The notes beneath the pieces are model-generated. The model made no database searches. It worked only from the letters and a program-made list of their open reading frames with translations, and was not told the origin of the DNA. Source: Cyanobacteria bacterium FACHB-471 (GTDB lineage: Bacteria; Cyanobacteriota; Cyanobacteriia; Elainellales; Elainellaceae). From it: DNA of 64,000 nt. A program made the translations under genes and the position numbers. The stretch's first letter is position 1, and each line of letters opens with the position of its first letter. Below, piece after piece: positions 1 through 64,000 of this stretch. The stretch spans positions 124,001 to 188,000 of the forward strand of contig JACJOC010000115.1 of assembly GCA_014695345.1 (NCBI GenBank), in the 5' to 3' direction.

Positions 1-501
1 CTCTCGATTCACTTTTACATCGACGATCAGCTTTATGTAAGAGAAATCACTTCAGAAACTGAGGCGTATGCAGAGCGGTCGGGCGTAGTACCGATTCCAG
101 TTGGCGATCTGCGGCAGGTGCTAGACCGCGAACCGACTAAGATTTTGGCGCTGAGCGACGACATTGAACTGATCGACCAATTGCTCACTTCCCTACGTCA
201 GCGCTATACCCCTGCCGAGCTTTACTTCACGAAATCGGTTGCCACCTTTTTTGAAGTGGCAAACCCGCTGGTCAATAAAGGGGTCGCCGTGCGCTATCTG
301 GCAGAAGAAATGCTGGGACTGCAACCTGAAAACGTGATGACGGTTGGCGATAATTTCAACGATGTTGAGATGCTGGACTATGCCGGAATCGGTGTGGCAA
401 TGGGCAATGCCCCCGCTGAGGTGCAGACCTACGGCAACTGGGTTGCGCCGAGCGTTGAAGCAGACGGGGCGGCAGTGGCAATCGAGAAATTTATTCTTTA
501 G
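1..501 (+). CDS. Cof-type HAD-superfamily phosphatase, 3' part
   Basis: The reading frame is open from the left edge, so the start and the N-terminal catalytic DxD motif lie outside the window. The visible C-terminal part holds the Cof/HAD-IIB signature VGDNFNDVEML followed by GIGVAMGNA, which is motif IV (the Mg2+-binding Asp pair) and its downstream helix. The segment LVNKGVAVRYL just before it is the usual motif III lysine region. These are cytoplasmic phosphatases acting on sugar phosphates or other small phosphoesters; substrate cannot be told from sequence. It converges on ureF with only 20 bp between the stops. A GTG at 118 could be misread as a start, but similarity to the family continues upstream of it. 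Confidence 0.9.
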   Translation, partial: LSIHFYIDDQLYVREITSETEAYAERSGVVPIPVGDLRQVLDREPTKILALSDDIELIDQLLTSLRQRYTPAELYFTKSVATFFEVANPLVNKGVAVRYLAEEMLGLQPENVMTVGDNFNDVEMLDYAGIGVAMGNAPAEVQTYGNWVAPSVEADGAAVAIEKFIL

Positions 502-521
502 TTCGACTTGATCCAATTTGA

Positions 522-1214
522 TTACGTCGAGAATTGCTTGCTGACTAATCGCTGATGAGACATTTGGGCAATGTCGATTGCGGGTGTGCATGACCACATG
601 TCCTCTAGAGAAAGAGCTGAGGCTTGAGTGGCGATCGCCTCTATCTCCAATGCCATCTTATAAAGAATGGACTGTGCGCCCAAGTGCCCTAAAACGCCCA
701 GGCGGATTGCTGCACCGACTAAACCAGTCACGAAACTGTGGAGAAACGCAAAACTGGTGTCTCTCTCACTTAAGTGAACGGCACGACCCACCATTGCAAA
801 CACAATTGGATGTAAACCGGGAGTGTCGTGAGTATCAATATCCTCCTGGAATGCTACCAGTTGGGCATCGTTCCAGGTTGATTGCGCCACTAACAACAAT
901 GCTTGTCCACTCCGGCATTGAGCTTCACGGGTTGCCTGAATTAAAGTCTGAGCATATAACTGTTGGTCGGCTCGTCGAATTTCGCTGAGATCATTGGCGG
1001 CACTAGCACGATAGGCATGAATCAAAGCAATTAAATCTGAGCAACCCACTTTGTTATGCAATAGCAACTGAAGAAATGCTTCTACATCTTGAGCAGAGCG
1101 AATTTGGTCAGTTTGCACCATCGCTTCTAAACCGTGGGAAAGCGTAAAAGAGCCTGATGGGAAAAAGGAATCAGACAATTGCATCAGAGCTAGACGAGAA
1201 TCAACCATAACCAT
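522..1214 (-). CDS. ureF: urease accessory protein UreF
   Basis: Last gene of the urease operon, 230 aa. UreF acts with UreD and UreG to load nickel and CO2 into apo-urease, controlling the UreG GTPase. The N-terminus LMQLSDSFFPSGSFTLSHGLEAM and the central GLVGAAIRLGVLGHLGAQ are typical UreF segments, and the length is normal. The ATG at 1214 shares its A with the TAA stop of ureE (TAATG), indicating translational coupling; a second in-frame ATG lies two codons downstream. No terminator is visible before the convergent HAD gene. Confidence 0.97.
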   Translation of the reverse strand: MVMVDSRLALMQLSDSFFPSGSFTLSHGLEAMVQTDQIRSAQDVEAFLQLLLHNKVGCSDLIALIHAYRASAANDLSEIRRADQQLYAQTLIQATREAQCRSGQALLLVAQSTWNDAQLVAFQEDIDTHDTPGLHPIVFAMVGRAVHLSERDTSFAFLHSFVTGLVGAAIRLGVLGHLGAQSILYKMALEIEAIATQASALSLEDMWSCTPAIDIAQMSHQRLVSKQFST

Positions 1215-1726
1215 TAGTGATGCGTATGTGGCGAGAATTGCAGCGGGGCATCGGGCGATCGCACCTCATAGTCAATACACAAACCTGGAATATTGATGTT
1301 TTTCACCGTTGCTTCCATTACGGCTGGATCGGCCACCATTTCCAGGTAAATGCGATCGCCCTGCACCAAAATTGGCCAATGGTGATTGCCAAGAACATGA
1401 CCCAAATAAATTAGGTCAATGGCATGACCCATTACATCACCGTTAAAGCCCAGTACCATGACCGTTTGGGTATGGAGGTGAATTAACAACAGTTGTCCGA
1501 GATTGGTGATAAACACATCTCCTGTACTGAGGAACTGTTCGCGACTTTTGATAATGCCAAGCTCAACACCCGTTGTCGAGTGGGCATGAATCCGACCTTT
1601 GGCCCGATCGTCGGTCTGCAAATAGACTTCTAATAAAGCTTCTGCTTGTCGAGCCTGCGCTACTTGCTGCTGTAAAGCTGAGTTCGTTGCTTGATTACCC
1701 AAATAGGTTTCTGCCAGGATTGTCAT
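1214..1726 (-). CDS. ureE: urease accessory protein UreE (nickel metallochaperone)
   Basis: UreE delivers Ni2+ to the UreDFG-urease complex. The 170-residue product has the N-terminal peptide-binding domain (residues ~30-90, with RAKGRIHAHSTTGVELGI) and the C-terminal metal-binding domain (GNHHWPILVQGDRIY). It ends in a short His-rich tail, SPHTHH, where many UreE proteins carry a longer histidine tail. Its ATG overlaps the ureD stop by 4 bp (ATGA), and its stop overlaps the ureF start, so the three genes are very likely translated together. Confidence 0.97.
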   Translation of the reverse strand: MTILAETYLGNQATNSALQQQVAQARQAEALLEVYLQTDDRAKGRIHAHSTTGVELGIIKSREQFLSTGDVFITNLGQLLLIHLHTQTVMVLGFNGDVMGHAIDLIYLGHVLGNHHWPILVQGDRIYLEMVADPAVMEATVKNINIPGLCIDYEVRSPDAPLQFSPHTHH

Positions 1727-2628
1727 TTTGGAATCTCTGGTAAAGCAGGTTGACTACTCAAATGCCGAATCTGGGTTAGAGCATGGCTGATGTAAGCTTT
1801 CAAGACTGGCACGTTAGATGCCATTGCTCTGACCAGTAAGCCGTTACAGTTTGGCAAAGCAGAACTGGCAGCAGTGAACGCCTGTTTTTGGGCAAACTGC
1901 TCTAAATCCAGAGCCAGAGATTGCAAATCAACTCCGGGCATAACCAGAATCAAATTAGCGAGAATGGGTTGAGGCGCAAAGATAGAACCGTAGGCTCCAC
2001 ATCTATCCTGTCCCTTTAACTGCATAGCATCGGTGAAGACCAACGCTCCAGCAGGAGTATAGACCTGCAACCGATTAAAATAACGCTGAAACTGGAAACA
2101 TTCTCCTCGCGCTAACCGACCGGGAACTATGATTTCGCTCAGAAACAGACTTCCGGTGGGTGCCAGCGTCACCCGCATCGTTTGCTCCAAACTGGCATCA
2201 CGATACAAAATGATTGGCTCTGGGAGAAACTCTAAACTGGCATCAGTACCAACCTCGACGTCATAGTGCAGGCGGGCAAACTGGGCGACCGGCATCTGAT
2301 GCACCTTGGTAGCCGACTGGTCGGTGAGATACAGACTGGTGCGATCGCCTAACCGAACGCTAATTTGAAACTGATCACCCGCTAACAATCCAGGTGACGA
2401 ATTCATGATGTAAAGATAGGCACGATGAGTATCTGTAGGATCAAGCCGCAACGAACGGGAGAGCCTGAACGGATAGGTAGCATACTGCCGATACACAAAA
2501 GATTGATTGAATTGATCCAATCCAATCTGCAAACTAAGATGTTTCTGCGATGACTGATCGGGTGCAGCGATTGCCGGATTAACACTTGCCGGATTAACAC
2601 TTGCCGGGTCAATAAGTTGAGCAACCAT
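1723..2628 (-). CDS. ureD: urease accessory protein UreD (UreH)
   Basis: UreD is the scaffold that binds apo-urease and channels nickel from UreG. The product has 301 aa, the usual length. Recognisable segments are YPFRLSRSLRLDP, SSPGLLAGDQFQISVRLG, TDQSATKVHQM and FLPEPIILYRDASLEQ. The N-terminus holds a short tandem repeat (NPASVNPASVNP) encoded by a 15-bp direct repeat near 2575-2610, outside the conserved domain. It follows ureG by about 50 bp and overlaps ureE by 4 bp. Confidence 0.97.
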   Translation of the reverse strand: MVAQLIDPASVNPASVNPAIAAPDQSSQKHLSLQIGLDQFNQSFVYRQYATYPFRLSRSLRLDPTDTHRAYLYIMNSSPGLLAGDQFQISVRLGDRTSLYLTDQSATKVHQMPVAQFARLHYDVEVGTDASLEFLPEPIILYRDASLEQTMRVTLAPTGSLFLSEIIVPGRLARGECFQFQRYFNRLQVYTPAGALVFTDAMQLKGQDRCGAYGSIFAPQPILANLILVMPGVDLQSLALDLEQFAQKQAFTAASSALPNCNGLLVRAMASNVPVLKAYISHALTQIRHLSSQPALPEIPK

Positions 2629-2680
2629 ACTTGTTTTTTTAATTCTTAATACCTGTTTAATCCCTGTTTCCGTCGAGTGA

Positions 2681-3310
2681 CTAAGCCATTACTCGGACGG
2701 GTTGAAACAGCAATTGGTTAAAGATAAACTGCACCACCTGGTCCAATCCTTCACCTGTTTTACAGTTGGTATAGGCGATCGGCTTGCCGCGTCGTCGTTC
2801 TGAGGCTTCACGCTGAATTAAAGCCAAGTCAGCACCCACATAAGGGGCAATGTCAATCTTGTTGATCACCACTAAGTCTGCCTGCATAAACCCTGGTCCA
2901 TTCTTGCGGGGAATGTCATCACCTGCCCCTACATCCAGCACAAAAATGTAGGCATCAATTAAGTCGTAGCTAAAGGTTGATGCCAGATTATCCCCTCCAC
3001 TTTCGACAAAAACGAGATCGAGTTCTGGGAACGATCGCTCCAGGTTGCGAATAGCCAGCAGATTCATCGTCGGATCTTCGCGAATGGCGGTATGGGGGCA
3101 ACTACCCGTTTCCACACCAATAATGCGATCGCTGGGTAAAAAGCCTTTACGTTTAAGGCGATCGGCATCTTCTTGAGTCAGCAAATCATTGGTGACGACT
3201 GCCACTTCAATTCCCTGCTGCATTAGCAAAGGCACTAGCCGTTCCAGTAAAGCTGTTTTACCACTGCCAACCGGGCCACCCACTCCTAAACGAGCTACTG
3301 ATTTTTGCAT
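2681..3310 (-). CDS. ureG: urease accessory GTPase UreG
   Basis: SIMIBI-class GTPase that powers nickel insertion into urease. The P-loop GPVGSGKT is at residues 12-19, followed by the conserved NDLLTQEDADRL, ETGSCPHTAIREDPTMNL (the CPH nickel-binding motif) and VFVESGGDNLASTFS. I chose the ATG at 3310 because GGAGAAAGTG lies directly upstream and the product is then 209 aa, the family norm. An earlier in-frame ATG at 3400 would add 30 residues lying inside the end of ureC. With the chosen start, the region between start and ureC stop overlaps slightly in reverse order: ureC ends at 3333, 22 bp upstream. Confidence 0.97.
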   Translation of the reverse strand: MQKSVARLGVGGPVGSGKTALLERLVPLLMQQGIEVAVVTNDLLTQEDADRLKRKGFLPSDRIIGVETGSCPHTAIREDPTMNLLAIRNLERSFPELDLVFVESGGDNLASTFSYDLIDAYIFVLDVGAGDDIPRKNGPGFMQADLVVINKIDIAPYVGADLALIQREASERRRGKPIAYTNCKTGEGLDQVVQFIFNQLLFQPVRVMA

Positions 3311-3332
3311 CACTTTCTCCTTCAAGCTGGGT

Positions 3333-5039
3333 TTATCGGAAAATGTAGAGCCGACCGAGGGGTACCCGTGAGACAGGTTCACAAGTGGCAATTTCACCAT
3401 TTACCCGCACCTGAAATGTGTCTGGGTCAACCTCAATGTCGGGGCAGGCATTGTTGTGCAACATATCAGCTTTACTCAGCGATCGCGTCCCTTTTACAGG
3501 TAATAGCTGTTTGCGGAGCTTCAGCTTGTCTGGCAAGCCCCGATCCAATGCAGTTTGGGTAACAAAGCAAAAGGAAGTGGATTGCTTAGCACTGCCAAAA
3601 CTGCCCCACTGCGGACGATAGAGAATCGGTTCGCAGGTCATTAGCGAAGCATTAGATTCGCCCATTGGCGACCAGGCAATAAACCCACCTTTGATAATAA
3701 GTTCCGGTTTGATGCCGAAAAAGCCCGGTTGCCACAGCACAATGTCAGCGATTTTGCCTGGTTCAATCGAACCCACATGGGCATCAATCCCACAGGTTTT
3801 GGCTGGATTAATCGTGTACTTTGCCAGGTATCGCAAAATTCGCTGATTGTCGTTGCGATCGCTATCTTCGGGTAGTGCGCCTCGCTGGTCCTTCATCTTT
3901 GATGCCAACTGCCACGTACGACAGATCACTTCCCCAATCCGTCCCATACCCTGACTGTCAGACCCCATCATGCTAATCGCGCCCATATCATGCAAGATGT
4001 CTTCAGCGGCGATCGTTTCAGCCCGAATCCGCGATTCGGCAAAGGCGACATCTTCTGGCACCTTTGGATTGAGGTGATGGCAGACCATAACCATATCCAG
4101 GTGTTCATCAAATGTGTTGACCGTGTAAGGATTGGTTGGATTGGTTGAAGACGGCAGACAGTGCGAGTAGCCAGCCACCTTAATAATGTCGGGAGCATGT
4201 CCACCCCCTGCACCTTCGGTGTGGTACATGTGAATAGTGCGTCCCCGAATCGCCGCCATTGTGTCTTCCACATAGCCCGACTCATTTAACGTATCGGTGT
4301 GGATTTGCACCTGAAAGTCGTACTCATCGGCAACCGAAAGACAGGTATTAATTACGGCAGGCATCGCCCCCCAGTCTTCATGGATTTTGAGCCCGACCGC
4401 GCCCCCTTCAACCTGTTCAATTAAGCTGGCAGGAAGGCTAGAACTGCCTTTACCTAAGAAACCAAAGTTCATAGCAAAGCCTTCGGAGGCTTGCAGCATC
4501 AAGCCCATATTGTAGGCTCCCCCCGAACAGATACCCACCGTTACCGGCCCCAGTCCCCCACCGATCATCGTCGTGAGTCCGCTAGAAAGGGCTTCGGCAC
4601 AGAGTCCAGCACTGTCAAAGTGAACGTGACAGTCAATGCCGCCTGGTGTGGCAATCAAACCTTCTGCCGATCGCACATCCGTATTGGCACTAATCACCAG
4701 ATTAGGCTGCACGCCCTCCATCACGCCGGGGTTACCTGCTTTACCAATGCCGACAATTCGCCCATCTTTGATGCCGATGTCTGTCTTGACAATGCCTTGC
4801 ACCGGGTCCATCAGCACCACATTCGTGATCACCAGATCTAGTGCGCCTTCAGCGGCTGTAATGCCCGGAGCTAACCCCAAGCCATCGCGCAGGGTTTTAC
4901 CTCCGCCAAATACACATTCGTCGCCGTAAACCGTAGTATCTCGCTCGACTTCAGCGATCAAAGACGTATCTCCTAACCGAATGCGATCGCCCACTGTAGG
5001 GCCAAATAACTCGGCATAACGCTCCCGGCTAATTTCCAT
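3333..5039 (-). CDS. ureC: urease subunit alpha
   Basis: Catalytic subunit hydrolysing urea to ammonia and carbamate. The protein has 568 aa, the family length. All active-site residues are present: nickel ligands H138 and H140 in GGIDCHVHF, carbamylated K218 in [10 protein letters not shown]247 and H273 in the QIHTDT and [13 protein letters not shown] motifs, D361 in [10 protein letters not shown], and the flap C320-H321 in [13 protein letters not shown]. The ATG at 5039 overlaps the ureB stop by 11 bp. It is followed directly by ureG rather than by ureD/E/F, an order seen in some cyanobacterial operons. Confidence 0.99.
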
Positions 5040-5451
5040 GATCTTCCTCTGATGACACCGTGCTGTAACCTAGCGATCGCACTCGCTCTAGCGCGGTTTC
5101 TTTGGCATGGGGCACCTCCAACGCCTGATTCACCAGGTTATTGAGTCCATGCACATAGCGCGTTCCCCCGATCGCAACTAGAGCTACCGCTTTGGTATCG
5201 CCCGGTTCAAACCGAATTGCCGTACCCGCTGGAATGTCTAGCCGAAACCCATAAGCTTCAGCCCGATCAAATTGCAAGGCGCGATTCACTTCAAAAAAGT
5301 GGTAGTGAGAGCCGACCTGGATGGGGCGATCGCCCAGATTTGCTACCGTCAGCGTTATGGTGTCCCGTCCAGCGTTGATTTGTAGAGTTCCAGGAACACA
5401 CAGCACCTCACCTGGAAAAGGATTTGAAGCATTTGCTGTCACATCTGCCAT
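5029..5451 (-). CDS. ureB: urease subunit beta
   Basis: Structural beta subunit of the (alpha-beta-gamma)3 urease. The 140-residue product is slightly longer than the usual ~105 aa because of a C-terminal extension (after GLNNLVNQ) and a short N-terminal leader. Family motifs are [52 protein letters not shown] and [16 protein letters not shown]. It sits 7 bp after ureA and overlaps ureC by 11 bp. Confidence 0.98.
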
Positions 5452-5458
5452 AGTCGTT

Positions 5459-5773
5459 TCAAGTTCCAGCGCTACGAATCGGATTGTGAATACTGATCAG
5501 CTTAGTGCCATCAGCAAAATGGGCTTCCACTTGAATCAGCGGAATCAGCTCGGTGACACCGGGCAGCACATCCTCAGTAGTCAGCAAAGTTGCACCCTCA
5601 GACATGAGCTGAGCCACTGATTTGTCTTCGCGCGCGCCTTCAATTAGAGCATCGGTAATGTAGGCGATCGCTTCAGGGACATTCAGCTTTATCCCTTTTT
5701 CCCTACGGCGACGGGCAATTTCTGCCGCTGTAAAAATCGTTAGCCGCTCCATTTCTCTGGGAGTTAAGTACAT
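5459..5773 (-). CDS. ureA: urease subunit gamma
   Basis: First gene of the urease operon. The product has the UreA motifs [39 protein letters not shown] and [17 protein letters not shown]. The start at 5773 is preferred because GGAGAG sits 6 bp upstream and it gives 104 aa, close to the 100-aa norm; a GTG at 5788 would bury that ribosome site inside the gene. The promoter must lie within 5774-5858 or further upstream. I could not identify an NtcA box (GTAN8TAC) with confidence there. Confidence 0.98.
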
Positions 5774-5858
5774 GTCAACTCTCCACACCGTTCTAAGGAC
5801 ATCCGCATTACACTGCTTCTTTCCGAACGAATGAGTAGCGGAAGTTACAAAAGCGGCA

Positions 5859-6752
5859 TTACTCAGAATCTCTCTGAGTTCCTCTCACAATGTGTTCAAA
5901 TTCCTCTAGTGAAGTTACGGCGATCGCTTGTCTTAACCGCTCTTTTAGGACCGTGATCTCCGTGTTGCGTGTCAATTCCTGAGGTAGTTCACGCGCCCTC
6001 TCACCAAATCGAGCGGTTAATACTTCTGCGATCGCTTCTAAAACTCCTTCTTCACGCCCTTCTTCACGCCCTTCTTCACGCCCTTCTTCACGCCCTTCTT
6101 CAAGTGCTTCTTGATAAACTCGCGTTTGCTTTAATTCACCTAGTCCTAGCATGGTTTCAATCTCCTCTCGACTCAGATGGCTGAACTTATACACAATGAT
6201 AGTTTCAACTAGCTCAACAAATTCTTGACGAGTCATTCCCGTTACTTCTTCTTGCTGTGCCCGTGCAATCAGCTGTCTAGCTTGAGCGGGCGCAGTTTCT
6301 TCCGGTTCAACTACCAGTTTGGTAATTTCTAAACCTAGTGAGAGTTCATGCTGAGTATTTAGCTCGTCCAGGTAAACTCGTCTCACCTTGGAACTATCTA
6401 ATAGCACTGTGTACAGTTTTGATTCATCTGGTTCCATACTGCGACTGGGATAGATTAAAACTGATTCCCAGTCGTCAGTATCAGGGTTTTGAGCCAGGTA
6501 GAGGAAAACTTCGGCAAAAACTCGATGGTAAAGCTGCAGGTCTTTCTGAAATTGCACCTCAATAAAATAGACCGAACGGTTGGTGGACTGATTGATAGGC
6601 AACAACACTCCATCAATCCGAAAAGCGGTCTGTTTTAGCTCAACGGAGCGAAATTCGTAGCCAGTTGCCTCTGCGGGCGATCGCTCGATCAGTTCAAACA
6701 CTAATCCGGGTGCCGTTTGAAACATGCGATAGAAAAGGCTATCTGTTTTCAT
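5859..6752 (-). CDS. Rpn/DUF2887-like PD-(D/E)XK nuclease-type protein
   Basis: 297 aa with the N-terminus [20 protein letters not shown], typical of the cyanobacterial DUF2887/Rpn (recombination-promoting nuclease, COG5464-like) family. Residues ~40-75 (FRIDGVLLP ... [10 protein letters not shown]) contain the D and ExQ positions of a PD-(D/E)XK fold. The C-terminal part is helical and holds four to five tandem EEGR units encoded by a 12-bp DNA repeat at 6050-6110. This repeat is common in the family and prone to slippage. Members are abundant in cyanobacteria, are often called putative transposases, and have poorly known roles. It lies between the urease operon and the amylase gene, which is 19 bp upstream, so it may be co-transcribed with the latter. 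Confidence 0.8.
6045..6112. repeat. 12-bp tandem repeat encoding EEGR units
   Basis: About five copies of a 12-bp unit (cttcttcacgcc on the plus strand) run in frame through the Rpn-like gene. The unit length is a multiple of three, so copy-number change would lengthen or shorten the protein without a frameshift. Confidence 0.9.
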
Positions 6753-6771
6753 AGCTTTCTACCACGTTCAA

Positions 6772-8703
6772 CTACGATTCACGTCCTGAAGCCCAGGTAT
6801 CACGCCACTTGACGGTGCCTTCACTGGCAATCACCCAATGACGAGTCACCAGATTTTCGCGCAGCGGCGCTTGTCCCTGCCGCCACAACGCATACTTGTA
6901 GTTGATTAGCTTTCCGGCACTCTCGTTAAAGGGAATTTCGCCAAACCAGGTGTTGGTGTTGATATATTCCAGTGGATAGGCTTTAGCGATATCCCAGTTA
7001 CCCAACTCTGGACAGTTACCTGTGACCACCACAATCTCACCAGGTTGAGTCTCTACTCCGTTGAGCTGTGCTCGCACAATCGTTTGAGCTTTGATCCGTT
7101 CTCCTACATGACTAATGACGATGACACCGCGTGCCGCAAGCTCTAATCCATGTATCTTGCCGTCTTTTGCTTCATACTTGCAGCGGGTTAAGACGCAGGT
7201 ATGTTCACCATCGGGCAACTCGGTGTCAACCTCATCAAGTGTCACCGCTTCACCGCGATTGAGCACTACAAAACAGAAGGAATCCCGATAACGTCGCACA
7301 TAGCAGTAGACATCAGGAGTGAGATATTTTTGCCAGTGACCGCCTAGCGATATGGCAGGATTGAGTCGCCGCAGTCCAGAGAGCAGACGAATCGAGCGAT
7401 ACAGGTCGGTGTCAGTATCCCAGGACTGCATCATTGGGCGGTTGTAGGGATCGTTGCCGCCGTCGGTGTCGTCGTGCAGATATTGTTCGGTGCCGTAATA
7501 GATGCAGGGAATGCCACGGGCGGTCATGACGAGGGCGATCGCCACTCTTAACATCTCTGGATCAGGGTTGAGCGACTGAAACCGGGGCATGTCGTGGTTA
7601 TCGATGAACGTAATCAGTTCATTGGCACCGCTGTAGCGATGATCCTGGTCAAAGATATCCTGGATGACATGAAAACCATCTTCTGCACCCTGCGCTAGCG
7701 CTGCCCGAATTGCTACACACAGCCCAAAGTCCAACATGGTCATGCCGGAGTGGTTGGCAAATTCGACGGAGCGATCGTCCGCTGGATGACTATAAATCCA
7801 CTCACCAAAGGTAAACACATCTGGTTTATGTGCCTGAATATCAGCGTTAAATTCTTGCCAAAACCAGATTGGCATGTGTTTTACTGTATCGACCCGCAGC
7901 GCATCTACCCCTCGATCAAGCCACTGTTTAATCGCCGACTTGATGTAATTGCGGTAATCGGTATTGTTTTCGTTGAACGTAGCTAAGCCGGAAAGCTCAC
8001 AGTTTTGTACCTGCCAATCATCTTCCCAATCCACCACTTCGCCGTAGTGGTGGTACCAGTTATCTTTATCGTCGTAGAAGTCAGCAATTTTCACGCCGTC
8101 GTCGTATAGTTCACCCTTAACGCCACTAATGTCTGGACTGCTGTGGTTACAAACAATATCTAGCACCAGTTTCATATCGCGCTGATGCATCTCATCAACC
8201 AGCTTGTCAAAGGTGGTGTTTCGCTCATCTTGAGTTTTATTTAGAGAAGGCTCCTCGTCCTTGCCAATGAAACGAGGGTTGATGCGCTTAAAGTCTTTTG
8301 TCCAATAGCCGTGAATCGCGGCGCTCTCAATGAACAAATCTTCAATCTGCTCAAACAACGGAGTTAACCAGATTGCCGTCACGCCCATCTGTTTGAGGTA
8401 ATCGAGCTTGTCAATCACACCCTGCAAATCTCCACCCCAATATTTGCCCCATTCTTGGCGGTTCGGGTCGTATAGCTCTGGGTTAGGACCCTCACTATTA
8501 TCTGGATCGCCGTCATGAAAACGGTCTACAACAAGGAAGTAAATCGTTTCCTGGCGAAACTCGATGTCTCTGGTGTAGAGAAATTCCAGGTCAATCTCGA
8601 CATCGGTTGTGCGCTGTTCCTCTACAAGCGCCTCTACTTTTTCTCCAGCATCTGCAACTTCGTATTGACTAGATGAACCTTTAGCAGGAGGGGTAGTAAC
8701 CAT
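6772..8703 (-). CDS. GH13 alpha-amylase with C-terminal CBM20 starch-binding domain
   Basis: 643-aa glycosidase. Residues ~50-470 form a GH13 (beta/alpha)8 barrel: TIYFLVVDRFHDGD, VTAIWLTP, LDIVCNHSS, nucleophile D272 in DALRVDTVKHM, acid/base E301 in FTFGEW, and D371 in TFIDNHDMPRF. This pattern resembles the cyclodextrin glucanotransferase-like subfamily. Residues ~540-630 (GEIVVVTGNCPELGNWD ... KYALWR) are a CBM20 domain, which binds starch or glycogen granules. No signal peptide is seen, so it probably acts on intracellular glycogen. Hydrolase versus transglycosylase activity cannot be decided by reading. Confidence 0.9.
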   Translation of the reverse strand: MVTTPPAKGSSSQYEVADAGEKVEALVEEQRTTDVEIDLEFLYTRDIEFRQETIYFLVVDRFHDGDPDNSEGPNPELYDPNRQEWGKYWGGDLQGVIDKLDYLKQMGVTAIWLTPLFEQIEDLFIESAAIHGYWTKDFKRINPRFIGKDEEPSLNKTQDERNTTFDKLVDEMHQRDMKLVLDIVCNHSSPDISGVKGELYDDGVKIADFYDDKDNWYHHYGEVVDWEDDWQVQNCELSGLATFNENNTDYRNYIKSAIKQWLDRGVDALRVDTVKHMPIWFWQEFNADIQAHKPDVFTFGEWIYSHPADDRSVEFANHSGMTMLDFGLCVAIRAALAQGAEDGFHVIQDIFDQDHRYSGANELITFIDNHDMPRFQSLNPDPEMLRVAIALVMTARGIPCIYYGTEQYLHDDTDGGNDPYNRPMMQSWDTDTDLYRSIRLLSGLRRLNPAISLGGHWQKYLTPDVYCYVRRYRDSFCFVVLNRGEAVTLDEVDTELPDGEHTCVLTRCKYEAKDGKIHGLELAARGVIVISHVGERIKAQTIVRAQLNGVETQPGEIVVVTGNCPELGNWDIAKAYPLEYINTNTWFGEIPFNESAGKLINYKYALWRQGQAPLRENLVTRHWVIASEGTVKWRDTWASGRES

Positions 8704-8829
8704 AGGGTGTTGGAAAGGGGTGAGAGTGAAGCTGGATTTATTAAAGCAAATCTGTACCCAGTGTAAAGTCTAACCCTGCTCAATTCTTTCCCAGACATTC
8801 AAACTTGTATGCTAGATATGGCGATCGCC

Positions 8830-9418
8830 TTACCACCTAGAAGGATTATCAGGATGTAACTGGTCTTGCTGCCAAGAAATAGGATTGTAGTGAATGTATT
8901 GACGAATGTCATGCAAAGATTTTTCGTTGCGGACGATGTGTTCGTAATAGTTGCGTTGCCAAACCTGACGATGATGCCTTCGATAGAATAATCGATTAAT
9001 CTTTTGGGTCGAAATAGATTTGAAGTTCTGAATAATTGCCCCAATCGACCCTGGTTTTGTCCCATTTGGCTGTAGGGGCGAAGCGTTCGGGCAGGAATTT
9101 TCATCTGATTTTACAATCCTTCTACCGAACGCTTCGCCCCTACCCAGTTTGTCGCCTAACAACAGAATTCCATGTAGATGATTCGGCATCACATATGAAT
9201 GCATCTAGCTCGACCGTAAAATGTAGAGGCAGCCGTTGCCAATAATTTTGTGTGACCTTGCCCAAGTCATTCAACTGCATCTCACCTTCAACGATTTCAC
9301 CAAGCAAACATTCCCGCTGATACGTACAAATGGTGATGAAATACATTCCTGCGGAGGTGTAATCATACCCCTTCAACCGGATCGATCGCCAATGATACTT
9401 GTCCGAGTCGTATTTCAT
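8830..9418 (-). pseudogene. REP-associated tyrosine transposase (RAYT, Y1/IS200-like), frameshifted
   Basis: The first part (MKYDSDKYHWRS, GMYFITICTYQRECLLG, LPLHF..VELDAF) and the second part (VMPNHLHGILLL, PGSIGAIIQNFKSISTQKI, VWQRNYYEHIVRNEKSL, IRQYIHYNP) are consecutive pieces of one RAYT protein (COG1943). They lie in different frames. The break is near 9190-9200, where one extra base separates DAFI from VMPNHLHG; removing one T restores the frame. The HUH pair (PNHLHG) and the downstream Tyr region are intact, so the inactivation looks recent. These enzymes mobilise REP palindromes. A 72-bp REPIN-like inverted repeat lies in frame inside the gene (9072-9143). Confidence 0.85.
9072..9143. 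repeat. REPIN-like inverted repeat inside the RAYT gene
   Basis: A perfect 19-bp arm, GTAGGGGCGAAGCGTTCGG (9072-9090), is inverted at 9125-9143 with a 34-bp spacer. It encodes the GRGEAFGRR...CPNASPLQ stretch of the transposase. The same arm type and the same 34-bp spacer recur at 50806-50879. Confidence 0.9.
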
Positions 9419-9494
9419 AAAATTCTGCCCCTGCAATCGATTGGTAGCAGAATTCCCGAATGCAGAGGGGCGATCGCACCCCAACAACTTCTAA

Positions 9495-9749
9495 TCAATC
9501 AAGTGACGACGGCTCATCGTCTTGGGCGATGCGCCCTAGATACAGGGCAATGAATTCCTTTGCAGCGACTTCATTAAGGTTTTCCAGAGCAGCAACGATC
9601 TGAGTAACGGATTCTGCTGATGGATCGGTAACTTCGTTAAACCATTGGTTAACGGTAGATCTGGCAAGTCCCATTGTGACTGCCAATCGATTTTGGCTGA
9701 TACCGTGTTTCTCTAGCACCTGCCTGAGTGCTTTTCCCGCTTTTCCCAT
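9495..9749 (-). CDS. XRE-family HTH transcriptional regulator
   Basis: 84-aa protein: MGKAGKALRQVLEKHGISQN, then RLAVTMGLARSTVNQWFNE is a classic XRE helix-turn-helix, and the tail EFIALYLGRIAQDDE matches the N-terminal domain of the XRE-HNH gene at 21488-22906. The start at 9749 matches that homologue (MGKV...). Upstream in-frame starts would run through the operator repeats at 9787-9834. It is divergent from the small gene at 9844, and the shared region holds paired GTAC-ended repeats, so autoregulation is likely. Confidence 0.85.
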   Translation of the reverse strand: MGKAGKALRQVLEKHGISQNRLAVTMGLARSTVNQWFNEVTDPSAESVTQIVAALENLNEVAAKEFIALYLGRIAQDDEPSSLD

Positions 9750-9786
9750 GCCCCTAATCGTGTCAGAGGCTTGTAACGATGTAAAT

Positions 9787-9834
9787 GTACGTAAATGCGT
9801 ACAATCTGATAGGATAATGTACGTGAATAAGTAC
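9787..9834. promoter_or_regulatory. paired operator-like repeats between divergent genes
   Basis: GTACGTAAATGCGTAC (9787-9802) and GTACGTGAATAAGTAC (9819-9834) match at 13 of 16 positions. Each has GTAC at both ends, and they start 32 bp (about three helical turns) apart. They lie between the XRE gene (9749, minus) and the 89-aa gene (9844, plus), which fits a dimeric XRE repressor controlling both. Confidence 0.6.
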
Positions 9835-9843
9835 ATCATGATT

Positions 9844-10113
9844 ATGAGCCAACCTGAAGACAATCAAGAATTACAGAATCTATCTGACAATGCTGATGAA
9901 AACCCGCTCAATGCTGTGTTGAATAGCCGTTCTCGTTCCCACAAGCGATCGAACCAGATGATTTTGATCGGCGCGCCTGCCTGGGTCAAAAAGATTATTC
10001 ACCTGATGCACATTGCCCGAATTGCCGAGGTGAGAGACTGGTCAAGGTTAATGCCAACTCGCAATCCCAATGAGGTGATTAGTCTGATGCAGCGTCATAG
10101 AGTCGAGGAATAG
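9844..10113 (+). CDS. small conserved-type protein, divergent partner of XRE regulator
   Basis: 89 aa, MSQPEDNQELQNLSDNADEN at the N-terminus, then a basic stretch (NSRSRSHKRSNQ) and a helical part ending RNPNEVISLMQRHRVEE. I do not recognise a family. Starts at 9838 (two codons earlier) or 9817 are possible; none has a strong ribosome site, and 9817 falls at the edge of the second operator. Divergence from the XRE gene across shared operators suggests the two are one regulatory unit, perhaps the regulated target. No toxin motif is visible. Confidence 0.55.
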   Translation: MSQPEDNQELQNLSDNADENPLNAVLNSRSRSHKRSNQMILIGAPAWVKKIIHLMHIARIAEVRDWSRLMPTRNPNEVISLMQRHRVEE

Positions 10114-10168
10114 GGGACAATTACACTCCTAAACTTGGCTATTGTAGTTTTAAAGGTGAAGCTTCAAG

Positions 10169-12424
10169 TCAACTTGATTGACGGCGTTGCAGTTCATCCC
10201 AGGGCAACAACAGCGTGTCCTCAATTTCAGCCCGGACAGAATCGCTAACGGCTCCCTCAATATTCATCAGGTCAACAAGAAGTTTGTTGGCATCGTAGTA
10301 GCGTTGCAATTGTTGCTGTTGAGCCTCTGTAAATTGCCAATCATGACCAACATTGCAATGCTCGATCATCACCTGACGCAGTTGTTCAACCCACTGCTCT
10401 CCTTTAGTTTGCCACCATTGCCAGAACTCCTTAGAGTTTCTGGGGAGGAAGCCTCTAAGTTGCTCAAGCTGAGTTGCCAGTTCTGAATTGGATTTGCGTG
10501 TGTGGGCGTGGGCAAGAGCGCACGAGAAGTCGAGAACGAGATCGAGGGTGTCGGCGTGGGCGAAGGCGAGGTCGAGGGCAAAGGCGGGGTCGAGAGCAAA
10601 GGCAAGGTCGAGGACGAGGTCGCGAGCGCGGGCGAGGGCAGGGATACGTCCGGGGGCATGGACGTAGTCAAGTTCAAGAGCAAAATAAAAAGCTCGAATG
10701 GCAGCAGGTCTACCAGGTGCCTGAATAGATTCTGCTCTTTGCAACATCCTTGTTAGGAATTGGGTTATTTTTGATTCATGGGCAATTGATCGATCAATTG
10801 CCTGTTTAATCAACCGTAGTAAACGATCCGCAGGTTGTTGAGATTTCACTAACTGCTTCACAACCTTCTGCCATTGCTGATCTGCAATTTTCTCAGCTAG
10901 TTCTTCAGAAGAAAGTTGAGTCAGCCATTGAACCGTGAAGTATTCCTGAAAAGTTAAGTGGGAGAACGATCACAGCTCATCTGCCCGTTCAATCAGCAAT
11001 CCATGCTGCGCTTCAATGGCTTTCAACACAGCAACTGCCTCTTGTTGATGAGCAAGGGGTAGCAATCGAGTAATTTGCCTTACAATTTCATTCTGCTCAA
11101 ACAACACAAAATTTTCTGGATTCTCAAACTTGTGAGCTGCAATCGTCATCAACAACTTCTCTTTTCGCTCAACACCCAGTTGTCGATAGGTTTCACTTCC
11201 CACTTCCCAGCCATCAATTTGCTTCTCCTCATTCCAGCGATTTAGCAGCAGTTTGATGCCCTTCTGGTAGAGCCAATTTCTATCCGACGGAATCTCCCCC
11301 TCGTCCTGTAACACTAAACATGTGAGACTTAACAATACTGGAGTTACCGTTAGTTCGTTCAATGCTGGGCTATTGTTAACGGCATTTTTAATTGTTGTCC
11401 ATTGCTGTGTAGCTACCGTCTTAGATTTACCATTTGCCTCAAACCAATTCTGGATAAACTGCTGCACTTGCTCCACACTGAAGTCTGCCACCTCTACTGA
11501 GGTAAATCCCTTTGGAATGGCGGCTATGATTTGAGTACGGCAGGTCAAAATAAACCGATTTTTAGGATATTGCTCAACTAACTTCTGAAGTTGTTTCTGA
11601 ACTTTGCTCCGTAGTTCCTTTGTTGGTACTTCATCCAGTCCATCCATCAGTACCAGGAGATTACCTTGGTTCAGCAATGTCTTAACCTGGTGTTCTTCTA
11701 GTCGTAATTCCTGCCTAATTGAATCCAGTAAATACCATTGCTCATCCCGAATTTCACGAAACTCAATCAAGACTGCAATCAGATTCGGTTGAAACTTACT
11801 TTTGCACCAATCTACTGCTAGATGCTTCAGAAAAGTTGTTTTCCCTGACCCCGGTTTGCCCAAGATCACCAATTTAGGCTTTCCATTAGCAATCTCAAAG
11901 CCCTCAATACGCTGAATCCGATCGCCCAACCCCAGACGATCATTTCGTAAATCAAAGGTTTCCAAAAGCTTCGATTGCGATACCCGATAGGTACAGGGCG
12001 ATCGATTCAGCACCCACACATCCACATAAAGCTGATCAACGCCAATCTCCTCACCACTCAGCAAACGCATCCGACTGTGCTGGTTGAGGATTTTTTGTCG
12101 GCAATGCTCCCGAACTTGCGGAATCAGGGCATCAATATGATTATCTTCAACTGACGAAGCGATCGCCTGATCAGCCTCACCCGTCTGAGATGGTGGAGCG
12201 ATCGCCTTGACTCCTGAAACTTCCTGCCAATTCAACCGCAACGCAGAGCAAATCTTACGAAACTCTGCCTCCCGCACTGGCTCCAGCTTAAAAAAAGCCG
12301 TGATCGTAGTACGGGACATCTTGAGGCGCTTTGCTAGGTCTGACTTGTTACCTACAAAGAATTGATTGAGCGCATCGTTCGCCAGTGTCCAGTTTGTTAG
12401 AACCAACTTGCGCGATCGCTCCAT
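10169..12424 (-). pseudogene. HTH-NACHT NTPase (bNACHT/STAND type) interrupted by an in-frame TGA
   Basis: The frame runs 751 codons with one internal stop at 10970-10972. Residues ~1-65 form an HTH (KSDLAKRLKMSRTTITAFF). Residues ~190-340 form the NACHT domain: Walker A GKPGSGKTTFLKHL, Walker B LLVLMDGLDEVPT, sensor RFILTCRT. After HGLLIERADEL comes TGA, and the same frame continues SFSHLTFQEYFTVQWLTQLS, a segment found directly after a Trp in intact relatives; TGG to TGA explains it. The rest is C-terminal sensor region with Ala/Leu/Asp low-complexity helices. Family members act in antiphage defence and signalling as bacterial NLR relatives. A GTG at 12436 is an alternative start. Confidence 0.8.
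10515..10665. repeat. low-complexity GA/CG-rich repeat within NACHT C-terminus
   Basis: Degenerate repeats of the gaggtcgagggcaaaggc type encode ALDLAFALDPAFALDLAF-like helices in the NACHT protein. The antisense strand shows long Arg/Gly-rich open frames that are artefacts of this composition. Confidence 0.75.
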
Positions 12425-12471
12425 ACCTACCGTCACCTCGACGTTTTAGCTCACCCACTATTCTATCTAGG

Positions 12472-12529
12472 TGAACAAGGTTGGACACTCCTGAACAATC
12501 TTGAACAATTCCTGAACACTCGCTGAACA
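12472..12529. promoter_or_regulatory. helically phased TGAACA array upstream of the NACHT gene
   Basis: Six hexamers (TGAACA, TGGACA, then four TGAACA) start at 12472, 12482, 12492, 12502, 12513 and 12524, giving spacings of 10, 10, 10, 11 and 11 bp. They sit 47 bp upstream of the NACHT start and 56 bp upstream of the divergent 66-aa gene. Same-face spacing suggests cooperative binding by one protein, possibly the HTH domain of the NACHT protein itself. Confidence 0.6.
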
Positions 12530-12584
12530 TCCGGCTAGCTATGGGTTTGACAGACTGAGAACAAGTCAACTTGGAGTTCAAACC

Positions 12585-12785
12585 ATGAAAAAGCAATTAC
12601 TGACCCTCGCCACTGTCATCACCGCTACTGCCACAGGCATTAGCCTTTACCTTGCCACTGTGCCTAACCCTACGGATATTCAAAAGCAGCTAAGCAATAC
12701 AACAATTACGATTGTGAGCATTGGAACAACAGCAATCTTTGGTTTGCTTGACAACGAGGATGAAGACAACAGCACTAATTGCTGA
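12585..12785 (+). CDS. small membrane protein, unknown
   Basis: 66 aa. MKKQLLTLATVITATATGIS begins a hydrophobic segment (residues ~4-26) that could be a TM helix or signal anchor, a second hydrophobic segment covers ~40-55 (TITIVSIGTTAIFGLL), and the tail is acidic (DNEDEDNS). GGAG lies 8 bp upstream of the ATG. It is divergent from the NACHT gene across the TGAACA array, which makes a linked function possible. I do not recognise a family. Confidence 0.6.
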   Translation: MKKQLLTLATVITATATGISLYLATVPNPTDIQKQLSNTTITIVSIGTTAIFGLLDNEDEDNSTNC

Positions 12786-12994
12786 TCTTTTCGCTGGCTA
12801 GGTTGAAGGATGAGGGTTGGCGATCGCTCTCCCTCCACCAACCTTGACCACTCAATCCAAGAAGCAATTCCCTCAGCAAGCGGGTAGTAGGCTCTGTAAC
12901 TGACAGGCAGTTCGCAAAAAATCTGTGCATCCCTAACAGGAATTGGGTTGAATTGGTTGCATAATATTGACTTTAGTTGTTAGGGCAAAAAGTC

Positions 12995-14197
12995 ATGGGT
13001 CGCGCCAAAAAGGTTGTATTGGCTTATTCCGGTGGGGTAGACACCTCCGTCTGCATTCCCTACCTGAAGCAAGAATGGGGAGTTGAAGAGGTAATCACGC
13101 TGGCTGCTGATTTGGGGCAGGGAGACGAACTGGAGCCAATTCGTGAGAAGGCTTTGAAGTCGGGTGCCACGCAGTCTTTAATCGCAGATGCGACAGAGCG
13201 GTTTATTCAAGACTATGCGTTTCCGGCAATTCAGGCGAATGCGCTGTACGAAAACCGCTATCCCCTCTCAACCGCACTGGCGCGTCCGCTAATTGCCAAA
13301 CTGCTCGTAGAAGCTGCTGCAGAGTATGGTGCCGATGCAGTAGCGCATGGCTGCACGGGCAAGGGAAATGACCAGGTGCGGTTTGATGTGTCAATCGCCG
13401 CTCTAAACCCAGACCTCAAAGTGCTAGCACCTGCCCGTGAATGGGGCATGAGCCGGGAGGAGACGATCGCCTACGGGGAGCAATTTGGCATTCCTTCTCC
13501 AGTGAAAAAGTCTTCGCCCTACAGCATCGATCGCAACTTGCTGGGACGCAGCATTGAAGCCGGACCGCTAGAAGATCCCTGGAATGAGCCGCTGGAAGAG
13601 GTGTTTTTGTTGACGAAGGCGATCGCCGACACTCCTGATGAGCCAGAGTATGCCGAAATCAGCTTTGAGAAAGGGCTTCCTGTGGCGCTCAACGGTCAAA
13701 TGCTGTCTCCGGTAGACCTGATCAGCCAGTTGAATGACCTGGCAGGCAAGCACGGCGTCGGTCGCATCGACATGATCGAAAACCGTTTGGTCGGCATCAA
13801 ATCACGAGAAATTTATGAAGCTCCGGCTTTGCTGGTGCTGATTCAGGCGCATCGGGATTTGGAGAGCTTGACCTTGACTGCCGATGTGAGTCACTACAAG
13901 CGCGGAATTGAGGAAACCTATTCTCAACTGGTCTATAACGGACTGTGGTATAGCCCGCTGAAAGCAGCCCTGGATGCCTTTGTGCAGCAAACCCAGGAAC
14001 AGGTTTCGGGTACGGTGCGAGTCAAACTGTTTAAGGGAACGGCAAGTCCGGTTGGGCGCAAGTCTGCCAATTCGCTGTATACGCCTGACCTGGCAACCTA
14101 CGGAGCTGACGACAAGTTTGATCACAAAGCCGCTGAGGGATTCATCTACGTTTGGGGGCTGCCCACTCGCGTCTGGTCACAAAAGATTAGAGGCTAG
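12995..14197 (+). CDS. argG: argininosuccinate synthase
   Basis: Joins citrulline and aspartate using ATP in arginine synthesis. The ATP pyrophosphatase P-loop [10 protein letters not shown] is near the N-terminus, followed by [13 protein letters not shown] and [18 protein letters not shown] chose ATG 12995 ([14 protein letters not shown], 400 aa, family length) over an in-frame start six codons earlier. It stands alone, with the cyclase gene converging on it across a palindrome at 14227-14254. Confidence 0.98.
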
Positions 14198-14226
14198 AGA
14201 TTATTCCTCTAAACGTTCAGTACACG

Positions 14227-14254
14227 GTAGGGGCGAACGGACGTTCGCCCTTAC
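14227..14254. repeat. REP-like palindrome between argG and the cyclase gene
   Basis: 28-bp palindrome starting GTAGGGGCGAACG, with 12 of 13 paired positions around a GA centre. It lies between convergent genes and could also serve as a bidirectional transcription barrier. Same arm family as 9072, 28621, 33256 and 50806. Confidence 0.8.
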
Positions 14255-14270
14255 AGGTAACTCAAACTAC

Positions 14271-16304
14271 CTACAGTTGACTCGTAATTTCATAGACAAC
14301 CGTTGGCTCCTGACGACCTCGAAGCTGTAAGGTCTGCACCGGGCTACCCACAAAGCGGTGGTGGACATAATCAAAGGTGGTGCTGCTGACGAGTAGCGTG
14401 TGAGGTTTAGTAGACTTTAGTTCTTTGTTCAAGCGTTCCAGTCGAGCCGCAATGTTGACCGTGTCACCAATCACGGAATAGTTGAGCCGCTGGGGACTGC
14501 CGACACTGCCCGCGACGACCATTCCCGTGTGAATGCCGATACCATGCTGAATGGTGGGCAAGCCAGACTGCTGTAGCCTTTGGTTGAGTCGGGTGAGCTG
14601 TTCTTGCATGGCGATCGCCGCTGTCACCGCATTCAGTGCATCCTGCCGGATTTCCGCCACCGAGGTATGCGGCAGCGGTATGCCAAACACCGCCATGATT
14701 GCGTCACCGATGTATTTGTCTACGACACCGTCATATTTAAGGATGCAGTTAGTCATGGTGCCGAGGTAAAGGTTGAGCCAGTTCAGCACCTCACGCGGTG
14801 ACATGCTTTCGGAAATGGTGGTGAAGTTGCGAATGTCCATAAACAGCACAGTTGCCATGAGTTCCTGGGCCTCAAGCTGACCGTGCTGAAAGATGCTAGC
14901 CCGATTGCGCCAAATCAGCGCAGCCGTTTGGGGAGAAACGTGACGTACAAACAGACTCATAATCTGCTGTTTCTCAAGCTGGTCGCGCACCTGAATGCCC
15001 GCTCCCGCTAGCAAAAAGCAGCCAACCGGAGCCGCGATCGGAATCCACAAATTTTGGCTGGTGAATAGGATCGTGGCGATCGCCACCCAGCTAATCGGCA
15101 CTAGCAGCGTCATTGCCGTTCGCCGCTTGAACCCTAACGAAGCCAAAACCAAACTGGAACCGACGCCCACCGTGAGAATCAGCAGTCCTTCCACGGGCCA
15201 GGGCAATCGCTGCAAAAATCGCTGTTTTAGCAAGTTGTCAATCACCGCCGCGTGGAGTTGCAGGCTGGAGGCTGGCGGATTTTGGTCAAAGGGCGTTTGC
15301 AGTGAACTCAGCCCCGTTGCGGTTGGGCCAACCAGAACGATTTTGCCAGCTAGCGCTTCCGGCGGCACTCTTCCCGCAACGACATCCCGAAATGAGTAGG
15401 TTGCCGGATGTAAATCTTCTCGCGAACCGGGCCAGTTTACCCAGGCGTTTTGCTGCTCTAGTTTGGGCAAGGATTGAATGAGTGGAATAGGGCGATCGCT
15501 CTTGCTGTTATAAGCTCGAACCACATCTACCCCAAATGCAGGAAACCCTTGCACGTAAAGCGATACCTGCCGAGAGATACCGTCTGGCTCAATCGGATTG
15601 TAGATGTGCCCCACTCCTGCCACCTGATCAAAAGTTGGCACCAGCGGCACCAGTTCTGTAGATGCATCCCAGCCAACTGCCAGCACGACAGAGCCGTTTT
15701 CTACCATTGCTTGTGCCAGTGCTGCATCTTCGGGCGTTGGCTCAGCAAATAGGATGTTGAATCCGACCACCGCAGGCGGAGCGGCTTTTAGGGATTGCAA
15801 AAGTTGGGTGTAGCGATCGCGTGACCAGGGAAACGAACCATATTCCTGCAAGCTCTCATCATCGATCGCCACCAGAACAATCTCTGAAGCCCACCCCTCA
15901 TGGGGCAATAGCTGCCGTACCTTGAACAGCGTATTGTAGCCGACCCGCTCTAGGGGTTGCCATACGCCAACTTGCCACAAAATTAGCGAAATTGCTGCTG
16001 CCCCTGCTCCCGGTAGCCAGGATGGATTGGTTGCCAGATGTTGGCGAAAAACCAAACTCTGGACTTTGAGATAGCCGCGCCAGTCCTCAGGAGTATTGGT
16101 CTTGAGATAGCCGACAACCTTAACTCGCTGATTTCTAAAGCGATGAACCCAGTCTTCAGAATCATCTGCCTTGATAGATCGCCAAACTTTGGCGCTTCTA
16201 ACCTGCAAATGCTGCAACCGTTCCCTGTACGGATAAGCTTTTAAGCGCTGCCAGAAATCAGCCCCTTGTCGTCTGAGGTAGCGGCCCCACCGTTGTCTTG
16301 TCAT
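14271..16304 (-). CDS. CHASE2-domain class III adenylate/guanylate cyclase
   Basis: 677 aa. A basic N-terminal cytoplasmic stretch (~1-95) precedes TM1 (~98-114). A CHASE2 extracytoplasmic sensor (~125-345, EIVLVAIDDESLQEYG ... GKIVLVGPTATGL) follows, then three TM helices (~375-445) and the cyclase domain (~480-640). The metal-binding Asp residues are in LFMDIRNFT and KYIGDAIMAVFG, and VIGDTVNIAARLE carries the transition-state region. The Lys in DKYIGD and the Asp-Thr pair in GDTVN favour ATP as substrate, so cAMP production is likely. The CHASE2 ligand is unknown. Confidence 0.93.
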   Translation of the reverse strand: MTRQRWGRYLRRQGADFWQRLKAYPYRERLQHLQVRSAKVWRSIKADDSEDWVHRFRNQRVKVVGYLKTNTPEDWRGYLKVQSLVFRQHLATNPSWLPGAGAAAISLILWQVGVWQPLERVGYNTLFKVRQLLPHEGWASEIVLVAIDDESLQEYGSFPWSRDRYTQLLQSLKAAPPAVVGFNILFAEPTPEDAALAQAMVENGSVVLAVGWDASTELVPLVPTFDQVAGVGHIYNPIEPDGISRQVSLYVQGFPAFGVDVVRAYNSKSDRPIPLIQSLPKLEQQNAWVNWPGSREDLHPATYSFRDVVAGRVPPEALAGKIVLVGPTATGLSSLQTPFDQNPPASSLQLHAAVIDNLLKQRFLQRLPWPVEGLLILTVGVGSSLVLASLGFKRRTAMTLLVPISWVAIATILFTSQNLWIPIAAPVGCFLLAGAGIQVRDQLEKQQIMSLFVRHVSPQTAALIWRNRASIFQHGQLEAQELMATVLFMDIRNFTTISESMSPREVLNWLNLYLGTMTNCILKYDGVVDKYIGDAIMAVFGIPLPHTSVAEIRQDALNAVTAAIAMQEQLTRLNQRLQQSGLPTIQHGIGIHTGMVVAGSVGSPQRLNYSVIGDTVNIAARLERLNKELKSTKPHTLLVSSTTFDYVHHRFVGSPVQTLQLRGRQEPTVVYEITSQL

Positions 16305-16482
16305 GCTTTCCTACTGTAAATTGGGCGATCGCTATTGGTCCAAATCGCCCGCTGACCCAGTAGTGCAACCTGATCGATTAATGAACAAAAACCCTTCCAC
16401 AGATTCATGCTGTTCCTATTCAATCCCGGAAGTTTGGCGATCGCTGTGATCCACGCCAGTGACAGTAGCAATAACAGAACGG

Positions 16483-16517
16483 GTAGGTTGGGTGAAGCAA
16501 AGCGAAACCCAACCCAC
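16483..16517. repeat. GTAGGTTGGGTG-type hairpin repeat
   Basis: GGTTGGGT (16486-16493) pairs with ACCCAACC (16507-16514) around an AAGCAAAGCGAA loop. It is a dispersed cyanobacterial repeat; a second pair of arms occurs at 44762-44898. It lies just downstream of the GntR gene. Confidence 0.7.
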
Positions 16518-16533
16518 TAGCTCACACATTCTC

Positions 16534-17328
16534 CTAACGCTTAGTCAAGACGACAGAGTAGCAGAGGCGATCGCCCCGTGAAATCGTCTCTCCACAAATA
16601 ATCGGCTGATCCTGACTGGTGTAGGTGGTGTAACGGTTGACCAGCAGCGGCGCACCCAGGGGGATGTCCAGATGTTCACTAATTTCGTGGGTAGCGTGGG
16701 TGCATTCCAGCGTCGTTTCAACCCGCTCGATCGACACACCGCTTTGGTCTAGGGTGGGGTAAATCAGACTAGATTGCAGTTCTTTGGCAAAGGCTTTGGC
16801 AATCTCCAGCGGAATGTAAGTAACGTCTACCGCAACTGGAGTTTGGTCAGTCAGGATCATTTTCTTTTGACAAAAAATTTCTTGCACCGTCTCAGGCAGC
16901 TTCAGCTTTTGCCGCACCTCATCAGGAGCCTGCAACACCTCAAAAGACAGGCTGCGAATAGAGGCAGTTACGCCCTGCCGCGCCATGTCTTCGTCAAAGA
17001 AAACGAGCGGATTAGCAAGCGATCGCGTCACTTTCTGCTGTGCCTTAACGAATACGCCCTTGCCCCGCTGTGAAATGACCAAGCCCTGATTGACCAAATT
17101 GGCGATCGCCCGCCTCACCGTAATTCGGCTTACCCCAAACTGCTCCATTAGCTGATGCTCACTCGGCAATTGCTCCCCCGGCGAATACTGCTTAGCGAAA
17201 ATTTGCGATCGCAGCTTCTCTGAAATTGCTAAATGCAGCGGAATTTGGTCTTGAGTCACAGAGGTGGAGGGGTTAGCCCCAGATATTACATTCTTTGAAG
17301 TTTTGCACGTTTTCTCAGAGTTGGGCAA
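16534..17328 (-). CDS. GntR-family regulator with UTRA domain (HutC subfamily)
   Basis: 264 aa. Residues ~29-98 form the winged HTH (GEQLPSEHQLMEQFGVSRIT followed by VRRAIANLVNQGLV), and residues ~115-260 form a UTRA effector domain ending with the typical RGDRLCYSVVLTKR. UTRA binds small ligands such as sugar phosphates, amino acids or alkylphosphonates; the ligand here is unknown. The start is uncertain: 17328 is TTG and a GTG at 17259 would also keep the whole HTH. It is divergent from psaC, about 125 bp apart. Confidence 0.9.
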   Translation of the reverse strand: MPNSEKTCKTSKNVISGANPSTSVTQDQIPLHLAISEKLRSQIFAKQYSPGEQLPSEHQLMEQFGVSRITVRRAIANLVNQGLVISQRGKGVFVKAQQKVTRSLANPLVFFDEDMARQGVTASIRSLSFEVLQAPDEVRQKLKLPETVQEIFCQKKMILTDQTPVAVDVTYIPLEIAKAFAKELQSSLIYPTLDQSGVSIERVETTLECTHATHEISEHLDIPLGAPLLVNRYTTYTSQDQPIICGETISRGDRLCYSVVLTKR

Positions 17329-17426
17329 AAGCGCTGCTGTAAACTAGTCTCGTCCACGAAGCACTTATTCATCGGTCTGCTGTGCAGGTTCAACAGCAAC
17401 ATCGCCGATAACATCACGACCGTTAA

Positions 17427-17699
<273 letters not shown>

Positions 17700-17759
17700 G
17701 CACACTGACTAACCTTAATATTCCTGGGTTGACGGATATACCAGGATCTAACGCCTAAA

Positions 17760-17785
17760 GGGAGCGATTTGCTCCCTATTTTTTT
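17760..17785 (+). terminator. Rho-independent terminator of psaC
   Basis: Stem GGGAGC / GCTCCC with a 5-nt loop followed by TATTTTTTT, 60 bp after the psaC stop. Confidence 0.9.
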
Positions 17786-17940
17786 ACGAATTTTCCACTA
17801 GCAAGACCTGCCCCTTCCTGGGTTGCGATCGCCATCCAGCAAATTGTTAAGACACTAATATTGAACACAATGTACTAGGATCATTTGCGGCAGATCTGCC
17901 GCTCGTTGCTCAGGAAATCATTGCTCAGGAGTAGAGTCAA

Positions 17941-19842
17941 ATGTGCGGAATCGTAGGATATGTCGGCACCCAGGCAGCCAGTGAAATTTTGCTGGAGGGG
18001 CTACGCAAATTAGAATATCGGGGCTACGATTCTGCTGGAATTGCCACCGTATGGGAAGGACAGGTTCACTGTGTACGGGCGAAAGGCAAACTGCAAAATT
18101 TGCAGGAAAAGCTAGAAGGGCTAGAAAATCCAGCTCAGGTAGGTATCGGACACACCCGCTGGGCGACACACGGCAAGCCAGAGGAATATAACGCACATCC
18201 CCACACCGACGCAGCCGGAAAAATTGCCGTTGTTCAAAATGGCATCATCGAAAACTATCGGGAACTGCGTGAAGAACTGAAGGCAAAGGGATACAAATTT
18301 CTCTCCGACACCGATACAGAGGTCATTCCTCACCTAATTGCCGAGTTCATGGCAAATCCGGCCGAAGCTGAGAAGTCGCTGAACTACCAGTCGCCGTTTC
18401 TGGAGGCAACTCGACAGGCTGTCAACCAGTTAAGGGGAGCTTTTGCGCTGGCGGTCGTGTGTGCCGACTACCCAGATGAGCTGATTGCCGTGCGGCAGCA
18501 GGCTCCCTTGGCATTGGGATTTGGGCAGGGTGAGTTTTTCTGCGCCTCAGACACGCCTGCTCTGGTGGCTCATACTCGCGCCGTGCTGACGATGGACAAT
18601 GGCGAATTAGCCAAACTCACCCCGATGGGCGTTGAGGTCTATAGCTTTGCGGGCGATCGCCTGAGAAAACAACCCCGCACCCTCAACTGGAACCCAATCA
18701 TTGTTGAAAAGCAAGGCTTCCGTCACTTCATGGTGAAGGAAATCTACGAACAGCCCGGTGTTGTGCGTTCTTGCTTAGAAGCTTACATTAAGAGCGATTG
18801 GCCTGCCGACCAGGACAAGAACCCAATCAACCTGGGCTTTCCTGAGTCGTTTTACAGCAACCTCGATCAAATCCAAATCGTTTCCTGCGGCACAAGCTGG
18901 CACGCTAGCCTGGTCGGAAAATATCTGCTAGAGCAACTGGCAGGCATTCCCACCGTAGTGCAGTACGCCTCAGAATTTCGCTATTCGCCGCCACCGCTGT
19001 TGCCCAATGTTCTAACCATTGGAGTTACTCAGTCCGGAGAAACGGCTGATACCCTATCAGCGCTGCACATGGAAAAGCAGCGTCGCCTGGAACGAGAGAC
19101 ACCGTATCACCCTCGCTTTTTGGGAATCACCAACCGCACCGATAGTTCTCTAGCGCACCTGGTGGACTACTTAATTGATACCCACGCCGGAATTGAGATT
19201 GGCGTTGCAGCGACTAAAACCTTTACCGCTCAACTGGTTGCTTTCTATTGCCTCGCGCTAGATCTGTCCTATCGCCGCAAAACGCTTTCTCCAGAGCGAA
19301 TGGAGGAAATCCTCACCGGGCTACGACAACTCCCCTCTCAAGTTGAGGTAATTCTAGAAAGCCAGGAACGCTACATCGAAGAACTGGCACACGATTTTGC
19401 GGAAACCAAGGACTTTATCTTCCTGGGACGCGGTATCAATTTCCCGATCGCTCTCGAAGGTGCCCTGAAACTCAAGGAAATCAGCTACATCCACGCCGAA
19501 GGCTATCCCGCTGGCGAAATGAAGCACGGCCCGATCGCCCTCCTAGATGCGAAAGTGCCAGTGGTGGCGATCGCCGTCCCCGGTAGCGTTTACGAAAAAA
19601 CACTCTCCAACGCCCAAGAAGCCAAAGCCAGAGACGCACGCCTGATCGGTGTAACTCCCATGAACGATTCGGAAGCCGCTGAGGTGTTTGACAACTTATT
19701 GCCCGTACCACCCGTGGATGAGTTATTATCTCCCATTCTCACGGTAATTCCACTCCAGTTTCTTGCTTATCACATTGCCGCCCGTCGAGGCTTAGATGTT
19801 GACCAGCCGAGGAATTTGGCTAAATCAGTGACTGTGGAATAG
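17941..19842 (+). CDS. glmS: glutamine-fructose-6-phosphate aminotransferase (isomerising)
   Basis: 633 aa; makes glucosamine-6-phosphate for cell-wall synthesis. The N-terminal glutaminase domain begins with catalytic Cys2 (MCGIVGYVG), and two SIS domains follow (VSCGTSWHASLVGKYLLE, TQSGETADTLSALH, GRGINFPIALEGALKLKEIS). AGGAG lies 10 bp before the ATG. The last codons encode DQPRNLAKSVTVE, the 3' end recognised by TnsD-type proteins as attTn7 in Tn7-bearing bacteria. A Tn7-like element end starts 24 bp after the stop. No glmS ribozyme was looked for beyond noting a normal 5' leader. Confidence 0.99.
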   Translation: MCGIVGYVGTQAASEILLEGLRKLEYRGYDSAGIATVWEGQVHCVRAKGKLQNLQEKLEGLENPAQVGIGHTRWATHGKPEEYNAHPHTDAAGKIAVVQNGIIENYRELREELKAKGYKFLSDTDTEVIPHLIAEFMANPAEAEKSLNYQSPFLEATRQAVNQLRGAFALAVVCADYPDELIAVRQQAPLALGFGQGEFFCASDTPALVAHTRAVLTMDNGELAKLTPMGVEVYSFAGDRLRKQPRTLNWNPIIVEKQGFRHFMVKEIYEQPGVVRSCLEAYIKSDWPADQDKNPINLGFPESFYSNLDQIQIVSCGTSWHASLVGKYLLEQLAGIPTVVQYASEFRYSPPPLLPNVLTIGVTQSGETADTLSALHMEKQRRLERETPYHPRFLGITNRTDSSLAHLVDYLIDTHAGIEIGVAATKTFTAQLVAFYCLALDLSYRRKTLSPERMEEILTGLRQLPSQVEVILESQERYIEELAHDFAETKDFIFLGRGINFPIALEGALKLKEISYIHAEGYPAGEMKHGPIALLDAKVPVVAIAVPGSVYEKTLSNAQEAKARDARLIGVTPMNDSEAAEVFDNLLPVPPVDELLSPILTVIPLQFLAYHIAARRGLDVDQPRNLAKSVTVE

Positions 19843-19845
19843 CAA

Positions 19846-19875
19846 TGCACGAAGTCCCAAAAAGATTGTGCACAG
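19846..19875. repeat. 30-bp imperfect direct repeat, left copy (partner 25493-25522)
   Basis: The spacer between glmS and the element contains GAAGTCCCAAAAAGA, repeated exactly inside the end of the NUDIX gene at ~25500. Extended similarity is about 25 of 30 positions. Read on the minus strand the left copy encodes FLGLRALL, matching FLGLHAML of NUDIX. It looks like a leftover NUDIX 3' end next to glmS. Confidence 0.6.
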
Positions 19876-19953
19876 AAAATAAAGTTGTACACTAACGAAT
19901 AAAGTATTACACCATTTGCTAAAGCTGTACACTGCAAAATAAAGCCATACATT
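19867..19953. repeat. Tn7R-like end: four TnsB-type sites at 20-bp period
   Basis: Terminus TGTGCACAGA (19867-19876), then sites at 19877-19893, 19897-19913, 19917-19933 and 19937-19953. Consensus is AATAAAGTTGTACACT, close to the Tn7 TnsB site pattern (AATAAAGTCTTAAACT from memory of the family). Close packing of four sites matches the right end of Tn7, the end that faces glmS. Confidence 0.8.
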
Positions 19954-19974
19954 ACAAGTATGGCTTTATTTTTT
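19941..19974. terminator. glmS: perfect 10-bp hairpin with T-run at the transposon end
   Basis: AAAGCCATAC (19941-19950) pairs exactly with GTATGGCTTT (19958-19967) around ATTACAA, followed by ATTTTTTG. It probably terminates glmS transcription before it enters the element. Its left arm is part of the fourth TnsB-like site. Confidence 0.85.
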
Positions 19975-20028
19975 GTTCAAAGATTTCGGGATCGCTAGCA
20001 ACATGTATCAGTTAAGAGGAGATGAAGC

Positions 20029-20106
20029 ATGGCTAAGCGCAAGCGCAGCACTAGTGAAACGACTAATGAAAATCGTTTGAAGGCAGCACAAGGTTTTCGA
20101 TCGTGA
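20029..20106 (+). pseudogene. possible tnsA 5' remnant
   Basis: A 25-codon frame starting MAKRKRSTSE and ending NRLKAAQGFRS, with AGGAG 8 bp before the ATG. The MAK..., E and R-(I/L)-K-x-x-x-G spacing resembles the start of TnsA proteins (MAK...E...RIKEGRGQG), and it lies 162 bp inside the glmS-side end, transcribed inward, where tnsA sits in Tn7. The frame closes at 20106 and I see no continuation in any frame, so the rest was deleted. The resemblance is short and could be chance. Confidence 0.35.
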
Positions 20107-20486
20107 AGGTCGTGTGTTGTAGTAGAAAATGACAAATAAACCAAGACCATCCTCCCCACTCAGCAGGAATATCGGTTACAGGTTCTATGGTTTTATCGAC
20201 TCCGGTGTATTTGTTCCTGTAATATCCTTATACCAATTTTATGTAAAGCTGCATAGAACCCAGATGCCTGAAACCCTTGCCCGAGGAGAAAACATTCTGT
20301 GCAACCTCATAGAGAATTGGTGTTAGCTGTTTATATTAGCTTGAGTTGAGGGAATTTTGTTTATATTGGGCTAAATATATCTTAAGCCTCCTACTGCAAA
20401 GATACATTTCCAACTTTCCCCCGTCTGAGAAACGGCAATTGTTTCCGCGAATTTTAGACAACTAATGGATATAGCTTTTTTGGGAA
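20107..20486. other. gene-poor stretch in the Tn7-like element
   Basis: No supportable gene. A 65-codon open frame at 20129-20326 has no ribosome site and no recognisable pattern. This is where deletion of the tns core genes is inferred to have occurred. Base composition becomes AT-rich towards 20486. Confidence 0.5.
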
Positions 20487-21524
20487 ATGAAATCTTCAGC
20501 GTCTATCAGATATAAACATGCTTTCAACTCACAGCACAAAATTATATATATTGGGGATTTAACTAGATCAGCGGAGACCAAGAGTGAGACGTTTATTTGC
20601 ATATCATGTGGAAATGTTTTGATTCCAAAGCTAGGACAAATCAAACAAAAACATTTCGCTCACAAACATATTCAGAATTGCTCAGAAGAAACATATTTAC
20701 ATAAATTAGCAAAACTTGTTTTTGAACAAGAGTACTATTCATCATTAATCAATAATGAACCATTCTTTATTGAGTTAGAAATAGACAGAGTGTGTAATGC
20801 CTATCAAGACGATTTTGGAAGAATTTGTAATGTCGAAAGTATTAATAAGCTTTTTGACTTAACTAAAAGATATAAAAGGATAAGTCCAGAAACAAGAAGT
20901 GACGAATTCATTCCTGATATTTTACTGAGTGATAAAACTGGAGAAAAGAATCTATTTATTGAGATTGCTGTCACCCATCAAGTAACAGAGGAAAAAATAA
21001 GTTCAAAAACTCCAATCATTGAGATAAATATCGAAACTGAAGAAGATATTTTTGTTATCAAAGAGCGAATAATTAGACAAACCAACCCAAAGATTAAGTT
21101 AATTAACCTTGAGATAAAACCCGAAGAAGGAAGGTTTTGTGATGAGTTTGATTGCCCTGAACGTGTTGGTGTATTTAGAGTCTACAAAAATGGAAAAAGT
21201 ATCTTGACTTGGGAAAAACCGCCAAAAGCCAAATCTTTAATTGAAAAGCAAAACAACAGTGGTTTCTTGTATTTCAAAGTCATCAATGGAGATCATGTGT
21301 ATTCCTTGAGCGATGAATATAAGAAAAATCTAATTGAGGCTTACAACAATAAAATTGATATCAAAAACTGTTTTCTATGTCGATATCATGGAGAAAATTG
21401 GTCTTATTTCGACGATGATGAATGTCCTATATTTTGCAAGTTCCTGAAAGTAAAATGCAAATCAAATTATGCTTCAGAGTGTCAATACTATAAACCTGAC
21501 CAGAAATCCTTTCCTGACTTATAG
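20487..21524 (+). CDS. CoiA-like predicted nuclease (PD-(D/E)XK) with zinc-finger-like N-terminus
   Basis: 345 aa. The N-terminus (YKHAFNSQHKIIYIGD, then FICISCGNVLIPKLGQIK and HFAHK) follows the CoiA/COG4469 pattern of a CxxC knuckle plus a HFAH motif. The centre (SDEFIPDILLSD ... LFIEIAVTHQVTEEK) supplies the D and ExA positions of a PD-(D/E)XK nuclease core. The C-terminus is Cys-rich (CFLCRYHGENW, DDDECPIFCKF, CKSNYASECQYY), possibly a second metal site. CoiA acts on DNA during competence, but similar proteins occur as accessory nucleases. The gene is much more AT-rich than the window and overlaps the 3' end of the XRE-HNH gene by 37 bp tail to tail, signs of transferred cargo. Confidence 0.75.
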   Translation: MKSSASIRYKHAFNSQHKIIYIGDLTRSAETKSETFICISCGNVLIPKLGQIKQKHFAHKHIQNCSEETYLHKLAKLVFEQEYYSSLINNEPFFIELEIDRVCNAYQDDFGRICNVESINKLFDLTKRYKRISPETRSDEFIPDILLSDKTGEKNLFIEIAVTHQVTEEKISSKTPIIEINIETEEDIFVIKERIIRQTNPKIKLINLEIKPEEGRFCDEFDCPERVGVFRVYKNGKSILTWEKPPKAKSLIEKQNNSGFLYFKVINGDHVYSLSDEYKKNLIEAYNNKIDIKNCFLCRYHGENWSYFDDDECPIFCKFLKVKCKSNYASECQYYKPDQKSFPDL

Positions 21525-22906
21525 AACCAGTTTGACGAGAAACCCTGCTTTTCTGCCAATTTTATTAAAGGCTGAACTGTAGCAGAATATGCGTTTTCTA
21601 ATCTATCTAGACTAAGCAAATCTTCTGTATCCATCCTCAAATCACTGATAAACGGTTCAATGTATTTACCCCAAGCTTTCTCCCCCAAGTTTTTATGGGA
21701 GGTAGTTAGTCCAAGATGTTGAATAGCAACAAAGGCGCTAAAGTATTGCATTGCTGGTAAGTTGTTAGATTTTGATGAATTGGCTTCTGGAACTACTGGG
21801 ATCAAATTCCAAATTTGATCGTGCGCCACAAACGACCAAGGCAAATAGTGATCAAGAGCAATCTTATCAAGGCTTAGAGGTTGTCCAGAATAAATGCACT
21901 TAATAGGTTGATGCTGTAACACTAACCGCCAATATTTAGTCTGATTCGATAATGAGCCTCTCTGTTGAGGCATGAAAATTTTATTGACGATGCCTGGGAC
22001 GCTGGAATTTCTCTGGTGCATATAATTTAGCCATTCCCATGATGCCCATCCACGTACAACGGCGTAATGCTTCTCTATGTAAAAAGCCCACTCTGGATGA
22101 AAAATGATGGATTGGCAACCGCTATATTTATTTGAATCGAATCTGTAAAGAGGCTTTTTAATATCGAAGTGCTTTTCAGCGATCGCAGGCATCGCAACAT
22201 CTAACTTATTTCCTCTACCTCGGTTAACACCTTTTAGTTCCTGCTCCAGAAAAGGGATGATAAGGCGAAATGGGACATATTTTTTCAAGTGGCTGATTAC
22301 ATCCTTTAGATTCTGGGACGCAATCGCCTTACGCAATAGTTTCTTATCGGTATCTGTAAACTTGAGAATTGGCTCACTGATGTCTAGCACTAATGAATCT
22401 AGCTTCTGTGCAATCTTGTCCTGTGAACCGAATGACAGCTTAAAGTAAGTATGTGGATACCAGGCATTAGCAAGCATCTCAACGATTATTTCTTGGAAGC
22501 TGATAGGTGATAAGACATCAAACTGCCGTCGTTTTAGGATGTCTAAAAGCGAAATGAAGAAGAGAAATTTATAAGAAGTCGTTGTATCTGAGAAAAGCCT
22601 AGAGAGTGCAGAGACATTTAAATCCTCGGCTTGGGGAAGCTGGCTCAATTCTGGAAGTACTAAAGCTTCTTGCTCAACATCTATCCAACTTCCCAAGTAG
22701 AGCTTGATAAATTCCCTAGATGCTTCTACATCAATATCTTGAATGGCTTTGGCAATGCCAGCAGCAGTTTCGGCTGATGGATCAACTTGACCATGAAACC
22801 AACGGAAAAATATAGGACGCTCTACGCCCATCGCTACCGCCAGTTGATTCTGGCTAATGCCGTACTGTCCTAAGACCTGTTTTAGCGCATCGCTTACTTT
22901 ACCCAT
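21488..22906 (-). CDS. XRE HTH - HNH endonuclease fusion
   Basis: 472 aa. Residues 1-75 are an XRE domain (MGKVSDALKQVLGQYGISQN, QLAVAMGVERPIFFRWFHGQ) closely like the separate regulator at 9495-9749, including the EFIKLYLGSW tail. A central ~270-residue region is unrecognised. Residues ~350-410 (CIYSGQPLSLDKIALDHYLP, IWNLIPVVPEANSSKSNNLP) form an HNH nuclease core with the DH, N and KSN positions; only one Cys of the usual zinc knuckle is present. I chose ATG 22906 by homology with the other XRE protein. A GTAAATGTTTACAT dyad lies just upstream (~22936-22950), suggesting self-regulation. Confidence 0.8.
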   Translation of the reverse strand: MGKVSDALKQVLGQYGISQNQLAVAMGVERPIFFRWFHGQVDPSAETAAGIAKAIQDIDVEASREFIKLYLGSWIDVEQEALVLPELSQLPQAEDLNVSALSRLFSDTTTSYKFLFFISLLDILKRRQFDVLSPISFQEIIVEMLANAWYPHTYFKLSFGSQDKIAQKLDSLVLDISEPILKFTDTDKKLLRKAIASQNLKDVISHLKKYVPFRLIIPFLEQELKGVNRGRGNKLDVAMPAIAEKHFDIKKPLYRFDSNKYSGCQSIIFHPEWAFYIEKHYAVVRGWASWEWLNYMHQRNSSVPGIVNKIFMPQQRGSLSNQTKYWRLVLQHQPIKCIYSGQPLSLDKIALDHYLPWSFVAHDQIWNLIPVVPEANSSKSNNLPAMQYFSAFVAIQHLGLTTSHKNLGEKAWGKYIEPFISDLRMDTEDLLSLDRLENAYSATVQPLIKLAEKQGFSSNWFYKSGKDFWSGL

Positions 22907-22934
22907 TGCTTCATGGTGACAAAGAAGCACAATC

Positions 22935-22951
22935 TCGTAAATGTTTACATA
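22935..22951. promoter_or_regulatory. TAAATGTTTACAT dyad upstream of the XRE-HNH gene
   Basis: The sequence GTAAATGTTTACAT is nearly self-complementary and lies ~30 bp before the XRE-HNH start. It shares GTAAATG with the operator repeats of the XRE gene at 9787-9834, fitting related DNA-binding domains. Confidence 0.45.
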
Positions 22952-23023
22952 TTAGACAACAAAGTACTTGATTTTGTTATCAAAAATGGTAACATCTGAA
23001 CTGCAAGTATAGAGAGCTTACTT

Positions 23024-23260
23024 ATGTCTTACGGAGAGAGCCTACAATGTTGGGCTGTGATTCGCCTGTTGCCACATATGCAGCGGATCACTATACGCCG
23101 ATTTCGCAGAGAATCAGACGCAGATGGCTACCTAAAAGCTCTTCGTCGGTACGTTCCTGAAGGTAAATTTGTTTTGCTGTTTGATCCACCCTCTTCAGAA
23201 GCCGTAGATGAGCAAGGAACTACAAAGCAAATTGCACACATCCACAAAAACTTACTTTAG
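23024..23260 (+). CDS. small protein, unknown
   Basis: 78 aa: MSYGESLQCWAVIRLLPHMQ, then ITIRRFRRESDADGYLKALR and FVLLFDP. The pattern (compact alpha/beta with a SDADGYL helix) looks like a small cyanobacterial conserved protein, but I cannot name a family. It is followed 11 bp later by the 72-aa gene at 23272, so the two look like a bicistron within the Tn7-like cargo. A toxin-antitoxin arrangement is one possibility, not shown. Confidence 0.55.
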   Translation: MSYGESLQCWAVIRLLPHMQRITIRRFRRESDADGYLKALRRYVPEGKFVLLFDPPSSEAVDEQGTTKQIAHIHKNLL

Positions 23261-23271
23261 GAGAACATGAA

Positions 23272-23490
23272 ATGTTGACTGAACCTACAGGGTTTCCAGC
23301 TATCAATTCAATCAATAGTTACTTAGAATTGTTGCCAGAGGAACAACACCAGGAAGTATTCGATTTCACTCGAAACTTATTTATCACTATGCTTTTAGAG
23401 AAAATTGGCTCTTTGCCAGCTAATAAGCAGTGTGAGGTTATGGATTTTATCGAATACTTGATTGAGAAGACAAGGGATAAAAGTTGTTGA
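23272..23490 (+). CDS. small DUF2281-like protein
   Basis: 72 aa built from two similar half-repeats: LELLPEEQHQEVFDFTRNLF and KIGSLPANKQCEVMDFIEYL. The L-P-x-x-x-Q-x-E-V-x-D-F pattern is that of DUF2281/VapB-like antitoxin families. AGGAG lies 8 bp before the ATG. It directly follows the 78-aa gene. Confidence 0.6.
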   Translation: MLTEPTGFPAINSINSYLELLPEEQHQEVFDFTRNLFITMLLEKIGSLPANKQCEVMDFIEYLIEKTRDKSC

Positions 23491-23732
23491 AGACTAAGTG
23501 TTCTACAATTTTTTCCTGGGTTACGTTTCTTTCCGAGTCGTGTTGGACGAGCAAGGCTTGCTGAAGCTGCCGAGCTTAGCGCGATCACCATACTTCCAAT
23601 ACGTTTGCGTACAAGTGCAAAATTCGTGCAAAGTCAGGTACTTTCCCAACAAGATTTCATGCATTCAAGCGTCAGCCTCCTGAACCGGGAATTCTAACTC
23701 TGAACAGAGTCTAAAATTCTACGATACAAAAC

Positions 23733-25193
23733 ATGGCTGCCCTCCTAACAAAATCCAACTTTATGAGCGGGCTGCAATGCCTTAAAAAACTTTGGTTGGA
23801 AGTGCAGGAGCCACACCAAGCCACTGCTCTCTCTCCAGCCCAACAGCGCATTATCGACCAAGGCGAAGAGGTTGGGCATTACGCCCGTCAGCACTTTCCG
23901 AATGGGCAATTAATTGTGGGAAACGGAAACGAGGCTCTTCAAGCCACTCAAGATGCGATCGCGCCTGGAGTCTCTTGCCTTTTTGAAGCTGCTTTCAGTT
24001 TTGATGGCTTGTTCGTTCGATGCGACATTCTTCAGAAAACTTCAGCTGGCACATGGGAATTGATTGAAGTCAAATCCTCCAGCAAGGTTAAAGATGAGCA
24101 TCAGTGGGATTTAGCCCTTCAAAAATACGTTTTGATTGGGGTGGGGCTTTCTATTGGTGCAACGAAGCTGATGCATATCAATACCCAGACTTGCTGCTTT
24201 CCCGACCTGGCAGACCTTTTTGTAATTGCAGATATCACTGAAGAAGTCGATCGGCTTTTGCCTGAAGTTCCCAAACAACTTGAGCAATTCAGGGCGACCT
24301 TGACTGAAAACCTAGAACCAACATTGACGATCGGCAACCATTGTACTAGCCCCAACCCTTGCCCTTTCACGCAAGCTTGCTGGCAGCACGTCCCTGAAGT
24401 CTCTATCTTCACCATCCCTCGCTTGGACTGGAAGAAAAAAGATATGCTGCTTGCTCAAGGAGTGTTAGCAATCGCAGACCTTCCACTTAACTATGCCCTT
24501 TCAGGCAACCAGCGCACCTACGTCGATAGTGTTCTCACCAACCAGCCCGTAATTGACAAAGCAGCGATCGCTACCAGCCTTGCCGAACTTGAGTACCCTA
24601 TCCACTTCTTCGACTTTGAAGCACAAAACCCAGCTATTCCGAGATTTGATGGATTAAAACCCTATGAGCAGTTTTCCTTCCAATACAGTTGTCATGTCCT
24701 CCAATCTGATGGCTCTATAGAGCATCATGAATATCTACACACTGATCAGTCTGATCCCAGACCATCCCTTGTTGCAGCCTTAACGACAGACATTGCTTCT
24801 ATAGGCTCCATTGTTGTTTACCACAAATCCTTTGAAGCGAGTTTGCTTCGAAAACTCGGCGGAGACTTCCCTGAGCACACTTCGAAATTGGCAGCGATCG
24901 CTAATCGTCTTTGGGATCTAGAAGATATCTTCAAGTATCATTACAAGCATCCTAGTTTCCGAGGTTCTACCTCAATCAAAAACGTCCTTCCGATTCTCGT
25001 TTCTAATCTCAGCTACAAGTCACAGACCATCCAACGAGGCGATCAAGCCCAAGCAGTGTGGGAAGAAATGCTGATCTGCTTGGATGAGGCAAAAAGGACT
25101 CAAATGATTAACGATTTGAAAGCCTACTGTCAACTGGACACATTAGCAATGGTCGAGATTTATAAGTTTCTACTTAAGATGTTAGAAAACTGA
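23733..25193 (+). CDS. DUF2779-family nuclease (Cas4/RecB-like plus exonuclease-like domain)
   Basis: 486 aa. LTKSNFMSGLQCLKKLWLEV is the Cas4/RecB-type N-terminal Cys motif. ELIEVKSSSKVKDEHQWDLA (~residue 108) provides the ExK of a PD-(D/E)XK core, and CTSPNPCPFTQACW (~212) completes the Fe-S cysteine set seen in Cas4/AddB-like nucleases. Residues ~290-470 are DUF2779 with HFFDFEAQNP (DxE), VVYHKSFEASLLRKL and AYCQLDTLAMVEIYKFL (terminal D), resembling a DEDD exonuclease fold. It is the last gene before the distal transposon end. The role is inferred as nucleic-acid processing or defence. Confidence 0.8.
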   Translation: MAALLTKSNFMSGLQCLKKLWLEVQEPHQATALSPAQQRIIDQGEEVGHYARQHFPNGQLIVGNGNEALQATQDAIAPGVSCLFEAAFSFDGLFVRCDILQKTSAGTWELIEVKSSSKVKDEHQWDLALQKYVLIGVGLSIGATKLMHINTQTCCFPDLADLFVIADITEEVDRLLPEVPKQLEQFRATLTENLEPTLTIGNHCTSPNPCPFTQACWQHVPEVSIFTIPRLDWKKKDMLLAQGVLAIADLPLNYALSGNQRTYVDSVLTNQPVIDKAAIATSLAELEYPIHFFDFEAQNPAIPRFDGLKPYEQFSFQYSCHVLQSDGSIEHHEYLHTDQSDPRPSLVAALTTDIASIGSIVVYHKSFEASLLRKLGGDFPEHTSKLAAIANRLWDLEDIFKYHYKHPSFRGSTSIKNVLPILVSNLSYKSQTIQRGDQAQAVWEEMLICLDEAKRTQMINDLKAYCQLDTLAMVEIYKFLLKMLEN

Positions 25194-25243
25194 AAGCCAA
25201 CGGGAGCATAACCGTTACCACTTTGTTTTCATAGACTCTGATT

Positions 25244-25382
25244 GGTGTACAACTTTATTTACTGAAGAAAAGCCCTCTTTACAAAGAGAGTGTACAACTT
25301 TAATTATCACTGGTTTTTAATCTTGCTCAGTACTAAGGAGTTTTTGAGCAATCTGAGTGTACAACTTTATTTCAGCTGTACA
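25244..25382. repeat. Tn7L-like end: three inverted TnsB-type sites
   Basis: Sites at 25244-25260, 25289-25305 and 25356-25372 (GTGTACAACTTTATTT type on the plus strand) and terminus CAGCTGTACA ending at 25382. Wide, uneven spacing of three sites matches the left end of Tn7. The outermost site equals that at 19877-19893 in inverse orientation. Confidence 0.8.
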
Positions 25383-25481
25383 CCCAATAACATCCGATTG
25401 CAACTGTCTTATATTCAACAATTGATAGTGTGTTTGCTTAGTAAGCAGGGTGATCGCCCAATTTCACCTTCCTACTTAAAG

Positions 25482-26033
25482 TCAGGACAGCATAGCATGA
25501 AGTCCCAAAAAGACTGCGGCAACAGTGCCGGAAACACTGATCTCACCTTGAATCAACTTCTCTTGAACTGCATCAATTGGAATCAGCAAAACCTCGATCT
25601 CCTCAGTGTGGTCGAGGTTTTGAGCAGAAACCAGTTCAACATTATCAGCCAGAAATAGGTGGATTTTGTTTGTTTCCTTCACTGGATTGTCGTAGAGTGT
25701 GGCTAATTTGGTTAAGTGAGTGGCACGATATCCTGTTTCCTCCTGAAGTTCGCGTAGGGCAGCAGATTCAGCGATCTCCTTTTGTGGATCGAAGGTGCCC
25801 GCCGGAAGCTCAATCAACACTTTTCCTGCACCGTGACGGTATTGACGAACAAAGACAATTTCTCGCTTTGCAGTCACCGGAAACACCAGTGCTACATCAG
25901 GTCTAACGCTGAGAAAGTAGTCATCGACGATCGCCCCATTAGACAACTCCACTACATCCTGCCGCACCTTATACCACCGATGATCAAACACCAGTTCAGA
26001 ATGCAGTAATTTCCAGGGCATTAACTCTTTCAT
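25482..26033 (-). CDS. NUDIX hydrolase, ADP-ribose pyrophosphatase-like
   Basis: 183 aa hydrolysing a nucleoside diphosphate derivative, probably ADP-ribose. The Nudix box is GTFDPQKEIAESAALRELQE followed by ETGY; it has six instead of five residues between the first G and E, otherwise REL-EE-G is intact. Upstream VFVRQYRHGAGKVLIELPAG is typical of ADP-ribose pyrophosphatases. Its last codons are echoed beside glmS across the Tn7-like element, suggesting glmS and NUDIX were convergent neighbours before insertion. Confidence 0.92.
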   Translation of the reverse strand: MKELMPWKLLHSELVFDHRWYKVRQDVVELSNGAIVDDYFLSVRPDVALVFPVTAKREIVFVRQYRHGAGKVLIELPAGTFDPQKEIAESAALRELQEETGYRATHLTKLATLYDNPVKETNKIHLFLADNVELVSAQNLDHTEEIEVLLIPIDAVQEKLIQGEISVSGTVAAVFLGLHAMLS

Positions 26034-26054
26034 AGGTTGTTGACAAATAAAGAA

Positions 26055-27257
26055 TTACATTGAGGGCATTCTCAAACCTCTGAGCGATCGCCCTCTCTCT
26101 TCCTCACTTAATCCTTTACTTTGAATCAACACCCCAAAGTTGCCTAAACCCATTGGGTTCATTAATGAATGCAGCGATTCTCGTCGCTGAAGGGTAGCTT
26201 GCAGGCTTAGGTCGGAAGTGGGGTTAGAGAGGGCAGAGAGGCGATCGCCTAACCCCAACGCCATCAAAAATAAACCCTGCTGGGTAAAGCCAGCGGTTTG
26301 TAATCCAGAAAGTTCACCTTGACGCTCTAGTGCTGTGAAGTCAACATGGGCAGTCAAATCTTGCCGTCCGATGTGAATGTAAGGATTGGAATGATGCGCG
26401 TGTTGGTAGTAACATTGCAAGGTTCCTTGAGCACGAGCAGGGCTGTAGTAGCGACTGGCAGGGTATCCATAGTCGATAGTGAGTAAATAGCCGCGATCAA
26501 GGTGAGTGGCGATCGCCCCTATCCAATCTAGTGCTGCCAAATTCACCTCGGTGCGGTAACCGTTAGGGTAAATCTCAGACGGCAATTTTACCCCTACCCA
26601 GTCAAAGTAGCTTTCCAGCTTTGGTGTTGAAAGCTCTCCGATGACTTCCGTAAAGTTACCATTTTGATCAAGCGTGACATACACTTCTCGAAGCTGACCC
26701 GCCTCAATCACCAGTTGGTGAACTGGAAAAGCATCAACCAATTCATTGGAAAAACAGCAGCCAACCACTGACTCAGAAGACAAATCCTCTAACGTTTGCC
26801 AGGATAAGTTGCCCCAAGATTGGCTGAGTTTGGCTAGTCGCTGCTGCTGTTCCGCAACTAAAGCAGATGATTTCTCTACAATCACATAGCGCAATGCTTC
26901 AAAGCACTCAAAATGATGTCGATGCAGATATCGCAGCACGTCCTGTACAACTAGCCCTTGCCCTGCACCCATTTCAACTAAGGTGAAAGGCTTAGGATGC
27001 TGCAAGATTTGCCACATCTCAGCAAATTGCTCAGCTAACAGTTCACTAAAGTCTGCGCCTAAATGTGGTGAAGTCACAAAGTCACCTTCTGCACCAATCT
27101 TCATCTGCTCGGTGCTGTAGTAGCCATACTGCGGATGATACAGTACCCATTCCATATACTCTACAAACGTGATGCGTTGCTCAGAAGTCTCCGTAATCTT
27201 CTGGGCAATCAGGTCACGAAGCGCCGAATTACTGTCGTTTGTTTCTAGTGCCGTCAT
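26055..27257 (-). CDS. MidA/NDUFAF7-family SAM-dependent methyltransferase
   Basis: 400 aa (COG1565). The N-terminal YYSTEQMKIGAEGDFVTSPH and the SAM-binding FTLVEMGAGQGLVVQDVLRYL are diagnostic. NDUFAF7 methylates an arginine of a complex I subunit in mitochondria; in cyanobacteria an NDH-1 role would be inference. It ends 21 bp before NUDIX and both are on the minus strand, so they are probably co-transcribed. Confidence 0.92.
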   Translation of the reverse strand: MTALETNDSNSALRDLIAQKITETSEQRITFVEYMEWVLYHPQYGYYSTEQMKIGAEGDFVTSPHLGADFSELLAEQFAEMWQILQHPKPFTLVEMGAGQGLVVQDVLRYLHRHHFECFEALRYVIVEKSSALVAEQQQRLAKLSQSWGNLSWQTLEDLSSESVVGCCFSNELVDAFPVHQLVIEAGQLREVYVTLDQNGNFTEVIGELSTPKLESYFDWVGVKLPSEIYPNGYRTEVNLAALDWIGAIATHLDRGYLLTIDYGYPASRYYSPARAQGTLQCYYQHAHHSNPYIHIGRQDLTAHVDFTALERQGELSGLQTAGFTQQGLFLMALGLGDRLSALSNPTSDLSLQATLQRRESLHSLMNPMGLGNFGVLIQSKGLSEEERGRSLRGLRMPSM

Positions 27258-27292
27258 GTTTAATATTCGTGTCGGCTTTTATTGTGACACTT

Positions 27293-28573
27293 TCAAATAA
27301 TCTGGCTCAACTGCCTAGCTCGAATCAGTTGCTTGAACTTCACCGCTTCTCGGATTGGGTTAAAGTCAGGTTCGGTAGCGATGTCGTTAAAATACTCAGG
27401 CTGCAGTTCAATTGATTTTTGCAAACAGTCGACCGCCAATTCCACTTTTCCCCATTGGGCATAGCATCTGGCTTTGTGGTTCCAGACGTTGGGATAGTCG
27501 GGGTTGATGGCGATCGCTTGATCATAGGAAGCGATCGCCTCTTCATAGCGCCCCATTTCCTTCAGCGTGCTGCCGTGATTATCCCAAGTGCGGAAGGCAG
27601 TGGGTTCGAGCTTCAGAGTGTGTTCATAGCAGGCAAGTGCTTCTTCATAGTGCTCAAAGGCTCTCAACGTATAGCCTTTGGTGTACCAGGCGCGAGGAGA
27701 ATTGGGGGCAAGCTTTAGCGCTTGGTCGTGGGAAGCGATCGCCTCTTCACACCGCTCCAAACGTCTTAGCGTGATTGCCCGATTGATCCAAACTGTCGGA
27801 TTGTTGGGCTGAAGCTGAATCGCTTTGTCGTAGGATTTCAGCGCATCCTCATAGCGACCTTCAAAGTAAAACGCTTCTCCTTCGGTGGCGTGATCATCTG
27901 CCGTCAGCAGCAACTCTGGAGCAGCAGATTTCAGCGTGTTCAATTGTTCTGTCAATTCTTGAATACGGCGCTTCACCTCTGGCGCAACGGTATCTTGCTG
28001 CGCTGGAGACGGGGTTAAGTTATCGATCGCCTGGACAATTTGCTCTTTAAACAGACTCTGCAAATTTGAAATCTGCTCAATAAATCCAGTCTTCAATGTC
28101 TCAATTTCGTGATTGAATTGCTTAGCCTGTTCCGCCAATTCTGAGGTCACTTCTTCGGTCAGTTGTCGCTCTACTTCTTCACGCAGTTGCTTACGCGTTT
28201 CCGACACGATCTGGTTGATCACGCTGCGACGCAACAGCAACAGTCCGATTGCCGCAAAAATGGGTAACAGCGTCAGCACGGTCAGCAGAATGTTGATTAA
28301 ATCTGTGCTGCTATCAAAGGTACGATCGACTTCTAACTGAATGAGTCGCTGTATCTCGCCACTGTTTTCTAGATTCTCCTCGATCGCCTCTCGAATTCGC
28401 TCTGCTTCCCGAAGTTCCTCTAGTTCCTGTCGTTCTTGATCAGACAGAGATGCAGGTGGCGATTCAGTTTGCGCTACTGCTCTAGCAGTCAGTGGTGAAT
28501 TTTGCCAGGTTGCAGCACCGTTTAATGCCAAGCAGACACAAAAGACCCAGACAACTCCCCGATAGTGACTCAT
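27293..28573 (-). CDS. TPR-repeat protein with signal peptide and TM anchor
   Basis: 426 aa. A signal-like N-terminus (VVWVFCVCLALNGAATW, ~residues 8-25) is followed by a charged helix, a TM segment (INILLTVLTLLPIFAAIGLL, ~95-115), a coiled coil (~118-215) and about five TPR units (~230-400, repeated EAFYFEGRYEDALKSYDKAI / W.N.A..L..L.R.EEAI.S.D pattern). It probably scaffolds protein interactions at a membrane; partners unknown. A perfect REP palindrome lies between it and ftsH. Confidence 0.85.
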   Translation of the reverse strand: MSHYRGVVWVFCVCLALNGAATWQNSPLTARAVAQTESPPASLSDQERQELEELREAERIREAIEENLENSGEIQRLIQLEVDRTFDSSTDLINILLTVLTLLPIFAAIGLLLLRRSVINQIVSETRKQLREEVERQLTEEVTSELAEQAKQFNHEIETLKTGFIEQISNLQSLFKEQIVQAIDNLTPSPAQQDTVAPEVKRRIQELTEQLNTLKSAAPELLLTADDHATEGEAFYFEGRYEDALKSYDKAIQLQPNNPTVWINRAITLRRLERCEEAIASHDQALKLAPNSPRAWYTKGYTLRAFEHYEEALACYEHTLKLEPTAFRTWDNHGSTLKEMGRYEEAIASYDQAIAINPDYPNVWNHKARCYAQWGKVELAVDCLQKSIELQPEYFNDIATEPDFNPIREAVKFKQLIRARQLSQII

Positions 28574-28620
28574 GCCGCTCAGTGAAGAAGGATGTGTCTA
28601 AGTTAGCAAGTAAAAAATGC

Positions 28621-28648
28621 GTAGGGGCGGTTCGCGAACCGCCCCTAC
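28621..28648. repeat. REP-like perfect palindrome
   Basis: 28-bp perfect palindrome beginning GTAGGGGCGGTTCG, in the gap between ftsH and the TPR gene. Confidence 0.85.
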
Positions 28649-28683
28649 ACAGAATCGATTGTATAGCCAACCTTTTAGGATTC

Positions 28684-30666
28684 CTAAGACTGAGAGGCGA
28701 TCGCTACAGGTTGGTCTACGTATTCGGAAACAATTTGCCTGAACTGGTCACCCTCAACCGTTTCCTGGTCTAGGAGCGTATCGACCAGGCGATCGATCAA
28801 GGCGCGATTTTCTCTGATGATTCGACGGGCTTCTTCATAGCAGTTGAAGACAATTGATCGCACCTGACGGTCAATTTTGGTAGCCATTTCCTCGGAATAT
28901 TCCGTGTTGCGAGTCATCAGATCTCGTCCCAGAAATACTTCGCTGCTGCCGCTTTCCAGCGCAACGGGGCCGAGGTCAGACATACCATAGAGCGTTACCA
29001 TCGACCGGGCATAGTTTGCCACGGCACGGATATCGCTTGACGCGCCGGCCGTCACTTCATCGTGACCAAAAACTTCTTCTTCAACGGCTCGACCGCCGAG
29101 CGCAACCGTAATCCGATCAAGGAAATTAGCGCGGCTGTGCAGTCCGTCATCAATGCTTTCCTGATTGAGCAGCGGTTTGGCAAAGCCACCAATGCCGCCA
29201 GAGCGAGGAATGATCGTCACCTTGTCGAGCGGGTCAGTGTTCTTTAACAAAGTCATGAGCAGGGCGTGACCCACCTCATGATAGGCAACCAGGCGTTTTT
29301 TCTTGCTGTCGAGCAAGGGCATCAGGCTCATGCCAATCGTGATTCGGTCGATCGCATCGTCGACTTCAAGATTGCCAATCGTCTCCTTCCGTCGCCGTGC
29401 GGTGAGAATGGCGGCTTCATTGAGCAGGTTTGCCAAGTCAGCGCCAGAAAAACCGGGAGTTTTACGGGCGATCGCCTCTAGAGAAATTTCCTCATTCAGC
29501 TTTTTATTCCGGGCATGAACTTGCAAAATGCCGAGTCGCCCTCTATAGGTGGGCAAGTCAACCGTCACCTGACGATCAAAGCGACCGGGACGCAGCAAGG
29601 CAGAGTCAAGGACATCAGGACGGTTGGTTGCGGCAATGATGATGATGCCGGTGTTTCCTTCAAACCCATCCATCTCGGTGAGCAACTGGTTGAGAGTCTG
29701 CTCCCGCTCATCGTTACCCCCCCCGATTCCAGCACCCCGCTGCCGTCCAACTGCGTCAATCTCATCAATGAAGATGATGCAAGGGGCGTTTTCCTTTGCT
29801 TTTTTGAACAGGTCACGCACTCGTGAAGCACCAACCCCAACAAACATCTCGACGAATTCTGAACCTGAGATGCTGAAGAAGGGTACTCCTGCTTCCCCAG
29901 CGATCGCCTTTGCTAGGAGAGTTTTACCAGTTCCGGGAGGACCAATCAGCAGCACACCTTTAGGAATTTTTGCGCCGACAGCGGTAAAGCGTTCTGGCTT
30001 TTTCAAGAACGTGACGACTTCCTGAAGTTCTTCTTTGGCTTCTTCGATGCCTGCCACGTCGTCGAACATCACGCCGGTTTTGGCTTCCATTTGGAATCGA
30101 GCTTTGGACTTACCAAAGTTCATCGCCTGACCGGAAGCGTTGCTAGAGCGCCGCAGGATCATTAGCAAACCCATAATCAGCAAGAACGCCAGCAAGGCAT
30201 GGATCATCAGCGACGTAACAATGTTGCTACCGGCCGTGGGCTGGACATCAATTGCGACACCCTGATCTCGAGCAGCCTCGATCAATTCAGTGTTGCGATC
30301 GCCCGCAAACAGAGCCACTTCTTGGGGTACGGCATCAGCAGATTCGCCTTCTAGCTCAACTCGGGCAACTCCCCTTGCAGAATCAATCTCTAACCGCTTG
30401 ACCTGTCTGTTTTCGATGCGCTCAAGCAAATCACTATAGCTGAGGGATTCTTGTCTTGTCTGTGCCAATGCTGGAGTACTGGGCAACACGACCTGTAGCA
30501 TCATCCAAACGGCAGTCATAGCGCCCGTTACTGCGGCACCTTTGGCAGGCGATCGCCCCCCATTCTTCTGAATTCGTACAGGGTTTCCTTTAGAACCTTC
30601 AGCAGAGGCTCGATTGCTCCCATCGAAAGATCGCTGCATTGACACCTTATTCCTAGAATGACTCAT
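28684..30666 (-). CDS. ftsH: ATP-dependent zinc metalloprotease FtsH (copy 1)
   Basis: 660-aa membrane AAA+ protease. N-terminal part has a hydrophobic segment (~45-68), a lumenal region, and a second TM (~145-168). The AAA domain has Walker A GPPGTGKT, Walker [14 protein letters not shown] and the SRH; the protease site is YHEVGHALL (HExxH). Residues from [11 protein letters not shown] to PGRFDRQV are identical to the second FtsH gene at 37276, and the DNA there is ~97% identical, whereas the rest diverges. That pattern indicates gene conversion. ATG 30639 with AAGGTG upstream is an alternative start. Confidence 0.96.
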
Positions 30667-30917
30667 ACTAAACTGCCTTTCCCGGCTACCTTAGCCTGAC
30701 TTCTGACTACAACTGCCTAAGTTGAACGAGATCTCCTCAGTTCAAATATGCCTAACAGGGTTGAGTAGATGCTTCTACCCCTAGTCTAACCTCACAGCCC
30801 AACTCTACCCACCCGTATGTACATCAGTCCTAGCTCTAAAGCGTACTCGTAATGAATACGATTTAAGCTATACTTAAAATTAATTAAAAATTGCAAATTT
30901 AAGAGGGAGTCTAACTC

Positions 30918-31487
30918 ATGGTTAAGATCGTTGGTATCGCTGGAAGTTTGAGATCCGACTCCTATAGTCAACAAGCCTTGAAAGTAGCGGCAGAGCGCGT
31001 TAGGGCTCTGGGTGCTGAGGTTGAAGTTTTAGATTTGCGGCAGCTAAACCTGCCCTTCTGTGACGGGGGCAGCGAGTACCCGGATTACCCCGATGTTGAG
31101 CGGCTCCGTAAAGCGGTGCTGGAGGCAGATGGAATTATCCTAGTCACGCCTGAATATCACGGTAGCCTCAGCGGTGTGCTAAAAAATGCGCTGGATCTGA
31201 TGGGCTTTGAGCATTTCTCTGGAAAGGTTACGGGATTAATGAGCGTTTTGGGTGGACAGTCTAACAGCAACGCCCTCAACGACATGCGAACCATTACCCG
31301 GTGGGTTCATGCCTGGACAATTCCTGAACAGGTTGCCATTGGGCAAGCCTGGAAAGCCTTTGATGAGGAGGGCAACCTGCAAGATGAGAACCTTTCCAAG
31401 CGATTGGATGCTTTTGCTCAAAGCCTGGTTGAGAATACTCAGAAGCTGAGGGGCGGCGTACCTCAACGAGAAATGTCCGTTGCTTGA
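30918..31487 (+). CDS. NADPH-dependent FMN reductase (flavodoxin-fold)
   Basis: 189 aa. VGIAGSLRSDSYSQQALKVA is the FMN phosphate-binding loop, and VTPEYHGSLSGVLKNALDLM is the hallmark of the NADPH:FMN/quinone reductase (ChrR/ArsH-like) family. GVLGGQ-type loop (LMSVLGGQSNSNAL) is also present. AGAGGGAG lies upstream, and TATACT at 30869-30874 is a candidate -10 box. It is divergent from ftsH copy 1. Confidence 0.93.
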   Translation: MVKIVGIAGSLRSDSYSQQALKVAAERVRALGAEVEVLDLRQLNLPFCDGGSEYPDYPDVERLRKAVLEADGIILVTPEYHGSLSGVLKNALDLMGFEHFSGKVTGLMSVLGGQSNSNALNDMRTITRWVHAWTIPEQVAIGQAWKAFDEEGNLQDENLSKRLDAFAQSLVENTQKLRGGVPQREMSVA

Positions 31488-31542
31488 GGCATTGCTGCTA
31501 ACGTGATACCGACTTGATTGAAGATACGGCAGATTTTGGTAT

Positions 31543-31563
31543 GGGCTTGGCAATGCCAAGCCC
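31543..31563. repeat. GGGCTTGGCA palindrome downstream of the FMN reductase
   Basis: Two 10-bp arms (GGGCTTGGCA / TGCCAAGCCC) around one base, followed by partial direct repeats of AGCCCCTTCA. There is no T-run, so termination is uncertain. Confidence 0.5.
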
Positions 31564-31753
31564 CTTCACAAGCCCCTTCATAATGCCAAGCTTCTCCTGA
31601 GACTTGAGTCCGTTCACAGACTTCGTTTAAATTCGGTGTAACTTAGCCTGATGTAAATTGGTGAGTGGATGTAAGTCATCAATTACAGGTTGCTATAAGT
31701 TGCAATTTAATTTGATCGCTTAATCGGGTTGTTTCAACTGAGAGAGTTTAATC

Positions 31754-33199
31754 GTGATTCGCGTTCGCCTTGCTCCTAGCCCAACGGGAAATCTGCACAT
31801 TGGTACTGCAAGAACGGCTGTGTTTAATTGGCTGTTTGCGCGGCATCATGGCGGTCAGTTTATTTTGCGAGTTGAGGACACTGACCTGGAGCGATCGCGC
31901 CCTGAATACACGCAAAATATTCTGGATGGCTTAACCTGGTTAGGCTTGACCTGGGATGAGGGACCATTCTTTCAAACTGAGCGGCTAGACCTATATCGTC
32001 AAGCGATTAAAACCTTGTTAGATAAAGGCTTAGCGTATCACTGCTACTGCAGCGAGGCAGAGCTAGAGTCTATGCGGGCAGAGCAGGAAGCCAGAAATGA
32101 AGCACCTCGATATGACAATCGCCATCGCAACCTGACTCCTGAGCAACAGGCAGCATTTCAGGCAGAGGGACGGTTGCCTGTGATCCGTTTCAAAATTGAA
32201 GACAGTCGGGAAATTAGCTGGACAGATTTGGTGCGTGGCAAAGTCACCTGGCGCGGCAACGACCTGGGTGGCGATATGGTGATTGCACGGCGTGCACCTG
32301 TCGGTGAGGTTGGTCAGCCGCTCTATAACTTTGTTGTCGTGGTAGACGACATCGATATGAAAATCACCCACATCATTCGGGGCGAAGATCACGTCGCAAA
32401 CACCGCCAAGCAAATTTTGCTATACGAAGCGTTAGATGCTGCGATGCCAGAGTTTGCCCACACGCCGCTGATTCTCAGTCCGGCGGGCAAAAAGCTGTCT
32501 AAGCGGGATGGTGTGACCTCAATTTCTGATTTCCAGAAAATGGGCTACCTGCCGGAAGCCTTGGCAAACTACATGACGCTGCTAGGCTGGTCGCCACCTG
32601 ATGCTACCCAGGAGCGATTCGCATTAACGGAAGCGGCAAAGCAGTTTGGCTTTGAGCGGGTCAACAAAGCAGGCGCAAAGTTTGATTGGGATAAGCTGAA
32701 CTGGCTCAACAGTCAGTATTTGCACGAGATGCCCGTGGATAGGCTGACCAATTTATTGATTCCTTATTGGCAAGAAGCAGGCTATAAGTTTGATGCAGAG
32801 GGCGAGCGCCCTTGGCTAGAGCAGGTTTCTGCGCTGATTGGGGCAAGCCTAGCCCGATTAGATGAAGCGGTGCCCATGACCCGCTATTTATTTGAACCAG
32901 ACATGCAGTTTTCTGAGGCTGCCGTTACACAACTGCGGCAAGAGGGTACTGCAACCGCATTGCAGGCTGTTTTGACCGCTTTATCGGAGTCTATTGAGCT
33001 AGGAGAAGCCTCTGCTCAGGAGATCATCAAACAGGTGGTCAAGACAGAAAATTTGAAGAAAGGACTGGTGATGCGATCGCTCCGGGCCGCCTTGACGACC
33101 GACATGCAGGGTCCCGATCTGATTCAGTCCTGGCTACTGCTACATCAACACAATCTAGATCAGCTTCGGCTAAAGAGCGCTTTGGCTTTGACCGTCTAG
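31754..33199 (+). CDS. gltX: glutamyl-tRNA synthetase
   Basis: 481-aa class I synthetase. The HIGH motif appears as [18 protein letters not shown] and KMSKS as KKLSKRDG. Length and the C-terminal anticodon-binding helices are normal for the discriminating or non-discriminating bacterial enzyme. In cyanobacteria its product also feeds tetrapyrrole synthesis through glutamyl-tRNA reductase. Confidence 0.98.
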
Positions 33200-33255
33200 A
33201 AATTTGACTGTTTAGAACTGTCTAGAAAAGTATTTGGCAGTAGCGACTGACTGCG

Positions 33256-33286
33256 GTAAGGGGGCAAACGTTCGTTTGCCCCCTAC
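33256..33286. repeat. REP-like palindrome downstream of gltX
   Basis: 31-bp palindrome (GTAAGGGGGCAAACG arm, one bulged A). Same family as the other GTAGGGGC elements; it may also end gltX transcripts. Confidence 0.75.
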
Positions 33287-33473
33287 TTTCACTCCGTAAA
33301 AGTTCTGTGGTAAAAGTTGGCCAAGCAGTTCTATTTGGAACTTGCCTAACCTAGTTAACGTCCAGAGAGGTCTATGACAGTTCTGAGGCTCAAAGATTTG
33401 TCAAATCAGACTGATATTTGACCAATAGTGCCGTCATACAACACTTAATCCCTAACTTTTTATCATTACTAGA

Positions 33474-33989
33474 ATGAAAATCTATGGGCTGAACCCAAGA
33501 TCCAGGCTATCTACTACAGTTTTAACAACTGGCATTTTGGTCACTGGGCTATCAGTGGATGTTCCTGTTTACGCTCAGCAGATTCAGTCTCCCGTTATCT
33601 CAATTTTTGAAAACGTCACCCTAAGTCCTGACTTTTCTCCCGATCCCACTACGATTCGCGGAATTAGCGGCGGGCCGTTAACGGCCAGCAATGTTGCAGG
33701 TAGAACTGAAACTGCGACTGGTCCTTGCGCTGGTTTTGTGGATGAGCAGCCCGATCACACGATTCAACTGACTGAGTTTTTCAGCTATCTCAGCATCCAG
33801 GTTGAAAGCCCTGAAGATACTACTTTAGTTGTGCGCGGACCAGGCGGAAGCTGGTGCAATGATGATTACCAGAGCAATAACCCTGGAATTGCTGGACAGT
33901 GGCTTTCAGGCGACTATGAGGTATGGGTTGGCTCCTACAATCGCGACAGCTATCACCCTTATGTCATTCGCATCAGCGACAGTCAGTAA
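33474..33989 (+). CDS. secreted protein with pre-peptidase-like beta domain, unknown
   Basis: 171 aa. The signal peptide runs to about residue 35 (LSTTVLTTGILVTGLSVD ... VYAQQ). The mature part ends TTLVVRGPGGSWCNDDYQ ... GQWLSGDYEVWVGSY, a pattern seen in small periplasmic proteins related to bacterial pre-peptidase C-terminal domains. Two Cys (CAGFVD, WCNDD) could form a disulfide. Its last codons are duplicated just downstream (33978-34000 and 34010-34032). Confidence 0.7.
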   Translation: MKIYGLNPRSRLSTTVLTTGILVTGLSVDVPVYAQQIQSPVISIFENVTLSPDFSPDPTTIRGISGGPLTASNVAGRTETATGPCAGFVDEQPDHTIQLTEFFSYLSIQVESPEDTTLVVRGPGGSWCNDDYQSNNPGIAGQWLSGDYEVWVGSYNRDSYHPYVIRISDSQ

Positions 33990-34032
33990 AATCAACAGTC
34001 AACATAACTGACAGTCAGTAAAACCGACAGTC
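33978..34032. repeat. 23-bp direct repeat at the 3' end of the secreted-protein gene
   Basis: Two copies of a GACAGTCAGTAAAA-type unit at 33978-34000 and 34010-34032 agree at 21 of 23 positions. The first contains the stop codon. Confidence 0.7.
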
Positions 34033-34253
34033 GGTAGATAAGAAGTGCGGCTGGGGACAGTCGGGGACAAAATACCCCTGTTTATCCCCCTAACGGGTGA
34101 ATCAGCAGGGGGAGGTGATTGTTTTCTGTTGCCCAGTAGCATTAGATGTTGGAAGTAGCTCTTGTGTAAGCACCGACTTGGGTGCGGATCGCCTGCTTTG
34201 ATTCATGTTTTCTATTCAAGTAAGCAGTTTTATGTTACGAGGAATTGCCTCCT

Positions 34254-37073
34254 ATGGCATCCCAGTTGAGAAGTTGGGTATCGACGGGTAGAGCGGCGAT
34301 CGCCTTGCTCGTTCAGGAGGGGTTGCCTCGGGTCAAGCAACCTAGACCTGCCTCTGAATTGACAGGCTACGAAGCATGGCGAAACCGCTTTATGTTGAGT
34401 CGGCTGCGCCTGGGGCTATGGCTAGCAGTTCCTTGTCTGTTAACGTTCATTGCTCTAGATTTTTATAGTTTTGTAGTCAACCCAGAAGCATTTAAAGCAA
34501 GTCATCTCGTCCCTTACCGCCTGGTGCTGACGCTGGAAGGGGCAATGCTGCTGTCACTGTTGTCCTGCGTTGTCTTTTCCAACACTCAAGCAGGGCGTCG
34601 CCATCCAGGTGTTTTGTTTCTGTGCCTGTCCTGGTCGATCACACTGGTTGGGCAAATTGTGGCCACGCTCAACGGCGTTGCTAACCCAGATCTGATCGCC
34701 TGGAACTTGGCATTTCTAATCCAGGCGACGTTGATTCCGGCGCGCTGGTTTTTGCATTTGATTGCCCAGCTAGGGGTGCTGATTTATTTTTTTGGAGTCA
34801 ATTCAGCGCTAGGAATCACCATTGATGGCAAACCTGTTTACTCCTGCTTGGTGGTGTGGGTGTATGTGTTTTGGTTTTGCCTGATCTGCAATTTGGCAGT
34901 TTATTTATACGAGCAGCTTCAGAAAGCCGAATTCCATGCTCAACGAGAGTTACGTTTTTTTCTACATGCGGTGTCGCATGACCTGCGAAATCCAGTAACC
35001 GGAATGTTGTTGCTGTTGCGATCGCTGCTCGATCAGTTGGGTGAGCAGGTTGCAGTCAGCCGTCAAACTTTAGAAAGAATGCTGGAGGGGAGCGATCGCC
35101 AGCTTAAGCTGATCAATTCCCTATTGGAAGCTCATACCCACCGCAAACCCTGCATTTGCAAGAAAGAGCCTTTACAACTCAGTGACCTGGTAGAAGCCGT
35201 GCTAGCAGATTTTGAGCCGCTGTTAGCCCGAAGACAGGTCACTATTATGAATCGGCTGCCTCAAGATTTATCGCCTGTCAGCGCAGATGCAACTCAGCTT
35301 TGGCGAGTCTTTAACAACTTAATTGCCAATGCGATCGAACATAACCCACCTGGAGTAACCCTGACGCTGAATGCTAAACCAAAGAACAGTTTGGCGGGGT
35401 CAGACACAGTTTACTGTTGGGTTCATGATAATGGCATCGGAATGCCTCAGCGGGGCGATCGCCTGTTTGCTGACTTGCAGCTTAGAAGGCGCTCTGACTC
35501 ATTGGGCTTAGGGCTACCGCTCTGCCGTCAAATTATCGAAGCACACGGCGGACACATTGGAATTAACAGCTCTCCTCAGCAAGGCACAACCGTCTGGTTC
35601 ACCTTGCCTCTAGTCAAATCCGTTGCAATCGCTGATTCTGAATTGGATGATGCCAGGTCAATGCGATCGCCCTTCACCTTGGCTCAGCGAGTTAAGTCGA
35701 TGGGTCAGGACGCGCAACAAAGAGTTGGGCGATCGCTAACGGCTCTATTGGGCAATATCCAACCCTCCTCTGAGTCTGCGAATTATGAGTCCTGGCAAGA
35801 AAATTTGCTCCTTGGTCGCCTGCGACTGAGCCTTTGGCTAACGCTGACTTATATCCTGACGGTTGCTGCTGGCTATGGGCACATGGCAGTCTTCCTGCCC
35901 TCTGAATTTGCTGAGTTTCCTGCCGCCCATCGAGCGCTGATTTTTCCAGTTTTTGTGTTCATGGGGCTGAGCCTGTGTCTCTTGCTGGCACTCCACTCCA
36001 CTAAGTTTGGACAGCAATACCCCAATCTGATTTTTCTAGGATTTTCCTGGTCGGTGACGTTAGTTCCGCAAATCATTGGGACACTCTACGGCTCAGTTTA
36101 CATAGACATTTTGAGCCTCTGTGTGATTTTGCTGGTGCAAGCGGCTCTAATCCCCGTGCGCTGGTGGTTGCATGTTGTTTCCCAGGTTGGAGCACTGGGA
36201 TATTACATCGGCGTAAACCTGGCGCTAGGATCAACTACCGTAGGTGGGGAACCGATCTACCATGCCAGCATCTTTCTTTACCTGTTCTGGTTCTGCTTTA
36301 TCTGCGATCTAGCAGTTTTTCTATACGAGCGACTGCAGCGCAACGAGTTTGAATCGCGCAGACAGCTACAGGCGTTTTTACATACCATCACCCATGACCT
36401 GCGAACTCCCGTAATGGGTGCTTCGATGCTATTGAAGAACTTACTCAACCAAGCAGGGGAAGAGATACCGGTCAACCGCTTGATTTTGGAACGAATGTGG
36501 CAGGGGAGCGATCGCCAGCTTAACTTGCTGAGTTCTCTGGTTGAAGCGCACGACACCGAAATGCGCTGCCTCGTCTTGCACCGTCGGCCGCTTCACCTAG
36601 AACCCTTCGTGCAGTCCGTCCTGGTGAATTTAGAGCCACTGCTCAACAAAAATCAGGTGACACTCAAAAACTTAATTTCGCCTGATTTACCGCCCGTCAG
36701 CGCTGACTCCGACCAGCTTTGGCGCTTATTCACCAATCTGATTACCAACGCGGTTAAACACAATCCTCCTGGGATTGAGCTAGTTCTCAAGGCTGACGTA
36801 GAAGCCGGAATGCTGCGCTGCACGATTCAAGATAGTGGGCTAGGAATTCAATCTGAGCAGTGTCCCTTTGTGTTTGAACTGTATGCCCGGAGAGGGCGAT
36901 CGCGTTATGTCCCCGGTCTAGGGTTAGGACTGTACGTTTGTCGGCAAATCATCACCGCTCACGGGGGCAAAATTGGGGTCAACAGCAGTCTTGGACAGGG
37001 CAGCGCCTTTTGGTTTACTCTACCAATCTCCAAACGGGCGAATCCCATTGGTTGCTCTAATTCCTCTAATTAG
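34254..37073 (+). CDS. tandemly duplicated membrane histidine kinase
   Basis: 939 aa made of two full kinases end to end. Each half has a WRNRFMLSRLRLGLWLA-type start, about six TM helices, a DHp helix with an H-box (HAVSHDLRNP; HTITHDLRTP), an N-box (NNLIANAIEHN; TNLITNAVKHN) and G-boxes (DNGIGM ... LGLGLPLCRQIIEAHGG; DSGLGI ... GLGLYVCRQIITAHGG). The halves join near residue 480. No receiver domain is present and no regulator gene is adjacent. ATG 34254 has AGGA 11 bp upstream; a TTG three codons earlier is poorer. In-cis dimerisation of the two halves is plausible. Confidence 0.92.
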   Translation: MASQLRSWVSTGRAAIALLVQEGLPRVKQPRPASELTGYEAWRNRFMLSRLRLGLWLAVPCLLTFIALDFYSFVVNPEAFKASHLVPYRLVLTLEGAMLLSLLSCVVFSNTQAGRRHPGVLFLCLSWSITLVGQIVATLNGVANPDLIAWNLAFLIQATLIPARWFLHLIAQLGVLIYFFGVNSALGITIDGKPVYSCLVVWVYVFWFCLICNLAVYLYEQLQKAEFHAQRELRFFLHAVSHDLRNPVTGMLLLLRSLLDQLGEQVAVSRQTLERMLEGSDRQLKLINSLLEAHTHRKPCICKKEPLQLSDLVEAVLADFEPLLARRQVTIMNRLPQDLSPVSADATQLWRVFNNLIANAIEHNPPGVTLTLNAKPKNSLAGSDTVYCWVHDNGIGMPQRGDRLFADLQLRRRSDSLGLGLPLCRQIIEAHGGHIGINSSPQQGTTVWFTLPLVKSVAIADSELDDARSMRSPFTLAQRVKSMGQDAQQRVGRSLTALLGNIQPSSESANYESWQENLLLGRLRLSLWLTLTYILTVAAGYGHMAVFLPSEFAEFPAAHRALIFPVFVFMGLSLCLLLALHSTKFGQQYPNLIFLGFSWSVTLVPQIIGTLYGSVYIDILSLCVILLVQAALIPVRWWLHVVSQVGALGYYIGVNLALGSTTVGGEPIYHASIFLYLFWFCFICDLAVFLYERLQRNEFESRRQLQAFLHTITHDLRTPVMGASMLLKNLLNQAGEEIPVNRLILERMWQGSDRQLNLLSSLVEAHDTEMRCLVLHRRPLHLEPFVQSVLVNLEPLLNKNQVTLKNLISPDLPPVSADSDQLWRLFTNLITNAVKHNPPGIELVLKADVEAGMLRCTIQDSGLGIQSEQCPFVFELYARRGRSRYVPGLGLGLYVCRQIITAHGGKIGVNSSLGQGSAFWFTLPISKRANPIGCSNSSN

Positions 37074-37275
37074 GTTAAATTTAGTTAAGATTCGCTCTCA
37101 GAAATATTCGATATGTTTAACTGCTGGCTTTCAAAGCTGCATTCCATCGCAAGCTGAGTTAGCGATTAGACTGAGGTTAGCGATATCGTATTTGTTCAAA
37201 AACTCTATCCAGGCAGCAATCCTCTGTCTGCAACGGATTTGACTACTTTATTTGTATATAGAGGCTAATCAAGTT

Positions 37276-39162
37276 ATGAAACTTTCCTGGAGAGTCATTC
37301 TTCTCTGGACGCTACCAGCCCTCGTCATTGGATTTTTCTTTTGGCAAGGTGCTTTCTCCCCTGTTGCAGCGGATATGAGTCGAAACACCGCCAGCACCCG
37401 CATGACCTATGGTCGTTTCCTGGAGTATTTGGCAGCCGATCGCGTCACCAGTGTTGACCTGTATGAAGGCGGCCGGACAGCGATTGTGGAAGCAGTCGAC
37501 CCCGAACTCGATAACCGGGTACAGCGGCTACGCGTTGATCTTCCTGGGAATGCGCCTGACCTCGTAGCTCGTTTGAGAAGTGAAGGCATCAGCTTTGACT
37601 CTCATCCACCCCGCAACGACGGTGCAATTTGGGGCTTGCTGGGCAATCTGATCTTCCCAGTGTTGCTGATTGGCGGTCTATTTTTCTTATTCCGTCGTTC
37701 TAGCAACGTTCCGGGAGGCCCGGGTCAGGCAATGAACTTTGGTAAGTCCAAAGCTCGGTTCCAAATGGAAGCCAAAACTGGCGTGATGTTCGACGACGTG
37801 GCAGGCATCGAAGAAGCCAAAGAAGAACTTCAGGAAGTCGTCACGTTCTTGAAAAAGCCAGAACGCTTTACCGCTGTCGGCGCAAAAATTCCTAAAGGTG
37901 TCTTGCTGATTGGTCCTCCCGGAACTGGTAAAACCCTACTCGCAAAGGCGATCGCTGGGGAAGCAGGAGTACCCTTCTTCAGCATCTCAGGTTCAGAATT
38001 CGTCGAGATGTTTGTTGGGGTCGGTGCTTCACGAGTGCGTGACCTGTTCAAAAAAGCAAAGGAAAACGCTCCTTGCATCATCTTCATTGATGAGATTGAC
38101 GCAGTTGGACGGCAGCGGGGAGCCGGAATCGGGGGGGGTAACGATGAGCGGGAGCAGACCCTCAACCAGTTGCTCACCGAGATGGACGGGTTTGAAGGAA
38201 ACACCGGCATCATCATCATTGCCGCAACCAACCGTCCTGATGTCCTTGACTCCGCTTTGCTGCGTCCCGGTCGCTTTGACCGTCAGGTTTCCGTCGATCC
38301 GCCGGACATCAAGGGTCGTCTGGAAGTGCTGGAAGTCCACGCACGCAACAAGAAGATTGCTCAGGAAGTTTCCCTGGAGGCGATCGCCCGTCGCACCCCT
38401 GGATTCACCGGAGCCGACCTTGCTAACTTGTTGAACGAGGCAGCAATTTTAACTGCCCGTCGCCGCAAAGAAGCGATCACCATGCTGGAAATCGACGATG
38501 CGGTAGACCGTGTTGTCGCAGGCATGGAAGGTACGCCGCTGGTAGACAGCAAGAGCAAGCGCCTGATTGCCTATCACGAGTTAGGACATGCGATCGTTGG
38601 CACCTTGCTGAAAGCACACGATCCGGTGCAGAAAGTAACGCTGATTCCTCGCGGTCAAGCTCAAGGTTTGACCTGGTTCACACCTAATGAAGAGCAGGGC
38701 TTGATTTCTCGCTCTCAACTGATGGCTCGAATCACTGGAGCATTGGGTGGAAGAGCCGCCGAGCATGTAATCTTTGGCGATGCTGAAGTTACCACAGGTG
38801 CAGGCAACGACTTGCAGCAGGTGACCAACATGGCGCGGCAAATGGTGACTCGCTTCGGCATGTCTGACCTTGGACCACTTTCCCTAGAAAGCCAGCAGGG
38901 AGAGGTCTTCCTTGGCCGTGACTGGATGTCTCGCTCAGAATATTCTGATGAGATTGCCGCCCGGATTGACGCTCAAGTTCGCACCATCGTCGAGCATTGC
39001 TATGACGATTCCCGCCGGATCATCCGCGACAACCGCGCCGTGATCGATCGCCTGGTAGACCTGCTGATCGAGAAGGAAACCATTGACGGTGAAGAATTCC
39101 GCCAAATCGTCGCGGAATATGCTGAGGTTCCTGAGAAAGAGCAATACGTGCCACAGCTCTAA
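37276..39162 (+). CDS. ftsH: ATP-dependent zinc metalloprotease FtsH (FtsH2-type, copy 2)
   Basis: 628 aa. The start [20 protein letters not shown] and the end [18 protein letters not shown] match cyanobacterial FtsH2, which with FtsH3 removes damaged D1 in photosystem II repair. Two TM helices bracket a lumenal domain. The AAA motifs GPPGTGKT and [12 protein letters not shown] and the protease motif YHELGHAIV are intact. ATG 37276 is the family start; an upstream TTG is unlikely. The central ~560 bp matches copy 1 almost exactly. A strong hairpin follows at 39187-39229. Confidence 0.97.
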
Positions 39163-39186
39163 TTTTCACCTCGAAAAGTCCGCTTT

Positions 39187-39229
39187 AAAGCAAAGAGGGG
39201 GGTACCAACGGTGCCCCCCTCTTTGCTTT
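39187..39229. terminator. bidirectional hairpin between ftsH and nagA
   Basis: Arms AAAGCAAAGAGGGGGG and its complement with a short loop, between convergent ftsH and nagA stops. T-runs are short, so it may act as a transcription barrier or RNA stabiliser. Confidence 0.7.
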
Positions 39230-39236
39230 GTGGGGA

Positions 39237-40433
39237 TTAGAAACTCATTCGCTCCCAGACTAATTCTTCGGGTTGCTTCAGGTGCCAGCGCAGCAGATCA
39301 GCGGACTGACCTGCGATTAATGGTGGTAATGTTGGCAGACCGATCGCCCGTCGAGGGGCTGTCGTTGCCAGGGCGATCGCCTCTCCCACTTCACAAACGC
39401 CCCACTTCACCAAATTCTGCACTCCTACCAGCAAGGGCAGCGTTGTACCTGCTAAGGTGCCGTTTTTTAACCGTGCTGTACCGTCTTGCACCTCAATTTC
39501 GCGGTTGTCCCAGGGATAAGTGCCGTCAGGTAAACCCAGCGGTGCAAGCGCATCGCTAACCAGAAAGATGCCCAAATCGTGGGGAATGGGCGATCGCGTC
39601 CCTCGTCCAACCCGCAGCAGCAAATCGACCATAAGTGGAGAAACGTGCTGGCTGTCTGCAATCAAGCCGCAGTAAACGGTCGGATGCAGCAATGCTGCCC
39701 CCAACAGTCCTGGTTCACGGTGATGCAATCCAGGCATGGCGTTAAAGGCATGAGTCACCATAGAGGCTCCCTGCTCAAACGCAGCCTGAGCCTGAGCCGC
39801 GGTTGCCTGAGAATGTCCCAAGCTAACCGTCATTCCCAAAGATTTGAGGAAAGGAATCACCGTCTCAGTAGGGTCAAGTTCTGGAGCCAGCGTGATCACC
39901 TTCACAAGGGATGCATAATCGCCCAGCACTCGCTTGACCTGATCTAGCTGCAACGGCAGCAAATATTCCTTAGGATGGGCACCTCGCTTCTCTAAATTAA
40001 GAAAAGGACCTTCTAAGTGAACCCCTAAAATTCGGGCAGATTGTGGATCGGGCTGGGACTGTTCTAGAAAAGTAGCGATAGTGTGGAGCGATCGCCCAAT
40101 ATTCTCAATCGAGGTCGTCACCAGGGTTGGCAGGAACCCATCCACGCCTCGTGTCCAGAGGAAACGGCAGATTTCTGCAAGCTGGTCGAGATGATTCAAA
40201 TTTAGGTCAGGGAATGCCAACCCCAACGCGCCATTAATTTGTAAATCAATGCCACCTTGCGAAATCCAGTCTCCTTTTACATCTAGCACCCGCAGATCAG
40301 ACGGCGGGAACTGCTTAACACCCGTAGCCATCGGTGCAGCAGTGCTAATCTTGCTCTGACGAATGCAAATTCGGTAAAGCTCTTGGTAGCCAACCAATCG
40401 AGCATTGATAATATCCAGAGAATAGTCAGGCAT
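39237..40433 (-). CDS. nagA: N-acetylglucosamine-6-phosphate deacetylase
   Basis: 398-aa amidohydrolase. Motifs are GGIDLQINGALG, GVHLEGPFLNLEKRGAH (metal Glu), GMTVSLGHSQATA (His), VTHAFNAMPGLHHREPGLLG (His) and FLVSDALAPLG (catalytic Asp). It recycles amino sugars from the cell wall and works opposite to GlmS in the same pathway. It is divergent from purE (90 bp). Confidence 0.92.
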   Translation of the reverse strand: MPDYSLDIINARLVGYQELYRICIRQSKISTAAPMATGVKQFPPSDLRVLDVKGDWISQGGIDLQINGALGLAFPDLNLNHLDQLAEICRFLWTRGVDGFLPTLVTTSIENIGRSLHTIATFLEQSQPDPQSARILGVHLEGPFLNLEKRGAHPKEYLLPLQLDQVKRVLGDYASLVKVITLAPELDPTETVIPFLKSLGMTVSLGHSQATAAQAQAAFEQGASMVTHAFNAMPGLHHREPGLLGAALLHPTVYCGLIADSQHVSPLMVDLLLRVGRGTRSPIPHDLGIFLVSDALAPLGLPDGTYPWDNREIEVQDGTARLKNGTLAGTTLPLLVGVQNLVKWGVCEVGEAIALATTAPRRAIGLPTLPPLIAGQSADLLRWHLKQPEELVWERMSF

Positions 40434-40523
40434 GGGAGATTAGCTGTAGGGACTAGTTCTTGAAACCTCTTTCAGATCCTCGCACACCCCCTGTCTTATT
40501 CCCATCCCCCACCCCCTCATCCT

Positions 40524-41042
40524 ATGACCCCATCCCCTATTGGTATCATCATGGGCAGCGACTCCGACCTGCCAACCATGCAAGCAGCGATCGCCATCTG
40601 CGAAGAATTTGAGATTCCTTGTGAAGTGGCGATCGTTTCTGCCCATCGCACCCCAGAACGCATGGTGGACTACGCAAAACAGGCACATCTACGTGGACTC
40701 AAAGTGATCATCGCTGGAGCAGGCGGTGCCGCCCACTTACCAGGAATGGTTGCCGCTCTAACTCCACTACCCGTGATTGGCGTACCCGTTGCCAGTCGCC
40801 ATCTTCAGGGCGTAGATTCGCTCTACTCGATTGTGCAAATGCCTGCCGGAATTCCCGTGGCAACCGTGGCGATCGGCAATGCCAAAAACGCCGGACTGCT
40901 GGCCGTGCAAATCCTCGCTAGCCATCAACCCGAACTGCTAGAAAAAGTGCAGCGCTATCGCCAGGATTTGAACAACCTGGTTCTGGACAAACAAGCTAGG
41001 TTAGATGAGATAGGCTATCGACAATATCTTGCAGAATCCTGA
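40524..41042 (+). CDS. purE: N5-carboxyaminoimidazole ribonucleotide mutase
   Basis: 172-aa enzyme of purine synthesis. [22 protein letters not shown] and [15 protein letters not shown] are the class I PurE signatures. It is followed 9 bp later by the M61 peptidase gene, so they form an operon. Confidence 0.97.
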
Positions 41043-41051
41043 AGACGCGAC

Positions 41052-42839
41052 ATGACAGAAGCTACTCAAATCCGCCCTGCTGCCAAGCCCGCCGCTGACC
41101 TGACAATTCACTATCAGGTAGCGATGCCGCAGCCTGAAACTCACCTGTTTCAAATCACGCTCCAGATCAAAGGCTGGCAGACAGACGTGCTGGATTTGAA
41201 GATGCCCGTCTGGACACCGGGATCATATCTGGTGCGAGAATATGCCAGACACCTTCAGGATTTCACTGCTGAGACAACCGACTCAGCTAAACCGTTAGCT
41301 TGGCAAAAGCAGAGCAAAAACCACTGGCAGGTCGAAACGGCAGGCACATCAGAAATTACTGTGCGCTACCGTATTTTTGCGAATGAGCTATCCGTGCGAA
41401 CCAATCATTTGGACACAACTCACGGTTACTTTAACCCAGCCGCGACCTGCTTCTATTTGCCAGGATTTGAGCATAAACCGATTCAAGTCACCATCATTCC
41501 ACCCAAACCAGATTGGCAGGTTTCCACACCCTTACCAACAGCGTCAGAAGCAAATACATTTGTTGCAGCTGACTTTGACACACTGGTAGACAGTCCCTTC
41601 GAAGTGGGGAAACAGCAGGTGTATGAGTTTGAAGCATTGGGAAAACCCCATGCGCTAGCCATTTGGGGACAGGGTAACGCCCAGCCAGAGCAAATTGTTG
41701 AAGACACCCGCAAGATCATTCAGGTCGAGGCAGATCTGTTTGAGGGATTGCCTTACGATCGCTACCTCTTCCTCTTGCACCTCTCTGCTCAGGGCTTTGG
41801 CGGATTAGAACATAAAGACTCTTGCTCACTCAACTATCCGCGTTTGGGCTTCCGCTCGCCAGAACGATACAACCGCTTTATGCAGCTTGTTGCCCACGAA
41901 TTCTTTCACCTGTGGAACGTCAAACGAATTCGCCCGAAAGCGCTAGAAGTGTTTGACTACGAAGCAGAAAACTACACGCCTTCCCTCTGGTTTAGCGAAG
42001 GCACCACCAGCTACTACGATCGCCTCATCCCATTACGAGCTGGCATTTACGATATCTCATTCTTCATCAAAGAACTGAGCAAAGGCATTACCCGCTTCCT
42101 GCAAACTCCCGGTCGTTTGGTGCAGCCGCTTGGCGAATCGAGCTTTGATGCCTGGATCAAACTCTACCGCCGCGATGCCAACAGCGACAACGTACAAATT
42201 TCCTATTACCTCAAAGGTGAGATGGTATCGCTGCTGCTAGATTTGCTGATTCGGGCAAAGCATGGGAATGGGCGATCGCTCGACCAAGTGATGCGCCAAA
42301 TGTGGAATCAGTTCGGCAAATCCGAGACCGGCTTCACCCCCGAACAGCTTCAATCTGTGATCGAATCAGTCGCCGAAACCGACCTGTCAGACTTCTTCCA
42401 TCGCTTCCTCAACACCACCGAAGAGCTACCGTTCAACCAGTATCTAGAACCCTTTGGACTCCAGCTTCAGTCCGAAGGCGAAGACGAACAGCCCCCCTTC
42501 CTGGGAATCACCGTAAAGACAGAAGCCGGACGGGAAATGATCAAATTCGTCGAAGCTGGCTCCCCAGCCCATCAGGTAGGTATCGACCCCGGTGACGAAC
42601 TGTTAGCGATCGATGGACTGCGGGTCACAGCAGAGCAACTGAGCGATCGCCTCAAAGACTATCAGCCCAACCAGGTAATTCACCTCACCTTCTTCCACCA
42701 GGACCAACTGCTCACACACCCCATTCAGCTTGTAGCCCCGCGCCCCTCGCGCTATCAGATCAAGGCGAGCGAAAATCCCTCAAAAACACAGCAGAAAAAC
42801 TTCTCCGGCTGGCTCGGCGCATCCCTCAAAGAAATTTGA
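41052..42839 (+). CDS. M61 glycyl aminopeptidase-family metalloprotease with PDZ domain
   Basis: 595 aa. An N-terminal beta domain (VWTPGSYLVREYARH) precedes the catalytic domain with the zinc motif AHEFFHLWNVKRIRP and the downstream Glu in LWFSEGTTSYYDRL. A PDZ domain (~490-570, FLGITVKTEAGREM ... GSPAHQVGIDPGDELLAIDG) ends the protein. No signal peptide is apparent, so a cytoplasmic role is likely. Its substrate is unknown. Confidence 0.92.
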   Translation: MTEATQIRPAAKPAADLTIHYQVAMPQPETHLFQITLQIKGWQTDVLDLKMPVWTPGSYLVREYARHLQDFTAETTDSAKPLAWQKQSKNHWQVETAGTSEITVRYRIFANELSVRTNHLDTTHGYFNPAATCFYLPGFEHKPIQVTIIPPKPDWQVSTPLPTASEANTFVAADFDTLVDSPFEVGKQQVYEFEALGKPHALAIWGQGNAQPEQIVEDTRKIIQVEADLFEGLPYDRYLFLLHLSAQGFGGLEHKDSCSLNYPRLGFRSPERYNRFMQLVAHEFFHLWNVKRIRPKALEVFDYEAENYTPSLWFSEGTTSYYDRLIPLRAGIYDISFFIKELSKGITRFLQTPGRLVQPLGESSFDAWIKLYRRDANSDNVQISYYLKGEMVSLLLDLLIRAKHGNGRSLDQVMRQMWNQFGKSETGFTPEQLQSVIESVAETDLSDFFHRFLNTTEELPFNQYLEPFGLQLQSEGEDEQPPFLGITVKTEAGREMIKFVEAGSPAHQVGIDPGDELLAIDGLRVTAEQLSDRLKDYQPNQVIHLTFFHQDQLLTHPIQLVAPRPSRYQIKASENPSKTQQKNFSGWLGASLKEI

Positions 42840-43244
42840 GCCACGATTTGCACTGCCCAGCACTTAAAAAAAACCTGCCACCCACCAATGCGAAGCGCCA
42901 CGTCCCCCATCCACCATCCCTTGCGGATGGTGGATGGGGGACGCGCTTCGTCCCTCAGTGGGGGTTTGGGGGCTAGCCCCCAAAAGGGATTTGGATTGAG
43001 AAATATTTCCCCAAAAAACTAAAAGATAAAAACAGTCACAGACTACACAATTCCTCCCCCACCGTACTTGTTATAACGAGTTGAGACGTTCCTCATTCTC
43101 ATAACATGTTGGTCATTGCGAGGCGGGCATTCAAGTAATCGGTTCATTTAGATATGTGCCCTTTACTGAAGCTTGTCCGCCTCGTTTTTCCATCGTTGCC
43201 CATTACTCAAATAGATTGCAGCAAAAACCAATCGGGAGGCAGCT
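42840..43244. other. intergenic region with large hairpins
   Basis: No gene is seen in 405 bp. It holds a long hairpin at 42891-42950, a second stem around GGGGGCTAGCCCCC (~42969-42982), a poly-A tract and then the presumed promoter of the glutamate-synthase-like operon. Confidence 0.6.
42891..42950. repeat. 60-bp long hairpin
   Basis: Inner arms CGTCCCCCATCCACCATCC (42901-42919) and complement (42925-42943), outer arms CGAAGCG / CGCTTCG, one 3-nt bulge. It is stable enough to end M61 transcription, though no T-run follows directly. Confidence 0.85.
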
Positions 43245-43973
43245 TTGTGCGGCATTGCAGGCATCATCTACCATAATCCAGCTTCTTACCAAAACCTTGG
43301 ACGGGATTTGCTGTCCCTGATTCAACCCTTAGAGAGCCGAGGCCCAGATTCCTGTGGGGTTGCCCTATACAGTGACACGGACACCCAGGAACCAGGAATT
43401 TACAAGGAAGTAGGTGCGGTTAATAATCTGGCGAAAAAGTATGGACTTTACGATGTCAGCGGCAGTCATGGTATCGGACATACGCGCATGGCAACAGAAT
43501 CTGTCGTAGATACCAATCATTGCCACCCCTTTACCCCTGGCTCTGGGCTATCGATTGTCCATAACGGTCAAATTTCTAACTACTACAAGCTGCGGTTTAA
43601 GTTAGAGCAGGCAGGCGTAGTATTTGAAACCCACAATGACTCAGAAGCGATCGCCCACTACATTCACCACCAGCTTTCCCTGGGCGAACCGTTAGAAACA
43701 GCTTTAGAAAAGCTCCTGTGTGACATTGATGGAACCTACACTTTTTTAGTTGCAACACCCAACAAAGTTGCACTAGTGCGCGATAAGTACGCCGCCAAAC
43801 CTGCCGTAGTTTACGAAACAGCTGAGATGGTGGCGATCGCCTCCGAATATCGCGCCCTGCTCACATTGCCCCACTTTGACCCAACCGTGCCCCTCCGTGA
43901 ACCAGATGCAGGTGAAATTAACATCTGGTCAACTGTTGCAGTGACTCGTGAGCTTTTAGAGGCTAGGAGCTAG
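43245..43973 (+). CDS. class II glutamine amidotransferase (GlxB/MgsA-like)
   Basis: 242 aa beginning at GTG so that Cys2 (MCGIAGIIYH) is the catalytic nucleophile after Met removal. GHTRMATES, NGQISNYYKLR and NDSEAIAHYIHH are Ntn-glutaminase motifs. It lacks any synthase domain and instead is followed by separate GltB-type C-terminal and FMN domains, i.e. a split glutamate-synthase-like enzyme supplying ammonia. Confidence 0.88.
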   Translation: MCGIAGIIYHNPASYQNLGRDLLSLIQPLESRGPDSCGVALYSDTDTQEPGIYKEVGAVNNLAKKYGLYDVSGSHGIGHTRMATESVVDTNHCHPFTPGSGLSIVHNGQISNYYKLRFKLEQAGVVFETHNDSEAIAHYIHHQLSLGEPLETALEKLLCDIDGTYTFLVATPNKVALVRDKYAAKPAVVYETAEMVAIASEYRALLTLPHFDPTVPLREPDAGEINIWSTVAVTRELLEARS

Positions 43974-44033
43974 GAAGGGCTGGGGGATTAAGGATTAGGG
44001 ATTAGGTTGTTTTATCTTCATTCTTTTGCTGAG

Positions 44034-44747
44034 ATGCCTGAGACGATTCTTTCTAAGACAGTTTTGGATTGTGCAAAGTTAACCACCCGTGAAATTAACC
44101 AGCAGCTAAAAGCGCTGGCATCTGAGGGAATTGAGCAGGTGGAAGTGGTGAATCCGGCAGGACGACATAATCTGGCGATCGCCCTGGAACATCCGATCAC
44201 TATTAGTTTTCAAGGTTCGGTCGGCTACTACTGCGGCGGCTTGTGTGATAGAGCAACGATTGAAATCAACGGTTCCTGTGGCTGGTCAGTCGGTGAAAAT
44301 TTGATGTCTGGGCAAATTACCGTCCAGGGAAATGCCTCCGCCAACGCTGGAGCCTCGGCGCACGGTGGCAAAATTTGCATCCTGGGAAATGCTGGACCTC
44401 GCGCCGCCATCTCACTCAAAGGAGCCACCCTGATCGTCAGCGGCAATGTCGGACATAGCAGCGCCTTCATGATGCAGCAGGGACGATTTATCATTTGCGG
44501 TGATGCAGGCGAAAATCTGGGTGACTCTATTTATGACGGTCAAATCTTTGTCGGCGGCACAATCAAATCCCTAGGTGCGGATGCTCGACTTGAACCCATG
44601 ACCGCTCAGGACTGGGAACTGCTCACCCAAGAACTTCACCCTCTGGGTCTGGATGCCAAAGCTTATGAGTTCAAAAAGATAGTTTGCGCTCAGGAGCTGT
44701 ATCACTTCAAAGCCAAAGATTTCAGCAAGTGGAAAGACGCATATTAA
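44034..44747 (+). CDS. GltB C-terminal GXGXG-domain protein (GlxC/MgsB-like)
   Basis: 237 aa with the right-handed beta-helix repeats of the glutamate synthase alpha C-terminal domain (SVGYYCGGLCDRATIEINGS, GASAHGGKICILGNAG, GDAGENLGDSIYDGQIFVGG). This domain is structural and positions the ammonia tunnel. ATG 44034 (MPETILSKTVLD) is preferred to an upstream TTG at 44007. It lies 60 bp after the amidotransferase gene. Confidence 0.88.
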   Translation: MPETILSKTVLDCAKLTTREINQQLKALASEGIEQVEVVNPAGRHNLAIALEHPITISFQGSVGYYCGGLCDRATIEINGSCGWSVGENLMSGQITVQGNASANAGASAHGGKICILGNAGPRAAISLKGATLIVSGNVGHSSAFMMQQGRFIICGDAGENLGDSIYDGQIFVGGTIKSLGADARLEPMTAQDWELLTQELHPLGLDAKAYEFKKIVCAQELYHFKAKDFSKWKDAY

Positions 44748-44761
44748 AGCGATCGCATTCT

Positions 44762-44898
44762 GTAGGTTGGGTGGAACGCAGCGAAACCAACAAATTTAAA
44801 TCTTCGCGATGGTCAGCCCCTACCGGCTTAAGCAAATCGATGAACCTTACACTTGCCAAACATTGCTGTTGGGTTTCGCCTTGCTTCACCCAACTTAC
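44762..44898. repeat. inverted GTAGGTTGGGTG repeat pair
   Basis: Left arm 44762-44792 and right arm 44867-44898 are inverted copies of the GTAGGTTGGGTG...AAACCCAAC repeat also at 16483-16517, spaced by ~74 bp. They split the second and third genes of the glutamate-synthase-like operon. Confidence 0.75.
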
Positions 44899-44943
44899 GT
44901 GACCTCTCGTTAATCCTTTTGAATTTTTAACTTAGAACTTCTA

Positions 44944-46248
44944 ATGGAACCTGTTCTCAACACCAGCAGTACTTTTAACCCTGAAGTGATTCAAGCCATC
45001 CAGGAACGAGCAGAACTGGGACGCTATATGATTCGCGGATTTGGTGCATTCCGCAATGTGCCCCGGTTAGACGATCTGGTTTTTCTCACTGCCTCTCTGA
45101 CTCGCCTGCCACTAGAAGGATATCGGGAGAAGTGCAGCACTAAAACGGTGTTGGGAACTCGTCACGCCAAGCGCCCGATGGAGTTAGAAATTCCGATTAC
45201 GATCGCCGGAATGAGCTTTGGAGCACTGTCCCGCAACGCCAAAGTTGCCCTCGGTCGGGCTGCAACCTGGCTGGGAACTTCTACCACCACAGGCGATGGC
45301 GGCATGTTGCCCGACGAGCGAGAAGCCTCATCTAAGCTGGTCTATCAGTGTTTACCGTCGCGCTATGGCTTCAACCCTAAGGATTTGAAGAAAGCAGATG
45401 CGATCGAAATTGTGGTAGGGCAGGGCGCTAAACCGGGTGGTGGCGGCTTGTTGCTGGGGCAAAAGGTGAATCAGGTTGTGGCCGGAATGCGGACGTTGCC
45501 GGAAGGAGTGGATCAGCGATCGCCCTCTCGCCACCCCGACTGGATCGGGCCCGACGACCTGCGAATCAAAATCGAAGAACTGCGCGAAGCCACCGACTGG
45601 GAGATTCCCATTTACGTCAAAATTGGCGCAACCCGCGTCAAAGATGATGTCAAACTGGCAATCAAATCTGGCGCAGACGTAATCGTACTAGACGGCATGG
45701 AAGGCGGCACCGCAGCCACCCAAAGCATTTTTCAGGAACACTCTGGAATTCCTACGCTTCCTGCTCTGGTGCAGGCAGTCGAGGCGCTGAAGGAAAGCGG
45801 TATGTATGGAGAAGTTCAGCTTGTGATTTCGGGCGGCATTCGTTCTGGTCCCGATGTCGCCAAAGCCTTGGCTTTAGGAGCAGATGCCGTCAGCATTGGC
45901 ACAGCCAGCCTGATCGCAATGGGCTGCAACAAACCTGTTTATGTGGAAAGCTATCACAAACTCGGCACAGAACCTTATCACTGTCACCACTGTCACACAG
46001 GATTGTGTCCGGTCGGCATTACTACCCAGGATGAAGACCTGATGGCGCGTCTACCCGTTGAAGAAGCCGCAACTCACGTTGCAAATTACCTTCAGGCGAT
46101 GGTGATGGAGGCTCAAAGTCTGGCGCGTTCCTGCGGCAAGTCTGACGTTCACAATTTGGAGCGAGAAGATTTAGTTGCACTCACTTTAGAGGCTTCGGCA
46201 ATGTCCAAATTGCCTTTAGCAGGAACGGATTTTGTTATGGGGCAATGA
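44944..46248 (+). CDS. FMN-binding glutamate synthase-like protein (GlxD/MgsC-like)
   Basis: 434 aa, the synthase domain of GltB: ITIAGMSFGALSRNAKVALG, QGAKPGGGGLLLGQKV, IYVKIGATRVKDDVKLAIKS, VIVLDGMEGGTAATQ, GGIRSGPDVAKALALGADAV. It binds FMN, and CHHCHTGLCPVGIT supplies the Cys residues of a 3Fe-4S cluster. With the two preceding genes it forms a three-subunit enzyme. In methylotrophs the homologue makes N-methylglutamate; in rhizobia it is GlxBCD. The amine acceptor here is unknown. Confidence 0.88.
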   Translation: MEPVLNTSSTFNPEVIQAIQERAELGRYMIRGFGAFRNVPRLDDLVFLTASLTRLPLEGYREKCSTKTVLGTRHAKRPMELEIPITIAGMSFGALSRNAKVALGRAATWLGTSTTTGDGGMLPDEREASSKLVYQCLPSRYGFNPKDLKKADAIEIVVGQGAKPGGGGLLLGQKVNQVVAGMRTLPEGVDQRSPSRHPDWIGPDDLRIKIEELREATDWEIPIYVKIGATRVKDDVKLAIKSGADVIVLDGMEGGTAATQSIFQEHSGIPTLPALVQAVEALKESGMYGEVQLVISGGIRSGPDVAKALALGADAVSIGTASLIAMGCNKPVYVESYHKLGTEPYHCHHCHTGLCPVGITTQDEDLMARLPVEEAATHVANYLQAMVMEAQSLARSCGKSDVHNLEREDLVALTLEASAMSKLPLAGTDFVMGQ

Positions 46249-46434
46249 GGCTATTTGTATTGCAATTTATGTACGATCCGGAGCTAGCAAAATTGGTGAT
46301 GTAGTCAGTTCCAGATAAGCAGGAAAGCTCAAAGAGAAGGTTCATAAATTAATTGTTCTCTTGCTTTCCAAGTTAATGCCCTAAACGGCATAGCTATCCG
46401 TCAAATTTTACGGGAATGGAAGGAGAACTGACTA

Positions 46435-46536
46435 ATGAAATCGCAAACTCCCGCTACAGAGAATTTCACAACTGAAGTTTTTGTTGAGTCTGGTTTGCCT
46501 ATTTTAGGCTTTTTGCTGCTCTTGATTTTGCTGTAA
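46435..46536 (+). CDS. 33-aa single-TM microprotein
   Basis: ATG at 46435 has a strong AAGGAGA site 7 bp upstream. The peptide starts MKSQTPATENFTTEVFVESG and ends in a hydrophobic helix (LPILGFLLLLILL). Size and layout resemble small photosynthetic or NDH subunits, but I do not recognise one. It is isolated between the FMN synthase gene and the large TPR gene on the other strand. Confidence 0.55.
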   Translation: MKSQTPATENFTTEVFVESGLPILGFLLLLILL

Positions 46537-46789
46537 GGATAGCGTTCAGCTTGAAGTTGTTTGAGTAACACGATTACATTTAGCAAATAGGTAATTCTTT
46601 ACCTCTTCAAGCTGCCGCATCTTTTCATTAATTCCTTCAAGTTTAAGGTCAATTACTTTCAATTTTTCAGATGTCAGCATCGCAACATTTCTCTAAGTAT
46701 CAATCGAGTGTTTGATCTCGTTTAGAGCAAAGCCTGAAAACTTGCTTTGAGTAATGATGATTACTCGTTCTACGTTTAAAGTTACTGAT

Positions 46790-49489
46790 CTAACGCTTCA
46801 ACGCTTCTGGCACCATGCTGTGATTGATAGCGGTAGTGCGGACAGGACTGGAAGTTGGAGCTTGGCGCAGTTTGGCAATATTGCTGAGGGCTTTTTGGGC
46901 ATTGGCTTTGCTGCCCCGTTCGGTAAATAGCTTGGCGGCAATTTCTAGGTCAGCGATCGCCCCTCCTCGGTTGCCCAATCGTTGATAAGCAATGCCCCGA
47001 TAATAGTGAACAATCGCGGTGTTGGGTGACAGAGCGATCGCCTCTGAATAGTCCGCAACAGCCGCTTGAGGATTGCCCAACTTCTGGCAAGCCATACCGC
47101 GATAGAAGTAGACAATCGGGTTGGGTTGAATCTGGATCGCCAAACTATAATCAGCGATCGCCCCATAGGGATCGCCCATTTCCACCCGAATAAAGCCACG
47201 ATTGCAGTAGGCAGCAAGGTAACGAGGATCTAGCACAATTGCTTCGCTCAGGTCAGCCAGCGCGCCCGACTTGTTGCCCTGGTCATAGCGCACCAACGCC
47301 CGACCATTGTAGGCTGCTGCATCGCGTGGGGTAAGGGCAATCAAACTGTCGAAGTCGGCGATCGCCCCAGCCTTGTCACCCAGCCTATAGCGCGTTACCG
47401 CTCGATTCCAGTGAGCTGCGACATCTTCAGGGTCAAGTGTTGGACTATCGAAACTTTCAGTCAGCTTCTGGATCACCTCAGGGTCAGTCGTTCGCAGCTT
47501 TAGCTCCAGATTTGACAACACGGTTGTCGTCGTCAGAGACTCATCTACTCCCAACAAAGCAAACGATTGATCTGAAACCAAAAAATTCTCCCGCGCTCCC
47601 AAAACCTTAAAGCGAAAGTAATCTGGGTAGTTGCGCTTAAGCTGCAAGAGCTTGTGCAGCGTTTCCTGAATTGCCCCTCGCTGAATTGGGTCGATCGACC
47701 ACTGCTGATTAATGCTGCTGAGAAACTGGACTTCGTTGCGGTCAGCCACGTGACACCAGCCCACATCAAGCTGGCGCTTCTGACTGAGCAAGGTTTCTAA
47801 CTTTTGCATCAGCCCGTCATCCAAACCCGACTGCGCCGACCATTGCCAGACTAAAATCAGTCGCTCTTGAGTCTGAGTCAGCGCCTCTTCCAGAATGGCA
47901 CGGCTCTTAGAAACACTCTTTCCATTCATGCCGGACTGGTGAGACTTTAGATCAAAAATCAACTCATACTGAAGCCCCGTTGGCAAAGCCTGAAGGTGAC
48001 AATTCACCCCCTCCAACTCCTGATGCAATGTAGCTTCCACTCGCGTCTGAAAACTTTTTGAGTTGTTTTTAAGCGCCGCCAAGCCAACCGTCAGATCTTC
48101 CAAATGATGACGCATCATCTCCGCATCTTCAGCGGGAGGCAAATGACTCACCTGTTCCTGAAGCTGTTTGTGCTGTTCTGCTAGGGTTTGCGTAAACTGT
48201 TGCAGCGAGGCAAACTGTTCTTGGATGCTGCTCAAGTAAGCAGTCATTGCGCCTTCAGCTTGCATGTAGAGTTCTGAAGAGGCTAGATCAGAATTCTGTA
48301 AGCCATTTAGATAGGCAGTCATTGCCACCTGAGCCTCTGAAAACAAATCAGAAAAGGTTAAAGAGGGCATCAGCCCATTCATCGACGGCCCGATGCGAGC
48401 CAGACTTTCCTCCAGGTCGCTCGTCGGATCTGGGGGAATGTAACCTAACTCCAGAGTTGCTGCGGGGTCATCAACCGAATTGTTGTAGACCGTTTGGTCA
48501 AATCGGGGCAAGCTGTCAAACAGGGGATTGTAGCTCAGCTCCAGGGTCGCGGCCGGATCTTCTGCCTGGGCAGGTGGGGTAAAGGGCGGCGGATATCTTA
48601 GCTCAAGCGTTGCGGTTGGGTCGGCAATCTGGATGGGTTTCTCAACTTGCCGTCTCAGGTTAAGCGCAGTGGCTTCCACCGCAGAGAGAGATTGCTTGAG
48701 CGCTTCTTGCTGCTGCTGCATCTCTTTCATTTCAGCCATAAGTACTGACCAATCCCGTTTGGGCACCAGGGTAGAAACCATTTTGATCAGTTCTGCGACT
48801 TCCTGCTTTAGAGAGGTGGAGTCAACAGGTGGCGGTAGTTTTTGAAACTGCCGATTGAGGTGAGACACCTGATCCCGCAGGGAAACAATGCTGGGTTTGG
48901 TCAAATTGGTCAGGTTTTGCAAATTCACCCGAATTTGCACCAGTTCTGTTTTAAATTGGGCGATCGCCCCTTCTACTTCCTCCATCCGATTGGCAGGAGA
49001 AGCCTTTTGCAGGTAGTTAGTAACCCCCGCCAAGGTATCTGAAAGCTGAGCGTACTGCTCATGAATCTGGTAAATTTCTTGCCGCAGCGGTTGAATGCCC
49101 TGCTGCTCAATGGGGTCAAGCCGATCCTGAATCTCTTGCCGAATTTCTGCAACTTCGCTAGCCAGCTTGTCTAAAATTTCGCGGTTGTTGCGAGTAACTG
49201 TTTTCTTCAGGCTGCCAATCGCTTCTGGGGTGGGCAGCGACATCATCTGCTGGTTGAGCAACTCAATGTGCTTTGACACACGGCGATCGAGTTTGGAGAG
49301 GGCGATCGCCGTATTCTGTTCGCTCTGGTCTTCAAACCGCCGACGGTTAATCAGGTTTAGCAGCACCAGCACAGACAGCGGCGTGGATGCAAACAAAACC
49401 TGCTTGGACATGAGGGAGACAACCGATCCAACCCCCAAGCCGACCAGCGATAACGACTCAACTAGTTCTAACCAGTGACGTTTTTTCAA
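46790..49489 (-). CDS. large coiled-coil/TPR membrane protein
   Basis: 899 aa. Two N-terminal TM helices (~10-48) precede a long coiled coil (~50-270). Then come three spaced repeats of a DP(A/T)ATLEL motif (~290-360), helical regions, a ~170-residue domain (~545-690) with KSHQSGMNGKSVSKSRAILE and VLGARENFLVSDQSFALLG, and five TPR units (~695-870, GDKAGAIADFDSLIAL and similar). It is probably a membrane scaffold. The DPxATLEL repeats may be phosphorylation or docking sites (inference). Confidence 0.75.
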   Translation of the reverse strand: MKKRHWLELVESLSLVGLGVGSVVSLMSKQVLFASTPLSVLVLLNLINRRRFEDQSEQNTAIALSKLDRRVSKHIELLNQQMMSLPTPEAIGSLKKTVTRNNREILDKLASEVAEIRQEIQDRLDPIEQQGIQPLRQEIYQIHEQYAQLSDTLAGVTNYLQKASPANRMEEVEGAIAQFKTELVQIRVNLQNLTNLTKPSIVSLRDQVSHLNRQFQKLPPPVDSTSLKQEVAELIKMVSTLVPKRDWSVLMAEMKEMQQQQEALKQSLSAVEATALNLRRQVEKPIQIADPTATLELRYPPPFTPPAQAEDPAATLELSYNPLFDSLPRFDQTVYNNSVDDPAATLELGYIPPDPTSDLEESLARIGPSMNGLMPSLTFSDLFSEAQVAMTAYLNGLQNSDLASSELYMQAEGAMTAYLSSIQEQFASLQQFTQTLAEQHKQLQEQVSHLPPAEDAEMMRHHLEDLTVGLAALKNNSKSFQTRVEATLHQELEGVNCHLQALPTGLQYELIFDLKSHQSGMNGKSVSKSRAILEEALTQTQERLILVWQWSAQSGLDDGLMQKLETLLSQKRQLDVGWCHVADRNEVQFLSSINQQWSIDPIQRGAIQETLHKLLQLKRNYPDYFRFKVLGARENFLVSDQSFALLGVDESLTTTTVLSNLELKLRTTDPEVIQKLTESFDSPTLDPEDVAAHWNRAVTRYRLGDKAGAIADFDSLIALTPRDAAAYNGRALVRYDQGNKSGALADLSEAIVLDPRYLAAYCNRGFIRVEMGDPYGAIADYSLAIQIQPNPIVYFYRGMACQKLGNPQAAVADYSEAIALSPNTAIVHYYRGIAYQRLGNRGGAIADLEIAAKLFTERGSKANAQKALSNIAKLRQAPTSSPVRTTAINHSMVPEALKR

Positions 49490-49848
49490 GGATGCCCTGA
49501 CCTGAAGAATAAGAGTGAATGCGACTCAACCGTCAGAATGCAGATATCCGTTCTGGTGATCGAGACAATTTACTCGAATCTTCTATCAGTTTGCGAAGCA
49601 ATCAGGAAATTCTTTACGGCAAAAGATATTAAGCCGGAATTTACGGAGGACAAGCTACCTTTACTCAGAATAGTCTCCGTATTGTCCTTAAGAATTCTGA
49701 TTTGTTTAAGCATTAGCCCCTGTTATTAGCAGAATCATCAGGCATGATCAGGGTAGTTGGGATAGTGTGGCGCTCGCTTGGGTAAGCCAAAATTGAGGGA
49801 AACTCAAACAGCCACTGCTCAAACTGCACACTGAAAGAGGAGTTAATT
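49490..49848. other. gene-poor interval
   Basis: 359 bp between the TPR gene and the 31-aa gene. An 84-codon open frame (49475-49729) starts inside the TPR gene and lacks recognisable features. Presumed promoters of both divergent genes lie here; none is clear. Confidence 0.5.
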
Positions 49849-49944
49849 ATGGAACAAGGTGAACTGTTGACATTGATTATGCTGCTGACCCCCGGCTTAC
49901 TGCTGTCGATTTTGGTGATGGCGGTGTTCTCTGTTGGTGGGTGA
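49849..49944 (+). CDS. 31-aa single-TM microprotein
   Basis: AGAGGAG lies 6 bp before the ATG. The peptide MEQGELLTLIMLLTPGLLLS continues as one TM helix to SVGG. No family recognised; it is as small as the cytochrome b6f or PSII small subunits but matches none I know. Similar in style to the gene at 46435, with the large TPR gene between them. Confidence 0.55.
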   Translation: MEQGELLTLIMLLTPGLLLSILVMAVFSVGG

Positions 49945-50163
49945 CACACAATTTGCACACCTAGACGGACAAGTGTGCCTAACCACAAACTGTTTTTTTA
50001 GCTCACCGATTGCTTCGTTCTGATCCCTAAATGCTAATAGACCGACCAGTTTGAAAGGCTGAAGCATTCTATTCAGACTTCTGCTAAGAAAAGCTGCCTT
50101 CAAACTGGATTGGGCTAAACAATACAGTCGTGGAGTTGAAGTTGCAACTCTGAGGGAAGCATT

Positions 50164-50775
50164 ATGGGGCAGTATGAACAGCAGGGTAAAACACCACAGT
50201 TGGCGATTCCTCGCTTTTGGCTCTGGTGGGCGGTGGCAACTGGAATTGCCGGGGCGCTCGTTGGAGCATTGGAAGCGTCAGGGTTTCAATTCCTGGCGAC
50301 TGTGTTTTTTACGGGTTTGTTTATTGGCATAGCTCAATGGTTGATCTTGCGCCACTACATTCCCGAATCCTTCTGGTGGATAGCGGTTAGCACGTTAGGG
50401 TGGTTTTTCGGACTGATGCTGATGGTGAGTTTGGATGTAGTCCTTGATCCGATCATTCAATTCTTAAGCAGGCTGGGCGCGTGGCAAGTTTTTTGGATGA
50501 ATTTAGTTGGTGAATTCGTTGTGCTGGCAATTTTGGGAGCAGCCCAGTTACCAATTTTGTGGCGAGCTGTTCGCAAAGCGTACTGGTGGCTTCCTGTTAG
50601 CGCTTTGGGTGGTGCGTTACAAGGCGCGAGCGGTTCGGCTGTCGCATATGTCATACAGCCAGGAGTGTTGTCAGGAACATTCGTAACTGCACTGTCCTAT
50701 GGATCGGGTTGGTTGACCTATGGCATCGTTACTGGAATTTGCCTGCAATGGCTACTACGCCACCAGTTTCGGTAG
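50164..50775 (+). CDS. multi-pass membrane protein, unknown
   Basis: 203 aa with about six TM helices (LWWAVATGIAGALVGALEAS, FLATVFFTGLFIGIAQWLIL, FWWIAVSTLGWFFGLMLMVS and three more). The WIA/WLP-ST/SALG-W repeat suggests an internally duplicated three-helix unit. It converges on cpcG4 across a REPIN. Confidence 0.7.
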   Translation: MGQYEQQGKTPQLAIPRFWLWWAVATGIAGALVGALEASGFQFLATVFFTGLFIGIAQWLILRHYIPESFWWIAVSTLGWFFGLMLMVSLDVVLDPIIQFLSRLGAWQVFWMNLVGEFVVLAILGAAQLPILWRAVRKAYWWLPVSALGGALQGASGSAVAYVIQPGVLSGTFVTALSYGSGWLTYGIVTGICLQWLLRHQFR

Positions 50776-50805
50776 AAGCAAGTAACACAGCACTATAAAC
50801 ACACA

Positions 50806-50879
50806 GTAGGGGCAAAACATTTGTGATGAGGATGAATGGCTATCACCACCCATCTTCGACACAAACGCTTTGCCCCTAC
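50806..50879. repeat. REPIN-like inverted repeat between the membrane gene and cpcG4
   Basis: 20-bp arms (GTAGGGGCAAAACATTTGTG; 18 of 20 pair with 50860-50879) around a 34-bp spacer, the same spacer length as the copy in the RAYT gene. Confidence 0.85.
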
Positions 50880-50917
50880 TTTGAAATTACAGAAATTGCA
50901 GCTAGGCTGCTGAGGGC

Positions 50918-51676
50918 CTAACGACGACCGCGAACTGGGACTTTGTTGAGATAGTCGATGTCAAACGCAGAGGTGCGCTGAGCGTAGTTGATTTTGGGTG
51001 CGATCGCTGCCGCCACAGCGCGGAACTTGCGAGGATCGCCTTCGGGAAGACTGCGCTCCTGGAATTTGAGCGTGTAGAACTTCTCCAGGGTGATCCGCCA
51101 GTCGGTTTTAGCAGTTCCTGCAACTTCGCGATAGTCTTCACCGTAGCGAGGCACAAAGGTGAAGGGACGCTTCTCCATCCGCTTGCGCTGATAAGGAACA
51201 ATCGAATCACCAAAGGCTTGGATGTACTCCTCACTATCGAGAAGCGCATCAACAAACCCGTGGAAACCCAAAGTTCCAATCTTGATTGACCAGGCAATCT
51301 TTTCTTCCTGATTGTAAGGAGCACGACCCAACAACCGCTTGACGCAAATTTCCACCAAGCGGTAGTTATCATTAACGCCAACTACCAGGGTGTAGAACCG
51401 CTCTGACTTCACCAACTCACGAATGAAATCACGAACGGTAATGGAGCCGTTTGCCAAGCGAGTTTCTAGCGTGGTCTGGCGGTTAAATCTGAGCAAAAGC
51501 TGTTCATTAAACACTTGCCGATACGCTTCTCGAACCAGAGCTTGCAACTCTGATGGAGAATTCACGTCCTCAATTCGGTAAACGTAGGGGGTATCTTCGT
51601 TCTGATCGGATATGCCAAAGCTGCGAACCCTTTGGTTCTGACTCGATGGTTTATAGTCGAGCAACGGCAATGCCAT
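50918..51676 (-). CDS. cpcG: phycobilisome rod-core linker CpcG4
   Basis: 252 aa; joins phycocyanin rods to the allophycocyanin core. The N-terminal linker domain ([90 protein letters not shown]) is typical; the tail ([21 protein letters not shown]) is soluble. GGGAGA precedes the ATG. Last gene of the cpc operon. Confidence 0.95.
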
Positions 51677-51929
51677 GCTAATGTCTCCCTTCTGTATTGT
51701 GCGGTGTAAAAGTTGTCTGAAATATCAACTGCGGAGCAGCGCTTACGATCGACAGTCTGGGCTAGGGATTGATTCAGACCAACACTTCTTTGGGCTTATT
51801 ATCCCGTGTTTTGTTGACTGGTTATGTGATGAACTGCATTTTTTGTAAGCAAATTTCAACCCAATGGTGCAATTCTCAACATTTCGCTCAGTTTTGCTCA
51901 GCTTCAATCAGTCTCAATCCAGGAGATCC

Positions 51930-52667
51930 CTAACCTGCCGAACCTGAGAATGCACTCAGTGCCAGCAAGAATGCACATCCTAGCGTCAGAACGATCAACA
52001 CACCCGAAACCCGACCCCAGTTGGTGGACTTGAGGAATGTCTGAAGGTTGAACGGACGGTCAAAGTCAAGACTGAATTGATTTGCAGGCGTGTAGGGTCT
52101 AGCTGGAGGTAGCTGGTCGCGATAGTCAGCGCCATAGCGCGGGGTAAAGCTAAAGGGACGCTCTCCCATCCGCTTGCGCTGATAGGGCACAATGTTGTCG
52201 CCAAAGGCTTTAGTATACTCTTCACCATCCAGCAACAGGTCTACAAATTGATTCCACCCTTGGGTAGCAATTTGAATAGACAGCGTAATTTCCTCTTCTT
52301 TGCTGTAGGGGGCACGACCCAATAGCCGCTTTAACGCCAGTTCTACCAAACGGTAATTGTTGTTTGGCTCAACCACCAATCTGTAGAAACGCTCTGATTT
52401 TGCTAATCCGCGAATGAAGTCTCGCACCGTGATCGAACGATTTTTAAGCCGCGTTTCTAAAACAGTTTGTCGATTAAACGACAGCGTTTCCTGTTCATTA
52501 AAGACTTGGCGATAAGCAGCCCAAATCAACGCTTCAACATCAGTGGGAGATTGAGTTTCTCCAAGCTGATAAACATGGGGAGTTTCTTCGTTCCGATCGA
52601 CAACACCAAAGTTAGAAACTCGTTGGTTTTGTGTTGTTGGTTTATATTCAAGTAGCGGTAAAGACAT
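51930..52667 (-). CDS. cpcL: CpcL-type rod linker with C-terminal membrane helix (CpcG3)
   Basis: 245 aa. It shares the CpcG linker domain ([20 protein letters not shown] ... [18 protein letters not shown]) but ends in a TM helix ([20 protein letters not shown]). That tail defines CpcL, which builds core-less rod phycobilisomes anchored in the thylakoid and feeding photosystem I. ATG 52667 has AGGAGG 6 bp upstream. Third of four tandem linkers, the same place as CpcL in Anabaena PCC 7120. Confidence 0.93.
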
Positions 52668-52831
52668 TTTCAACCTCCTGTAATAGGATTCTGATATCTG
52701 CCAAACCTAATCTAGGATGTGTTTTAAAGCGGATTGAAAGGGTTGGTTTTTCGGTTTTTTGTACCCGAAAAATCAACCACTAAAGCCTAGAGGGTCTGGC
52801 TCATGCTGATACACGAAATACTGACGGCACT

Positions 52832-53572
52832 CTAACGGCAGGGAAAACCTGCAGCAGAGTTAATCGAAGCGGGCACGGGAGAAGTATCCTTGCGAGTCGT
52901 ATCGGGGATGCTAATGTTGTCAGTTTTTACCTGGACAAAGTTAACGGGTTTGATTTGGAGCGATCGCGCCAAATCCAGGAAGTTCCTAACATCTCCCCAC
53001 TTGTAGCGTTCCTCCTCTTGCTTATCTCGCCAGTAGTCGCTGTAGCGAGGAGTCACCAGGTTAAACGGACGATCTTTATAGCGCCGACGCTGATAGGGAA
53101 TAATGCTCTCACCGAAGGAAGTCGTGTATTCTTCGCTATCAACGAGGGCATCCACAAAACCTTCAAACCCAGTCGTCGCAATCTTGATTGACCAGGCAAT
53201 TTTTTCATCGTTGTTGTAGGGTGCCCGACCCAGTAAGCGCTTCAGGGTGAGTTCTACAACGCGGTAGTTTGAGTTGGTTTCAACTACCAGGCGGCGATAT
53301 ACGTCAGATTTTGCCAGACCTCGAATAAAGTCTCGCACAGAGATCGAGCGATTTTTAAGCTGAGTTTCTAGCGTTTTCTGGCGGTAGCTTTGCAGCGTTT
53401 CGTGTTCGCTAAACACTTGACGATAACCTGCCCAGATTAGATCTTGAAACTCACCATCGGAGGTTGCCTTGTCTAACCGGTAGATGCGTGGGGTATCTTC
53501 GTTGGGTACCTCAAAGCCAGCTACACGCTGATTTTGAGAAGAAGGTTTGTACTCAAGCAAGGGAATTGGCAT
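52832..53572 (-). CDS. cpcG: phycobilisome rod-core linker CpcG2
   Basis: 246 aa from ATG 53572 ([20 protein letters not shown]), with AGAGGATC upstream; an upstream frame extension to 53644 is not conserved. Linker domain [20 protein letters not shown] and a soluble C-terminal tail that contacts the core. Different CpcG copies allow different rod types to attach. Confidence 0.95.
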   Translation of the reverse strand: MPIPLLEYKPSSQNQRVAGFEVPNEDTPRIYRLDKATSDGEFQDLIWAGYRQVFSEHETLQSYRQKTLETQLKNRSISVRDFIRGLAKSDVYRRLVVETNSNYRVVELTLKRLLGRAPYNNDEKIAWSIKIATTGFEGFVDALVDSEEYTTSFGESIIPYQRRRYKDRPFNLVTPRYSDYWRDKQEEERYKWGDVRNFLDLARSLQIKPVNFVQVKTDNISIPDTTRKDTSPVPASINSAAGFPCR

Positions 53573-53655
53573 GGAAAGATCCTCTAGAAAACTGTGCAGG
53601 AAACGAGTTTTAGGAGTTAATTGTTCATGGGCATGCACGAACAATTAACTCCTAA

Positions 53656-54489
53656 CTAGACCTTTGGATTTGTGGGGATGTAGCGATAAGGTAAAGCAAC
53701 ACTGGTTCGCTTCACGCTAACTTGCAAAGAAGCAGCTTCACGAGTCGAATCGGGAACCTTGACCGCTGATGCTCTGGCAACGTGCCGCTGGCTGTCGAGT
53801 TGGGGTGGCAAAAGGCTTTGAGCCATGTTTAAGAAGCCAACTGGAATAGCCTGCCGAATAATTTTCTTATCCAACGCGCCAGCACCATAACTGCGTGCCT
53901 GGAAGTAAGAACGGCTTGCCAGTTCCATATCCAGCAGACGACCGCGCCAGTAATCCTCATAGCGAGGGGTCACTAGGTTGAAGGGACGGCCTTCCATGCG
54001 GCGGCGCTGGTAGGGGACGGTATATTCTCCAAAGTTTTGCAGGTATTCGTCGCTCTCTACGACAGCATCGATAAATCCGTGCAGACCACGAGTAGCAATC
54101 ACAATCGACCAAGCAATTTGCTCATCTTTGCCGTAGCTTGCCCGACCTAAAAACCGTTTGAAGGTGATATCGACTAGGCGATAGTTGCTGTTGGTATCGG
54201 CGACTAATTCCCGATAGACATCAGTTTTACCCAGGGCGCGAATGAGTTCTCGCACTGAAATCACTCGATTTCTGAATTGCGATTCCAATGCGGGTTGACG
54301 ATATTGTTCGAGGATCAAATGTTCGCTAAAAATTTGTCGATACGATGCCCAGATGATTGCATCTACGCCTGTATCAGAGGTAGTACCCGTTAACTGATAA
54401 ATAGGTGAATCGTCTTCATTGGGGATGTCGTAACCGTCAACTCGCTGGTTTTGGGTTTTGGGGGTAATTTCGAGGAGAGGAAGAGGCAT
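53656..54489 (-). CDS. cpcG: phycobilisome rod-core linker CpcG1
   Basis: 277 aa from ATG 54489 (MPLPLLEITPKTQNQRVDGY). Linker domain as in the other three; longer C-terminus. First of four tandem cpcG genes, directly after cpcF as in Nostocales-type operons. The longer frame up to 54843 overlaps cpcF and is not real coding sequence. Confidence 0.95.
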   Translation of the reverse strand: MPLPLLEITPKTQNQRVDGYDIPNEDDSPIYQLTGTTSDTGVDAIIWASYRQIFSEHLILEQYRQPALESQFRNRVISVRELIRALGKTDVYRELVADTNSNYRLVDITFKRFLGRASYGKDEQIAWSIVIATRGLHGFIDAVVESDEYLQNFGEYTVPYQRRRMEGRPFNLVTPRYEDYWRGRLLDMELASRSYFQARSYGAGALDKKIIRQAIPVGFLNMAQSLLPPQLDSQRHVARASAVKVPDSTREAASLQVSVKRTSVALPYRYIPTNPKV

Positions 54490-54554
54490 AAGGTAGGTAC
54501 CTTTAACTAAAATGCATACACAAAAGTAAAACTGCCCGTGAGCAACACGGACAG

Positions 54555-55229
54555 CTATGAAGATGCAGTCAGATGTTCTAACTGTTGTTGAGCCAGCCAA
54601 ACTCGTGCTTGAACCGCTAGATCTGGATCGGTTTCTGCCATTGCAGTTAATCGTTCCAGAATTGCTGAGCTGAGCTGAGGCTGGGGCGACTGAGATGGTT
54701 CTCCACTGGTAATCGCCAACGCTTCCAAACCCACAATCGCGGCATAGCGAATTGCCCAATCTGGGTCGTGGGAGATCGTCAGTAAAGTCTGCAATGCTTT
54801 TCCTTGAGCGATTGGGCGATCGCCCTCCGGCAGCTTTTCCCACCGCAAGTTGCCCAGTCCCTTTGCTGCGGCTCGACGGACACTAGGTGCAAAATCGGTT
54901 TCTGCCGTACTGAGCAACACATCCAGAGCGTGGGGGTCGGCGATCGCCGCCAAAGCCCGAAAAGAATAGGCTCGTGCCCCATAGTTGTACTCATCCAACC
55001 GCTCAATCAGCGGCGGAACCGCAACATCGCCCAGTCGAATTAGCCCCTCAACGGCGACGCTGGCGGCTTCAGGGTTGTTGTATCCCAACACAGCAATTAG
55101 GGTTGGAATGCCTGCTTCTAGACCTGAAGTTGCCAATGTGTTCACAGCCGCCACCAAGCGACTCGGAGAATCGGCTTGCTCGACGGCTCGAATTAGTTCA
55201 GAAGCATCAACAGCCTTAGTCACGATCAT
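54555..55229 (-). CDS. cpcF: phycocyanobilin lyase subunit beta
   Basis: 224-aa HEAT-repeat protein (LEAGIPTLIAVLGYNNPEAA, RAAAKGLGNLRWEKLP). With CpcE it attaches phycocyanobilin to the alpha subunit Cys84 of phycocyanin. Position between cpcE and cpcG is canonical. PecF would be expected next to pecBA, not present here. Confidence 0.94.
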   Translation of the reverse strand: MIVTKAVDASELIRAVEQADSPSRLVAAVNTLATSGLEAGIPTLIAVLGYNNPEAASVAVEGLIRLGDVAVPPLIERLDEYNYGARAYSFRALAAIADPHALDVLLSTAETDFAPSVRRAAAKGLGNLRWEKLPEGDRPIAQGKALQTLLTISHDPDWAIRYAAIVGLEALAITSGEPSQSPQPQLSSAILERLTAMAETDPDLAVQARVWLAQQQLEHLTASS

Positions 55230-55304
55230 CAGATCACCCGTAACTTCACAGAAAGAGTCGAAGCAGGAAATTAAGACAGCCAGTCAAAACACCGGTTTAC
55301 TCGT

Positions 55305-56144
55305 CTATAGCAACGCATCCATCAGCGTCATCACCTGGGCAGCCGCAGGAGACAAGGCGACGGGGTTTGTTTGCTTGAGATTGCTCTCTAGCAGGCTTTT
55401 CAAAGCAATCATTTTGAAGCTATTCTCAACGCTGGCATGGGCGATCGCCTCTGCACCTGGCAAATAACCACTGGCACCTAAGTCAAGCAACAGCTTGCGA
55501 CGCAGCTTTAGATCTGCTTCGGATAGCGATCGTACCAACCGTTGTCCGTAAATGGGGTTTTGCGTCAACACATACAGTGCCCGTGCCGCAGCATACTGCA
55601 CCCGTGGAACGGGGTGTTGCAAGAATGGCTCAATTAGAGGAGCCGCCTCAGTTGCTCGTAGGGCTTCTAGAGCTTCCATGGCAGCTTCAACAGGCTTGGC
55701 TAGATGAGGTCGTCCAGGCATTAATTGAGCCGATTCTACTCCCCCTGAGATCAGGTTCATCATCGCTGAAATGCAGGCTGGGTCACCCAACATTCCCAAA
55801 GATTGGGCCGCTGCCGCTTGAACATAGTAGTCAGAACACTCTAAAGCTTGAAGGAGTTCTGGAACTGCGCGGCGATCGCCCAATTTGCCCAAGGCACGAG
55901 CCGCATTGCGCCGCAAAGGATAACCTCCTAGCTCAGTGCGATCGTCCTCATCATGAAGAGCCGCGATCAGCGCCTCCACTACGCCCGGACTTCCCGCCCC
56001 AAATTTGCCCAACCACCAGGCAGCATAATATCGCAGGCTCACATCTACGTGAGTTAGGTTGGCAAGTGCCGTTTCTACCGTTAACGGTTCACCATGAGGC
56101 GGCTCTAATTCAGATTCAAAGTGTGATTGAGTTAACTCTGACAT
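55305..56144 (-). CDS. cpcE: phycocyanobilin lyase subunit alpha
   Basis: 279 aa with HEAT/EZ repeats: LRYYAAWWLGKFGAGSPGVV, LRRNAARALGKLGDRRAVPE, VQAAAAQSLGMLGDPACISA, then VQYAAARALYVLTQNPIYGQ. It is the CpcE partner of CpcF. Confidence 0.95.
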   Translation of the reverse strand: MSELTQSHFESELEPPHGEPLTVETALANLTHVDVSLRYYAAWWLGKFGAGSPGVVEALIAALHDEDDRTELGGYPLRRNAARALGKLGDRRAVPELLQALECSDYYVQAAAAQSLGMLGDPACISAMMNLISGGVESAQLMPGRPHLAKPVEAAMEALEALRATEAAPLIEPFLQHPVPRVQYAAARALYVLTQNPIYGQRLVRSLSEADLKLRRKLLLDLGASGYLPGAEAIAHASVENSFKMIALKSLLESNLKQTNPVALSPAAAQVMTLMDALL

Positions 56145-56200
56145 TGATCTAAACGAAGGGGCAGAGACAGAGGCGGGATCACTCCCTAATCGAAGGTTGC

Positions 56201-56524
56201 TTAACCCTCCGATGACTTCTCGGTGTGAGCAACTTTTGCATCAGCATGAGCAGCAGTAGCTTGCTGCTTTGCTCCATGACTATTTTCAGCGTCATGAGTC
56301 AACGGTTTGATGCTGACAATCGTGCCACCCAACCGATTAATCCGCTGCATCTCTTCGTTCATGCGGGTATAAGGAACCGCAACAACCGCATTACCACTGC
56401 GACGAATCGGATAGCTCAACTTGTCAGACTGATAGGTTTGACGCAAGCCCTTAACTTCAAACAAAAACATGCGGGCTGCGCTATCTGTAAAACTGTTACT
56501 TCCCTGGATTGCTTGACCAAACAT
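56201..56524 (-). CDS. cpcD: rod-capping small linker CpcD
   Basis: 107 aa from ATG 56524 (MFGQAIQGSNSFTDSAARMF), with AGGAG upstream. The CpcD domain RQTYQSDKLSYPIRRSGNAV and YTRMNEEMQRINRLGGTIVS is intact, followed by an unusual ~30-residue His/Ala/Lys-rich tail (AKQQATAAHADAKVAHTEKS). It terminates rods at the distal end. It is the genuine CpcD by position and sequence. Confidence 0.93.
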   Translation of the reverse strand: MFGQAIQGSNSFTDSAARMFLFEVKGLRQTYQSDKLSYPIRRSGNAVVAVPYTRMNEEMQRINRLGGTIVSIKPLTHDAENSHGAKQQATAAHADAKVAHTEKSSEG

Positions 56525-56712
56525 AACGGGCGAAACTCCTGATGTTAAGTGTTCAAGAGACAATAAATTTGTCTCACATCCAGAACTAAAAGGCTCTATG
56601 TAATACCTTTCACCACACATACCAATAACACTCAGCTTCGCAGATTATTCGTTGCCGTATCTCTACTAAGAACTGAGTGCTATTGGGAAGTATGCAGACG
56701 AGTTGCAGCAAA

Positions 56713-56955
56713 CTAGGCAGGTGTAACGCTGACGATCTTGCCGCCCATGCGGTGGATCTGCTGCATTCTCGGTAGCATTTGCTCAAAAGGCACTAGAAAA
56801 GCTGTCGTGCTATAACGCACACTGGGATATCCAGGCTGAAGAATGTTAGTCACTTCAAGCCGATAAATGCGACCACTTTCATCCCAGGAACCACCCAGAC
56901 ACGCGGTTGGAGTTGCGTCCTTAGAAATGGCGCTAAAACTAGCATTACTAGACAT
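56713..56955 (-). CDS. extra CpcD-like small linker derived from the cpcC 3' end
   Basis: 80 aa from ATG 56955, GGAGG 9 bp upstream. Residues ~25-80 are a CpcD domain nearly the same as the C-terminus of CpcC: both contain [20 protein letters not shown], and the DNA is clearly alike over ~160 bp. The N-terminal ~20 residues differ. It looks like a partial tandem duplication of cpcC that became a free rod-capping linker. Confidence 0.88.
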   Translation of the reverse strand: MSSNASFSAISKDATPTACLGGSWDESGRIYRLEVTNILQPGYPSVRYSTTAFLVPFEQMLPRMQQIHRMGGKIVSVTPA

Positions 56956-57075
56956 CGTGTGAAATACCTCCAAATGACTACGGGGAACACGCTGTTGAGC
57001 GAAGTCCGTCTGAATTGCTTGGGATAAGATAAGCAGAACCCACCCTCACATTACCGTCAGGATGGGTAGCACGGT

Positions 57076-57951
57076 TTAGGCAGGCGTAACGCTGACAATC
57101 TTGCCGCCCATACGGTGGATTTGCTGCATTCTGGGCAACATTTGCTCAACGGGCACCAGGTAAGCAACATTGCTGCGACGCACTCTGGGATAACCAGGCT
57201 GAACAATGCCAGCAACTTCCAAACGATAAATTTTGCCGCTTTCACCAAAAGAGCCGCCCAGCGCCTTGGAGGGAGTGTCGGTCGAGCCAGCACCATGGTA
57301 TCCGCCGCTATGATCGCTAGCGGTAGGCTTGACGATGTTAGAGGCCCGATTTTGAGCAAGTTCACGGAAGACATGAGGGCTTCTGCCACTTACCTGAGAG
57401 CGATCGCTATTTGCATATCCCCGATAGAGACGGAACATGCGAGTAAAACCAGTGGTTCTCACGCCTGCATCGACTGAAAAGCCAGTGTAGTAGGGAACAA
57501 CGTTGTTACCAAAGCTGTTCTCATATTCAACACTATCAATATAGGAATCGATTTCAGCGTCGTAGCCTTTAGTGTTGTAAAGATTGAGATGGAAATTCAC
57601 CTCATCTTCGGTGTAAGGCGCACGACCCAACAAATGCTTGTAATTCAGCTCGATGAAACGAGTATTGGAATTGCGGAAAAGAAACTTGTTTTTGTATAAA
57701 TCTGACTTGGCGATCGCCCGGACAAATTCCCGAACGGTGATATTGCCTTGACGAAGCTGAGACTCTGCGTTGGTCAGGCGTTCTGACGCCATAATATAGT
57801 CATTGCCGAGGACCTGACGATACGCTGCATTGATCACCGAGCGCACATCATCCTCTGTCCGATCGGGGCGCAGTTCTACCCTGGAAGCATCAAATGCAGA
57901 AAGACCAAGTCTTCCTGCGGCTGACAAATTAGACGCAACTAAACCGCTCAT
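57076..57951 (-). CDS. cpcC: phycocyanin-associated rod linker CpcC
   Basis: 291 aa from ATG 57951. An N-terminal linker domain ([71 protein letters not shown]) joins PC hexamers, and a C-terminal CpcD domain ([20 protein letters not shown]) follows. An upstream frame to 58062 has no homology. A stem-loop lies between it and cpcA. Confidence 0.95.
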
Positions 57952-58022
57952 GCCTATTCTCCCGAAGCAACAATTTGAACAACGTGTTTGAAGATTTTTA
58001 TCATCAAAATGAGAAAAACAAT

Positions 58023-58080
58023 GCCCGGAAAAATTAACAACTGCCAGCCAACTTGCCAACACTCGCTTATTCTTCCGGGC
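58023..58080. terminator. stem-loop between cpcA and cpcC
   Basis: GCCCGGAA (58023-58030) pairs with TTCCGGGC (58073-58080), with an inner GGCAAGTTGGC-type helix. It may act as attenuator or RNA stabiliser keeping cpcBA transcripts more abundant than linker transcripts. Confidence 0.6.
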
Positions 58081-58094
58081 AATAGACCTGGAGA

Positions 58095-58583
58095 CTAGCT
58101 CAGGGCGTTAATCACGTAGTCGATATAACCATTTGCTTCGACAGCAGGCTGACCGGTAACACCGTGGTTTGCCTTGATCCACTTCAGCGCTTCAACGTAC
58201 CAGCTGTTGGATAGGTCAAAGGTGCGGTGCATCTCATCCAATCCAGCCAACAGGAACTCATCGATAGGTCCGGTACCACCAGCAACGAGCGCGTAGCTGA
58301 TGATGCGAACGTAGTAACCGATGTCACGAGCGCACTTGGACTTACCGCGAGAGTCAGCGGCAAAGTTAGCACCTTGCTGTTGGGTGGTGTAGGGGAATTT
58401 CTGGTAAACCGCGTTAGCAGCACCATCAACTAGCTTCTGAGCATTGTTGGTCAATGCACGAGCAGCTTCCATAGAAGCAGCGGCGCGCTCATAGCGACCG
58501 TATACTTGGTTCAGCTCAGTGTTGCTCAGGAAACGTCCCTGAGTATCAGCAGCAGCGATCGCTTCGGTAATGGGGGTCTTCAT
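58095..58583 (-). CDS. cpcA: C-phycocyanin alpha subunit
   Basis: 162 aa. [20 protein letters not shown] and the chromophore site [11 protein letters not shown] (Cys84) are diagnostic of CpcA, not PecA. GGGAGA lies before the ATG. Confidence 0.98.
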
Positions 58584-58729
58584 AGTTGAGATATCTCCCT
58601 AAGATATGTTCCTTCAAAGTTTTCGATGAAATGGCTATTTAGATTCAGCTATAGCGTTAGCTTGTTGCCCGTTGTACCAGACTCAAGCTCAAGCCGTAGC
58701 CGTTTCCTTAAAGGAGAGCACTGGTGGAA

Positions 58730-59248
58730 TTAACCAACAGCAGAAGCAGCGCGATCGAAGTAGCTTGCCAACTCAGATACGAGAGCGCTGCAATCACCCT
58801 TGGTGATACCGTTGGGGTCGTTCACGATAGCGATAGCAGCTTCCTTCATCTTGCTGACACCAGCAGCAACGGAACCACCGGGTACACCCAGTGCTTGATA
58901 AGTTTCACGCAAACCGTTGAGGCAGCGATCATCTAGAACACTAGCGTCTCCAGCCAGAGCAGCGTAGGTGACATAGCGCAAGATGATTTCCATGTCGCGC
59001 AAGCAAGCTGCCATGCGACGGTTGGTGTAGGCATTTCCGCCGGGCTGGATGAGCTGAGGCTGCTCCTCAAACAGAGCGCGTGCAGCATTTGCAACGATGG
59101 TGGAAGCGTTACCAGTGATGCGGTTAACGGTATCCAAACGCTTGTTGCCCTCTTTCACCATGTTTGACAGAGCGTCAAACTGAGAGCTGCTCAGGAATTC
59201 ACCTTTGGCATCAGCTTGAGAAACGACCTTAGCGAATGCATCTAACAT
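58730..59248 (-). CDS. cpcB: C-phycocyanin beta subunit
   Basis: 172 aa. Chromophore cysteines are in [15 protein letters not shown] (Cys82) and [10 protein letters not shown] (Cys153); NAYTNRR carries the methylated Asn. It is the promoter-proximal gene of the operon, 146 bp before cpcA. Confidence 0.98.
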
Positions 59249-59838
59249 GGACTCAATCTCCTACTTTTTTGGTTGAGTTCGGTTTTGATTAAAACTGGGA
59301 TTAAGTTCAGCCAGTTCAAGCTGCAAAGCGCAGCCCGTGGAAGGTAAAGCAGGTATACTGCTCAAATCACTGAATTCGCAGTGACCTCAGACTCAATTCC
59401 CCATTGATGAGAATGTTAACGTAAACGTTTTGAATCTGAGAAAATTTCACAACTTTTATGAGAAACGGAAAAACTGATGAACTAGTGATTTGATTAACTT
59501 TTTCCTGTCATTTGTACCCTTCCGGTAATCTTTATACAATGCGGTAAAGCCATTATTTGTTACAAGTTGTGAAATTGTATAACCCTGTGCAGAAGAACGG
59601 CGTGAACCCATAAAAGACAGGCATTTCGCCTTCATTTAAAAGAAATTTTCGACACATTTGTTTACAATTAGTACAGGTAATTATACTTATCAAGCGTTTT
59701 TCAAAAATTTTTATTTTTATTTAAGATTTGCAGAAAGCTTTCATTTAAGCGAGTTAAGGTCTACCCAAAGGTAGAAGCAAGATGAGGCTATTGTTAAGAA
59801 ATACAAAGCGAGATTGTGACACTTTTCATTTGATGAAG
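59249..59838 (-). promoter_or_regulatory. cpc operon leader and promoter region
   Basis: 590 bp without a gene, AT-rich, upstream of cpcB. A TTGTATAAAG stretch near 59535-59545 (minus strand) is a candidate -10 region; no clear -35 box was found. A long untranslated leader is usual for cpcB. Confidence 0.45.
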
Positions 59839-60786
59839 TTAGATTTGTGAAGCAAACCGCCGTTTTAGCACCCTCAAGAGCACGGTAAATGTTTCAGGTG
59901 GAGGGGCGATCGCCTCGATCCATTCTCCTGATACCGGATGCTGCAATCTCAGCTTCCAGGCATGAAGTGCCTGTCCCTCCAGGTTCACCCCGACCGATCG
60001 CCCAGACCCATAAACCGGGTCGCCCACAATCGGATGCCCCATTTGCGCCGTATGTACCCGGATCTGGTGTGTCCGCCCCGTTTCAAGCTGAAACTGCATC
60101 AATGTGTAATTTCCCAGCCGATCTTTAACAATCCAATGAGTGACGGCTCGCCGTCCTCCCTTCTCTTCAGGCACGATAGCCATCTTTTTGCGGTCAACCG
60201 GATGCCGCCCAATCGGTAAGTCAACCGTGCCGCTCTCAGGCGCAGGTGCGCCAAAGACAATCGCCAGATACTCTCGTCGAGCCGTCTTTGCCTTAAATTG
60301 CGCCTGCAGATGTTGGTGTGCTTGATCGGTCTTTGCAATAGCGATCGCCCCACTCGTGTCTTTATCCAACCGATGCACAATGCCTGGTCGCTGCACGCCA
60401 CCAATTCCCGGTAGCTGCCCACAGTGCGCCAGCAAAGCATTGACTAGCGTCCCCGCTTCATGACCAGGCGCAGGATGCACCACTAGTCCAGAGGGTTTAT
60501 TCAGAATCAGCAAATGCTCATCTTCGTAGAGAATGTCCAGGGGAATGTCCTCTGCCTGCAAGTCCAGGGGTTGAGCCTCAGGAATGGTGAGTGAGATGCG
60601 ATCGCCCCTTTTCACCACTGCCTTCTTAGAAGTACAAACCTGCCCATTCACCCAAACCTGTCCCTGCTCAATCAGCTTTTGCAGGCGCGATCGCGACAAA
60701 TCGGGCAACTGCTCAGCCAGGTAGCGATCGAGCCGTTCTGTAGTTGCTTCAACCTCTAAGTCAAATTCGGGGAGTTTTGGGGACAA
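59839..60786 (-). CDS. RluA/RluD-family pseudouridine synthase
   Basis: 315 aa. An N-terminal S4 domain (RLDRYLAEQLPDLSRSRLQK) precedes the synthase domain with GIVHRLDKDTSGAIAIAKTD (catalytic Asp). The family modifies 23S rRNA. RluD is the best guess, but specificity is not certain. Confidence 0.93.
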   Translation of the reverse strand: MSPKLPEFDLEVEATTERLDRYLAEQLPDLSRSRLQKLIEQGQVWVNGQVCTSKKAVVKRGDRISLTIPEAQPLDLQAEDIPLDILYEDEHLLILNKPSGLVVHPAPGHEAGTLVNALLAHCGQLPGIGGVQRPGIVHRLDKDTSGAIAIAKTDQAHQHLQAQFKAKTARREYLAIVFGAPAPESGTVDLPIGRHPVDRKKMAIVPEEKGGRRAVTHWIVKDRLGNYTLMQFQLETGRTHQIRVHTAQMGHPIVGDPVYGSGRSVGVNLEGQALHAWKLRLQHPVSGEWIEAIAPPPETFTVLLRVLKRRFASQI

Positions 60787-60858
60787 ATTGGATGCTTATA
60801 CTCAACCCTTCTATTATCACTGTGAGTCATGACTGATTGGGAGTAGAAGCGCTCGCCC

Positions 60859-62040
60859 TCATCCATCACGCTCAGACATTTCATCAAAAGCATCAGCGAT
60901 TGCCCTCCATGCCCGTTTGGGTTGAAGCCGATCATCCAGTGGTAGGGGACGCACAGCGGCACCATCAGAACGGGGTTGGAAGTGAGTAAGCCAGGTGTAG
61001 CGATCGCTCAGTCCCCAAGTGAGAACGGCAATCACAGAGGGTTCTGCGAGGGCGGCAGTAAGGTAAGCTTCATACACTTCGGCGACTTGGCGATCGCGAG
61101 TATCAATGTCACGAGGTAAGCGGCGATCGGATACATCCAGTTCTGTAATTAAAACCTTTAGACCCATGCTGGCAGCATCCTGAATAAAACTCCTAAGTTT
61201 ATCTGGATTAAAGTGAGTCAAGTCACCATGTAGATGTGCCTGTATGCCTAGTGCATGAGTAGGAATGCCACGAGATTGTAACCTTGAAAGGAGTTCCAAA
61301 ACAGCTGTACGTTTGCGTTCTTCTTCAGAGATGTCATAATCCAGCCCAAAGTCGTTGTAAACCAACATTGCGTCTGGGTCAGCTTGAGCCGCAGTTTCAA
61401 AGGCAATCTCGATGTAACTTTCTCCAAGTAGGCTTAACCAGGGCGTTCCTCGTAATCCGTTTTGCCGTCCGTGAGCAGGCAAAATTGCCTCATTCACTAC
61501 GTCCCAGGAGTGCATTTTGCCTGCATACTGACTCACTACGGTTTGAATGTGAGTTCGCAAAAACTGTTCTGCATTGTCGGCTGTAACGGTGCTTTCAAAC
61601 CAGTCGGGTAAACCGTTGTGCCAAACTAATGTATGTCCGCGAAACTGCATATTGTGACGCTGAGTGAAGTCAAGCAGGCGATCGCTCCGACTAAAATCAA
61701 ACTGGTCAGGGGCAGGGCGCAGAGCTTTCCATTTCAAATCAATTTCTGCAACCAAGATATTACATTCTCGTGCAACGCAAGCTGCAAAGCTTGCATCTGA
61801 GGATATTCTATGTGCGGTAACGGCTGCTCCGTAAAGTAACCCTTCTGAGGCAGCGCGATCGCTTAGAGAAGCTCGCCTATTGTCATCATTGGATAGGTGA
61901 TTCTTGCTAGCTACCAATCCTTGATCCGAATCATACGTCTGTTGGGAAGTGGAGCTAAAGCCTTGTTGAGCAGCAAGCCAAGAGGCACCAAAGCCTAATG
62001 CTCCTGCTGCTCCATAGAGAAAAGTTCGTCGTTTTGCCAT
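60859..62040 (-). CDS. GH10 endo-xylanase-like glycosidase with Tat signal
   Basis: 393 aa from ATG 62040. MAKRRTFLYGAAGALGFGAS is a twin-arginine signal, so it is exported folded. The GH10 motifs are complete: GHTLVWHNGLPDWF, DVVNEAILPAHG (acid/base Glu), LGIQAHLHGDL and LITELDVSD (nucleophile Glu). It should cleave xylan or related beta-1,4 glucans outside the membrane. The longer frame to 62262 overlaps cobA and is not used. Confidence 0.92.
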   Translation of the reverse strand: MAKRRTFLYGAAGALGFGASWLAAQQGFSSTSQQTYDSDQGLVASKNHLSNDDNRRASLSDRAASEGLLYGAAVTAHRISSDASFAACVARECNILVAEIDLKWKALRPAPDQFDFSRSDRLLDFTQRHNMQFRGHTLVWHNGLPDWFESTVTADNAEQFLRTHIQTVVSQYAGKMHSWDVVNEAILPAHGRQNGLRGTPWLSLLGESYIEIAFETAAQADPDAMLVYNDFGLDYDISEEERKRTAVLELLSRLQSRGIPTHALGIQAHLHGDLTHFNPDKLRSFIQDAASMGLKVLITELDVSDRRLPRDIDTRDRQVAEVYEAYLTAALAEPSVIAVLTWGLSDRYTWLTHFQPRSDGAAVRPLPLDDRLQPKRAWRAIADAFDEMSERDG

Positions 62041-62158
62041 ATCACCCGTAGGCAGCTTCAGAGTTTCGTAGGATACGTTAGGCAACGCGATCCTCACCTG
62101 TATGCTACGAAATTTTTGATGATGTGGTGAGTTGAAAGATAGGTGCGTAAATTTCGCG

Positions 62159-62929
62159 TCACGATTCCACTGTTTGAATTTCAACTTTGGAGAGCACCGC
62201 GTGTAAATTAACGACTGAGCCGATAACGGCGATCGCCGGAGCCTCAAAGCCCGTTTCCTCAATTTGCTGCACGATAGTTTCTAGTGTGCCAATTAATTCT
62301 TCTTGCTCAGGACGGGTACCCCAGCGCACTAGAGCGATCGGCGTAGTGAGTGGTAAACCTGCTGTGTGAAGTTGCTCGACAATGTAGGAAAGGTTGTGAA
62401 TACCCATGTAGATCACAATCGTTTCAGAGCCGTGGGCGATCGCCCCCCAATTGACTGCCGGACGATACTTCCCGGCGGACTCATGACCTGTCACAAACGT
62501 TACTGAAGAACTGTGTAACCGATGCGTTAGGGGAATTCCAGCGTAAGCAGGAGCGGCAATTCCAGAAGTCACTCCCGGTACTACTTCGACAGACACACCT
62601 GCCTTGATCAGATCTTCCATCTCTTCGCCACCCCGCCCAAACACAAACGGATCGCCACCTTTCAGCCGCACTACAATTGCGTGAGTTTGTGCCTTTTCGA
62701 TTAAAAGCTGAGTAATTTCCTCTTGAATGAGCGAATGTCGCCCGCGCCTTTTGCCTGCGCTGATTTGCTCTGCTTGCGACCCGATCATCGCCAAAATTTG
62801 CGGACTCACCAGCGCATCATAAACAACGACATCGGCACACTCCAGCAAGGTTTTTCCTTTCAAGGTAAATAGTCCGGGATCGCCTGGTCCGGCTCCAACT
62901 AGGTAGACTTTGCCTGGAGTTTGATGCAT
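62159..62929 (-). CDS. cobA: uroporphyrinogen-III C-methyltransferase
   Basis: 256 aa. [51 protein letters not shown] and [20 protein letters not shown] are SUMT signatures. It makes precorrin-2 for siroheme or cobalamin. Confidence 0.96.
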
Positions 62930-63015
62930 GGAAGTGGGAGGGTTGGGTAAGTGAAGGTTAGAGCGTGTACACAGTAAAAAAAGGGAAAGGAGCTATAACT
63001 TTTAGGCAAGCAGCT

Positions 63016-63837
63016 TTAGGCAAGCAGCAGTTCTATAGCGATGTCAGCTAATTCGGCGTTGGCTCCGATCGGGTCTTCTAAATACAGGTGAATGTGAGGA
63101 AACCGCTGGGCCAGGTGGGGCAAGTGTTGAGCGATCGCATCCGTGATGCCTCCGGCAAACAAAAAGTAGGGCAGGATGGCGATCGCCTGATTGCCAGTTT
63201 CTACGAGTGCTGCGACCTGAGAATCTAGGCTGGGAGAGACTGACCAGTAAGCGGGGGCTGCTCCCATGTGTTGAGCGATCGCCTCTACAGGCTGGTTTCC
63301 TCCAGGTCGGCGACTGCCATGAGAAATTATCACTTTGGCAACTTCTGGTGGCGTATCTGCGGAGAGGGTGAGCAAAGTTCTGAGGCGAGGATGGCTGCCC
63401 AGATGGGTACACAAGCTAAGGCGAATACTCTCCCCTAGAGCAGCCTGGGCGATCGCCAGTTCAGCCGGAACGTCTTCCATCACATGCACACCGGGCAGCA
63501 AAAACAGGGGCAGAATTTTTACCTGACCGTAACCTGCGGCCCGGGCGCGATCGCCAAACCGCTGGATTTGCTGGTGCAGCGGCAAAGGAGCTAGCTCTAG
63601 AACGGCAGTACCTACAAGCGGCGATGATTCCATGACCCGCTGCGCTGGGCGGCGGGGAGCCTGTAGTCTAGCTTTACCAAAGGGCAACCGGAGGGGAGTT
63701 GTTTGTAGCTCCTCTGGGACAGGAATTTCGGCAGCCAGACGATCGCGAATCAAGCGTGCCAATTCTTCTATAGCAACTTGAGGGCGAGGATCACGGCTTC
63801 CGTGAGAAACCAATAAGTAGGCAGTAGAGAAATTCAA
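63016..63837 (-). CDS. sirohydrochlorin chelatase (CbiX/SirB family)
   Basis: 273 aa. LLVSHGSRDPRP and IISHGSRRPGGN carry the metal-binding His of the two duplicated halves, and KILPLFLLPGVHVMEDVPAE is typical. It inserts Co2+ or Fe2+ into sirohydrochlorin, directly after the cobA step. It is 86 bp upstream of cobA and transcribed with it. Confidence 0.93.
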   Translation of the reverse strand: MNFSTAYLLVSHGSRDPRPQVAIEELARLIRDRLAAEIPVPEELQTTPLRLPFGKARLQAPRRPAQRVMESSPLVGTAVLELAPLPLHQQIQRFGDRARAAGYGQVKILPLFLLPGVHVMEDVPAELAIAQAALGESIRLSLCTHLGSHPRLRTLLTLSADTPPEVAKVIISHGSRRPGGNQPVEAIAQHMGAAPAYWSVSPSLDSQVAALVETGNQAIAILPYFLFAGGITDAIAQHLPHLAQRFPHIHLYLEDPIGANAELADIAIELLLA

Positions 63838-64000
63838 CCGTTTAACTGTTCCAAACTAACTGTTCAACTCGACATAGAACCGTAACAGGGCTTTGTTACG
63901 AAAAATGTCTGATTGATCATACTGTATCGCCAGCAACAGCAACTTCTGTATCAGCCGTTTCTAAACTTCTGCCAAACTGCCGCAATCCCAAAATAAACTT
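63838..64000. other. intergenic end of window
   Basis: No feature recognised in the last 163 bp. Confidence 0.5.

What the first reader, a model, noticed from the sequence alone, without database searches (positions are those of the whole stretch)
20487..25193. Nuclease-rich cargo: candidate undescribed defence cassette
CoiA-like PD-(D/E)XK nuclease, XRE-HNH fusion nuclease, two small genes and a DUF2779 Cas4/RecB-like nuclease sit together inside the element. Tn7-like elements often carry defence cargo. CoiA-like proteins outside competence loci have little described function.
Basis: partly seen in the sequence, partly recalled or inferred. Interest (0 to 1): 0.82.

Follow-up and report, generated by a model that had tools for sequence, protein, structure and literature searches.

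The report
Self-regulated nuclease from phosphorothioation islands
A small mobile element in a cyanobacterium carries a mixed load of genes, one of which is a likely DNA-cutting enzyme that in many other cyanobacteria sits among genes that put sulfur marks on DNA as a virus defence, and that appears to hold down its own gene through a conserved DNA site.

Summary
The element has no transposase and no visible target duplication, and the three nucleases are not a recurring cassette: of 314 loci fetched, only one besides the window's own holds two of the families (a distant HNH plus CoiA). The striking part is the divergent pair s78 / XRE-HNH (21488-23260). Its closest relative (Tildeniella nuda, 82.5% DNA identity over 1,677 bp) lies in an Ssp DNA-phosphorothioation island, and SspB, C or D genes lie within 10 kb of 13 of 23 full HNH homologues. 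The protein joins a controller-type XRE domain to a Cas9-type HNH domain with conserved catalytic residues. An 18-bp palindrome, GTTATCA-N4-TGATAAC, precedes 14 of 15 genes with the same recognition helix and 0 of 5 with others: strong sequence evidence for self-regulation. No SspD was found in this genome, so here the nuclease is an orphan. I found no description of this family in the papers searched. Best reading: an accessory, self-controlled HNH effector of Ssp islands carried off by a glmS Tn7-like element. Defence is inferred, not shown. Synechocystis PCC 6803 carries a relative, so it is testable.

The parts
17941..19842 (+). glmS, the attachment-site gene
19867..19972 (.). glmS-side (Tn7 R-type) end: starts TGT after 25 bp from the glmS stop; four 20-bp-spaced sites at 19878, 19898, 19918, 19938
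   Evidence: similar array after glmS in other cyanobacteria
20487..21524 (+). CoiA-like gene (345 aa), GC 31.7%
   Evidence: Pfam CoiA_N 1.3e-11; GC
21488..22930 (-). XRE-HNH gene; probable start ATG at 22906; XRE about aa 16-64, HNH_4 aa 345-392
22943..22960 (.). second, weaker palindrome-like site (10 of 14), 33 bp nearer the XRE-HNH start
22976..22993 (.). predicted operator (13 of 14 positions of GTTATCA-N4-TGATAAC)
23024..23260 (+). s78, small conserved protein divergent from XRE-HNH
   Evidence: homologues in the same divergent place
23272..23490 (+). VapB-like (DUF2281) gene without a toxin gene beside it
23733..25193 (+). DUF2779 gene (Cas4/RecB-like N-terminus, RNase H-like C-terminus)
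25243..25382 (.). far (Tn7 L-type) end: three spaced inverted copies, ending ACA at 25382
25482..26033 (-). NUDIX gene, right flank; near its 3' end lies one copy of a 28-nt repeat (86%) whose other copy is 19841-19868

Best explanation
The stretch is the mixed cargo of a transposase-less Tn7-like element parked just after glmS. One unit of that cargo, the divergent pair s78 / XRE-HNH with its palindromic operator, comes from an Ssp DNA-phosphorothioation island. XRE-HNH is a self-controlled nuclease: its N-terminal helix-turn-helix binds GTTATCA-N4-TGATAAC upstream of its own start and keeps its expression low, as controller proteins do in restriction-modification systems, while its C-terminal Cas9-type HNH domain nicks or cuts DNA. 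In Ssp islands it serves as an accessory restriction effector beside SspABCD; in this genome, where no SspD was found, it is an orphan that must work without sulfur marks or stay idle. Shown here by sequence: ends, place, island membership of relatives, catalytic residues, operator and its link to the recognition helix, no SspD match in the genome. Inferred: DNA binding, autoregulation, cutting, phage or plasmid defence, capture by transposition.
For: Nearest relative L084 (Tildeniella nuda, 88% over aa 86-471) is in an island with SspC (cut by the locus end), SspD, two SspB-like genes, XRE-HNH, BrxL and SspA on one strand and s78 opposite; DNA identity with the window covers just s78 to the HNH end (21520-23195, 82.5%). 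Of 27 genomes with a strong match to aa 86-480, 23 match into the HNH; of these 23, 13 have SspB, C or D and 15 have any of SspA-D within about 10 kb; for all 27 the figures are 14 and 17. Of 26 long loci fetched for other reasons, 1 has SspB or C (L128, a DUF2779 locus). PADLOC in G025: SspC E=0, SspD 2.6e-118, SspA 6.3e-137, SspB 1.7e-12. Synechocystis PCC 6803 pSYSM and Leptolyngbya BL0902 have SspB, SspC, HNH (with XRE fused or separate) and SspA together. D360, H361, N375, N384, K387 are invariant in 24 chosen sequences; the segment aligns with the Cas9 HNH. Operator: 14 of 15 genes with the RP[IV]xFRW helix score 13-14 of 14, 0 of 5 with other helices exceed 10; in 2.44 Mb of fetched loci 27 of 28 such matches (overlapping loci counted again) lie upstream of XRE-HNH, swapped-half control 0. 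Best fold matches of the XRE part are controller proteins. SspD model: no match in the own genome.
Against: HNH is in only 7 of 22 SspD loci fetched from the phylum set (8 of 23 with G025), so it is optional; 8 of the 23 full homologues (10 of 27) have no SspA-D gene in the locus, some because the contig ends. Three of the 17 rest on SspA alone (G037, G072 and a fragment in G208), which could be another desulfurase. In G153 it sits beside a full SspFGH module, so it does not simply stand in for a missing effector. No binding, enzyme or phage data. The AlphaFold model is poor (mean pLDDT 50.7), so aa 97-320 are unassigned; that part alone, without HNH, occurs in at least seven genomes. The fold matches of the XRE part have E 0.03 or weaker. 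The operator consensus was read off four of the 15 genes first and the helix classes were set after seeing scores; counting L064 and L086 as RP-type gives 14 of 17; the genes are related, so they are not independent. s78 was found in 9 of 49 loci (46, L268 and L270, the window).
Confidence: 0.6

Rival explanations
1. Inert cargo: the unit is a leftover of a decayed Ssp island, kept by chance in a dead transposon, with no present function.
For: No transposase, no visible duplication, no SspD in the genome; a second glmS element with an HNH copy (G119) has that copy broken by two stops; Ssp genes are fragments beside HNH in several loci.
Against: The window copy is open over its whole length, with all catalytic residues and the operator; 82.5% DNA against 87-88% protein identity to L084 suggests the protein has been kept (no dN/dS was computed).
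Confidence: 0.2
2. Type IV-like guard: XRE-HNH cuts phosphorothioated incoming DNA and so lives best in genomes without the marks.
For: It persists where SspD was not found (G000 genome; PCC 6803 and BL0902 loci only).
Against: In 8 genomes it lies beside SspD, which would be suicidal unless restrained; no SBD or SRA domain by Pfam.
Confidence: 0.1
3. The genes act together as one undescribed defence cassette.
For: They are adjacent between the two ends. In Acinetobacter plasmid pYH12138-1 a CoiA-family gene directly follows an HNH_4 gene distantly related to this one. The nearest DUF2779 relative found (G143, 54%) lies between SspB and SspC fragments, so two of the nucleases have a relative in an Ssp island. 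I raised this rival from 0.05 to 0.07 for these two facts.
Against: No other of the 314 loci has two of the three families; 9 of 10 DUF2779 loci have no SspA-D gene; mixed orientation and GC; similarity to the island relative covers only s78 to HNH.
Confidence: 0.07
4. XRE-HNH supports the modification step, for example by nicking DNA for sulfur insertion, as predicted for SspB (passage of PMC9646914), and is not a restriction effector.
For: It lies next to SspD and SspC whatever restriction genes follow (SspFGH, BrxL, Pbe-like).
Against: Absent from 15 of 22 SspD loci of the phylum set, and present without SspD elsewhere.
Confidence: 0.05

Closest known systems
SspE of SspABCD-SspE (passages of PMC9646914)
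   Same: HNH nuclease working with SspABCD; full-length SspE alone is reported not toxic to cells without sulfur marks, as an active orphan XRE-HNH would have to be
   Different: SspE has an N-terminal NTPase domain and a DUF1524 HNH whose fold differs from the Cas9 one; here the N-terminus is XRE plus an unassigned domain and the HNH is the Cas9 type (HNH_4)
DndI (passages of PMC11662687)
   Same: HNH nuclease coupled to phosphorothioation
   Different: DUF262-DUF1524 make-up; reported toxic to cells lacking the marks
ScoMcrA-type SBD/SRA-HNH enzymes (abstract start of PMC7461809 in a listing; passages of PMC10853773)
   Same: DNA-binding domain fused to HNH, linked to phosphorothioation
   Different: No SBD or SRA match here; the fused domain is an XRE helix-turn-helix with its own predicted operator
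Restriction-modification controller (C) proteins such as C.Esp1396I (function recalled)
   Same: Best fold matches of the XRE part and palindromes upstream of own gene
   Different: C proteins are separate small proteins (recalled); here the controller is fused to the nuclease
glmS Tn7-like elements with TnsABC-TniQ (L174) and the Tn7 cargo survey (passages of PMC8649781)
   Same: End arrays and place after glmS
   Different: No tns genes, no visible duplication

Membership tests
Tn7-like transposon at glmS | Arrays of transposase sites at both ends, inverted | tested here: met
Tn7-like transposon at glmS | Insertion just after the glmS stop | tested here: met
   25 bp; array within about 40 bp of the glmS stop in 7 other fetched genomes and close after it in 4 of 29 other genomes of the order
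Tn7-like transposon at glmS | TnsA, TnsB, TnsC and TniQ/TnsD genes within the element | tested here: not met
   no match to the L174 Tns proteins; three TniQ matches elsewhere in the genome
Tn7-like transposon at glmS | 5-bp target duplication | tested here: not met
   AAGAT vs CCCAA
Ssp phosphorothioation system | SspA, B, C, D genes with the nuclease | tested here: not met
   none in the window; no SspD in the genome; A, B, C not searched in the rest of the genome. Met for relatives
SspE / DndI effectors | DUF262-type NTPase plus DUF1524 HNH | tested here: not met
   Pfam gives HTH and HNH_4 only
SBD/SRA-HNH phosphorothioate-dependent enzymes | Sulfur-binding or SRA domain | tested here: not met
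   no such Pfam match; the middle domain has no confident model
Cas9 | HNH catalytic residues | tested here: met
   D360/H361, N375, N384 align with the Cas9 HNH (Cas9 roles recalled)
Cas9 | Rest of Cas9 (RuvC, REC, PAM-reading parts) | tested here: not met
   only the HNH segment matches
R-M controller protein | XRE domain with palindromes upstream of own gene | tested here: met
   (sequence only)
R-M controller protein | Binds operator and regulates own gene | not testable with these tools
   needs binding and reporter assays
Type II toxin-antitoxin VapBC | VapB with adjacent VapC | tested here: not met
   72-aa gene matches DUF2281 and, below cut-off, VapB; neighbours s78 and DUF2779 gene are no toxin by Pfam

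The most novel reading that the evidence does not exclude
XRE-HNH founds a new class of phosphorothioation-linked restriction effector in which the transcription controller and the nuclease are one protein, so that the enzyme times its own appearance, and which can leave its Ssp island and act as a stand-alone mobile defence without sulfur marks.
Probability: 0.3. Interest if true: 0.8.

Novelty: new variant of a known kind. Interest (0 to 1): 0.6.

Why it matters
If true, it adds an HNH effector of a different make-up from SspE and DndI to the sulfur-mark defences, with a built-in controller, in cyanobacteria, where I found no description of it in the papers searched. A relative on pSYSM of the model strain Synechocystis PCC 6803 makes the operator and the nuclease directly testable. 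It also shows a transposase-less glmS Tn7-like element carrying a defined piece of a defence island.

Tried and rejected
Cassette of three nucleases: rejected as a recurring unit. Phage carriage: two scans of viral contigs gave no relative of the HNH core or CoiA; they reach close relatives only. CoiA with HNH: one Acinetobacter plasmid has an HNH_4-CoiA pair, one Picosynechococcus plasmid has an HNH_2 gene near CoiA with no real similarity to ours; in one IncHI and one Alteromonas plasmid CoiA-like genes sit directly before a helicase gene; too few for a system. Structure: AlphaFold model of poor confidence; Foldseek informative for the XRE part only, no match with E<=0.001. A second structure job was not used. 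Tns remnants in the element: none found. Empty site: two same-genus genomes have glmS without the array but a different neighbour, so the insertion could not be reconstructed; the 28-nt repeat near both flanks stays unexplained. Literature: searches for SspABCD with HNH (17 papers listed), phosphorothioate-cyanobacteria-HNH-ssp, SspB-SspC-SspD-HNH-helix-turn-helix, pSYSM-phosphorothio, DUF4007 (94, 3), SspE/SspFGH since 2024 (110, the top 20 of 20,970 loose matches); DUF2779 (26), CoiA (95). Passages found by term were read in PMC10853773, PMC12839542, PMC11662687 and PMC9646914, and in two Tn7 papers; the others were seen as listings. None of what I saw names an XRE or Cas9-type HNH protein in Ssp islands; most subscription papers and supplements were out of reach. 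Rows dropped before counts: 10 of 37 matches (E 1.2e-10 or weaker, short segments); SspD matches weaker than 1e-50, and 16 of 38 strong SspD genomes (all of lineages f31 and f40) whose loci were not fetched.
Full report
What is there. The five genes of the finding are present and open at the given coordinates. They lie between two inverted arrays of a GTACAACTTTATT-like site: four sites at 20-bp steps beginning 25 bp after the glmS stop, and three spaced sites ending at 25382. The layout is that of Tn7, whose right end has closely packed sites and faces glmS (recalled). A two-site pattern of this kind was found in 27 of 386 genomes of the phylum; the pattern read backwards occurs in 8, so some of the 27 are chance. 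In fetched loci the array lies within about 40 bp of the glmS stop in seven other genomes (G119, G090, G143, G177, G416, G179, G221; in G153 about 0.75 kb away), and close after glmS in four of 29 other genomes of the order (G003, G016, G009, G015). G177 has TnsA, TnsB, TnsC and TniQ genes there; G179 has a short element of about 1.4-1.8 kb. The window's element has no tns gene or remnant detectable with the G177 proteins and no visible 5-bp duplication. In two same-genus genomes glmS lacks the array and its neighbour is not the NUDIX gene, so the right flank has a separate history. A one-site scan of the own genome showed only this locus with clustered sites.

Not one recurring cassette. CoiA-like: 10 of 386 genomes match, the window included; beyond it only G092 and G108 (the latter broken by a stop) match over most of the length; 1 of 36 in the order, the window itself. 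HNH core (aa 86-480): 37 of 386, of which 27 strong; four of the 27 (G037, G061, G121, G332) match only the part before the HNH. DUF2779: 15 of 244. Of 314 loci fetched, only one apart from the window's own copies contains two of the three: Acinetobacter plasmid pYH12138-1, CoiA (35%) after a distant HNH_4 gene (21%, E 6.8e-8). G088, G119 and G127 have HNH and DUF2779 on different contigs or more than 400 kb apart. GC content runs 31.7% (CoiA), 41.0% (XRE-HNH), 46.3% (DUF2779), window 49.1%. One fact points the other way: the nearest DUF2779 relative found (G143, 54%) is intact between fragments of SspB and SspC. Of 10 DUF2779 loci opened, this is the only one with an SspA-D gene; in one more (G088) a distant SspH-like stretch lies beside it.

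The HNH gene belongs to phosphorothioation islands. Clustering the neighbours of the HNH family brought out a cysteine desulfurase, a PAPS-reductase-like protein, a large AAA+ protein and a further family, which PADLOC names SspA, SspD, SspC and SspB. G025 has SspC-SspD-SspB-XRE-HNH-SspA on one strand, with s78 opposite. Of the 23 genomes whose match reaches the HNH, 13 have SspB, C or D and 15 any of A-D within about 10 kb; for all 27 the figures are 14 and 17 (several loci end sooner at contig ends; three of the 17 rest on SspA alone). As a rough control, of 26 long loci fetched for other reasons 1 has SspB or C, the G143 DUF2779 locus. Looked at from the other side, HNH is present in 7 of 22 SspD loci fetched from the phylum set, 8 of 23 with G025. 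It occurs with SspFGH (G153), with BrxL (G090, G221, L084) or with a PbeA-like helicase and a GHKL-type protein (G179, G076, G318), so it is an accessory gene tied to the modification part rather than to one restriction module. Named examples: Tildeniella nuda (L084); Synechocystis PCC 6803 pSYSM, where SspC is cut short and no SspD lies in the 25-kb locus; Leptolyngbya BL0902 plasmid. The window shares with L084 the block from the HNH end to near the end of s78: 1,677 bp, 82.5%. The window's genome (99.9% complete) gives no match to the SspD model at E<=0.001. That model also picked up, at E 1.7e-9, a protein of G088 that looks like DndC (my reading of its sequence), so a DndC might have shown too; Dnd, SspA, SspB and SspC models were not run on the rest of the own genome.

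How it works. The HNH part aligns to the Cas9 HNH domain with its catalytic positions conserved (hmmsearch E=2.4e-5; D360, H361, N375, N384, K387 invariant in 24 chosen sequences). The best fold matches of the XRE part are controller proteins of restriction-modification systems (E 0.03, probability 1.00), though XRE folds are common. Upstream of the gene lies an 18-bp palindrome, often with a second weaker copy about 33 bp away. Of 20 distinct fused genes found in the loci then in hand, 15 have the recognition helix RP[IV]xFRW and 14 of these have 13 or 14 of 14 palindrome positions; the exception (L055) begins inside the SspC reading frame. The five with other helices (L064, L069, L086, L091, L093) reach at most 10. 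The consensus came from four of the 15 (window, L084, L088, L097); of the other 11, 10 match. In one search, which scored 14 RP-type genes, no shuffle of 500 equalled the score for 13 (L122, the same gene as L055: 49 of 500); for three RSN-type genes 247 to 470 shuffles did, and for two separate XRE genes 474 and 500. Across 2,440,587 bases of loci, 27 of 28 matches are upstream of XRE-HNH and the swapped control gives 0 (overlapping loci are counted more than once). The genes share ancestry, so these are not independent trials, but the joint change of helix and site is the strongest evidence here that the protein binds the site and regulates its own gene, and s78 across the same stretch where present (inferred).

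What kind of effector. SspE is reported harmless without sulfur marks, while DndI harms such cells (passages). XRE-HNH is open in a genome without a found SspD, so if active it must be harmless alone or held down by its own XRE domain. That leaves an SspE-like mode, a self-repressed stand-alone nuclease, a type IV mode or inert cargo; the first two together are my best reading.

Caution. Defence was not shown; 10 of 27 genomes have no SspA-D neighbour in the locus; the middle domain is unassigned; the literature check covers an open-access library only, much of it as listings.

Noticed in passing
L128:7718-12601 (G143): A DUF2779 gene, the nearest relative found of the window's, stands intact between an SspB fragment and SspC fragments of a decayed Ssp island.
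   Followed up: partly
L276, L277; plasmid search listing: A CoiA-like protein was matched in 800 plasmid records, 671 of them predicted conjugative; in one IncHI and one Alteromonas plasmid opened it lies directly before a helicase gene, UvrD-type by Pfam in the IncHI one.
   Followed up: partly
L273:1694-6023: Acinetobacter plasmid pYH12138-1: HNH protein with a weak GmrSD match, SAM methyltransferase, HNH_4 protein and CoiA in a row on one strand.
   Followed up: partly
L170-L172 (G143), L177 (G179): After glmS three Tn7-type end arrays of one orientation follow one another over about 37 kb in G143, and a short element of about 1.4-1.8 kb stands in G179.
   Followed up: no
window 19841-19868 and 25489-25516: A 28-nt repeat (86%) near both flanks; the right copy is the NUDIX 3' end, which no simple insertion explains.
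   Followed up: partly
L042, L252, L253, L259, L265-L267: Proteins that match only about aa 97-320 of XRE-HNH, without the HNH part, in seven genomes.
   Followed up: no
L036, L040, L041: s78 homologues also stand divergent to XRE genes without HNH, a possible wider two-gene unit.
   Followed up: no
window 10970-12436: NACHT ATPase with a weak HTH match, scoring against a PADLOC candidate family (PDC-S60, E 6.8e-14).
   Followed up: no
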